Below are positions 1 to 37,233 of a stretch of 37,233 nt of DNA, piece after piece (the first letter of the stretch is position 1; the number at the start of each line of letters is the position of its first letter). Made by a program: the position numbers and the translations under genes. The notes below the pieces were generated by a model. That model was not told the DNA's origin, ran no database searches, and saw only the letters and a program-made list of their open reading frames with translations. The DNA comes from a virus: positions 1 to 37,233 of the IMG/VR virus record IMGVR_UViG_3300025840_000094, one strand, 5' to 3'.

Positions 1-256
1 TCTTGACAGAATTTCTGAACTGAGATAAACTTAGATTATTCCCAGTGGAAATTTGTTCATTGTGAGTTGCGTCTGGAACAATAGGATTTTCTTTTCTAAT
101 GTCAGTATCTCTTCTTAGTTGAGAAGCCCTAATTTGACTACCAAAACCTGGTTGATCATCTGTAAAATATGCTCTTAATTGACTAAAAGAAATCTGTCCA
201 GATTGGAAGAATAGTGTATCCCCTTGTCCAGGATTTCTTATTATAGTTATTGACAT
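1..256 (-). CDS. Virion structural protein, N-terminal part (truncated by window edge)
   Basis: About 85 codons are visible, from an ATG at 256 to the left edge; the stop lies outside the window. The protein begins MSITIIRNPG and contains two similar segments, ISFSQLRAYF and LSLSQFRNSV. Such I/L-S-x-S-Q-h-R segments are common in marine phage tail-fibre and virion structural proteins (recollection, not searched). The gene starts 9 bases beyond the stop of the upstream 738-residue fibre gene in the same direction, so it is probably the next member of the fibre operon. No specific function is recognised. Confidence 0.7.
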   Translation of the reverse strand, partial: MSITIIRNPGQGDTLFFQSGQISFSQLRAYFTDDQPGFGSQIRASQLRRDTDIRKENPIVPDATHNEQISTGNNLSLSQFRNSVK

Positions 257-265
257 AGATTTATA

Positions 266-2482
266 TTAGTAAAGGTCTTGCCAACCGAAAGTGGTTCCAC
301 CATCAATGCTACCGTATCCTTGATGCTTCTTAGTGGTACTGTTGTAAATGATTGCACCTTCGACAGTATATGCAAGACCAACCCTTTGAGTTGAATCGAG
401 AGTTGGTAGAATCATGAATCCAGTTGAAGCAGCGGCACCAACTCTTCCAAAATCAAGAATACTTCTTGGAATAAAGGTTCCAAATCCAATAGATGATATT
501 GGAGAATCATCCACTAAAACTGAACCATTAAAAACGGTCATGGATTTATTGTGGAGTTGTAAGTCTCCAGAATTTCCATCATCAGGGACAGTGTACACCT
601 GTGTTGTTCCAATACCAACAGATGTGAACTCGGCAAATCCGTTAGGAACTCTTAAATCTGCTTGTCCAATATCATCAGTACCAATTCCAACAGAAGAGAA
701 TAATGCTACTGATGATCTTGCATCAACATCAACAATCGGTGCATTTGTTCCAATACCAAACTGTGTGGGATTAATAATATTGAATGTCGATATTCCACTA
801 GTAACATTGATATTGCTTGTGAGAATATCAGCAATAGTTATAGATCCATTAATATTTCCTGATACGGTTAAATCGCCACCTATAAATGAATTTCCAGTTA
901 CAGTTGATGTGCCAACAACGTGTAATGTATTTGATGGATTTGTTATACCAATACCAAGCGATCCATCATAGGTCAGAGACATTTTTTCTGAGAAGTCTTG
1001 ACCATAAACCCACGCAAATCTACCAGTGTTAATTCCAGGACCACCTGCATGTAGGTAGAAATTAAAATCGCCAGGAGCATAGTTTACTAACTCAAAGGCG
1101 TTATTTGAGTTTCCATAACGAATTACTCCAGCACTATCTGCTATTCCTACACCAGACTTTTCTTGTGCAAGAATAATTCTTGCTTCAGAACCAACTAATT
1201 CTATTTCGGAAGTTCCAGTTGTAATGATTTCGAATGGTCTTGTTGGTGTATCGGAACCAATGGCAACTCTTCCATCAGACGTAATATTAACAATGGTTCC
1301 ACCAGTTCCTACATTAAACTCACTTGCTGTTACAATACCACTTACAGATAAATTGGACGCTGTTACAGTGTCCACTTCAATATTTGGAGTACCACTTAAA
1401 CTTGAAGCTGTAGTAGCAGTTCCTGTCAAATCCCCAGTAAATGTGGATACTACATTATCAACAGTAACTGTTGAGGCAAGTCTACTATTACTTAGAGTTC
1501 CATTACTAATATTGGATGCATTAATGCCGGTTATATCAGTACCAAAACCACTGAAGGAATATGCAGTTATAATTCCCGTTAGGTTAATATTAGATACCTC
1601 AATATCTGATGGAAGTCTACTATTACTTACAGTTCCATTACTAATATTGGAAGCATTAATTCCAGTTATGTTAGTACCAAAACCACTAAAGGAATATGCA
1701 GTTGCAATGCCAGTTAGGTTAATATTAGATACCTCAATATCTGATGGAAGTCTACTATTACTTACAGTTCCATTACTAATATTGGATGCATTAATGCCGG
1801 TTATATCAGTACCAAAACCACTGAAGGAATATGCAGTTGCAATGCCAGTTAGGTTAAGTTGAGAAGATTCGATCGTTTCTGCAAGTCTAGAATTATTTAA
1901 AGTACCATTACTAATATTGGAAGCATTAATTCCAGTTATGTTAGTACCAAAACCACTAAAGGAATATGCAGTTACAATACCTGCAGCAAGAATATGACCG
2001 CCAGTTTGGATACCAACACCAGTAAATCCTTCAACTGAAGTGTCAGTATTACCCGCTACTTGGAATACGAACCTTGGATCTACTGTACCGACTCCAACAA
2101 ATCCTGCAGAATAAATGCTTGTATACCCAAATCCAGGATCCACATCAACCCATTGAGATGTGGGAAGATTTATAAGATTTCCACCATCACCATAATAGGT
2201 TATAATTCCACTAGAACTAGTTGCAGTTATAATACCAGAGGTAATGCTTGTTACACCAACATTGATTCTATTAGAATTAGTAGTTGGTATTGTTGTAGTA
2301 TTGTTTACTGTTAGATATTCAGTTTCAATTGTCCCATGAACTTTAACATTTTCACCAACATCAAGAGATTGTGTTGGAATTGTAGATCCAATTCCAACCA
2401 GGCCATTTGCATTTATAATAAATTTGGTATCATCAACTTGAAGTCCGTTTCTAAAATTAAATGACTTTCTAATATTGGACAT
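266..2482 (-). CDS. Tail-fibre-like structural protein with 45-residue tandem repeats
   Basis: This 738-residue protein is rich in Ser, Thr, Gly, Ile and Asn, with many short beta-strand-like segments of the type GIATAYSFSG and GIGTxxP. It has no signal peptide or membrane segment. Residues about 165-345 hold four near-identical 45-residue units (each with NASNISNGT). The C-terminus ends in a short domain containing TPRSILDFG-like text near residue 665 and YNSTTKKHQGYGSIDG near 715, resembling C-terminal segments of marine phage fibre proteins. A trimeric fibre role in host recognition is inferred from composition and from its place directly after the S74-tipped fibre gene. The ATG at 2482 lies 14 bases beyond that gene's stop. 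Confidence 0.75.
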   Translation of the reverse strand: MSNIRKSFNFRNGLQVDDTKFIINANGLVGIGSTIPTQSLDVGENVKVHGTIETEYLTVNNTTTIPTTNSNRINVGVTSITSGIITATSSSGIITYYGDGGNLINLPTSQWVDVDPGFGYTSIYSAGFVGVGTVDPRFVFQVAGNTDTSVEGFTGVGIQTGGHILAAGIVTAYSFSGFGTNITGINASNISNGTLNNSRLAETIESSQLNLTGIATAYSFSGFGTDITGINASNISNGTVSNSRLPSDIEVSNINLTGIATAYSFSGFGTNITGINASNISNGTVSNSRLPSDIEVSNINLTGIITAYSFSGFGTDITGINASNISNGTLSNSRLASTVTVDNVVSTFTGDLTGTATTASSLSGTPNIEVDTVTASNLSVSGIVTASEFNVGTGGTIVNITSDGRVAIGSDTPTRPFEIITTGTSEIELVGSEARIILAQEKSGVGIADSAGVIRYGNSNNAFELVNYAPGDFNFYLHAGGPGINTGRFAWVYGQDFSEKMSLTYDGSLGIGITNPSNTLHVVGTSTVTGNSFIGGDLTVSGNINGSITIADILTSNINVTSGISTFNIINPTQFGIGTNAPIVDVDARSSVALFSSVGIGTDDIGQADLRVPNGFAEFTSVGIGTTQVYTVPDDGNSGDLQLHNKSMTVFNGSVLVDDSPISSIGFGTFIPRSILDFGRVGAAASTGFMILPTLDSTQRVGLAYTVEGAIIYNSTTKKHQGYGSIDGGTTFGWQDLY
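1455..1990 (-). repeat. Four tandem 135-bp repeats inside the fibre gene
   Basis: Four in-frame units of 135 bp (45 codons) lie head to tail. Third-position differences alternate: units near 1501-1560 and 1771-1830 share one variant (encoding GFGTD), and those near 1636-1695 and 1906-1965 share the other (GFGTN). The array therefore looks like a duplicated 270-bp dimer. Each unit encodes one repeat of a likely fibre shaft. Confidence 0.85.
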
Positions 2483-2496
2483 TACACTTTTTTTAG

Positions 2497-5400
2497 TTAT
2501 TTATCTAATAGTTTTTGTTCAAGGTAATCAACCTTAGCATTTAAATCTTTTATTGCTTCAATTAATAGTGGGACAAGTTTTTCATATTGAACGGTAATAT
2601 AGTCATTGCTTGCTGGAGCAGAACGAACTACCTCAGGTAAGACTTCTCGAACATCTTGTGCAGAAACACCAGCATGAACTATATCGCCATCAAATCCTAA
2701 AGATTGTCCAATTTCATTGAAGTTGTATGTAAATCCGTGCAATTTACATACTTTATCTAACGCATTTTCGATAGGTTCAATGTTAGTTTTTAATCTTATA
2801 TCAGAAGCAAATGCTGTAATGTCGCCAGTACAAACAATAGAACCACTTACAGTTAGAGTTCCTGAAGCAGTCAGTGACTGAATACTAGCAGAGGATGATA
2901 CAGAAAGAGATGATGAAGTAACAGATGTTGCAGAAAGAGTTGATGTAGAAACAGATGTTGCAGATATTTTAGGTATCGTAATATTACCAGATGAAGTGTT
3001 TTGAATTGTACTACCATCTATTTGTATATTATCAATAGTTGCCTGACCTTGAATATACAAGTCACTAAATTTCAGTGATGATGTTCCAAGATATGCACCA
3101 GCATTTGTATCAGGTAAAAATCCTGTTGATGCAGTAACAGTTCCAGTAACATTTACACCAGTGTTGGTAGTTGCTAATTTTTCATCACCATTATAATAAA
3201 GTTTTACATATTCATTGGACTTACATTCAATCGAATTATGATTATCAATGGCATTGATATAAATGAATCTATCAGTTGCATTATCATCTGTATCGGAATT
3301 TCTAATGTAAATATCGCCAGAACTATCATTATTATTTTCTATGTATAATGTAGCAGAAGAATATGATATAGATGATTTGTCTGTAGAAGAAGTATTATCA
3401 CCAAAAACAATTGATGGAACTACTACTGCCTCACTAAAAGTAGCAATTCCAGTAACATTTATGCCAGTATTTTCTGTTGTAAGTATTTCAGTTCCACCAT
3501 AGTATAAAGTTGCCTGTTTTGTTTGTGCATCGGCGCGAATTATTGGATTATTTAAAGTGTCTTGAACAAGGAATGCATCTCCTGTTTTAACACGGATTTC
3601 TCTATCAGTGGTAGTACTCTTTAAATAATGAGCACTATCACTTGGAGAGGTATAAATTTCAAGTCTCTTATTTACATCAGTTCCAAGACCTAAGATGGAG
3701 TTATCTGTTAAAAGAACGTCTCCTACAACATTAATATCTCCACCAAAGTGTGAATCATCTCCAACACCAATACCACCTTTAACGACAAATGCACCAGTGG
3801 TTGGATTTGAAGAGGACCCCGCTAAAGTTACTCTAAGTTGATTATTAAAATATGATTTACCTTTAACTCTCAAGTTTTTGGTCATTGTAACTGGACCATC
3901 AAATTGCGAAAGAACATATCCAGATGTTCCACCTTCAACAATAATTCTTTCTCTGATGGTTATTTCATCAAAAGCAACACTTAATTTAGATGGATCTTGT
4001 CCAGTAACCGTTGGTTTTGGAATATCATATGAAACAGTTTCACCAGAAGCAGCAGATACTTTGGTATTACCATTAAAGGTATCACCTCTACTGTTCATTC
4101 CAGTGTAAACAACTGCTCCAGCAGATCTTTCTTGTGCTTGGACTAAGAAATCTTCTCTTTCACTTAAAGTTTTAATTTGAACTTGAGGTAATGCAGTTGA
4201 GTAATTACCAGGACCATATCCAAGATATTCAAATGTATGACCAGATGCACGACAAATTGAAGGTCTTCTAAATTCAACAGGAATTGCTCTAACTTTCTTA
4301 AATAAAGTTCCAGACTCATGATCTCCTTGCTTTGTTCCAAGATATCCTCTTGAAACAACTGCACTAGTGTTGGTAACTTCTCCACTAACTCTGAATATTT
4401 CATCATTAATTTGGAGGAAATCACCAAGTCTCAATCTATCGGATACATTTGCTCCACTTAGACATGTAAATGACAGTGCAGCATTACTTCCTGCATTATA
4501 TGTGCCAGTTAATTTAAATACTTCACCATCATAAAATGGTATAGTACGGGAAGAATAACTTTCAGTTCTAATATCAGATATTCCTTCATTTGAAGATAAT
4601 CCATGTTTTAGAACATAACCACCAGCAACGGAGAATGGTAGATCACTTTCAGTTTGAACTGTAAATGTTGTCGTTGATGTAACGTCCTTTACAATATAAT
4701 CACCAGCATTGTTATTTGTAGATGAAATAACTCTAAACTTATTTCCTACATTTAATCCATGAGAATTGACAGTAGTAAATGTAATAGCACCAACTGTTAT
4801 TTGTGTATCACCGTTGATTGTAGTAACTATATTAGCAAATGAAGTTGAATCAATTTTTACAGAAGGCCCAACAACAAATGCATATTGACTAGTGGTTGGT
4901 GTTGGATCTTCACTTGTCCTAGCAAATCCAACTGTATTCTTAGTTACACTACTAATTCTGTAATAAGCATCTGCAGTTTCTCCATCACCAGTCAATTGTA
5001 TTACATCACCAATATAAGTAGTAATACCAGATGTTGATAATGTCATATATGAATCTGCAGATCCACCTATAACAGTAACATCTGGATATAAAGTATCACT
5101 ATCAGAATATCCAGATCCTTTAGCAGATATTTTTATTTCGGTAATTAAACCACTAGAATTTACAGTTACTCTACCTGTAGCACCTCTCCAATCAGATTGT
5201 ACGGAGTCATTATATAGTTTTACATTATGATAAACACCTTCAGTATGACTGGATCCACCTGCGGTTAAGGAACCATTGTTAACACCCCCAAGACCATGAT
5301 TATATAAGAACCCTAGAGTTCCAGTTGTACTCGTGGTACTAACAGTGTTAATTTTTAGACCTAAATTAAATTCCTCACAGAATATGTCGCAAGTTTCTCT

Positions 5401-8400
5401 AGTTATACTCTTTTTGAGATCATTGGTTGCAACATCACCAATTGGAGATCTCTTGGCAAATGTTTTTGCAGATAATTGATTATCATCATAATTATCTCTA
5501 TCCAATTGTGGATAAAGATCTACTGGACTTTGTGTAAATTTGCTATCAGTAAAAGTATTTGGAACTGCATTATTGGCAGATAGAACATATAGGTGATAGA
5601 TTCCATCTTTTTGATTATAAATGTAGTCCGAAATTACATCATTTCTATAGATATACAGATTTGATTTTATATCATTTCTTTCGAGAGTTGGAAGTTCACT
5701 TACTGTTCTAGTTTGAGTTGTATCGTTTTGGAATGTTCCTGGATCATGTTGTATATCAAGTATGTCCTTATAACTTACATAAAAACTATACTCATCAACT
5801 AAACTATCGACAGTAAATGATCCATTATATCCTCTATTGAATTGACCTGTTGTAGTTTCACTAGAATCTTTTACATTTCTAATAATTACAGTGTCATTAA
5901 CTTTTACTCTATGTGGAAGTTCTGTGGTATACTTTAATAATGAACCAACTTTTTCTGCAGTTTTAATAAATTTGGTATTTCTATTATATGATGTATTGCT
6001 TAATGGTAGCGTAGTTCTAGAAGATGTGTGACCAGGAATATCATTATCGGTAAGAGCACCAGTAAAACTAGAATCTTGAAGAATAAATCCGATCTCTGGA
6101 TTTTTTGCATTATATGCTTCTTTTGGTATGACAACTCTTAGTTTATATGTTTTCTCATCTAGTGCTCTTTCATCTGCGATTCTAGTGACATATGCTAAAT
6201 CTGTAGAATCTGAATACTTAGCATCATCATTAGGATCATATCCAACTCCAGAATCTAAGAATGAATTGTAAATAGCATTATTGGACTTAACATTAATATA
6301 CCATTGATTATTAGATGTATCCCATTGAATTGGTGATCCAATGTCGCCAGCATTTTTATCGGATATTCTACTCTTAATTGTTAGTCCACTTCCCTGATAA
6401 GAAGAGACTGCTTCTCCCAAAAATGCGTATGTGTATGATGATGCTAATTTAATAAATTCACTACTACGAAGACCCTCTGGATTTGATACTGCATTATAAA
6501 CATCAGTGTCTTGAGTAATTGCGAAATAAACACTATGCTCTTTAATGTTTTCGGGAAGATCTCCTGTGGAACTATTAATTATAACTGTTTCACCAGTTTT
6601 TAGGTTGTTAGATCCAATGTAAAAATGATTTTGATAACTGATATACTGAACATCATAAGATTTTTCATTTCTATTCAATTGATTATTTGTGCCTGTCATG
6701 TATACTGCGGCACTATAACTACTTGATCCCTGATCAATGGTAATTACATCTTTAGATTTAGCACCAATTCTATAACCCTGAACTAAAGATGTTGGTTCAG
6801 AACTTCTAGATGTAAAACCAGATAAGAATAATTTGGTAGAATCTCCAACAGTTCTAGTTTTTGGAACATCAAGTTGCAACCAGTCAATTTGATCTGGTAT
6901 AGAAGAATCTATAGATCTTGGTGCAACAATTGATGTGATGTATGCATGATTATCTTTATCGAATGCTTCCGATTTAAATCCAGAAGATTTAAGTGCAACT
7001 TGCCCAAAGTTTGAGTTGGAGTTTGTAATAGAAGCATCTGCTCCAGAGTTGATATCAAAATGATATGTAAATCCGATAGCAAAGACAGATACAATTTGAA
7101 TAAATGAGTCATTTGATGCCTTGATGTGACTTGTTTCCCATCCAGGTCTATAAATTGCATCTTGATCTAAATGATATACTTTTTCTGTAACTGTTGAAGA
7201 TGCTTGTGCTGGTAAATCATCACCAGTTACAACTCCATAATCTATACCATCATAAACTCTTGTTGAAGGATTATATTTAACAAAAGCTCTATCATCTTTC
7301 TGCAGAGAAACTGCTGTGAACTGTGCCACAACCATGGAACGGAATCCAGATGCTTTTGCACCATCGGCGTGCATCCCATTCATACCCCATACGGTTCTCA
7401 ATGAGATATTGAATACATATGGAGATGCACCACCAACAGTATCAGTTTCTACAGTAACTGTAGCATTATTGAGTCTTGGGGAAGCGTTTAAGTTAATTGG
7501 AAATGTTTCAAGTAGATATGTAAATTGTGTAGAACTAATAATATCTTGAACAACTGTTGAAATATTATATTGAGATGTACCAACTCCGCGAATTCTAATT
7601 GGAGTTCCAGCACTTAACTCATGAGCGACATTTGTAGTTACAGTAATTCTGTCGGTAGCTGTAGTACCATTGCCAGATATAATATTGGATACATTAATTG
7701 GGTCACTCTTAAATGCACCAACAATCTGCCATTCTGGAGTCTGTTTTGCAAATGATAATTCTGATCTTGGGAATTTTGAAGCATTTTCAATAGATCTGTA
7801 AACATTATACGCATTACCAACTTTATGGTAATACATGTCAAGATCTGTTAGTGATGAGAATTTTTCTCTATTTACTGTATTAACACCGTCAGCATATTCA
7901 AAAACAGTTAATTTGTGATGACTAAATCTCGGTGATGATGTGTACTCAGCATCAAAAGATCTTGGATTTGTATATACAGTTTCACTATCTCTACCATCAA
8001 ATACAGAAAACTGCCAAAAATAGCAAGCACCAGTAATTCTAAAAATTGCAGAATTTGGGATAGTATCGTCTGTTGGATTTGGAACATATTTTGGTCTAAT
8101 CTTTGTTTTTCTTAAATCAAGACCAACAATAGATGTTCCTCTTGGTACTATTACACCGCCATAAACACTATTAAACTTATAAAGGATATTATCTTTTTGC
8201 GTTAAATCAAAATTACTATCTAATTCTAAACTTAATGTGGTAATTGCAGGAGTTCCTACACCACCTTCGACCGGAGTAACATATGCAACGTTACTATTAT
8301 TATAAATTGCATAACCAGGTCTATTGTCAATTATATGTTCTCCTGGGAATAATAATATAGTAGTCTTTTCGGTAATGTCGTTATTATTTCCTTGCAAATA

Positions 8401-8568
8401 TGAAAATCTAGCTGCTTCTAATAACGCCCTTTGAACCGTTTTAAAAGGTTGAGCAAGTGAATTACCTTCATTTGTAATTGAATCAGTAGAATCAAGATCA
8501 CTTGGATTCACATATAGGATTCTTCCCTCAGTATTCTTGATAAAATTATCTAACTTATTAAGAGGCAT
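2497..8568 (-). CDS. Very large tail fibre with C-terminal S74 intramolecular chaperone
   Basis: This 2023-residue protein has a C-terminus that matches the S74 peptidase / intramolecular chaperone family of phage fibres and endosialidases: SDIRLKTNIEPI, then the HAGVSAQDV and VQYEKLVPLLIEAIKDL segments, ending in a coiled coil. By family knowledge the chaperone trimerises the fibre, then self-cleaves before the Ser of SDIRLK (residue 1922), using that Ser and the Lys of RLK. The N-terminal 60 residues resemble DUF1565-type beta-helix starts (NPSDLDST...AQPFKTVQRAL). Residues about 1170-1200 contain a GSGYSDSDTLYPDVTV beta motif also seen in other structural proteins here. The central part is unrecognised. 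A late promoter-like GATAAATA lies upstream. Likely host-recognition adhesin. Confidence 0.85.
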   Translation of the reverse strand: MPLNKLDNFIKNTEGRILYVNPSDLDSTDSITNEGNSLAQPFKTVQRALLEAARFSYLQGNNNDITEKTTILLFPGEHIIDNRPGYAIYNNSNVAYVTPVEGGVGTPAITTLSLELDSNFDLTQKDNILYKFNSVYGGVIVPRGTSIVGLDLRKTKIRPKYVPNPTDDTIPNSAIFRITGACYFWQFSVFDGRDSETVYTNPRSFDAEYTSSPRFSHHKLTVFEYADGVNTVNREKFSSLTDLDMYYHKVGNAYNVYRSIENASKFPRSELSFAKQTPEWQIVGAFKSDPINVSNIISGNGTTATDRITVTTNVAHELSAGTPIRIRGVGTSQYNISTVVQDIISSTQFTYLLETFPINLNASPRLNNATVTVETDTVGGASPYVFNISLRTVWGMNGMHADGAKASGFRSMVVAQFTAVSLQKDDRAFVKYNPSTRVYDGIDYGVVTGDDLPAQASSTVTEKVYHLDQDAIYRPGWETSHIKASNDSFIQIVSVFAIGFTYHFDINSGADASITNSNSNFGQVALKSSGFKSEAFDKDNHAYITSIVAPRSIDSSIPDQIDWLQLDVPKTRTVGDSTKLFLSGFTSRSSEPTSLVQGYRIGAKSKDVITIDQGSSSYSAAVYMTGTNNQLNRNEKSYDVQYISYQNHFYIGSNNLKTGETVIINSSTGDLPENIKEHSVYFAITQDTDVYNAVSNPEGLRSSEFIKLASSYTYAFLGEAVSSYQGSGLTIKSRISDKNAGDIGSPIQWDTSNNQWYINVKSNNAIYNSFLDSGVGYDPNDDAKYSDSTDLAYVTRIADERALDEKTYKLRVVIPKEAYNAKNPEIGFILQDSSFTGALTDNDIPGHTSSRTTLPLSNTSYNRNTKFIKTAEKVGSLLKYTTELPHRVKVNDTVIIRNVKDSSETTTGQFNRGYNGSFTVDSLVDEYSFYVSYKDILDIQHDPGTFQNDTTQTRTVSELPTLERNDIKSNLYIYRNDVISDYIYNQKDGIYHLYVLSANNAVPNTFTDSKFTQSPVDLYPQLDRDNYDDNQLSAKTFAKRSPIGDVATNDLKKSITRETCDIFCEEFNLGLKINTVSTTSTTGTLGFLYNHGLGGVNNGSLTAGGSSHTEGVYHNVKLYNDSVQSDWRGATGRVTVNSSGLITEIKISAKGSGYSDSDTLYPDVTVIGGSADSYMTLSTSGITTYIGDVIQLTGDGETADAYYRISSVTKNTVGFARTSEDPTPTTSQYAFVVGPSVKIDSTSFANIVTTINGDTQITVGAITFTTVNSHGLNVGNKFRVISSTNNNAGDYIVKDVTSTTTFTVQTESDLPFSVAGGYVLKHGLSSNEGISDIRTESYSSRTIPFYDGEVFKLTGTYNAGSNAALSFTCLSGANVSDRLRLGDFLQINDEIFRVSGEVTNTSAVVSRGYLGTKQGDHESGTLFKKVRAIPVEFRRPSICRASGHTFEYLGYGPGNYSTALPQVQIKTLSEREDFLVQAQERSAGAVVYTGMNSRGDTFNGNTKVSAASGETVSYDIPKPTVTGQDPSKLSVAFDEITIRERIIVEGGTSGYVLSQFDGPVTMTKNLRVKGKSYFNNQLRVTLAGSSSNPTTGAFVVKGGIGVGDDSHFGGDINVVGDVLLTDNSILGLGTDVNKRLEIYTSPSDSAHYLKSTTTDREIRVKTGDAFLVQDTLNNPIIRADAQTKQATLYYGGTEILTTENTGINVTGIATFSEAVVVPSIVFGDNTSSTDKSSISYSSATLYIENNNDSSGDIYIRNSDTDDNATDRFIYINAIDNHNSIECKSNEYVKLYYNGDEKLATTNTGVNVTGTVTASTGFLPDTNAGAYLGTSSLKFSDLYIQGQATIDNIQIDGSTIQNTSSGNITIPKISATSVSTSTLSATSVTSSSLSVSSSASIQSLTASGTLTVSGSIVCTGDITAFASDIRLKTNIEPIENALDKVCKLHGFTYNFNEIGQSLGFDGDIVHAGVSAQDVREVLPEVVRSAPASNDYITVQYEKLVPLLIEAIKDLNAKVDYLEQKLLDK
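2498..2505 (-). promoter_or_regulatory. Late-promoter-like GATAAATA
   Basis: The minus-strand octamer GATAAATA resembles the T4-like late promoter TATAAATA. It overlaps the GAT AAA TAA end of the S74 fibre gene and lies 16 bases before the ATG at 2482. Because these bases also encode Asp-Lys-stop, chance is a real alternative. Confidence 0.35.
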
Positions 8569-8600
8569 CTTACTATCTTTGACGAAATATTTCTATGATG

Positions 8601-8608
8601 TATTTATC
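8601..8608 (-). promoter_or_regulatory. Late-promoter-like GATAAATA upstream of the 2023-residue fibre
   Basis: Minus-strand GATAAATA lies 32 bases upstream of the fibre ATG at 8568, a suitable distance for a late promoter with a leader of about 25 nt. It overlaps the TGA stop (8607-8609) of the preceding small gene. Known family: T4-like phages use TATAAATA recognised by the gp55 sigma factor with gp33 and the clamp. Confidence 0.5.
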
Positions 8609-8915
8609 AAGTCAAATCCTCCTCATCAAAATAGCAATATTCGTCATCTGGCATGTCTTCCGGATTTTCTAAATCAACAGGGAATAGGCAAGGATGTACT
8701 TCTTCATCTATCAAGTAGAAAGAACTCCTGTATAAGTCTTCTGGTTCATAACTTATATGTTTATTTGCTTCTTCTACTAAATCTTTATCACACAAATGTC
8801 CCTCAGGAAGTTCATCAAATGTAAATGGAATTTGATTTATAAAATACATCTTCACTATCATGGTACCGTTAAGATACCAACAATATTCGCTGGTGATTCT
8901 GTATTTAAAGGACAT
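8607..8915 (-). CDS. Hypothetical acidic protein, 102 residues
   Basis: The product is not recognised. It is acidic, notably at the C-terminus (PEDMPDDEYCYFDEEDLT), and contains aromatic-rich segments (EYCWYLNG, KMYFIN) and three Cys. The ATG at 8915 follows a good ribosome site (AAAGGA, about 8 bases upstream). It is the last gene of the small accessory cassette between the fibre genes, after the tRNA. Its small size, acidity and host-like promoters upstream suggest an early accessory protein rather than a virion part (inference). Confidence 0.7.
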   Translation of the reverse strand: MSFKYRITSEYCWYLNGTMIVKMYFINQIPFTFDELPEGHLCDKDLVEEANKHISYEPEDLYRSSFYLIDEEVHPCLFPVDLENPEDMPDDEYCYFDEEDLT

Positions 8916-8942
8916 TTGTTTTTCCTTTATTTATTTTTTAAA

Positions 8943-9014
8943 TAGGACTGCGGAGAATTGAACTCCGTTCACACCGTTATAAGCAGTGGGCCTTAACCAA
9001 TAGGCGACAGTCCC
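8943..9014 (-). tRNA. tRNA-Ile(UAU)
   Basis: A full cloverleaf folds on the minus strand. The acceptor is GGGACTG/CAGTCCT (one G-U at 1-72) with A73; the D stem is GCCT/AGGC with loop ATTGGTTA; the anticodon stem is CACTG/CGGTG (one U-G) with loop CTTATAA. The T stem is CGGAG/CTCCG with loop TTCAATT, and the variable loop is TGAA. The loop places U at 33, anticodon UAU at 34-36 and A at 37, so it would read AUA (Ile). No CCA is encoded. Most bacteria read AUA with a lysidine-modified CAU tRNA, so this gene would directly serve the AT-rich codon use of the phage. Confidence 0.88.
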
Positions 9015-9015
9015 T

Positions 9016-9038
9016 AAAAATCAGATCCATAGATCTGA
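9016..9038 (-). terminator. Hairpin with U-tract between the Phd-like gene and the tRNA
   Basis: On the minus strand, TCAGATC-TATG-GATCTGA forms a perfect 7-bp stem followed by TTTTT, one base before the tRNA 5' end. It looks like a weak rho-independent terminator for the Phd-like gene. Because the predicted start of the adjacent promoter (9043-9071) falls inside its 5' arm, it could instead act as a leader or processing hairpin for the tRNA transcript. Confidence 0.55.
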
Positions 9039-9042
9039 AATA

Positions 9043-9071
9043 ATTTTAGCACGCTTCGTTGTTATTGTCAA
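9043..9071 (-). promoter_or_regulatory. Sigma70-type promoter for the tRNA and 102-residue gene
   Basis: On the minus strand TTGACA (9066-9071), 17 bases, then TAAAAT (9043-9048). The -10 overlaps the TAA stop of the Phd-like gene. Expected start is near 9036, about 20 bases before the tRNA. The perfect -35, ideal spacer and good -10 make it one of the strongest host-type promoters in the window. Confidence 0.65.
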
Positions 9072-9219
9072 CGTACAATTTGTATATTTCGCCGTCTGCA
9101 GGAATCATGACAGATGCAGTTCCATCATCTTTCACAATGCCAATGTGTTCTCCATTCTCCACTCGTTCAAGAAGTTCATCAAAATTTTCTTCCCATTCCT
9201 TCAAGGTGTAAATCTCCAT
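9046..9219 (-). CDS. Phd/YefM-like antitoxin-type protein (orphan)
   Basis: This 57-residue protein resembles the N-terminal DNA-binding half of Phd/YefM antitoxins: a short first strand (MEIYTLKEW), a helix (ENFDELLERVENGE) and strands HIGIVKDD and ASVMIP. In the family this half dimerises and binds operator DNA, while a C-terminal tail neutralises the toxin. Here only about 20 residues follow, and no toxin gene is adjacent. The start at 9219 is preferred over an in-frame ATG at 9252: it lies 2 bases after the stop of the upstream gene, and the family begins at this point. Could be an autoregulator, an anti-toxin against host systems, or a remnant. Confidence 0.6.
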   Translation of the reverse strand: MEIYTLKEWEENFDELLERVENGEHIGIVKDDGTASVMIPADGEIYKLYVDNNNEAC

Positions 9220-9221
9220 AA

Positions 9222-9416
9222 TTAGATCAGTGGATTGGTATAAGCAAGGCAATCACTATCATCATCAAGAAAGTGACGGACAACCTCCAAAACATCCATG
9301 AATTGTTCGACATCATCACATTCAATGGTTTTTTCATTACCTTCACTAGAATAAAGATAAAACTTTCTCGCCATTGGATCGACAACACAGCGAGTTAGAT
9401 AATCCTGTTCAATCAT
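9222..9416 (-). CDS. Hypothetical acidic protein, 64 residues
   Basis: This small acidic protein is not recognised. It has a beta-rich start (YLTRCVVDPMARKFYLYSSEG) and a helix (DVEQFMDVLEVVRHFLDD). It is the first gene after the promoter at 9440-9468 and is separated from the Phd-like gene by 2 bases, so the two are probably co-translated. It shows no catalytic residues or fold expected of a Doc or RelE toxin, so it is unlikely to be the missing toxin partner. Confidence 0.65.
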   Translation of the reverse strand: MIEQDYLTRCVVDPMARKFYLYSSEGNEKTIECDDVEQFMDVLEVVRHFLDDDSDCLAYTNPLI

Positions 9417-9439
9417 TTGAATTCTATGAATACCTGTCT

Positions 9440-9468
9440 ATGATAGCACACATCTGATTGGGTGTCAA
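9440..9468 (-). promoter_or_regulatory. Sigma70-type promoter of the accessory cassette
   Basis: Minus strand TTGACA (9463-9468), 17 bases, TATCAT (9440-9445). It overlaps the stop of the beta-propeller gene and lies just upstream of the 64-residue gene (ATG 9416). A host-type early promoter in the middle of late structural genes implies the cassette is expressed on its own schedule. Confidence 0.65.
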
Positions 9469-10637
9469 TACCAAGATTGCCTCGTCTCATAAAAAGTCGT
9501 TTTATATGTCGATGGAGATGCTATGGATGCTATCATAAGTTGATGATCCCTATAATTCCGTGCATATCTCCTCGATGAGGATAATCCAAGAGCAGATATA
9601 TCAACACTAGTAGGGGTAGAAGCAGTTGATATGGACCAAGCAGTGGAAAGTTTATATTGATAAATGTAACCATCTCTCGCATAAGTATAAACATAATATC
9701 CATCATCACTAAACCAAAATGAATATATTTGACCCACACTCAACGTAGCGGCATTTAAAGTTCCGGAAAAACTAGGGGAACTGTAACCAATATTATATGC
9801 AGTATTTAAATTACTTTGAATTATTACATTTTCATATGTTCCTGGAGTACTTGAAGTTGTACGATTATACCGATATATTTTAGTTCCATCATCATTCCAG
9901 CAACAATCTTCACCATAAAGTGGTAACGATCCTTCACTCCATTGATTACAAAAATGGTACCATGGTTCTACACCAATAGCGTCAATATTAGAACTTTGAT
10001 TGGTGTGTCCAGTTAAAGTGGTATAAGACCAAGCTGAACTTGTGTCCCATACCATCATTATTGATCCACCTCGGGTTATATATGTCGACGCGTTGGAAAA
10101 TTGATACCTCACGAGTTCACCGAGCACTAATAGATGCCTACCATCTCTGGACCAAGCAACACTAGAGACTTGAGGATAAAATAAAATGTAATCAAAGACA
10201 GTATACCAATATCTCCATAAAATATTTCTATCAGAGTAGTCGATTCCACCGGACATAGATCCATTTTGATAAAGTTGTTTTATTTTAAATGAACCATATG
10301 CATTATAAAATGGTCCACTCAATATACCCACACCATTAATTAGGGTTTTTCCATTATATCCAAGGTCTGCACATAGTGGGTAATTGGATAAAGTAGATTG
10401 AATACTACTGAACGCTACCGACCAAATAAAATTTCGATAGTCTTTGCCATATTTTTTTCTAGTTACATTATCTTCTGGTCGATACATTCCAGATATAGAT
10501 CCTCTAAACTTATCTTTTGATCTATCAGAAATTTTTCCCAGAATTCCAGATGGAGTTTTTTCTAATTTTTGAACTCCTATTCTAGCAGTCCTTTGTGCAA
10601 GCGTTCCTGATGGAGTTCCTAAAAGACCTAATCTCAT
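9465..10637 (-). CDS. Beta-propeller-like virion/adhesin protein
   Basis: This 390-residue protein shows recurring blade-like motifs of the form W-S-x-D-G-x-x-h: SVAWSRDGRHLLVL, CCWNDDGTKIYRY and FWFSDDGYYVYTYARDGYIYQYKLSTAWSIS style blades (residues about 155-350), with GHT and MVWDTSSAWSY segments resembling WD-type strands. Such SDDGxxxYxxxxxxxIYQYxLSTAWDIS repeats suggest a beta-propeller. The N-terminal 70 residues are basic and could anchor it. It lies among fibre genes, so a receptor-binding tip protein is a reasonable inference, but no binding partner can be named. The ATG at 10637 follows the stop of the 121-residue gene by 5 bases. Confidence 0.65.
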   Translation of the reverse strand: MRLGLLGTPSGTLAQRTARIGVQKLEKTPSGILGKISDRSKDKFRGSISGMYRPEDNVTRKKYGKDYRNFIWSVAFSSIQSTLSNYPLCADLGYNGKTLINGVGILSGPFYNAYGSFKIKQLYQNGSMSGGIDYSDRNILWRYWYTVFDYILFYPQVSSVAWSRDGRHLLVLGELVRYQFSNASTYITRGGSIMMVWDTSSAWSYTTLTGHTNQSSNIDAIGVEPWYHFCNQWSEGSLPLYGEDCCWNDDGTKIYRYNRTTSSTPGTYENVIIQSNLNTAYNIGYSSPSFSGTLNAATLSVGQIYSFWFSDDGYYVYTYARDGYIYQYKLSTAWSISTASTPTSVDISALGLSSSRRYARNYRDHQLMIASIASPSTYKTTFYETRQSWY

Positions 10638-10642
10638 TTTAG

Positions 10643-11008
10643 TTAAGATATTTCTTCATATCCAATAGTTAATGAAATATTAGCAGTAGCTCTGGATGCT
10701 TGTATTGATACATTTTCTTGAACATAAAAATATGTTTCTTTTGTAGAAATAACCTGGGTAGAATCTGCTGGTACATCAATAGTATATGCCAAATAACATG
10801 TCGTAGAAGTGTTAGCATCGTATATTGCTACACTTACACTACCATCAGTAGTTCCACTTATATTAGCTGCAAAAATACTATTAATCTTAAATACTTTTCC
10901 ACTTGCACTGGCATTTGTTAATACACTTGCAAGCGATGTTGTAAGATTGGATGTTATATTTGTTTTTCCTATTATTGAAGATGGATTTCTAATATTTGGT
11001 GCTGTCAT
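10643..11008 (-). CDS. Small beta-sandwich-like virion protein, 121 residues
   Basis: This protein is rich in Ser, Thr, Ala and Ile with alternating hydrophobic strands and no membrane segment. Its second half (VSVAIYDANTSTT, TIDVPADSTQVISTKE, VQENVSIQAS, NISLTIGYEE) follows the same strand order as residues 40-110 of the 113-residue protein encoded at 13628-13969, suggesting distant paralogues. The role is probably a small fibre-associated or decoration protein (inference from neighbours). An AGGA ribosome site precedes the ATG, and a late-promoter-like AATAAATA lies 22 bases upstream. Confidence 0.7.
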   Translation of the reverse strand: MTAPNIRNPSSIIGKTNITSNLTTSLASVLTNASASGKVFKINSIFAANISGTTDGSVSVAIYDANTSTTCYLAYTIDVPADSTQVISTKETYFYVQENVSIQASRATANISLTIGYEEIS

Positions 11009-11029
11009 ACAGTAAATCCTATTATATTG

Positions 11030-11037
11030 TATTTATT
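11030..11037 (-). promoter_or_regulatory. Late-promoter-like AATAAATA
   Basis: Minus-strand AATAAATA lies 22 bases upstream of the ATG at 11008 and overlaps the stop of the 860-residue gene. It matches seven of eight positions of the T4 late consensus TATAAATA. Confidence 0.4.
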
Positions 11038-13618
11038 AAAAGAGCATTGATAATATAATAAGACTTACATCATCAGATCCTGCCAATCCTTGTGCTGATT
11101 GGATTCCTTGAAGTCCTTGAAGTCCTTGTCCTGCAAACTCACCGTCCAGTCCTTGTACGCCTTGTAGTCCTTGTACTGATTGAATTCCTTGAGTACCTTG
11201 ATCACCTTTATCACCTATCCCAATTCTTCCCTGAAGTCCTTGGGGTCCTTGGAGTCCTTGTCCTGCAAACTCACCATCGAGTCCTTGAGTACCTTGAGTA
11301 CCTTGAGTACCTTGAGCACCCTGTATTCCACTAATGTCTGCAAGTAGTGCTGTAACCGCCCAGTTATCCCCTAAACCAAAACCATCTACAGAAGTATTTG
11401 TGATGCTATATTGAGAATATCTTAAGTATACTCCACCAAAAGTTTTTACCTGAGTGGGAACATTTACAGAATAAAGTACCCAGTTAGCACTTGTATGATC
11501 AGTCACATCTACGCCGATTTCGGTGGGAGTGACGTAAAGGGGAGTCCATGCAGAACCATCATGAGAATATTCTAGATAAAAATCTTCACCAGCGGGTTCT
11601 GGGGCATCGCCCCAAGTATATCCACCCACACTCAAATAGAAATACATTGTGGTGACATATCTCAAATATACTCTCCCATCTAGTTCCACATGTCTAATAC
11701 CACTAGAAGGGAGAGCATTAAATTTAAATATAGAAGTACTTGAAGTGATGACATTACTTATTGTTGGCATTCCACTGGTCGATGAAACTGTAACGATATT
11801 AACACCATCCAGAATTAAACTATTATCAAAAGGATCAATTAAGGAATATGTAATAGCATTGGAATTTCCTACCGATCCTTGCAATCCTTGTGCGCCTTGA
11901 TTGCTAAGACCTTGAAGACCTTGAAGACCTTGAAGACCTTGGTTACCTTGAAGACCTTGGTTACCTTGAGCACCCTGATTACTTAAACCTTGAACACCTT
12001 GAGATCCAGTAAACTGGGCAAGAATAGATGTACAAGCCCAGTTATCATAGATACCTCCAGTATGGGTTTTTTGTATTAGTCTTAAATATACGCCACTGTA
12101 AACTTTTGCTCCCAATGGAACCTCAAATTCAAATAATGTCCATTGTGCAGCAGATGCGGCCGTGATTATATCAGATCCAATTTGTGTCCATGTAGAACCA
12201 TCAACAGAATATTCTAATTCTAGAAAATCTGAAGATTCTGGTATGTCTCCCCAATTGGTGTTATCTGCTTTAGATATGTAAAAAATTAAGTCTTGAACTT
12301 TAGTAAGATATATCCTAGAATCGGATTGCACATATCTATCGACATTTGCAGCATTTCCAGTAAATACAAATATTGGAGTGTTTAACGGAACTTCAGAACT
12401 GGATGGCATACCAGTAACTGCAGATGGTGTAGTTAAACTGATACCACTTGTTAATAATGAGTCTGATTCATCTGCATCTATAATTGCATAACTGATTGCA
12501 TTTTTTCCACCTTGCAATCCTTGATTACCTTGCAATCCTTGATTGCTTTGCAATCCTTGGAGTCCTTGTAATCCTTGGAGTCCTTGCGATCCTTGCCAAC
12601 CTTTACCTTGTACTCCCTGTAGTCCTTGAAAACTTTGAGTACCTTGAGAACCCTGGTGACTTAAACCTTGCAATCCTTGGAGTCCTTGATCACCTTGTAG
12701 ACCTTGAATTCCTTGGAATCCTTGACTTCCTCTAGTTCCCTGGTGACTTAGACCTTGATTACCCTGCAGACCCTGGACACCTTGATCACCAACGCCCTGC
12801 AGACCTTGAAACCCTTGACTTCCTCTAGGTCCTTGAACACCTTGACTACCTCTAATTCCCTGAGCACCAAGAGAAGAATAAACTTGCCAAGTTGAATTTG
12901 CTGGTGTTGAACTATCATATTCGTAAATAATATCTAAAATTGTATTACCAATATCTACAGTTAGATTTTCAGAATATCCCTCAAGTTTAGATCCATTTCT
13001 ACCAATTATTAAATTTGTCGTTTTCCAATCGCCTCCATCAGCAATTCTGACAACTTCTCCGCCAGAAGGTGAAGATGGTAATGTTAGTGTAAATGATCCT
13101 CCAGTAGTGTCTGCTATTATCTGATCACCATCAGACATTGTATAATTTGATGTTTTTCTTGTCCATGCAGCAGCACTTCCACTGAGTCCTTGACTACCCT
13201 GAACACTCAGACCTTGAGTGCCCTGAACACTTAGACCTTGAAGTCCTTGAACACCTTGATTACTTAAACCTTGTGTTCCTTGTCTACCCTGCAATCCATC
13301 TTGACCATCAATGGCAATACCATCTTGCCCCTTTATTCCTTGTAGTCCTTGTGTACCTTGAAATCCTTTAATATCATTTAATTCTACCCAATATCTACTT
13401 CCAGTCTTACCACCAGAATCTTCTGGTACACTTACTAGAACATAAGTTTCTGCTGGTAATGGACTACTTGGATATGGATTGTTGATGGTAGAGCCAACAC
13501 CAATCTTAGGATCACCTAAATCTGGTTCTGCTTGCTCTAAACCAAGAAAATCATATCTGTCAGATGTTATTCCTGTCGGACCAAATTTTCTTACTCTTCC
13601 AGAACTATATTTTGCCAT
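11036..13618 (-). CDS. Collagen-like fibre protein with duplicated beta-sandwich domains
   Basis: This 860-residue protein alternates GXQ collagen-like stretches with globular domains. After a 90-residue N-terminal part come GXQ triplets (GLQGIKGQDG, GTQGLSNQGVQG), a beta domain at about 147-250, a long GXQ stretch, then two related domains at about 371-538 and 584-763. These share NAI(S/T)Y, GMP, YLR and DNWA motifs and are joined and flanked by GXQ repeats. The shared ending, where YLR is followed by a DNWA segment, resembles jelly-roll domains that bind sugars or calcium (inference). GXQ stretches are expected to form a trimeric triple helix. Likely a tail fibre or whisker-like adhesin. 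Confidence 0.75.
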   Translation of the reverse strand: MAKYSSGRVRKFGPTGITSDRYDFLGLEQAEPDLGDPKIGVGSTINNPYPSSPLPAETYVLVSVPEDSGGKTGSRYWVELNDIKGFQGTQGLQGIKGQDGIAIDGQDGLQGRQGTQGLSNQGVQGLQGLSVQGTQGLSVQGSQGLSGSAAAWTRKTSNYTMSDGDQIIADTTGGSFTLTLPSSPSGGEVVRIADGGDWKTTNLIIGRNGSKLEGYSENLTVDIGNTILDIIYEYDSSTPANSTWQVYSSLGAQGIRGSQGVQGPRGSQGFQGLQGVGDQGVQGLQGNQGLSHQGTRGSQGFQGIQGLQGDQGLQGLQGLSHQGSQGTQSFQGLQGVQGKGWQGSQGLQGLQGLQGLQSNQGLQGNQGLQGGKNAISYAIIDADESDSLLTSGISLTTPSAVTGMPSSSEVPLNTPIFVFTGNAANVDRYVQSDSRIYLTKVQDLIFYISKADNTNWGDIPESSDFLELEYSVDGSTWTQIGSDIITAASAAQWTLFEFEVPLGAKVYSGVYLRLIQKTHTGGIYDNWACTSILAQFTGSQGVQGLSNQGAQGNQGLQGNQGLQGLQGLQGLSNQGAQGLQGSVGNSNAITYSLIDPFDNSLILDGVNIVTVSSTSGMPTISNVITSSTSIFKFNALPSSGIRHVELDGRVYLRYVTTMYFYLSVGGYTWGDAPEPAGEDFYLEYSHDGSAWTPLYVTPTEIGVDVTDHTSANWVLYSVNVPTQVKTFGGVYLRYSQYSITNTSVDGFGLGDNWAVTALLADISGIQGAQGTQGTQGTQGLDGEFAGQGLQGPQGLQGRIGIGDKGDQGTQGIQSVQGLQGVQGLDGEFAGQGLQGLQGIQSAQGLAGSDDVSLIILSMLF

Positions 13619-13627
13619 TTATCTTTA

Positions 13628-13969
13628 TCACTGTTTAGCAGTTTCAAGTACACTTAATACAATATTCAATTTATTATCTTCACTCGCTTCTATTTTAAAA
13701 ATATCATTACTCTCTAAAACTAATCTCCCATCACTAACAACATAATATGAATCATTTGCAGGAATAGGAACATCGTTAGCTAATTTAAAATCTCCACCAG
13801 AAATTCTAGAATGATATGCAGTTACTGATGCTACACCCGTGGAAGTATTTGTTACTTGACTTAACACTACAATTGTTGCAACACCAGTTGGACAAGTATA
13901 GATACCCGAATTTGTTGTTGTTAGGTTATGTCTTATTGTTTTAAACCTATTAAGAGGTATCTGTGCCAT
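13628..13969 (-). CDS. Small beta-rich virion protein, 113 residues
   Basis: This 113-residue protein begins MAQIPLNRFKTIRHNL and continues with alternating beta strands (ATIVVLSQV, ASVTAYHS, VPIPANDSYYVVSDGRLVLES, LNIVLSVLE). It has the look of a small beta-sandwich virion protein. The strand order after VPIPAND matches the 121-residue protein at 10643-11008. It sits between two collagen-like fibre genes with gaps of 1 and 9 bases, so it is probably co-expressed with and attached to them. The exact function is unknown. Confidence 0.7.
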   Translation of the reverse strand: MAQIPLNRFKTIRHNLTTTNSGIYTCPTGVATIVVLSQVTNTSTGVASVTAYHSRISGGDFKLANDVPIPANDSYYVVSDGRLVLESNDIFKIEASEDNKLNIVLSVLETAKQ

Positions 13970-13970
13970 A

Positions 13971-16900
13971 TTATCCTAATGCTATAATAAGTGGAGTTAC
14001 TGTATTTAATAGACTTTGATTGAATGCTCTTCCAGAAATAGTTCCTGTAAGTTGATTTACTGTAAGGTCTGGTCCAATTCTAAAATTACCAGATTGATTT
14101 GTTCCAGTAAATATAATTTTTCCTCCATTTTGCATTACAAATTCATTATCTGGAATAGTAACACCACCTAAAGCAGGTTTGGCAGTATTAATATTTGTAC
14201 CACTTCCAACCCATTCTAAAGATATCGTAGTTGCAAGTTGTAAACTTACTCTTGTGAAGTAAACTGTAGAACCAGCACCTACTGTATTATTTAGATTCTG
14301 TTGTAGAATAACAGTGCTAATACCAACTGATGGTAATGTTGCACTTTCTATTCCATAATAAAGAGGATATCTTTTAATCGCAAATGAAAGTCCACTTCCA
14401 CCATTTTGTGTAACTACCGTGGATGGCGTTGAAAGATATTGAGATCCTCCATTAATTACATCTATAGAAGTTACTTTTCCAAAAGAATCCACATTTGCAG
14501 ATAATTCTGCAGTAATTCCATTAGGTCCTGTTGGATCAGCAACTAAAATTGTTGGTGGATTTTCTTGAGAATATCCAGAACCACCATCCAAAATTTCTAC
14601 AGACTGTATTTCATAATATAATGTATCAAAATAAATTGCTTGTCCATCATAAGGTCTATTGGTACCAATTCCAGAGATTGTTACAGTATCTGGAGTATTT
14701 CCATTAGCATCAACTTCAGATACAACTTTTCCAGTATATCTATAAATTGATCTCGAATATTCATCACCTACACCATCAGAAACAAGTCCCTTATTGCCAA
14801 AAGAACTGTTGGAGTTTGTAATATCACACTGTCCACCCCCAGTTGCCCAATGCCCAATATCATTACAAATAGTAAATAAAGAAACTAATTGGGCATATGC
14901 ACCATTTGAAATTGAAACGCCAATTCCATTTTGATTATATTGTGTATAAGAGTCTACTGACATAGTACCAGTAACGCCAATGTCGCGTTTATCACCGGGT
15001 TCTGCATGAAAACCATCAACTTTCATACCAATACTGTTACCAATAAAGTTGGTGCAGTTTCTTATGTATGGCCCTTGTGTAATTGGTCCGACTCCTGGAG
15101 AATATGTACTTCCACCAATTTTACTGCTTGAAAAATTATTGTTAGATTGCCCATCATAGTCTGCAGGATATGTTGTATTAATTCCAGATCCATTTATTCC
15201 ATCTCTAATAATGGTTGTAACAACACCAACACATGAGTAAATTGCAGAAACTACATTTACACAACCATTAAGACCATTATTATGACCAGTAATTGGATCT
15301 GGTTGCGTTGACAGATCTCTTACTTGAGTATGTTCTTGTTGATAATTTTCTAATTTTTGTATTTGTCCACCAGAAACATAAGTATGTGGTAAAGTTGATT
15401 GACCAACAATTACATCAAAAGTATTATTGTCAACGATATTATGAACTGGGAAATTATAACCATATGCTCCAGATGGATATATTACTGTTCCTGGACCAGA
15501 TGGACAAGTAAATCCAAGACCAGTTATTTTAACTGGATCATCTTTTGATAAATCGTGACTTGTTGCTTCAATTCTTACTATTCCAGTACTGTTATCATAA
15601 GATGCGGTAGTAATAGCAACTGGACTACCAGATAGTTTACCTGCCCAAATAGCATTGTTTATTACAGATCTTGCAATGTCAGCAGCATATCGCATAGCAT
15701 CAATAGTCTCAGTTTTAACACCAACAATATGCTGTAAAGCTCCTGCTTCAGTATAATAAGATTTTCCTGCACCAACACACTTTGAATTTCCACCCCTAGT
15801 TATGTCATGACAAACTGCACTAAAAACAGATCTAATATCTTCTGCACAATTTTTAGTTGTTGCAGAATTCATTGAAAATCCTGGGTAGTCACTACTGTTT
15901 AAATATGATACTGTTTCATTGGAAATAAACTCAAGATTCATTCGAATCATTCTTGCACCATCAAAGAATCTATCTGATGAGACGCCTGCAAGAGGTTGGA
16001 ATGCAATCACAGATGCACCATTAGTAGATTCTGGGCCAATAAAACTTAAATCTGTAATATGACAACCATTATTTACATGGAATAAATCGGATCCAGAATT
16101 TTGTGGTGTTACAATACAGTTTCTAAGTTCTGTTCCCTCAACAGATACAGTTTTATTTAATACTACAGGATTATTCTCAACATATACTCCAGGAAACACT
16201 TTGATTGTATCACCAGTGCTTGCAATTCCTGCAGCATTTTTAATTGTTTTCTTTGGATGATTTTCTGCTAATCCAGTGTTTGAATCATCTCCATTTTGAG
16301 AAACATAGATAGTCTTTCCAACTGGTCTATAAGAAGTTACTGTTACTCTACCCTTACCATTTGTGGGATCTAGATCAATACCAATTCCAGAGACTAATTG
16401 AGTAACAATACCAACAAGATTTACACCATCACCATAATAAGAATCTGCAGTTGCAATTCCACTTACTGTTAGTGTAACTGTATTAAGTCCCACTTTAGCA
16501 AGATCTGCAGTTCCAACACCAAGACTTCCAGTGGCGGGTAAAAATACTAATTTCTCAGAAGCAATTGCTATTGATGCTATGCCACTAACAGTTTCAGTGA
16601 CTGTTGACAATCCAACAAATAACTTTGTTCCTAATTCATTATTATCATCAACTAGTAGATCTGCTCCAGCGCCTTTTACACCTTGAAGACCTTGAAGACC
16701 TTGGTTACCTTGAAGACCTTGAACAGATAAACCTTGCAGACCTTGATTACCCTGTACACCTTGATTACTTAAACCTTGATTACCTTGATTACCTTGAGTT
16801 CCCTGTGTACCTTGGAAACTTTGCGTACCTTGATTACCTTGAAGACCTTGAACAGATAAACCTTGCAGACCTTGGTTACCTTGAAGACCTTGAACAGATA

Positions 16901-17750
16901 AACCTTGAAGACCTTGAAGTCCCTGAGGACCTTGACTACCTTGTGAACCTACTCCCTGTAGTCCTTGAAGTCCTTGGAAACTTTGAGTACCTTGAGAACC
17001 TTGGTTACTTAAACCTTGCAATCCTTGGAGTCCTTGGAGTCCTTGTGTACCTTGGAAACTTTGAGTACCTTGGTTACCTTGAGTACCTTGGTTACCTTGG
17101 AGTCCTTGGAGTCCTTGGTTACCCTGATTACCTTGCAGACCTTGGAGTCCTTGGTTACCCTGATTACCTTGCAGACCTTGGAGTCCTTGGGTTCCTTGGA
17201 AATCATTGACTGGCCCCTGAAGACCTTGAAGACCTTGGAAACTTTGCGTACCTTGATTACCTTGAGTACCTTGAAGACCTTGATTACCTTGAAGACCTTG
17301 ATTACCTTGGAAACTTTGCGTACCTTGAGAACCTTGATTACTTAAACCTTGTAATCCTTGTGTACCTTGAAAACTTTGAGTACCTTGAGAACCTTGGTTA
17401 CTTAGACCTTGATTACCCTGCAATCCTTGAACAGATAAACCTTGTGTACCTTGAAAGTTACTTAATGGTCCAATAACACCCTGAACACCCTGGGATCCAA
17501 CACCCTGCATTCCCTGACGACCTTGTAATCCCTGTCTACCTTGAGTTCCTTGGAAGTTACTTAAAGGTCCTACAGCACCTTGAAGACCACCACCACCGCT
17601 TCCAGTGCCAAGTTTGTCACCAGTTTCGCCTACTATAGCATCACCATATACAACAATTCCTTGCCAAAAAGTTGCCTTTTCATTAAAATGTGCTTCTTTT
17701 CCAAATACTGTTGATTTATCAGGATCTGGTATCTGAGGTGTTTCTGCCAT
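13971..17750 (-). CDS. Collagen-like / beta-helix fibre protein, 1259 residues
   Basis: Residues about 55-360 are almost pure G-X-Q triplets (X = Leu, Asn, Thr, Val, Ser), a collagen-like stem. Near residue 480 a DUF1565-type start appears (YVSQNGDDSNTG, then HPKKTIKNAAG and GDTIKVFPGVYVEN), typical of right-handed beta-helix adhesins, with glycine-rich beta structure to about 1000. Near 1090-1150 are GGSGYSQENPPTILV-type beta repeats. The extreme C-terminus is beta-rich. A trimeric host-binding fibre or baseplate-attached spike is inferred. The gene lies 1 base after the spike gene, at the junction of the hub and fibre modules. Confidence 0.75.
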   Translation of the reverse strand: MAETPQIPDPDKSTVFGKEAHFNEKATFWQGIVVYGDAIVGETGDKLGTGSGGGGLQGAVGPLSNFQGTQGRQGLQGRQGMQGVGSQGVQGVIGPLSNFQGTQGLSVQGLQGNQGLSNQGSQGTQSFQGTQGLQGLSNQGSQGTQSFQGNQGLQGNQGLQGTQGNQGTQSFQGLQGLQGPVNDFQGTQGLQGLQGNQGNQGLQGLQGNQGNQGLQGLQGNQGTQGNQGTQSFQGTQGLQGLQGLQGLSNQGSQGTQSFQGLQGLQGVGSQGSQGPQGLQGLQGLSVQGLQGNQGLQGLSVQGLQGNQGTQSFQGTQGTQGNQGNQGLSNQGVQGNQGLQGLSVQGLQGNQGLQGLQGVKGAGADLLVDDNNELGTKLFVGLSTVTETVSGIASIAIASEKLVFLPATGSLGVGTADLAKVGLNTVTLTVSGIATADSYYGDGVNLVGIVTQLVSGIGIDLDPTNGKGRVTVTSYRPVGKTIYVSQNGDDSNTGLAENHPKKTIKNAAGIASTGDTIKVFPGVYVENNPVVLNKTVSVEGTELRNCIVTPQNSGSDLFHVNNGCHITDLSFIGPESTNGASVIAFQPLAGVSSDRFFDGARMIRMNLEFISNETVSYLNSSDYPGFSMNSATTKNCAEDIRSVFSAVCHDITRGGNSKCVGAGKSYYTEAGALQHIVGVKTETIDAMRYAADIARSVINNAIWAGKLSGSPVAITTASYDNSTGIVRIEATSHDLSKDDPVKITGLGFTCPSGPGTVIYPSGAYGYNFPVHNIVDNNTFDVIVGQSTLPHTYVSGGQIQKLENYQQEHTQVRDLSTQPDPITGHNNGLNGCVNVVSAIYSCVGVVTTIIRDGINGSGINTTYPADYDGQSNNNFSSSKIGGSTYSPGVGPITQGPYIRNCTNFIGNSIGMKVDGFHAEPGDKRDIGVTGTMSVDSYTQYNQNGIGVSISNGAYAQLVSLFTICNDIGHWATGGGQCDITNSNSSFGNKGLVSDGVGDEYSRSIYRYTGKVVSEVDANGNTPDTVTISGIGTNRPYDGQAIYFDTLYYEIQSVEILDGGSGYSQENPPTILVADPTGPNGITAELSANVDSFGKVTSIDVINGGSQYLSTPSTVVTQNGGSGLSFAIKRYPLYYGIESATLPSVGISTVILQQNLNNTVGAGSTVYFTRVSLQLATTISLEWVGSGTNINTAKPALGGVTIPDNEFVMQNGGKIIFTGTNQSGNFRIGPDLTVNQLTGTISGRAFNQSLLNTVTPLIIALG
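16670..17585 (-). repeat. 9-bp periodic DNA encoding GXQ collagen-like triplets
   Basis: About 900 bp of degenerate 9-bp (three-codon) units, visible on the plus strand as ccttgaaga / ccttggtta variants, encode Gly-X-Gln triplets. Long blocks recur almost exactly (for example two adjacent copies near 17101-17190), indicating slippage or unequal crossover. The periodicity leaves other frames open, producing spurious ORFs on both strands. Confidence 0.9.
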
Positions 17751-17751
17751 A

Positions 17752-18495
17752 TTACTTATCCGTCACAATACTGGAAATAGACTCTTTAAGGTCTGAAGCA
17801 CTTTTCATTACATGTATCGCATCATCAACATCAATTGGAATACCTGCTGCATCTAAAGCAACATCTGCAGCACCTGCAATCAGACTTCCAACACCACCAG
17901 ATAAGGCTCCACTTGCAGCACCCATAGCAATATCCGCTGCTGTTCCTAAAACATTTGGAACACCTGGTATTAGACCACTTATTCCAGACAGAAAATCTGG
18001 TCCAACAAAACTTCCTTCGAAAACTCTCATACCAAATTGTTGTGGATCTGGAATTAAATTTCCTAGCAATCCTTTTGCTTCACATCTACTAGATTTTAAT
18101 AATACCCTTTGTTTAGAATCAAGATTTATATTTCTTCCTGCCTTTATATCTACATCTTCATCAGCTTCTATGACTATATTTTTACCTTTAATTTTAACCG
18201 CACCATTTCTCATTGCTGTAATGGTAACATCGCCACTCATACCCGCAATAACTATATCAACCCCATCAGAAGCATCTTTATTTCCACCAATAAATTCAAT
18301 AGTCTTATCACACCAAACTCTGTAAGTTCCACCTTCAGTCAATCCAGTTAAACAAATATCATTATTATCAGTTACTGCATAAAAATCATAAACATTACTT
18401 CCATTACCACCAATTTGTGGATTATTTGTATCTACTCTAACTTTTGGTCCTATACTAAGGATATCCCTTCGTTCCCAATTTTTTTCTTTTGCCAT
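17752..18495 (-). CDS. Baseplate central spike-like protein (gp5 C-terminal type)
   Basis: Residues about 79-138 of this 247-residue protein form short alternating strands (DVTITAMRNGAVKIKGKNI, IVIEADEDVDIKAG, NINLDSKQRVLL), the pattern of the triple-stranded beta-helix of the T4 gp5 C-terminus and VgrG spikes. The C-terminal 100 residues are glycine- and alanine-rich and could be helical. In T4 the needle is the C-terminal part of gp5. Here the gene directly after gp5 (1-base gap) encodes it separately, so the membrane-puncturing spike is inferred to be a distinct subunit that sits on the gp27-gp5 hub. Confidence 0.65.
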   Translation of the reverse strand: MAKEKNWERRDILSIGPKVRVDTNNPQIGGNGSNVYDFYAVTDNNDICLTGLTEGGTYRVWCDKTIEFIGGNKDASDGVDIVIAGMSGDVTITAMRNGAVKIKGKNIVIEADEDVDIKAGRNINLDSKQRVLLKSSRCEAKGLLGNLIPDPQQFGMRVFEGSFVGPDFLSGISGLIPGVPNVLGTAADIAMGAASGALSGGVGSLIAGAADVALDAAGIPIDVDDAIHVMKSASDLKESISSIVTDK

Positions 18496-18496
18496 A

Positions 18497-20611
18497 TTAT
18501 TCTATACAATCTTTTACGAAACTTGTACTTCTTAATGTCTGTTCCCTACCAGTTATAATTTCATTTGGCAACTTGTCTAAAATTGGTTGTAAAATTGCAC
18601 CAACTCCAGTGTCTGATTGTATTGTGATTTCAAGAAGGTCTTGAACTGGAATATAATTATTTATTATTGTTTCAGGAGTGGATATGACATTTTTTGGAGT
18701 TGTAGAATTAACAGATGCTCCAATTATAGACCCATCTTCAATAATTAAACTATAGGTATTACCAACATCATCAGATGCAGTATCACCTTGTTCATATCCA
18801 TATCCAGGTTTTAGAACTGCAACGCCACTAACATAATTTGGAATATTTGATGGGTTAGATTCTGATACTTGTTCCCCTGTGTTAATATTTGGATTTCCAA
18901 TCGGATAATTTTCTCCAGGTGAAATTATGTAAAAATTTTCAATGCTTCCATTGTCATCAATGTTGCATCCTATTACAGCACCATATCCCTGTTCAGATTC
19001 ATCTTCAATTTGAACAAATGGGGGATATTTGTAATTTTTACCATTATTCTTAACTTTTACACCTATAATTCCCGCAGTAGTTTCTCCATTTGCGGTGACA
19101 AAGTTTCCTAATATAACTTCACCATCTCCATTTTTTCCAGATCCACCAAATAATTTAATTTTTGGTGGACTAGTGTATCCTACAATGGGTCCACTATAAC
19201 AACGTCCAGGTTGATTTCTAATTCTTAAATCACTAGTTGCGGAGGTAAAAATATCATATCCCGCCTTGACTGCATCTTTTGCATTTTTTGCAGAAGCAGA
19301 TGCATTATTCATACTGTCCAATATATTCTTAAATTGTAAAACTTTATCTGCAGTATTTTTAGCACCAACGCCAATAACCCATAGATCTGTATTATTTGCA
19401 CTCTTATTTTTATTTTGATTTTTGTCAAATAAACCACTTATTCCACGTAATGCTGCAACACCACTGGTTAAGAAATTGACCACACTAAAACCTGCACTCA
19501 ATATCTTACTAACACCACCAAGTACACCAGAAAGACCACTTTGTATTTTATTAATAATTTCTTTTATGACTGAAGCAGAAAATTGAGTTGATACACAAGG
19601 AGATGGTCTTGTTACATTATTAACCACATCAGTCAACATCCCCCCGACAATTCCAAATAAATTATTGATAACAATTCCTGGTATTTTTGGAATAAAACCT
19701 TGCAATAAGGATACTGGAATTGCCATGGCTTTTTGTGCGGCAACGCCTGCAAGATGTGCAGCAACAGGATTTGCAGTTGCCGCAAAAACAGCAGCATAAA
19801 CTGCTTTATATAATGCTTTTAGTCCAGCTTGAAGAATTTTTATTAGACCAGTATATAATACATCAGTACACTGTCCAACTATTCCTTCAGCAATTCCCAT
19901 TATTTTTTCAACGGATCTGCTGATTTCAGAAGCTTTTTTTAATAGTTTATTGGTTGGATCATTAACTTTCTGTATGAGATTATGAACTTCTGCACCAATA
20001 TTTTTTGCGGTATTATCATTTCCAGAGTCTGCTAAAGATATTTGCTTCCCGACTCCCGAAAAGAAATACCTCTCATCTTTATTTTCACTCTTAGAATTTA
20101 ATTTATCAACAGTGTCTGGTGGTAGTGCTCTTGGAGACTTTTGTGCCTTAGAATTTCCTTCACTTGACTGAGATTCATATAAAGTTCCATTCGGTTTTTT
20201 AACTCTATTAGTATATCCAGTAAATGGTATAAAAGCACCTTTAAATTCTTTACTAGGAACTTGATCAGTTCTACCAAAACATCCCATAATAACAGGAACT
20301 TGAGCACTATCCCCATCTAAAAAGAATCCTACTACAATATCACCTTGTCTAAGTTTTGGATTAACTGCATAATTTGCAGCACCACTTCCACTGGTTGTTG
20401 GCATCATTACCTGAGCCCAGGGAAGATCCTCATCGGGAAGTTCTACTGTACTATATGGATGATATCCCAATATTCTTACTTTTTTTCTATTCCCCCAACC
20501 CTTTCCATTTGCCTGACCTTTCTCAGATTCTACTGGAGGAATTTGACCTATCCACCATCTAAATCCATCTCTCCCAATAAAATTACTTTTAAGTATTGAG
20601 TCGTCTATCAT
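18497..20611 (-). CDS. 5: Baseplate hub protein gp5 (OB-fold, no lysozyme domain)
   Basis: Residues about 13-115 match the gp5 N-terminal OB-fold: FRWWIGQIPPVE, KVRILGYHPYST, LPWAQVMMPTTSGSG, LRQGDIVVGFFLDGD and VIMGCFGRTD. In T4 a lysozyme domain and beta-helix follow. Here neither is present: residues about 205-335 are helical and hydrophobic with Ala-rich segments (YAAVFAATANPVAAHLAGVAA), and the C-terminus holds beta repeats (NNGKNYKYPPFVQIE, SPGENYPIG, KPGYGYEQGD). At 704 residues it is longer than T4 gp5 (575). The ATG overlaps the gp27 stop by 4 bases. Muralytic domains are found instead in the 635-residue protein upstream. Confidence 0.8.
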   Translation of the reverse strand: MIDDSILKSNFIGRDGFRWWIGQIPPVESEKGQANGKGWGNRKKVRILGYHPYSTVELPDEDLPWAQVMMPTTSGSGAANYAVNPKLRQGDIVVGFFLDGDSAQVPVIMGCFGRTDQVPSKEFKGAFIPFTGYTNRVKKPNGTLYESQSSEGNSKAQKSPRALPPDTVDKLNSKSENKDERYFFSGVGKQISLADSGNDNTAKNIGAEVHNLIQKVNDPTNKLLKKASEISRSVEKIMGIAEGIVGQCTDVLYTGLIKILQAGLKALYKAVYAAVFAATANPVAAHLAGVAAQKAMAIPVSLLQGFIPKIPGIVINNLFGIVGGMLTDVVNNVTRPSPCVSTQFSASVIKEIINKIQSGLSGVLGGVSKILSAGFSVVNFLTSGVAALRGISGLFDKNQNKNKSANNTDLWVIGVGAKNTADKVLQFKNILDSMNNASASAKNAKDAVKAGYDIFTSATSDLRIRNQPGRCYSGPIVGYTSPPKIKLFGGSGKNGDGEVILGNFVTANGETTAGIIGVKVKNNGKNYKYPPFVQIEDESEQGYGAVIGCNIDDNGSIENFYIISPGENYPIGNPNINTGEQVSESNPSNIPNYVSGVAVLKPGYGYEQGDTASDDVGNTYSLIIEDGSIIGASVNSTTPKNVISTPETIINNYIPVQDLLEITIQSDTGVGAILQPILDKLPNEIITGREQTLRSTSFVKDCIE

Positions 20612-21927
20612 TTTTTCTGTCCGTAACTATCTCTTACCAATTTTAAAGATGTATAAGAATTTTTTACATCAAAATGGTGACATAATTCTTTTATCATATA
20701 TAGACCACTTGTTTCCCTATCAAATTCTTGCTCGTCTGAGGAACTTGCTCTTGGAAAATTACATTCCACTAAATCACCAGCACTTAAATTAGTGTTTAGT
20801 GGAATCATCATATTAATTCTTTGTGTCATTAATGTGTTATATCTCATTAATGCTTGAGATTGATATTTTTTAGGATCTGAATTCTCGTCAACGGATACAT
20901 CTTTGTCCATAGTCCCAATATCCAAAACTTGAGTGATCATTCTTGATGGTATGTCACCTAAAGTTTTATCAGATCCATCTCCAATTTTTGGCAATTTTAA
21001 TCTGTCTCCAAGATTTTCAGTCTTTTTATCATAGTCTCCGTGTTTAAATAACCCTTTTTCCGGAGATGTGAAAGAAAAATCTAATGGATTAAAATACATT
21101 CTTTGTGTTGCATATGTTCCAAGTCTTAATTTTTCTAACAGATCTGAATTTCTATCGACGAAGTAATTTAAAATCTTAAAATCATTATCCACTTTTTTAC
21201 CATCAGGACTAAAAGTTTCATTTTTTTCTGTATATGTATAAACGGCCTTTGCTTTCTGCTTATTCAATTCATCAATGGATCTAAATTGAAATCCAGATTT
21301 TGTTTGATAAAATAAAAATCCAGCAGTTCCATCTCCAGATGTTAATGGAACACCTTTTGATGCTAACCAAGTCAAAACTGTGAATGGTTTTCTCATGTTT
21401 CCAATAAAACCATACTTATTAGATGTTTTATCAATAGTCCCTATTTTTTTAGTCTGTAAAACCTCCTTTAATATCTTTTCCACAGAACCATCTATACTCA
21501 ATGAAGTTGGATATTTTTTTACTACTCTAGAAGTTTCATTTGCAATTGCTTCTCTTGATACCAATTGTAGTGTAAAAGATTCTTTGTCCTGCTCAGAAAT
21601 GACATCACTTACAGAAGAAACATAAAAGTAATCTTCAACCTTTGAGGAAAAATCTAAATCAATATTTGATGTCGTATTTGCTCTTACCTTTATCGAAACT
21701 CTTTCACCACCTCTTAATGGAAGTCCATTGTAAATTGATTGTTTTACACCATCCTTTTCTATGCTATCTCCAGTATTCACAACTTTAATTCTCGCAGTAA
21801 TTACTGGAGAAAAAATATCTTCAAAGTATTCAAAGGCAATGGTCCCTTTACTTATATCAACAGATTGACTTTGATCATTTGATTCTAAAATAATTTCATC
21901 ATATTCCGATTTTTTAGTTGCATCCAT
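20608..21927 (-). CDS. 27: Baseplate hub protein gp27-like
   Basis: This 439-residue protein has an N-terminus (KKSEYDEIILESNDQS, then TIAFEYFEDIFSPVITARI, GGERVSIKV and FYVSSVSDVISEQDKESFTLQLVS) that follows the tube-like beta domain order of T4-type hub proteins. T4 gp27 is 391 residues and forms a trimer holding gp5. The assignment rests on size, this pattern and the order gp27-gp5, with 4-base overlaps typical of translational coupling. The middle part (YGFIGNMRKPFTVLTWLASKGVPLTSGDGTAGFLFY) is conserved-looking in cyanophage hubs as far as I recall. Confidence 0.7.
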   Translation of the reverse strand: MDATKKSEYDEIILESNDQSQSVDISKGTIAFEYFEDIFSPVITARIKVVNTGDSIEKDGVKQSIYNGLPLRGGERVSIKVRANTTSNIDLDFSSKVEDYFYVSSVSDVISEQDKESFTLQLVSREAIANETSRVVKKYPTSLSIDGSVEKILKEVLQTKKIGTIDKTSNKYGFIGNMRKPFTVLTWLASKGVPLTSGDGTAGFLFYQTKSGFQFRSIDELNKQKAKAVYTYTEKNETFSPDGKKVDNDFKILNYFVDRNSDLLEKLRLGTYATQRMYFNPLDFSFTSPEKGLFKHGDYDKKTENLGDRLKLPKIGDGSDKTLGDIPSRMITQVLDIGTMDKDVSVDENSDPKKYQSQALMRYNTLMTQRINMMIPLNTNLSAGDLVECNFPRASSSDEQEFDRETSGLYMIKELCHHFDVKNSYTSLKLVRDSYGQKK

Positions 21928-23834
21928 TATAGGTAACTTAGGTCGAGCATTAGTTTTTGTTTCATAAAGTTATTTAACATAGATAGGAAGTTTTGTTCTC
22001 TTCCACCACTGTCTTTGGATTTACCTGCAGATGATTGGGGCATTTGTGGTGCTCCACCACCACCCCCACTATCAACAACGACTGTCTTACCTCTTCTATC
22101 TGGAGTAATACTTCTATCCATTGAAGATTGGGAAGATGCTTTTGCTGAAGTCATCTGTGGAGAAGATGCTGCTTTTCTTGCTTCAGGTAGATAATCTTTA
22201 TATATTCCTTGCGAAAAAACCGACCAGGCTCCAAATTTAGATCCACCAGAAATTGCAAATGCTGCTTTGGCATTAGTTAGTGGATCAAACAAATCTTTGT
22301 TTGATTTTAATCCAAATTTTTTCCTCCTCTCTTCACCAAGCATATATCCAGGTTCATCCAACATATTAATTTGCCAAAGACCATATGAATTATCTGGATA
22401 TTTTGTATTGTGTGAGTCACTCTTACCTCCAGATTCTCCCATTGCAATTGCAGCAGCAATAATCGCATTTTCTTCAGTAAACCCAGCCTGTCTTGCCAGA
22501 TTAACCAATTGTTTCATCGATAATTTTCCACCTTTTGGTGTTGGTTGACCCATCATTGTTTGTTGTGGTTGTGATGTTGGTGGTGGTGGGGGTGCAGGTT
22601 GACTAGTCTTTACTTTCTTTACGTCTTTTCCTTTTACAAGAGCTCCACTATTAATTAGTGATGCTGGATTCATAGTTCCAGATACAGCGGCATTGGATGG
22701 ATCATAACCAGTAGAGTAATCTAAGTGTAAGTGAGGACCACTTGACAATCCAGTATCTCCACTAAATCCAAGAACTTTTGCAGTTCCATTTGGACCAGTT
22801 CCAGCACCAACCTCTTCTCCAACTCTAACATTTACGGAATTTAAGTGTGCTAATTTTATATAATTACCATTCTCTAATTGAACTACAACAAATTTACCAT
22901 ATCCACCACTTTTAGAGACATTTGTTTCAACATCAACCACTTTACCACCCATTAATAGTGTTAATGGTGTTCCAATAGGCATTGCATAATCTTCACCAGT
23001 ATGACCTCTTGTTCTTCCATCAGCACCATGAACACGAGCCTTACCTCTTGATCCCTCAGCACCAGGTATATAATCACCATAATCTGCACCTTCAGGATCA
23101 GTTATTTTTTCTCCACCCTCAGATGTATACTGAGGAGTTCCACCTTCACTTATCCGTTGTTCAGTTTCTTCTACTGTTTCATCAGTTGAGGGAATATCAA
23201 CACCTGTCGGTTCTGTAAATGCTCCTGTAGCATCTTGGAACGATTGTGTCAGTGCATCCCAATTCGCTCCCAATTCCTCAGTTGCTTCATAAACTCTTTT
23301 TGATGAATCAAATAAATCAAGTGAAAAAAGATTATCTTTATATGCAGTCAATACTTTTCCAAAACTTCTATAAATTGATAATATTTGTCCAGGAATTCTT
23401 TGTAAAGCATCTCTCAATTTATCTACTCTAATTATAAAATCTCTACCCATTGCTTCCCAAGTAGGATAGTTTTCAACTAACCATCCTAGTGCAGTCCAAC
23501 CTATAAATTTTAATATTCTGTCTAAAAAACTACCTCCAACACTTTGAATTGTTTTTGCACCAGGAATTGGTACTCCAGATTTAACCCCAGATGCTTCAAT
23601 TTGTGCTTCTTTTTCTCCCCTTATTTTTTGCTCATCTCTTCTAAATTTCAAAAACTGAGTTCTTTTTATAATTGCATCTCTAGTTTTGGTTTTATTTTGC
23701 AATGATGATTTAATTGATCCAATCGTAGTTTCTACCTGAGATGTAGAAGAACTAATTCCCCCAATAGAAGATCTTATATTACTAATACTAGATTGTTGTC
23801 TAATTGATGCCGATACTGTTGGAAATTCTGCCAT
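21927..23834 (-). CDS. Tape-measure-like tail protein with M23 peptidase and lysozyme-like domains
   Basis: Residues 1-85 of this 635-residue protein are coiled-coil-like, and 105-125 are hydrophobic (ILKFIGWTALGWLVENY). Residues about 265-375 carry a complete M23 metallopeptidase motif set: H278-x3-D282, H330 and H368-L-H370 in GPHLHLDY. After a proline-rich linker (412-424), residues about 435-530 resemble a lytic transglycosylase/lysozyme fold, with E467 in AMGESGG and YGLWQIN at 484-490. It would cut both peptide and glycan parts of peptidoglycan during injection. The gene sits between the tape-measure-like protein and gp27, and probably replaces the gp5 lysozyme of T4. Confidence 0.8.
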   Translation of the reverse strand: MAEFPTVSASIRQQSSISNIRSSIGGISSSTSQVETTIGSIKSSLQNKTKTRDAIIKRTQFLKFRRDEQKIRGEKEAQIEASGVKSGVPIPGAKTIQSVGGSFLDRILKFIGWTALGWLVENYPTWEAMGRDFIIRVDKLRDALQRIPGQILSIYRSFGKVLTAYKDNLFSLDLFDSSKRVYEATEELGANWDALTQSFQDATGAFTEPTGVDIPSTDETVEETEQRISEGGTPQYTSEGGEKITDPEGADYGDYIPGAEGSRGKARVHGADGRTRGHTGEDYAMPIGTPLTLLMGGKVVDVETNVSKSGGYGKFVVVQLENGNYIKLAHLNSVNVRVGEEVGAGTGPNGTAKVLGFSGDTGLSSGPHLHLDYSTGYDPSNAAVSGTMNPASLINSGALVKGKDVKKVKTSQPAPPPPPTSQPQQTMMGQPTPKGGKLSMKQLVNLARQAGFTEENAIIAAAIAMGESGGKSDSHNTKYPDNSYGLWQINMLDEPGYMLGEERRKKFGLKSNKDLFDPLTNAKAAFAISGGSKFGAWSVFSQGIYKDYLPEARKAASSPQMTSAKASSQSSMDRSITPDRRGKTVVVDSGGGGGAPQMPQSSAGKSKDSGGREQNFLSMLNNFMKQKLMLDLSYL

Positions 23835-23835
23835 A

Positions 23836-25638
23836 TTATACTACCACATTGTAAGAATGCAATGAATATAATGTATAGAAGTTTTCTGGATTTGAAGATG
23901 AAATCAAAGGAATATCTGTTATTGACTCATCAGATCCAGGAATACTAACTGGCATTGGACTTTGTGATCCACCAGAATTCATACTTACTACCTGAACTGG
24001 TGGTTCTTTTAATTCTGGTAAAGGAGTTACTTCTTTTGGTGGTGCTTGCACATTTTCGGAACTTGCAACAACTGGAGGAGCATTTATATTTTTTTCCGCC
24101 TCAATATATCGTGCAGCATCAGATGAATCAGGATCTTCCTGTGTATTCATTTCTGGAGAACTTTGTTCAGATGCACCTACATTTGGAAGTGCTTTTTCTT
24201 GAGGTTCTACTGATGCTTTTTCTGTGGACGATTGTGAAGAATCACTTGACGATGAAGAAAATAATGATTTTGTATCAAATCCAAATATATTTCCTTTTTC
24301 AGAATCGTCTTTATTAAATAAAGCACTAGTATTAATTGTGGAGGAAGTACTACTAGAACGTTCTTCTTTATCATCCTCCTTTAATTCTTTAAAATCTGCT
24401 TTGGCGGGATTTGCTTCCACTTTAACTTCACCACCTGTAGTATCAGGTTTAGCGGGATTTGCTTCCACTTTAACTTCACCACCTGTAGTATCAGGTTTAG
24501 TGGGATTTGCTTCCACTTTAACTTCACCACCTGCAGTATCAGGTTTAGTGGGATTTGCTTCCACTTTAACTTCACCACCTGCAGTATCAGGTTTAGCCAT
24601 CATGGCAGGTTCTTCTGATTCTTTTTTGGGTTTTTCAGATTCATTTCCTAAAAATCCCATCCCAAACATATCAAGTACTTGTTCACCCCAAAAAGCAGTC
24701 TTAGCAATTCTTCCTGTCCAACCAGGAATAAATGCTGCTGCACCAAGACCTGCCTCTACATAATTACCAGTTAAAGCTTCCGCACCTGCAGAAAGAGCAG
24801 TTCCAAATCCACCTGAAATCTTAGGTCCCCCAGATTTAGGACCTTGTGGTTTTGGTCCTCCTGGTGTAGAAGGTGGTGGAGTGTTGGAACTCCTATTTCC
24901 AGTAAATCTACGAGTAATTGATGATCCTAAGTTCCACAAAGCTTCAAAAGGTTTTTTAAGTAAAAACGACCCTATATTTTTACCAAGACTAAGAATTTTA
25001 CTAACTACTTTTGAAAATCCACCACCAAGTAATATGAATGCATTAAGGAAACTTTTAGATCCCTCAGCAATTTGCAATTTTATTTGTTGGACTAAATCTA
25101 CATTATCTTTACCTTCTGCTTCTAGTAATTCGTCATACTTATTTGCTATCCAACCACCAAAAAGATAAAGAATAGCCTGACCGACTCTATCAAATAAACT
25201 TCTAACTTTAGTAGATACCCTAGAAGCTGCTGAACTAAATGCAGAATCAATCTTTTTCTCAATTACACTTTCTTTTCCAGTTCTTACTTCCTGTTCAGAT
25301 AATATTCTTTCTCTTTCCTGTTCATTTAGTAAGAATCTTTGTTCACTAGCGGCATCATTTTGTATTAATGTCGATATTTCAACTAAACCATTATTTAAAG
25401 AATTAATATCTTGCCTAACTCCATTTAAACCAAAATTAATTCCATTTAAAATTTCTTGATTCTGCTCAGTTACTTGCAGAGTTTTGATATCTTCAGCACT
25501 TACAGTTGATTGAGGAGTTACAAATCCTGCTGCCGATGCACCTACTCCCTGAAATCCTGCACCACCAGATCCAACAATACCTTGTCTGGATTGTTGATTT
25601 AGTGGTGAACTTGAAAGTAGAGGGTTATTAGGTGCCAT
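23836..25638 (-). CDS. Putative tail tape measure protein (gp29 position)
   Basis: This 600-residue protein starts with a Ser/Gly-rich segment, followed by a long helical region (residues about 50-135, heptad-like), hydrophobic stretches (AILYLFGGWIANKYDELL near 165 and FLNAFILLGGGFSKVVSKIL near 205), and a Pro/Gly linker. Four near-identical 16-residue repeats (GGEVKVEANPTKPDTA) follow at about 350-412, then an acidic Ser/Pro-rich tail. T4 gp29 is 590 residues. Position directly after a tail assembly chaperone-type frameshift cassette is the classical tape-measure location. No direct motif proves this. Its start overlaps the preceding small ORF by 11 bases. Confidence 0.6.
   Translation of the reverse strand: MAPNNPLLSSSPLNQQSRQGIVGSGGAGFQGVGASAAGFVTPQSTVSAEDIKTLQVTEQNQEILNGINFGLNGVRQDINSLNNGLVEISTLIQNDAASEQRFLLNEQERERILSEQEVRTGKESVIEKKIDSAFSSAASRVSTKVRSLFDRVGQAILYLFGGWIANKYDELLEAEGKDNVDLVQQIKLQIAEGSKSFLNAFILLGGGFSKVVSKILSLGKNIGSFLLKKPFEALWNLGSSITRRFTGNRSSNTPPPSTPGGPKPQGPKSGGPKISGGFGTALSAGAEALTGNYVEAGLGAAAFIPGWTGRIAKTAFWGEQVLDMFGMGFLGNESEKPKKESEEPAMMAKPDTAGGEVKVEANPTKPDTAGGEVKVEANPTKPDTTGGEVKVEANPAKPDTTGGEVKVEANPAKADFKELKEDDKEERSSSTSSTINTSALFNKDDSEKGNIFGFDTKSLFSSSSSDSSQSSTEKASVEPQEKALPNVGASEQSSPEMNTQEDPDSSDAARYIEAEKNINAPPVVASSENVQAPPKEVTPLPELKEPPVQVVSMNSGGSQSPMPVSIPGSDESITDIPLISSSNPENFYTLYSLHSYNVVV
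24404..24595 (-). repeat. Four 48-bp near-perfect tandem repeats
   Basis: The units are 24404-24451, 24452-24499, 24500-24547 and 24548-24595. The first two share one variant (gcggga, gtagta) and the last two another (gtggga, gcagta), so a 2+2 duplication history is likely. They encode 16-residue repeats in the putative tape measure protein. Confidence 0.9.
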
Positions 25639-25801
25639 TACCGTTCTTTAGATTTTCTTCTTCAATATATTGTTGAAGTAGAGAAACATATATTTCCCTT
25701 TCCCAAGGAATCATATTTTCTAAATCCGTCAATGAATATTTATGGTGCTGAATCAAGGAAAAATTTATTTTATAATATGACACAAGATTTTCATGTGTCA
25801 T
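25628..25801 (-). CDS. gp26 -1 frame extension / tail assembly chaperone T-like (gp51 position)
   Basis: This 57-codon ORF lies between gp26 and the tape-measure-like gene; it contains YSLTDLENMIPWEREIYVSLLQQYIEEEN. Its ATG (25801) is 3 bases past the gp26 stop and lies in the -1 frame relative to gp26. Reading back, the frame is open through CGC CTA GCG to the slippery heptamer, so it can be read as a C-terminal extension of gp26. The ATG itself is the first base of a perfect hairpin arm, and no ribosome site precedes it, which argues against independent initiation. Position and size match lambda T and similar chaperone extensions. In T4 the corresponding place is occupied by gene 51. Confidence 0.75.
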   Translation of the reverse strand: MTHENLVSYYKINFSLIQHHKYSLTDLENMIPWEREIYVSLLQQYIEEENLKNGNGT

Positions 25802-25816
25802 CGCTAGGCGAAAAAA
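25777..25816 (-). promoter_or_regulatory. Programmed -1 frameshift signal (slippery heptamer plus hairpin)
   Basis: In gp26 frame the last codons read TCT TTT TTC GCC TAG, containing the canonical X XXY YYZ heptamer T TTT TTC (25816 to 25810). Eight bases later begins ATGACACA (25801-25794), a 9-base loop, and TGTGTCAT (25784-25777): a perfect 8-bp stem. After a -1 slip the frame continues CGC CTA GCG ATG into the 57-codon ORF. All three elements (site, spacer, structure) are in register. Confidence 0.8.
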
Positions 25817-26523
25817 GACGTTAAACCCTCCATTACTATTTCATTTTCAACACCAGTATTTGGATTTAATACTTTAATTACATGCCTCAACTTTGGCATG
25901 GTATCAAAAAACTTTTCAATCTGTTTAAACTGCTTTGAACTCAAGGATTCAATAAACTCAACAAGTTCTTTTTTAGTGCAATCTTTTGCAGACCAAGATT
26001 CCTCTTCATTGTAAATTTGTTCAATACATGAAGAAATTACAGAGAATGTATCATCTACGGTAATATCAGATTTATTTGTAAAATTATTTTTAATAAATTC
26101 ATTCATGGATGGATACCTCATTCGCACACTTAAGTCATCATCCAACTTAATATCTCTAGTGTGATCATCACTAACTTCAACTTTAATATCATCCAGATCA
26201 ATACTCATGGGAACTTGTGTTTTTCCATCATCTGGACATGTAATTAAAACATCTGCGGTTTCACCAACAGACTTACCTCTAATATTTAAAAACAGATACT
26301 CAATATCAAAAGTTGCAAGAGAATCAACTTTAATTCCTCTTGTCAGAATACAATTTCCAATAACATCCTTTACAGCAGATGCAATTTGCTTAGGATCATC
26401 ACTTTCCATAGCAATGATTAGTATTTTTTCTTCCTTGACAAGAAATGGTCTGTACTTAATTTTCTTTTTTAATGAAGGAATTTCCAACTCATATGTTGGC
26501 GTAGATACTTTTGGTAAAGGCAT
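25804..26523 (-). CDS. 26: gp26-like baseplate hub / tail assembly chaperone
   Basis: This 239-residue protein matches the T4_baseplate family (T4 gp26 type): MPLPKVSTPTYELEIPS, KYRPFLVKEEKILIIAMES, AVKDVIGNCI, DIEYLFLNIRGKSVGE and the C-terminal KQFKQIEKFFDTMPKLRHV. T4 gp26 (208 residues) is required for hub assembly. The sequence ends in TSFFA-stop on a slippery heptamer, so a fraction of ribosomes should make a protein about 60 residues longer. This, with its place just before the tape measure, suggests it works as the G-type tail assembly chaperone (inference). It is 25 bases after gp54. Confidence 0.8.
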   Translation of the reverse strand: MPLPKVSTPTYELEIPSLKKKIKYRPFLVKEEKILIIAMESDDPKQIASAVKDVIGNCILTRGIKVDSLATFDIEYLFLNIRGKSVGETADVLITCPDDGKTQVPMSIDLDDIKVEVSDDHTRDIKLDDDLSVRMRYPSMNEFIKNNFTNKSDITVDDTFSVISSCIEQIYNEEESWSAKDCTKKELVEFIESLSSKQFKQIEKFFDTMPKLRHVIKVLNPNTGVENEIVMEGLTSFFA

Positions 26524-26548
26524 AATATTTTATAATATGTAAAAATAT

Positions 26549-27328
26549 TTAGATTGCTTTTTGAGATCCAGTTAAAGAGGTGTATAATTCACCTTGAACT
26601 ATTGCTTCCGCTGGAGATAAATCAGCAGGTCTATAAACAACTCCAGTTAATCCGGATTGTCCAGCATTCATTGGTATTCTTGATGGTCTATTTGTAGGAT
26701 CTTTATTTTCATTCTCCATTCTAAAAAGAGACAGACTAGTTGTTTTGCCAGCAATGTACCTATCATATTCAAATGTAGCAGATACTTTTAAAACATCAGA
26801 TCCAGCATAAGAAACTGGTATAGATGTGAGAGATTGTGGGAACATACCTTTAAATGTATATTCAATTTCACGTCTATAATCTCTATCAAATTTTATAATT
26901 TTAGTTTCAGTGGATTTATAATCATCTGGATATTGCATCCGTATGTAATAATCACTTCTAATTTTATTAGTCTCATTATCAGATCCACTAGAAATAAAAT
27001 CCATCCAGTGTTCTAAAACTTTAATTGTATCATATCTACTATCAACATAAAACTCCATTACAATATTATTATACATTCTAGTGTGGGCAATTTTTTCGCG
27101 AATGCCAACATATGGAGTTACTTCAGAAGTTGCAAATGCAGACGTTGGTAGTATTGTAGATGTGCACAATAAACCAAAATCACTAGTGCAGTAAAATGGA
27201 GACACTCCACGGCGTGCCAAGTATGAAACTACTCTACTTGGTATTTGAAATCTAACTTCATAGTGAGAAGATTGTGCTAAATTTCCAAATAATCTTTTCG
27301 CTGTGCTTGGTTGTATTGGGAATGGCAC
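26549..27328 (-). CDS. 54: Baseplate tail tube initiator gp54-like
   Basis: The 259-residue product starts at a GTG (27328) with an AGG ribosome site; the first residues are MPFPIQPSTAKRLFGNLAQS. The region IVMEFYVDSRYDTIKVLEHWMDFIS, then YYIRMQYPDD, FKGMFPQSLTSIPVSYAGSDVLKVSATFEYDRYIAG, follows the tail-tube fold and the corresponding part of T4 gp54 (320 residues). gp54 in T4 sits on gp48 and begins tube polymerisation. It is the first gene of the long leftward hub operon, divergent from gp4. Length is somewhat short for gp54. Confidence 0.7.
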   Translation of the reverse strand: MPFPIQPSTAKRLFGNLAQSSHYEVRFQIPSRVVSYLARRGVSPFYCTSDFGLLCTSTILPTSAFATSEVTPYVGIREKIAHTRMYNNIVMEFYVDSRYDTIKVLEHWMDFISSGSDNETNKIRSDYYIRMQYPDDYKSTETKIIKFDRDYRREIEYTFKGMFPQSLTSIPVSYAGSDVLKVSATFEYDRYIAGKTTSLSLFRMENENKDPTNRPSRIPMNAGQSGLTGVVYRPADLSPAEAIVQGELYTSLTGSQKAI

Positions 27329-27329
27329 T

Positions 27330-27370
27330 CTAAATACCTATGACTACTCTTTTTTATTATAATTATTTAG
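27330..27370. promoter_or_regulatory. Divergent late-promoter pair (CTAAATA on both strands)
   Basis: The 42-base gap between divergent gp54 and gp4 has CTAAATA on the plus strand (27330-27336) and CTAAATA on the minus strand (27364-27370), facing each other across an AT-rich centre. Each motif is about 34 bases from the start codon it would serve. It resembles the late consensus (TATAAATA core TAAATA). Confidence 0.45.
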
Positions 27371-27808
27371 ATGGCATATAGAGGAAAATATCAACCATCG
27401 TATCCCCAAAAGTATAAAGGCGATCCCACAAATATTGTTTATAGATCTTTGTGGGAGCGCCGTTTTATGAAATATTGTGATACAAACGAAAACATTCTTG
27501 AGTGGGGAAGTGAAGAAATTGCTCTCCCATATCGTTCACCACTAGATAATAAAATCCATAGATATTTTCCAGATTTTTATATCAAAGTCCGCGAGAATGA
27601 TGGAAGAATACAAAAGTATATTATTGAAGTTAAACCAAAAAAACAAACGATTGAACCAAAGGTCCAAAAGAAAAAAACTAAAGGTTACATCTATGAAGTG
27701 ACTGAATGGGTGAGAAATCAAGCAAAATGGAAAGTTGCTCAAGAATTCTGTGAAGATCGTCAATGGAAATTTAAAATAATCACCGAAGACGAACTGGGTA
27801 TTAAGTAA
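27371..27808 (+). CDS. 4: Head completion nuclease-like protein gp4
   Basis: This 145-residue protein matches the T4 gp4/gp50 head completion family. It has TnsA-like PD-(D/E)XK features: YRSLWERRFMKYCD with E29, YFPDFYI with D68, and YIIEVKPKKQ with E86-V-K88. In T4 gp4 acts with gp2 in finishing DNA-filled heads before tail joining. It is the first gene of the rightward cluster. The ATG follows CTAAATA-type promoter sequence; no clear ribosome site is seen. The stop overlaps the next start (TAATG). Confidence 0.85.
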   Translation: MAYRGKYQPSYPQKYKGDPTNIVYRSLWERRFMKYCDTNENILEWGSEEIALPYRSPLDNKIHRYFPDFYIKVRENDGRIQKYIIEVKPKKQTIEPKVQKKKTKGYIYEVTEWVRNQAKWKVAQEFCEDRQWKFKIITEDELGIK

Positions 27809-28404
27809 TGGCACTCACAGGACATGAGAGAGGTAGTTTAGAAGAATATACTGTAGCAGAACTACAGGACATTGCTAGATCATATTATATTACATTTAAA
27901 ACTGAATCTGGAAATACAAGTACAAACTACAGCAGATTAAATAAGGCACAACTTATTCATGAAATTAAATATGATGCCGATTATCAGAAATCAAATCCTG
28001 ATAGAAGATTTGATGATGCAATATTTGAGGATGAAAATAGAATTTTATCAATAAGAAGAGATTTAATTGGTATTGAAAATCCATCTGAATTGATGAGAGC
28101 AATTATGAAGGCTCTTAGCGATACTGAAGTTGATTTCCCCAGTGTTGGAAATTATTATACATACATATACAGCGCAAAGACTCCTGGTTTAATATATGAT
28201 CGCCACCCATTGATAATGGCATCTGAACCAGTTGGAAATGGATTTATGGGATTTAATTATCATTGGCAACTTAGGGGTGGTCAAAGTCCATTTAGGCAAT
28301 ATACCACACCAGAAGTTAGAAGTGGATATTTTGAAATGACAGTATCAGAATTTAACACATTGCGAGGTGTAAATTATGCTCTATTTGTTCAAAATAGTCC
28401 ATAA
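27808..28404 (+). CDS. Conserved T4-like cyanophage protein of unknown function, 198 residues
   Basis: The N-terminal 60 residues (YTVAELQDIARSYYI, then NYSRLNKAQLIHEI) look like a SAP/HeH-type helical module that often binds DNA. The C-terminal 90 residues are aromatic-rich (VGNYYTYIYSAKTPGLIYDRHPLI, MGFNYHWQL). I recognise no T4 counterpart; gp53 and gp48 are clearly the next two genes. Placement between gp4 and gp48 suggests a head-completion or baseplate role, unproven. It begins one base into the gp4 stop codon. Confidence 0.75.
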   Translation: MALTGHERGSLEEYTVAELQDIARSYYITFKTESGNTSTNYSRLNKAQLIHEIKYDADYQKSNPDRRFDDAIFEDENRILSIRRDLIGIENPSELMRAIMKALSDTEVDFPSVGNYYTYIYSAKTPGLIYDRHPLIMASEPVGNGFMGFNYHWQLRGGQSPFRQYTTPEVRSGYFEMTVSEFNTLRGVNYALFVQNSP

Positions 28405-28407
28405 ATA
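28400..28407 (+). promoter_or_regulatory. Late-promoter-like CATAAATA before gp48
   Basis: CATAAATA differs from the T4 late consensus only at the first base. It overlaps the TAA stop of the preceding gene and lies 13 bases before the gp48 ATG, which would leave a very short leader. Confidence 0.35.
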
Positions 28408-28420
28408 ATTAAAAAAATAA

Positions 28421-29305
28421 ATGGCATTAGAGTTATACAGGTATCCAGAAAAACCTATAAGTAGACTTGATGACTATCTTATGATAAACATTCAGGAGTA
28501 TAAAGCTCCTGGTCTAAAATTTGCTGGAGAAAATATTCTATCTCTTACATCTGGAGATGACTCATCTGCTGGAGGACTATTGTTATCTCAAAGTGCTATA
28601 ATTTTACCTCTACCCAAAGCAATTAGTGATGGTCACGGTGCTAGTTGGGGGGATGATACTGTAAATTCTCTTATGGCAGCTGGATATGCAACTGCAAATG
28701 AACTTATTAGTGGTGGTATGGGTGCAGCATATGATAATGCAAAGAATGTTTTTAACTCATTAACAGGCGAAATAAAGGATGGATCTGGACAACAAGCAGC
28801 ATCTGCAGCAGCTTCAGGATTAGCAGTAAATGCTCTTGCAGGAAAAGAGGGAAATATAAACGATTTAGTATCAAGAGCAACAGGACAAGTTGTAAATCCA
28901 AACGTTGAGTTACTGTTCAATGGTGTTTTATTAAGATCTGGATTCAACTTCACATTTGATCTTATGCCCAGAAATGCTACTGAAAGTACAAGTATAAAAA
29001 ACATCATAAGAACCTTGAAGAAAAGTATGCTTCCAGGTAAATCTGTATCAGAATTTTTTGTTACTGCACCAAAAGTATTTAAATTAAGATATATGCGTGG
29101 AAGTAAAGATCATCCATTCCTAAACAAATTTAAATTATGTGCTCTGACAAATATGAGTGTTGACTATACTGGTTCTGGTCAATATTCATCATATCATGAC
29201 GGTACACCAATACATATGACTATGAACTTGCAGTTCCAAGAACTGTCTCCAATATATTCCACTGATTATGATAGTCCAGAAGTAACAGGAGGAGTTGGAT
29301 ACTAA
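28421..29305 (+). CDS. 48: Baseplate tail tube cap gp48
   Basis: The C-terminal half of this 294-residue protein matches T4 gp48 closely: VNPNVELLFNGV, FTFDLMPRNATES, IIRTLKKSML, KVFKLRYMRGSKDHPFLNKFKLCALTNMSVDYTGSG (split here for reading), DGTPIHMTMNLQFQEL and SPIYSTDYD. gp48 has the tail tube fold and seals the hub dome before gp54 and gp19 polymerise. An Ala/Gly-rich insert lies at about residues 80-150. T4 gp48 is 364 residues. The stop overlaps the gp53 ATG by one base (TAATG). Confidence 0.88.
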   Translation: MALELYRYPEKPISRLDDYLMINIQEYKAPGLKFAGENILSLTSGDDSSAGGLLLSQSAIILPLPKAISDGHGASWGDDTVNSLMAAGYATANELISGGMGAAYDNAKNVFNSLTGEIKDGSGQQAASAAASGLAVNALAGKEGNINDLVSRATGQVVNPNVELLFNGVLLRSGFNFTFDLMPRNATESTSIKNIIRTLKKSMLPGKSVSEFFVTAPKVFKLRYMRGSKDHPFLNKFKLCALTNMSVDYTGSGQYSSYHDGTPIHMTMNLQFQELSPIYSTDYDSPEVTGGVGY

Positions 29306-29952
29306 TGTCTTATTTTAGAGAACTTCCAAATTTAGAATATCAATCATTTTTAGCAGATAAGCAATCATCTCAAGATTATATTCTTGTAAAAAACTTTTTT
29401 AGAAGAGCTAAAATTAGAGATGATCTTCAAAATGTGTTTACATTATTTGATAAGTATGAAATTGTTGACGGTGCAAGACCAGAAACAATAGCAGAAGAAG
29501 TATATGGAAGTGTTAACTATGATTGGGTTGTTATCATAACCTCAGGAATAACAAATATAAGAGATCAATGGCCATTATCAAATAGAGAATTGTATGAGTA
29601 CTGCGAAAATCTTTATGGAAATAATTTAAATGCAATTCATCATTATGAAACTACTGAAGTAAAAGATGCTAATGGAAGGTTAATTCTTAATTCTGGTTTA
29701 GAAGTAAACTCAAATTTTACAATTCCAAATCCAGATAAAAGAGACCAAACTATAAATCCAGTAATTGGAATTAGTAACTATGAGTATGAAACAATTAGAA
29801 ATAACAATAAGTCTTTAATTTATATTCTAAAACCAGCATACTTACAACAGATACTAAAAGATATGAGAAAAGAGTTATTTTATAGTGAATCTTCTCAATA
29901 CATCGATCAAAAAACAATTAGAACTGAAAATACTTACAACACATCACCATAA
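29305..29952 (+). CDS. 53: Baseplate wedge protein gp53
   Basis: The 215-residue product shows the gp53 pattern: an N-terminal YFRELPN, KNFFRRAKIRDDL, then ETIAEEVYGSVNYDWVVIITSGI (the family's YxxYGxxxlyWvLlm element) and YEYCENLYGN, followed by a C-terminal helix. In T4 gp53 (196 residues) joins wedges around the hub. It is the last gene of the rightward cluster; its 3' end overlaps the convergent Mom-like gene by 9 bases, with no terminator visible. Confidence 0.85.
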   Translation: MSYFRELPNLEYQSFLADKQSSQDYILVKNFFRRAKIRDDLQNVFTLFDKYEIVDGARPETIAEEVYGSVNYDWVVIITSGITNIRDQWPLSNRELYEYCENLYGNNLNAIHHYETTEVKDANGRLILNSGLEVNSNFTIPNPDKRDQTINPVIGISNYEYETIRNNNKSLIYILKPAYLQQILKDMRKELFYSESSQYIDQKTIRTENTYNTSP

Positions 29953-30531
29953 GAGATTTAGAGATTTATCAAACACCATCACATACCTATGTTTACGGGA
30001 ACGATCTTTCCATTCTCCATCGCACCCTTTAACAGAACCTCGGGAATGCTTGGTGCCATCTGAAAAGTAGAAATCTTTCTTTGGTTCTGATAGACCACAA
30101 TACCTAAAGTTGCAAGCCCGATAGATTGTGCCACTATGATACTCGCTATCAGCGTATGAGATGATTGCTTTGACTTCTGTATCTTTTCTAAGTCTCTTAA
30201 TCGCCTTTGAAACGAACCAAGAAGTGATATTATACTCTCCCTGCTGAGTATCGGGGTGGATGCAGAGTCTTGAGAGTTCGAAGAGTCCTTGTTGCTCATT
30301 ACGTTCTAGTCCAAATGCGCCTTTTGCAATTTCTGGAACAGGGAGTCCAGTAAAGATACAGACTCCCTGAATGCCTCCAATATTTAGAGGTGAAAAATCA
30401 TTTTTCTTGTATAAACCGTAATTATAACCAGATTTGAAACCTTTTGAAATATCCTTAAGATAATGAAACCGCAGAAGTAACTCTGCGGCTTCAGATTTGC
30501 TTACACGGTCTATTGTGTAATCAGACTTCAC
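29944..30531 (-). CDS. Mom-like GNAT-fold DNA modification protein (putative)
   Basis: The pattern of this 195-residue protein is that of phage Mom-family proteins: an early LLRFHYLKD, a YGLY strand, GVCIF, the ELSRLCIHP strand and the signature SYADSEYHSGTIYRACNFRYCG, followed by basic RKHRYVMVF. Mu Mom is a GNAT-like enzyme that modifies adenine N6 to protect phage DNA from restriction. Start is GTG (30531), overlapping the gp32 stop (GTGA), so translation is coupled to gp32. Substrate and activity in this phage are inference; a generic acetyltransferase is the alternative. Confidence 0.65.
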   Translation of the reverse strand: MKSDYTIDRVSKSEAAELLLRFHYLKDISKGFKSGYNYGLYKKNDFSPLNIGGIQGVCIFTGLPVPEIAKGAFGLERNEQQGLFELSRLCIHPDTQQGEYNITSWFVSKAIKRLRKDTEVKAIISYADSEYHSGTIYRACNFRYCGLSEPKKDFYFSDGTKHSRGSVKGCDGEWKDRSRKHRYVMVFDKSLNLLW

Positions 30532-31451
30532 TCTTCGGCAAGGCGGGCGAAATATGACATTGCATCATCCTCATCTTCATTAGAGGAGGCAACGGTGCGA
30601 GTGGGTTTCAGAGAAGACAGTTCATCACGGAGATCTTCGGTGAGTTCACGGGTAGAACCACGGGTGTGCTCTTCCTCTTCTCCTTCATCTGGATCTTGGA
30701 GACGAGGAGTACCTTTGAGACCCAGGGTGTAATCAAGACGCTTCTTCAGTTCATCATAACCCTTAAACTCTGAAGGAGAAAGAAACTCTTCTAGAGAATA
30801 CTGCTTCTTCCAGATTGCTTCCATGGCATCATCGTCATCCAAAAGAGCAGAAGGACGTGCGAACTCAGAAGAGTCGTAGTTACGATAACCAGCGACGTTC
30901 TTTGCTTTCAGTTTGAAGTTAGCACCACCCCAGAAGTCAAAGGGATCGATTGCTTCCTCATCTTCAAACTCGGGTTGCATGGCAGCAGTGAGTTTGTCGA
31001 AGATCTTCTTGCCAAACTTATACAGGAAGACTTTACCTTCATTGGCAGGATTTGCAGGATCCTTGACCACATAGATGTTAGCAACATAAGTCAGTTTACG
31101 CTTCTGCTTACGTGCTTGCTCTTTACCAGCATCGGTGCCGTTGTTCCATAGACTGGAATTGTGCTCGCAAATTGGGCACTTCTGATTAAGACTAGTGAGG
31201 CAGTTGTCAATCAACCAACCACCTGGGCCTTGGAACGCATGGGAATAGATCTTAGCAAAAGGAAGGTCTTCTCCTTCTGGTGCAGGAAGAAAGCGAATTA
31301 CGGCATAACCGTTTCCACCTTTGTCACACTCTAGTTTCCATTGACGTTCATCAACAGAACCACTAGAATTATTCATTTTTTCAACTTCTTTCACCAGTTT
31401 TTCGGTGAGAGAACCTAGTTTGGATTGCTTTTTAAGGTCTGCGAAAGACAT
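30528..31451 (-). CDS. 32: Single-stranded DNA-binding protein gp32
   Basis: This 307-residue protein starts with the basic LAST-like N-terminus (MSFADLKKQSKLGSLTEKL) used for cooperativity. The core has VIRFLPAPEGEDLPFAKIYSHAF and a zinc site H71-x12-C84-x7-C92-x2-C95 (T4: H64, C77, C87, C90), then LTYVANIYVVKDP and FDFWGGANFKLK. The C-terminus is acidic (DPDEGEEEE, NEDEDD), the docking tail for replication and recombination proteins. It is led by its own sigma70-type promoter, a repeat-bearing leader and a GAGGT ribosome site 8 bases before the ATG. Confidence 0.97.
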   Translation of the reverse strand: MSFADLKKQSKLGSLTEKLVKEVEKMNNSSGSVDERQWKLECDKGGNGYAVIRFLPAPEGEDLPFAKIYSHAFQGPGGWLIDNCLTSLNQKCPICEHNSSLWNNGTDAGKEQARKQKRKLTYVANIYVVKDPANPANEGKVFLYKFGKKIFDKLTAAMQPEFEDEEAIDPFDFWGGANFKLKAKNVAGYRNYDSSEFARPSALLDDDDAMEAIWKKQYSLEEFLSPSEFKGYDELKKRLDYTLGLKGTPRLQDPDEGEEEEHTRGSTRELTEDLRDELSSLKPTRTVASSNEDEDDAMSYFARLAEE

Positions 31452-31496
31452 TTGGATTACCTCGGATTAATTTGGATTCGGGGGATTTACTCGGAT
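31452..31496 (-). promoter_or_regulatory. gp32 mRNA leader with five phased ATCC repeats
   Basis: Reading the minus strand, ATCC occurs at 31493-31496, 31483-31486, 31474-31477, 31464-31467 and 31454-31457, spaced 10, 9, 10 and 10 bases; the last four are AATCC. The ribosome site lies between the final two. T4 gp32 represses its own mRNA by cooperative binding to an unstructured leader, so an operator of this kind is plausible here. Confidence 0.6.
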
Positions 31497-31525
31497 AGTA
31501 TAGCAAAGATGCCCTCAATCGTCAA
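31497..31525 (-). promoter_or_regulatory. Sigma70-type promoter of gp32
   Basis: Minus strand TTGACG (31520-31525), 17 bases, TATACT (31497-31502). The -35 lies in the last codons of the DUF1825-like gene. Predicted start near 31490 gives a leader of about 39 nt. Confidence 0.65.
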
Positions 31526-31847
31526 GATATTGCTTGAGGGATTCGATTGTTTCTCTCATACTGTCGAATAAAATTGACATATCAGTGTCTGGTGGGAAAC
31601 CCATCAGTACCACTGATTTGCGTAGGTTCTCTTTCATCTCAACCGCTTGTGGGTCATCTGAAAGAGACAATCTAGTATACATGATCATTTGCTTTTCTAG
31701 CAAGGTCTGCAACTTTTCGACGTGTTCTCTTTTGGTCTCAGCATCCATTCCACCAAAGGTCAGGATACTGCCATAGATTTCTTCCTGAAGATTATTGATT
31801 TCAGTCAGTTCGTCTTGGATAATATCAGATTTGAAAAAGTCACTCAT
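31515..31847 (-). CDS. DUF1825-like cyanobacterial-type protein
   Basis: This 110-residue acidic helical protein has FFKSDIIQDELTEINNLQEEIY, HVEKLQTLLEKQMIMYTRLSLSDDPQA and MKENLRKSVVLMGFPP segments. I recognise these as the DUF1825 family, known mainly from cyanobacteria and their phages; its function is not established to my knowledge. It overlaps gp59 by 8 bases and precedes gp32, so it belongs to the replication operon. It might have been annotated as gp33 by position, but the gene upstream of gp59 fits gp33 better. Confidence 0.75.
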   Translation of the reverse strand: MSDFFKSDIIQDELTEINNLQEEIYGSILTFGGMDAETKREHVEKLQTLLEKQMIMYTRLSLSDDPQAVEMKENLRKSVVLMGFPPDTDMSILFDSMRETIESLKQYLDD

Positions 31848-32436
31848 TGATTATAGACCGCAAAATCTTACGATAATTGAACACATCAATATTTATGAAC
31901 GGGGAATACTTTTTTAATTTTAAACTTACGGATTCCCACACTGGGTCCAAAAGTTTCTTATCGAAAGTATTCCCGAACAGGAATATTTTATCATATATCA
32001 CCAGGGTTTCTAGGGAAATTTTCCCGCCCAGGAACATTTTTAGAACGGGTGGATGACCTTTCGAACAGTCGAAAACACTCTCTAATTCGTTCTCCAAGAA
32101 CAATTCGTTGCTTTGTTCTTTGAACAAGTAAGTCAAACTCTGCTGTCGTTTCATCCAGTCTGAGTAGTTTCTTTCGCCAGAATTGATAATTTCTCCAATC
32201 CATAAGTTTTGCGGGTTATCGGTGGCAGTGAAATTGGATACTAAAAAATCTACGACTTCTTTATCAGAATACTTACGACTTGTCTTCTCGAACCAGTATT
32301 TGTCCTTTCTTTTATTGAAAGAAGTCATACTGGCACGGGTCTTCGCACCATATTTGAAGAAATCGTATTTTGGATTTGTGAAATGATTTTTTAGTGACAA
32401 ATAATGTTGATAAGTTTCAAAGGGTGTCACGATCAT
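31840..32436 (-). CDS. 59: Loader of gp41 DNA helicase, gp59
   Basis: The 198-residue product starting MIVTPFETYQHYLSLKNHFT matches the T4 gp59 N-terminus (YYxxLxIKNHF). Further family elements are FFKYGAKTRASMTSFNKRKDKYWFEKTSRKY and FLVSNFTATDNPQNLWIGEI. gp59 (217 residues in T4) binds forks and loads helicase onto gp32-coated DNA. The start at 32436 is chosen over an upstream in-frame ATG at 32493 because it overlaps the gp33 stop as ATGA and fits the family start. Neighbours gp33 and gp32 fit T4 biology. Confidence 0.9.
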   Translation of the reverse strand: MIVTPFETYQHYLSLKNHFTNPKYDFFKYGAKTRASMTSFNKRKDKYWFEKTSRKYSDKEVVDFLVSNFTATDNPQNLWIGEIINSGERNYSDWMKRQQSLTYLFKEQSNELFLENELESVFDCSKGHPPVLKMFLGGKISLETLVIYDKIFLFGNTFDKKLLDPVWESVSLKLKKYSPFINIDVFNYRKILRSIINE

Positions 32437-32693
32437 AAAGGCAATTTCGCTCTCGAAGTTCTCTTCATAAAGTTGAGACGAGTTGCATCCCACTTTAGTC
32501 GTTCCTTCAGGGGTTTAGAAATAAGTTTTGCAACAGTTTCTACTTCAATGTTGTTTACCTCACAATATTGACAAATAGCGTCAATATAATTTAAATTTTC
32601 TTCGGCAACAAGTTTCTCAATTTCTAATGCAAACTTAGAGGGAGTTAAAAACTTATTTTCTATTGCTTTTTCTAGTTCGTTATTTACTTTCAT
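32433..32693 (-). CDS. 33: Late transcription coactivator gp33
   Basis: The 86-residue product (starting MKVNNELEKA) has FALEIEKLVAEENLNYIDAICQYCEVNNIEVETVAKLI, which follows my recollection of T4 gp33 (FIIEKMVEEFGMSYLEAT, then FLEENSIPETQFAKFI). It ends in a short LPL tail like the C-terminal sliding-clamp-binding motif of gp33. In T4 gp33 binds the RNA polymerase flap and the gp45 clamp to activate late promoters. The start at 32693 overlaps the exonuclease stop by 14 bases; a longer in-frame start at 32783 would overlap far more and adds a Ser/Asn-rich extension unlike the family. Confidence 0.75.
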   Translation of the reverse strand: MKVNNELEKAIENKFLTPSKFALEIEKLVAEENLNYIDAICQYCEVNNIEVETVAKLISKPLKERLKWDATRLNFMKRTSRAKLPL

Positions 32694-33360
32694 AGTATTC
32701 CAGTTTATCTGCAACAAATTTTCTAATGTATTTGCTGAGCAGTTTGATGTACTTTGATTTGTCATATTCTTCATAGACGACACATTCTCCGTTTTCGCAA
32801 GCCATAATAATTACAAATTTTTTAACTGAGATATCAGTCATTTCATAGAGCATACATGCATATGCAGCACACTGCACAAAATAATGTTCGATCCAATCCT
32901 TTGGTTTTGGTTTTTTAGAAGTCTTAAAATCGATTATTGCTAGTTCGCCATCGTATTCGGCAATACAATCAACTGTTCCTGCAATTCCCAATACCCTACT
33001 ATATAGGGATCTTTCTAAAGCATGAATATTATTTATAAGATTCAATTTATCCTTAGAAATTTTAAATAGAAAATCTGAGATAGGTTGAACTTTTGGTAAA
33101 CTTTCATTTTTTAGATGATGTTCTACTAGTGTATGCATGTCCGTACCACGACTTGTTGCCGCCTTTGTGATACGGTCTGCTTCTTCATCACCAACTTTCT
33201 TCCTCCATTTGACAAAGATCTCCTTATTAAAATGACTGGTTACCGAAGTGATGGAAACCAGTCGGAGAAGTTCTTCTTCTGTTGGAATTTTATAATATCT
33301 TACACCATCAATAGTCTCCCTTTGAAGATCTGGGAGGTCAATATCAACATGATTAAACAT
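32680..33360 (-). CDS. PD-(D/E)XK exonuclease (MGME1/RecB-like)
   Basis: The 226-residue nuclease shows E116 in HALERSLYS, GTVDCIAEYDG with D131, AIIDFKTSKK with D144-x-K146, and HYFVQCAAYA with Q163: the full PD-(D/E)XK set as in RecB and mitochondrial MGME1 nucleases. A helix with RGTDMHTLVEHHL (about 71-83) is also family-typical. It probably processes single-stranded ends in replication or recombination. It lies between phoH and gp33 with overlapping stop/start codons, an order I recall as common in cyanomyoviruses. Confidence 0.88.
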   Translation of the reverse strand: MFNHVDIDLPDLQRETIDGVRYYKIPTEEELLRLVSITSVTSHFNKEIFVKWRKKVGDEEADRITKAATSRGTDMHTLVEHHLKNESLPKVQPISDFLFKISKDKLNLINNIHALERSLYSRVLGIAGTVDCIAEYDGELAIIDFKTSKKPKPKDWIEHYFVQCAAYACMLYEMTDISVKKFVIIMACENGECVVYEEYDKSKYIKLLSKYIRKFVADKLEYYESK

Positions 33361-34118
33361 TACATACCTGCTTCCATTTTTGCAACGATGTATTCTTTGA
33401 CAAGTCCAGAACGGACAATATCTTCTACACCAAATTCAATAACATCAAAGGATGGCATTGACCTTAGAATTCTCATAAAATCCACAATACCATTTCTTTC
33501 ATTGGTTTTAGTAAGATCTGATTGAGTAGCATCACCACAGAAACAAATTCTACTGTTCTCACCAACTCTTGTAATTATACTATCAAGTTCATGAAAATTC
33601 AAGTTTTGAAATTCATCTACAATAATAACTGCATTGTCTAGCGTAGTTCCACGAAGGAAGGAAGTAGACCAGAATTTAATCGTCTCCTGTGCTTTAAGAT
33701 TGCCATACAACATCTCAAAGTCCGCATCAGAGGGCATTTGAAACATGTACTTTACCATGTTCTTATATGGAATCTGGTAAAGTGCTGATTTGTCATCATG
33801 ATCTCCAGGAAGAAATCCAATTTCTCTGGTAGAAACTAATGAACGAACGAGATAAACTTTTTCATATGGACTTCTTTCATCCAATACATCGCATAAAGCA
33901 TTATATAAAGTAATGAAAGTCTTACCTGTTCCTGCACATCCATATGCAACTAAATGTTTATCACTACCATATGAATCAAATAATCTTTTTTGATTATCAG
34001 TAAGTGGTTCAATATCAATTAAATAATCTGTGCTTACAGGTTTTTTCCTCTTCATTTGTTTAGTCGTCAATCCAACTCCAATGGGTTGGAGATCATTGTT
34101 CCTTCTCTTTCTTGCCAT
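33360..34118 (-). CDS. phoH: PhoH-like P-loop ATPase
   Basis: The 252-residue protein contains Walker A GCAGTGKT (residues 60-67), VRSLVSTREIGFLPGD, Walker B AVIIVDEFQN (about 163-172) and ICFCGDATQSDL, the standard PhoH set. PhoH proteins are RecA-like ATPases, widespread in marine phages; in E. coli phoH belongs to the phosphate regulon, but their phage role is unsettled. A basic N-terminus (MARKRRNN, KQMKRKK) may bind nucleic acid. It lies within the thyX-gp33 operon, and its stop overlaps the exonuclease start. Confidence 0.95.
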   Translation of the reverse strand: MARKRRNNDLQPIGVGLTTKQMKRKKPVSTDYLIDIEPLTDNQKRLFDSYGSDKHLVAYGCAGTGKTFITLYNALCDVLDERSPYEKVYLVRSLVSTREIGFLPGDHDDKSALYQIPYKNMVKYMFQMPSDADFEMLYGNLKAQETIKFWSTSFLRGTTLDNAVIIVDEFQNLNFHELDSIITRVGENSRICFCGDATQSDLTKTNERNGIVDFMRILRSMPSFDVIEFGVEDIVRSGLVKEYIVAKMEAGM

Positions 34119-34125
34119 AAGTTGC

Positions 34126-34374
34126 TTAGATTTTTTTTACTTGTGATCCGGGCATTTTAGATGCCTTTGCCAGAACATCGTTCCATCCAGGATTTTTTGC
34201 AACCAGTTTGTCTCTCCACTCACCAACGTCTGTTGCCATCGGTGCAGTAGAAGGATCAGACCAATCTCGTGTCCAGTCTGGATTATCACTTAACCACTGG
34301 TCCCAGTCGTGAATACTCATCACAACTTCTTTTTGCTCACCAGTGTTTTTATTCACTACGGGGTATGTTGCCAA
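34126..34374 (-). CDS. Hypothetical protein, 82 residues (FmdB-like start without Cys)
   Basis: The start is a TTG (34374) preceded by a strong GAGGTG ribosome site 5 bases away. The protein begins MATYPVVNKNTGEQKEVVMSI and has a Trp-rich middle (DWDQWLSDNPDWTRDW). The first 20 residues resemble the start of small phage proteins related to FmdB-type zinc ribbons, but no Cys is present, so it cannot bind zinc that way. It is located between thyX and phoH. The function is unknown. Confidence 0.7.
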   Translation of the reverse strand: MATYPVVNKNTGEQKEVVMSIHDWDQWLSDNPDWTRDWSDPSTAPMATDVGEWRDKLVAKNPGWNDVLAKASKMPGSQVKKI

Positions 34375-34401
34375 AATTTCACCTCTTATAATATGTCTTA
34401 T

Positions 34402-35037
34402 TTAGACCCACTCCAGTGCTTCTGCCACTGTGGGGAACTGCTCTGAAAAGATCTTCTTACATGCCTCTGCGATCTCCATGTGCTCCTTCTGGGTGCCATT
34501 GGCAGAGCGCAGTTGAATGTAGTGGATCCATGAACGACATGAACCTGACATATAAATTCGTGTGGGAGTTGCCAGGGGAAGAATGAAACGGGCACACTCC
34601 TTTGCAATATCATCCTCAAGCATCTGCTGGTATAGATCCATACTTGCTTTGAAGTGATGCTGCATCAGGATCTCATACTTCTGCTTAAGAAACGGATCAA
34701 TATCGTCGATAGAATTCTGACGATTCTTATGGTCTTGAAGACGAAGTTCTGGTAAAGGAATTGTATCACCTAACAGAGAAGAATCAGCATAGCGTTGCGA
34801 AAATTCTTGGTATGTAAATGAGCGATGTCGAAGAATTTGAGCTGCCAGACCTCTGGTAGTTTCAATTTCCAGAGTCATAAAACTCTGTTCAAACACACTC
34901 CAATGATTATGTTTGATACAATAACCAAGTAACTTGGCATAGTTAGGATTTTCCTGATTATTTGGATTAGACACTCTGGCAACATATGCCATGGTCTTTT
35001 CCGCATCCGGAGTTACACTAATCAATTTTACGTTCAT
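34402..35037 (-). CDS. thyX: Flavin-dependent thymidylate synthase ThyX
   Basis: The 211-residue protein has the ThyX signature RHRSFTYQEFSQRY (R70-H71-R72-x7-S80-Q-R82), plus NHWSVFEQSFMTLEIETTRG and the C-terminal SCRSWIHYIQLRS region that binds dUMP. It converts dUMP to dTMP using FAD, NADPH and methylene-tetrahydrofolate. Length matches the family. Its ATG overlaps the stop of the 54-residue coiled-coil gene (ATGA). It supplies thymidine for the AT-rich genome; expression is probably from the promoter at 35387-35415. Confidence 0.96.
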   Translation of the reverse strand: MNVKLISVTPDAEKTMAYVARVSNPNNQENPNYAKLLGYCIKHNHWSVFEQSFMTLEIETTRGLAAQILRHRSFTYQEFSQRYADSSLLGDTIPLPELRLQDHKNRQNSIDDIDPFLKQKYEILMQHHFKASMDLYQQMLEDDIAKECARFILPLATPTRIYMSGSCRSWIHYIQLRSANGTQKEHMEIAEACKKIFSEQFPTVAEALEWV

Positions 35038-35198
35038 TTACCAAATCCTTTCGATGTTTTCTTTTCGATTTCTGCGAGTTGCTCTTTCAACTCTCTGAGT
35101 TGTGCTTTCATCTCTATAATTTTTTCTTCAGTATAGAGATGATCTTGCTTGATTAAACGCTCAAGCAACTTGATAAGTCTTTTAGATCTACTAGTCAT
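35034..35198 (-). CDS. Small coiled-coil protein, 54 residues
   Basis: The product is basic and helical: MTSRSKRLIKLLERLIKQD, then EKIIEMKAQLRELKEQLAEIEKK with clear heptads of Leu/Ile. Start and stop overlap both neighbours: its ATG overlaps the previous TGA (TGATG) and its TGA overlaps the thyX ATG. This coupling supports it as real. The function is unknown; a small homo-oligomer or a partner of a neighbour is possible. Confidence 0.75.
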   Translation of the reverse strand: MTSRSKRLIKLLERLIKQDHLYTEEKIIEMKAQLRELKEQLAEIEKKTSKGFGK

Positions 35199-35365
35199 CA
35201 GTCTGGGTATCCATCATCATCATCAAAGATTTCGTCGTAATCATGAATAGAATATTCTTCTTTGGTTTGCAGATAACTTTGAGTATCAGAATAAATTTCT
35301 GCTTTCAGAGAATCAACCAAAAGTTCAAGATTACGGACAATCAGTTTTAGTTTTTCTTTGTCCAT
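35198..35365 (-). CDS. Small acidic protein, 55 residues
   Basis: It begins MDKEKLKLIVRNLELLVDSLKAEIY, an amphipathic helix, and ends in a very acidic tail (DEIFDDDDGYPD). It is the first gene after the promoter at 35387-35415, about 15 bases from the predicted transcript start region, and its TGA overlaps the next ATG. The function is not recognised. Confidence 0.75.
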   Translation of the reverse strand: MDKEKLKLIVRNLELLVDSLKAEIYSDTQSYLQTKEEYSIHDYDEIFDDDDGYPD

Positions 35366-35386
35366 AGAATAGATTTCTCTCTATCC

Positions 35387-35415
35387 ATTTTACACAAAAA
35401 AAGAGGGTTCGTCAA
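35387..35415 (-). promoter_or_regulatory. Sigma70-type promoter of the thyX-phoH-gp59 operon
   Basis: Minus strand TTGACG (35410-35415), 17 bases, TAAAAT (35387-35392). The -35 is the loop and first 3'-arm base of the upstream terminator hairpin, and the spacer contains the rest of the arm and the U-tract, so terminator and promoter are interlocked. Confidence 0.65.
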
Positions 35416-35424
35416 GAACCCTCT
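35396..35424 (-). terminator. Rho-independent terminator
   Basis: On the minus strand AGAGGGTTC-TTGAC-GAACCCTCT forms a perfect 9-bp stem followed directly by at least six T. It ends the small transcript of the 59-, 48- and 29-residue genes. Confidence 0.85.
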
Positions 35425-35429
35425 GAATC

Positions 35430-35519
35430 TTATTTACTTAGCAACTTGACCTCTGCATAGATTATAAGAAAAAATGCGGCGGAAAAGGCAGTGAATGATC
35501 CTACCAGTGCTCCGATCAT
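35430..35519 (-). CDS. 29-residue single-pass membrane peptide (putative)
   Basis: The ORF runs from ATG at 35519 to TAA at 35430 and encodes MIGALVGSFTAFSAAFFLII followed by YAEVKLLSK: one hydrophobic helix of about 20 residues and a short basic tail. It starts one base after the stop of the DUF4278-like gene and ends 6 bases before the terminator, so it is well framed as a coupled gene. Function unknown; such peptides can act on host membrane complexes (inference). Confidence 0.6.
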   Translation of the reverse strand: MIGALVGSFTAFSAAFFLIIYAEVKLLSK

Positions 35520-35520
35520 T

Positions 35521-35667
35521 TTACTTTACCAAAGTACGGGATACTTTGATGCCACGATACATGAGAGAGAAGTTCTCCTGTTCACGAACACGCTTTGCTT
35601 CGGCAAGAACCTCAGCATTGTGTTGTTCGGTATCGTACTTGTTGCCACGATAAGTAACTTCAGACAT
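35521..35667 (-). CDS. DUF4278-like small protein, 48 residues
   Basis: It begins MSEVTYRGNKYDTE and ends with MYRGIKVSRTL; the YRGxxY start is the hallmark of the DUF4278 family common in cyanobacteria and their phages. The function is not known. The ATG (35667) has a clear GGAG ribosome site 8 bases upstream. It belongs to the short transcript ending at the terminator 35396-35424. Confidence 0.75.
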   Translation of the reverse strand: MSEVTYRGNKYDTEQHNAEVLAEAKRVREQENFSLMYRGIKVSRTLVK

Positions 35668-35722
35668 GGTTTTACTCCAAAGAAATGAGATGGTTAAATC
35701 CCGTTCCTTCGGGCGGCGTTTG

Positions 35723-35748
35723 CGTTCGCTATTTGCGAATAGCGAATG
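35723..35748. repeat. Strong inverted repeat in a GC-rich intergenic patch
   Basis: CGTTCGCTATT-TGCG-AATAGCGAATG forms an 11-bp stem (one G-U) with a 4-base loop, inside the 113-base gap between the 59- and 48-residue genes. A second small hairpin (CCCG-TTCCTT-CGGG) lies near 35700-35713. The patch is visibly richer in GC than its surroundings. There is no U-tract on either strand, so it is not a standard terminator; an mRNA processing or stabilising structure is possible. Confidence 0.6.
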
Positions 35749-35780
35749 AACGATCCGTTCCGCGTCGTCCTACTTGCGTC

Positions 35781-35960
35781 CTAGTTATCAAAGCATTGAG
35801 GGTCTGTATGTTCCATCCAGTGGATGAGAAGATCAGATTTTTCAAAGGGAGTGAAAAGAGTTGTCTCTTCCAATCCTTCCTTCAACCATTCATAGTCTTC
35901 ACACCTAAGATGCATCTCAGGAGGGACATGACTAAAGAAGATTAAAGCAAGTGATAACAT
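35781..35960 (-). CDS. Hypothetical protein, 59 residues
   Basis: It begins with a hydrophobic MLSLALIFFSHVPPEMHLRC and continues EDYEWLKEGLEETTLF to LLIHWMEHTD. It is the first gene after the promoter at 35978-36006, with a leader of roughly 10 nt and no visible ribosome site, so leaderless-like initiation or an internal start at Met16 is possible. The function is unknown. Confidence 0.65.
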   Translation of the reverse strand: MLSLALIFFSHVPPEMHLRCEDYEWLKEGLEETTLFTPFEKSDLLIHWMEHTDPQCFDN

Positions 35961-35977
35961 AGGATGAACGTAAGGGT

Positions 35978-36006
35978 AGTATACCCCCGATAAAGTATAT
36001 AGTCAA
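35978..36006 (-). promoter_or_regulatory. Sigma70-type promoter
   Basis: Minus strand TTGACT (36001-36006), 17 bases, TATACT (35978-35983), with predicted start near 35971. The palindrome at 36011-36032 lies directly upstream of the -35. Confidence 0.7.
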
Positions 36007-36010
36007 GTAG

Positions 36011-36032
36011 TTTTGTAACTTATGTTACAAAA
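36011..36032. promoter_or_regulatory. NtcA-type palindrome GTA-N8-TAC
   Basis: TTTTGTAAC-ATAA-GTTACAAAA is a perfect 9-bp inverted repeat containing GTA-N8-TAC, the consensus for the cyanobacterial nitrogen regulator NtcA. It is centred about 50 bases upstream of the predicted start, compared with the usual -41.5 for class II sites, so activation or repression are both possible. Confidence 0.5.
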
Positions 36033-36044
36033 ACCCCACAGAGC

Positions 36045-36071
36045 AAAAAATTTGCCGGGTTTTTTCCCGAC
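36045..36071 (-). terminator. Rho-independent terminator after the 120-residue gene
   Basis: On the minus strand GTCGGG-AAAAAA-CCCGGC (6 bp, one U-G) is followed by AAATTTTTT. It begins 12 bases past the stop of the 120-residue gene and separates that transcript from the next promoter. Confidence 0.65.
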
Positions 36072-36082
36072 GATATGGGAAA

Positions 36083-36445
36083 TCACTTTCTCTTTTTGGA
36101 ATCTGGTGCTTTGTATCCCCAGAGTTTAGGACTGATTCTACCATATCCATACTCAATTTTTTTTAAACCTTCACGAAACTTATCCCAATACATATCAAAA
36201 ATATTTACCTGCTTAGAAGATCGTGTTAGATCATATCTAATCTCTCCGTCAACTTCATAGGTAACTATTCTTGCATCATTTGGAGCATCTTTAGTACACA
36301 CCTGGTTCCAAGATCCATTTTCTATGAGTATTTCACACCCATATTTGGATTTTGAAGTTTCCTTTTCTATTGATGTCCATGAATCCATGTACACAACCTC
36401 TTCAACATCTTTTTTTTCCTCAATAGTTTCAACATAATTTTTCAT
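36083..36445 (-). CDS. Hypothetical protein, 120 residues
   Basis: This soluble mixed-charge protein is not recognised. Its features are an acidic N-terminus (ETIEEKKDVEEVV), a central ILIENGSWNQVCTKD and RIVTYEVDGEIRYDLTRSSKQVNIFDMYWDKF, and a basic tail (KAPDSKKRK). It lies 2 bases after the DUF6433-like gene and is followed by a terminator, so it ends that transcript. The function is unknown. Confidence 0.7.
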   Translation of the reverse strand: MKNYVETIEEKKDVEEVVYMDSWTSIEKETSKSKYGCEILIENGSWNQVCTKDAPNDARIVTYEVDGEIRYDLTRSSKQVNIFDMYWDKFREGLKKIEYGYGRISPKLWGYKAPDSKKRK

Positions 36446-36447
36446 GT

Positions 36448-37050
36448 TTACTTACCATCTCGCCATACAAGATCTGGATATGCGTCAGAAATATTTTTTC
36501 TTGAAATTTTATATTTCTCTTCCAATTTTTTATCCTTAACTAAGCACACAATTTCAGCTTCCAAGGGATGCAAACCTTGTAAAAGATTAATAAACATTGT
36601 TTCCCTGCGGAGAGAACTTAATCCATCATTTCCACCTTTAACAAAATTATAAAATTTATTATATTCTTTGCGGATAGAAGATCTGCCTTGGTCCTGAGAA
36701 CCTAATGATTTACTATTAAGTTCTTCCATTTTGGTTACAGCATCACCAATTTTTTCACTTAGCGTTCCACTAAAAGAATTTTGCTCACCATTACTTGCAT
36801 ATGGAACATCACCTGCAGGAAGTGCAGAAATTAATGTTTCATCATAGTTCCATAGGAAAATTGCAACAAGACAAGGATGGCGATACTTTTGAAGTACCTC
36901 CACCTTTTTAGCATTACTTCTCTGCTTAGAAGTTAATTCTAAAATCTCAAATACAAATGGATTTGATGGAAGTTCAATATTCGTAGAACTTTTTTTAGTT
37001 CTTGTTGCTGATGTCTTATTCGTCGTCTTCGTCGTCGATTTCGTAGTCAT
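36448..37050 (-). CDS. DUF6433-like cyanophage protein
   Basis: Of this 200-residue protein, residues about 30-90 (NPFVFEILELTSKQRSNAKKVEVLQKYRHPCLVAIFLWNYDETLISALPAGDVPY) and the C-terminal FYNFVKGGNDGLSSLRRETMFINLLQGLHPLEAEIVCLVKD match what I recall as the DUF6433 family of T4-like phages. Its biochemical role is unknown to me. The start at 37050 gives a Lys/Thr-rich tail (MTTKSTTKTTNK); an in-frame ATG at 37083 adds 11 residues, and neither has a clear ribosome site. It overlaps the upstream membrane protein gene by 35 bases. Confidence 0.65.
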   Translation of the reverse strand: MTTKSTTKTTNKTSATRTKKSSTNIELPSNPFVFEILELTSKQRSNAKKVEVLQKYRHPCLVAIFLWNYDETLISALPAGDVPYASNGEQNSFSGTLSEKIGDAVTKMEELNSKSLGSQDQGRSSIRKEYNKFYNFVKGGNDGLSSLRRETMFINLLQGLHPLEAEIVCLVKDKKLEEKYKISRKNISDAYPDLVWRDGK

Positions 37051-37233
37051 GATAGTTTTCAAAATTAAATGCAATAACCTCATCTGGTATCAGGTTACCC
37101 TGATTATCAAACATTTCGGGGTGAGGTCTTGGAATTTCCCGATAGTTCATCATATACTCTCTTGCAACCCAACCTCCAATTAGTCCCACTACAAGAAACA
37201 ATACGGTTAGAAAGGAACCGAATACTAAACTAA
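37016..37233 (-). CDS. Single-pass membrane protein, C-terminal part (truncated by window edge)
   Basis: The reading frame stays open to the right edge, with SFLTVLFLVVGLIGGWVA as a transmembrane helix, followed by REYMMNYREIPRPHPEMFDNQGNLI and an acidic end (DDEDDE). A TTG at 37201 could start it, but the helix extends upstream of that codon, so the true start is probably outside the window. Function unknown; one membrane pass with the acidic tail likely cytoplasmic. Confidence 0.7.
   Translation of the reverse strand, partial: SLVFGSFLTVLFLVVGLIGGWVAREYMMNYREIPRPHPEMFDNQGNLIPDEVIAFNFENYHDYEIDDEDDE

Follow-up and report, generated by a model that had tools for sequence, protein, structure and literature searches.

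The window analysed here is the whole stretch of a virus record and consists of 37,233 bases with a G+C content of 35.7%. A tRNA-Ile(UAU) gene is located at 8943–9014 on the minus strand. The anticodon is at 8979–8981, A73 is at 8943, the end pair is G1–U72, and CCA is not encoded. The gene directly upstream on the same strand (9046–9219) encodes a Phd/YefM-like antitoxin of 57 residues and is called phd below. Its upstream-extended frame (9046–9252) matches phrog_375 with an E value of 1.3e-11, and the score against Pfam PF02604 is 19.3 bits, below the cut-off of 29.8. The next gene downstream (8607–8915, minus strand) lies 27 nt past the tRNA and encodes a 102-residue phrog_4134 protein.

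A sigma-70-type promoter match (11 of 12 positions) is present before the tRNA at 9071–9043 on the minus strand. TTGACA (9071–9066) and TAAAAT (9048–9043) are separated by 17 nt, within the 16–18 nt usual for the two hexamers. The −35 box sits in the 3′ coding end of phd, and the −10 box overlaps the phd stop codon. According to the usual spacing of 7 nt past the −10 box, transcription is predicted to start at A9036. The leader hairpin element (9038–9015, minus strand) consists of TCAGATC-TATG-GATCTGA (9038–9021), U5 (9020–9016) and A9015. The stem has seven perfect base pairs, three of them G–C (−8.2 kcal/mol, z −3.5). It begins 4 nt behind the −10 box and spans the predicted start. An earlier note on this DNA had described a hairpin of seven perfect pairs plus U5, whose end lies one base short of the tRNA, and a predicted start inside that hairpin. 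Both are seen: the hairpin and U5 occupy 9038–9016, the single intervening base is A, and A9036 is in the left arm. The predicted promoter-started transcript would retain five of the seven stem pairs (AGAUC/GAUCU).

Several T4-like families are encoded in the window (baseplate hub, tail tube, head closure, single-strand binding protein and PhoH). Among the best 12 of 2,417 matching records, the single-strand binding protein is closest to those of the cyanophages S-SKS1 (75.2%), S-SRM01 (72.9%) and P-SSM5 (72.1%), and the window was therefore taken as cyanophage DNA. At the DNA level, the matches of named phages (nine records) are almost all confined to the tRNA. The window is most likely a fragment of a T4-like phage, a cyanophage.

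The tRNA at 8943–9014 is certainly a real tRNA by its fold and anticodon. ARAGORN and Rfam agree on the gene (minus strand, 9014–8943), and ARAGORN finds no further tRNA in the window. The match to Rfam RF00005 scores 55.5 bits against a gathering score of 29 (E 1.8e-9). The score against our covariance model R1 is 99.4 bits, the window itself being one of the 12 rows of the model. The underlying alignment combines the window with 11 relatives, all of them 72-nt genes and selected to be diverse. In these 12 sequences the 21 pairs of the cloverleaf hold in 252 of 252 cells, and 14 of the 21 pairs are changed on both sides. ARAGORN, the Rfam score and the paired cells give no sign of a pseudogene and confirm the assignment of UAU as the anticodon. 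The earlier note had called this anticodon rare in bacteria, and statements in PMC11938285 bear this out.

Within the window alone, the counts of promoter matches are close to expectation. Over the whole window and both strands, three matches of at least 11/12 are found against about 2.5 in shuffled sequences, and in a 2.3-kb region 17 matches at 9/12 are found against 12.1 (s.d. 2.9). As calculated from the shuffle rate, about 0.002 matches of at least 11/12 are expected within 60 nt before the tRNA. One further match (TTGACA-17-TATCAT, 11/12) is located at 9440–9468 on the minus strand before a small gene at 9222–9416. A loose hairpin scan gives two hits (0.8 in shuffles), both being the same hairpin seen on opposite strands. 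A strict scan, defined by seven perfect pairs followed by TTTT, gives three rows on the minus strand, which correspond to two distinct hairpins (two rows are registers of one hairpin), against 0.05 in shuffles; on the plus strand it gives none against 0.25. Both distinct strict elements overlap promoter boxes. One is the hairpin before the tRNA, and the other is a second composite at 35387–35423 on the minus strand. In the latter, the hairpin GAGGGTTC-TTGAC-GAACCCTC (35423–35403) is followed by T7, TTGACG extends across the loop, and TAAAAT follows 17 nt later (10/12).

As the promoter evidence from the window alone is weak, relatives were examined. From 213 sources, 193 UAU tRNAs (97 distinct trimmed sequences) were collected, and 158 of them have 100 nt of upstream sequence and a distinct last 60 nt. 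Promoter matches of at least 11/12 are present in 27 of these 158 upstream regions, against a shuffle mean of 0.20 and a maximum of 2 in 20 rounds. Perfect matches are present in 11 of the 158, against 0.05. According to gapped comparison, the 27 regions form nine groups at a local score of 20 or ten groups at a score of 24, and the largest contains 13 of the 27. An initial count of twenty independent clusters was discarded, as that clustering was ungapped. In the other 131 upstream regions no match of at least 11/12 is found. The same test was applied to other phage tRNAs and gives 34/54 for Pro, 18/74 for Leu-UAA, 14/49 for Arg-UCU, 8/42 for Ser-UGA, 3/55 for Val, 1/48 for Asn and 0/115 for CAU. 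Many cyanophage tRNAs thus seem to have their own promoters, as far as promoter matches can indicate. The excess in relatives is stronger promoter evidence than the counts within the window. It also supports the earlier note, which had assigned the tRNA its own promoter.

The regions before the UAU tRNAs take several forms. In 36 of the 57 distinct phd relatives printed, the tRNA starts 5–15 nt past the phd stop codon and no element stands between them. In L161, L164, L207 and L016, a hairpin with a T tract lies over the phd stop codon and no promoter match of at least 9/12 is present; L435, L437 and L438 resemble this type by reading. A hairpin followed by T residues is present in the last 80 nt of 19 of the 158 upstream regions. 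In L006, L009, L010 and others, a strong upstream terminator is followed by a −10-like box, again by reading. In a further form the −35 arm pairs with the −10/+1 arm. This form is typical before tRNA-Leu-UAA and tRNA-Gly-UCC, where z falls below −2 in 18 of 18 and 14 of 17 cases, respectively. A z below −2 is reached by only five of the 27 promoters before UAU tRNAs, so promoters of UAU tRNAs do not as a rule lie in hairpins. The form of the window, with the predicted start in the left arm, occurs in the window and one other contig only. As this is no independent relative, covariation is not available for the promoter-hairpin of the window, and conservation of its promoter at a homologous place was rejected.

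Some of these forms bear on an alternative in which the tRNA has no dedicated transcription. The tRNA would be cut from phd read-through RNA by RNase P, the hairpin with U5 would then protect the 3′ end that remains on the phd mRNA, and the promoter match would be a by-product of the coding end of phd. A tRNA 5–15 nt behind phd is too near for an intervening promoter, the hairpin with a T tract exists in L161, L164, L207 and L016 where the promoter match is absent, and the −35 box of the window is itself coding sequence. However, the strong promoter matches recur before UAU tRNAs in nine to ten groups, and between the window and L368, two sequences compared by eye, the first base of the −35 box and the −10 region differ. 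We regard exclusive read-through as rather unlikely.

The place behind phd is a recurrent slot for UAU tRNAs. The first tRNA within 400 nt of 80 phd relatives is UAU in 62 cases and CAU in seven, and in 11 cases none is found; some of the UAU misses hold, by reading, a long UAU tRNA skipped by ARAGORN or a piece of one. Eighty phrog_4134 loci were fetched, and 25 of the 30 scanned have a UAU tRNA. A search pattern that left position 34 free and fixed the rest of the anticodon loop gave U at this position in 120 of 120 among the matches listed. The bodies of the tRNAs differ: the window's GGGACTGTCGCC type, a GGGAGTATAGCTT type and an 88-nt type with a long variable arm all stand behind phd with the UAU anticodon kept. 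The long-arm type is found at L140:2235–2322, L115:1567–1654, L204:1662–1749, L499:1209–1299 and L500:1197–1286. It is 88 nt long in the aligned set, with a D loop of 4 nt and A at position 8. The set contains 15 distinct sequences, whose shared variable-arm loop CAGATTA was demanded by the filter (S-SKS1 has CCGATTA). Pairing in this set reaches 99.5% of 375 cells, with changes on both sides in 82 of the cells. G1–U72 is the usual end pair of both types, an unusual shared mark present in nine of the 12 sequences of the window-type alignment and in 15 of the 15 of the long-arm type.

The long-arm tRNA is present at the slot in S-SKS1 and S-SRM01, where it is unannotated. Against the window-type model, these two phages reach at best only 50.6 and 45.6 bits and thus apparently lack the window-type tRNA. 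Since both are closest to the window by the single-strand binding protein among the best 12 of 2,417 records and yet have the long-arm type, close relatives differ in the body of the slot tRNA. A companion CAU tRNA (L135:2313–2388, L187:755–829 and L153:2072–2145) is called tRNA-Met by ARAGORN and by annotators. It is nearer to the CAU tRNA L365 of Synechococcus RCC307 (0.75–0.81) than to L344, for which the values listed do not exceed 0.69. L365 looks like a tRNA-Ile2, and the companion tRNA may therefore be a second AUA reader.

The earlier note had suggested that AUA codons be counted in phage and host. On the phage side, AUA accounts for 222 of the 782 Ile codons (28.4%; 19.8 per thousand codons) in 28 selected ORFs of the window. 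The distribution is uneven, with only seven AUA codons in total across seven counted ORFs from 30528 on. The host side is given by published numbers for CB0101: AUA occurs at 16.6 per thousand in the phage S-CREM1 and 2.5 per thousand in its host CB0101, as given in PMC9964418. According to a sentence in the same paper, TAT is apparently the one S-CREM1 tRNA type that CB0101 lacks.

The tRNA genes found in RCC307 number 42 and include Ile-GAU and three CAU tRNAs but none with UAU; the tRNAs may be undercounted, because one of the 42 was missed by the Rfam scan. In 61 genomes of the family of RCC307, none of the matches listed to the UAU model under strict filters exceeds 58.3 bits. Thirty of these host matches were fetched; 26 are Ile-GAU and four are Gly-UCC. 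Nine phage UAU tRNAs of the window type score 64.7–99.4 on the same model, 99.4 being the window, a row of the model. Thus, no host source of the tRNA appears among the matches listed for the 61 genomes. A dissimilar host UAU tRNA may exist, as the filters were strict and the model is blind to the long-arm type (it gives no match at L140:2235–2322). A search for the TTATAA loop gave five matches, all in the AT-rich genome G005, against 14 for the reversed control, and the three that were fetched contain no tRNA.

The tRNA likely adds to the capacity for reading AUA, which is frequent in the AT-rich phage and little used by at least one host with published counts. Points against the supply of AUA decoding are the uneven distribution of AUA in the window and the ability of hosts to read AUA through TilS. 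TilS is encoded in six of six picocyanobacterial genomes, picked from 80 psbA loci. Alternatively, the tRNA may be a decoy or replacement against host defences that cut tRNAs rather than a codon supplement. According to statements in PMC10264068 and PMC11555353, phage tRNAs can evade such defences. However, the anticodon is kept while the bodies in the slot differ, which points to decoding, and the tRNA genes found in RCC307 include no UAU tRNA to be replaced. We consider the decoy improbable.

A more regular composite is found before other UAU tRNAs. This cassette is about 40 nt long (consensus TTGACAAAGAGTTCCAGATCCTCTATAATTGATCTGGTTTT) and has its −10 box in the loop of the hairpin. Among 25 matches to a regular expression, three were dropped for absence of a UAU loop downstream, and the remaining 22 are distinct variants before UAU tRNAs. 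For a near-exact form of the cassette, the anticodon loop TTATAA is located within 60 nt downstream in 23 of 23 contigs. The cassette stands before several different UAU tRNA bodies. The arms are paired in 96.1% of cells in the 22 variants, against 7–46% when slid. One G–C pair is replaced by A–U in five sequences, and another pair is G–U in eight. None of 500 shuffles reaches the score or the number of cells with double-sided changes, whereas two of the five measures stay at shuffle level: the double-sided pairs are reached by 382 of 500 shuffles and the further pair types by 500 of 500. The covariation depends on a single pair, and a slide of +1 also gives five cells changed on both sides. 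For comparison, a family of tRNA-Leu spacers was rejected as proof of covariation, since its pairing is 89.3% and its covariation is reached by 57 of 500 shuffles.

As the −10 box is in the hairpin loop and the left arm is upstream of the expected start, only RNA derived from upstream would hold both arms of the cassette. The relatives thus lend support to the notion that, in general, read-through and promoter-started RNAs would fold differently. The earlier note had proposed that the hairpin may work as a terminator for the upstream gene but not for tRNA transcripts. This fits the related cassette, but it is too strong for the window, whose predicted transcript keeps most of the stem.

Folding of promoters was also compared more generally. 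Promoter matches with z of −3 or lower make up 31 of 124 before tRNAs and 38 of 327 elsewhere, against 15 of 450 random 49-mers. The proposal that phage promoters are generally hairpins was rejected; such folds are enriched, most before tRNAs, and are not general. Several of the folds elsewhere (for example L138, L166 and L210) resemble the tRNA-Leu spacers and may precede tRNAs missed by ARAGORN. Pairs from the −35 zone to the −10 box or beyond number 70 before tRNAs against 40.2 in shuffles (maximum 53), and elsewhere they are not above shuffles (88 against 93.7). Pairs that span the −10 box are not above fixed-hexamer shuffles, either before tRNAs (60 against 48.2, maximum 63) or elsewhere (109 against 98.5, maximum 121). 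A double palindrome, TTGAC..GTCAA and then CCCTTATAATACTAAGGTCAA, carries a full promoter match at L018:1151, L019:1593, L064:9993 and L102:2670 (plus strand, 0-based). Fifteen cases of this recurrent double palindrome have z of −3 or lower, and ARAGORN finds no tRNA within 60 nt downstream of any of them.

Phd/YefM proteins bind palindromes and repress their own operons. The palindrome before the tRNA could accordingly be a DNA operator through which a dimer, the Phd-like protein or some other, keeps the tRNA promoter repressed; this would fit the phd-like gene immediately upstream and the position of the palindrome over the predicted start. However, the arms are spaced by N4 in the window and by N10 in the cassette, the arms change with pairing kept in five of the 22 cassette variants, a U tract follows the hairpin of the window, and the PF02604 match is below the cut-off. 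We consider such an operator quite improbable. It is also quite improbable that promoter match and hairpin stand beside the tRNA by coincidence, a reading favoured by the near-chance promoter and loose-hairpin counts of the window but opposed by the position adjoining the tRNA, the excess of strict hairpins and the promoter excess in relatives.

We therefore favour, as somewhat probable, a functional tRNA that supplements AUA reading in a recurrent phd/phrog_4134 slot, under a composite promoter-hairpin element. The weight of this explanation was lowered, and that of read-through and of chance raised, by the reduced number of promoter groups and by the five of 27 folds. In the many relatives with the tRNA close behind phd, the tRNA is probably produced by read-through. 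In the lineage of the window, a promoter of host type would lie across the 3′ end of phd, with the hairpin and U5 between the phd stop codon and the tRNA. A polymerase that enters from phd would transcribe the entire hairpin and U5, a weak terminator-like structure that may halt some transcripts. Alternatively, once RNase P has cut at the tRNA, the whole hairpin may shield the 3′ end left on the phd mRNA. A transcript begun near A9036, inside the left arm, would retain a 5-bp hairpin at its 5′ end and continue into the tRNA, which would be charged by the host IleRS and improve AUA decoding. The gene is ordinary, and the control element is unusual.

A broader reading can be offered tentatively, at less than even confidence. 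In the slot behind phd the UAU anticodon would be selected while the body is exchanged, including the unannotated tRNASec-like long-arm tRNA. Expression would be set by interchangeable overlapping promoter and hairpin elements, with read-through RNA folding differently from promoter-started RNA. Should the long-arm body be charged with an amino acid different from isoleucine, the reading of AUA would become ambiguous in infected cells. There is still debate over the purpose of phage tRNAs. A slot with a fixed anticodon and an exchanged body allows decoding to be told apart from other roles, and isolates offer a way to test this. Hairpin-folded promoters before tRNAs would compactly uncouple neighbouring genes in crowded phage genomes.

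The tRNA type of the window is already known and is mostly annotated in named phages. The T4-like cyanophages S-PM2, S-TIM54, S-SM2, DSL-LC03 and others have the same tRNA, with 83–95% identity in the matched part and the anticodon TAT, and the anticodon is UAU in all 12 named-phage loci fetched (12 of 27 matching records). The gene directly upstream is annotated as Phd-like, Phd-AT or prevent-host-death in five of these 12 loci, like the gene in the window. Cyanophages often carry CAU and Leu tRNAs after the UAU tRNA, whereas the window has neither and has the promoter-hairpin in front. A tRNA-Ile(UAU) that reads AUA is also reported to occur in a bacterium, Mycoplasma mobile, where it is said to be the cell's own AUA system. 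The lysidine-type bacterial tRNA-Ile2 likewise reads AUA according to statements in PMC11938285. It has a CAU anticodon, modified to lysidine by TilS, whereas the window tRNA has UAU instead of the CAU that marks tRNA-Ile2 and has no need for lysidine.

The long-arm UAU tRNAs of relatives share the long variable arm with allo-tRNAs and tRNASec-like tRNAs. UAU is a predominant anticodon of the 8/4 allo-tRNAs, as described in a statement of PMC7609411, and the long-arm type has the same anticodon. The best Rfam family at the two loci tested is tRNA-Sec (RF01852), with 36.5 and 30.8 bits, below the gathering score of 47. A 7-bp acceptor stem and a 5-bp T stem fit the set, in place of the 8/4 or 9/3 branch of allo-tRNAs. 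Because of this 7/5 arrangement with A73, the long-arm tRNAs were not filed as allo-tRNAs.

Composites of promoter and stem-loop are known in T4-like phages as promoter-early stem-loops (PeSLs), and their link with cyanophage tRNA genes was not seen in print. A literature search for promoter-hairpins before cyanophage tRNAs, judged by titles and the beginnings of abstracts, found none. According to statements in PMC4503421, PeSLs are sparse in S-PM2, and they are not tied to tRNAs there, whereas the cassette described here precedes different tRNAs. PeSLs serve as exchange points for cassettes, and the position of the related cassette before several UAU tRNA bodies may hint at such a role; nothing of the kind was seen for the window's own element. 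By the definition taken from PMC4503421, a promoter and a stem-loop are combined in one small intergenic element, and the window contains such an element at 9071–9016 and another at 35423.
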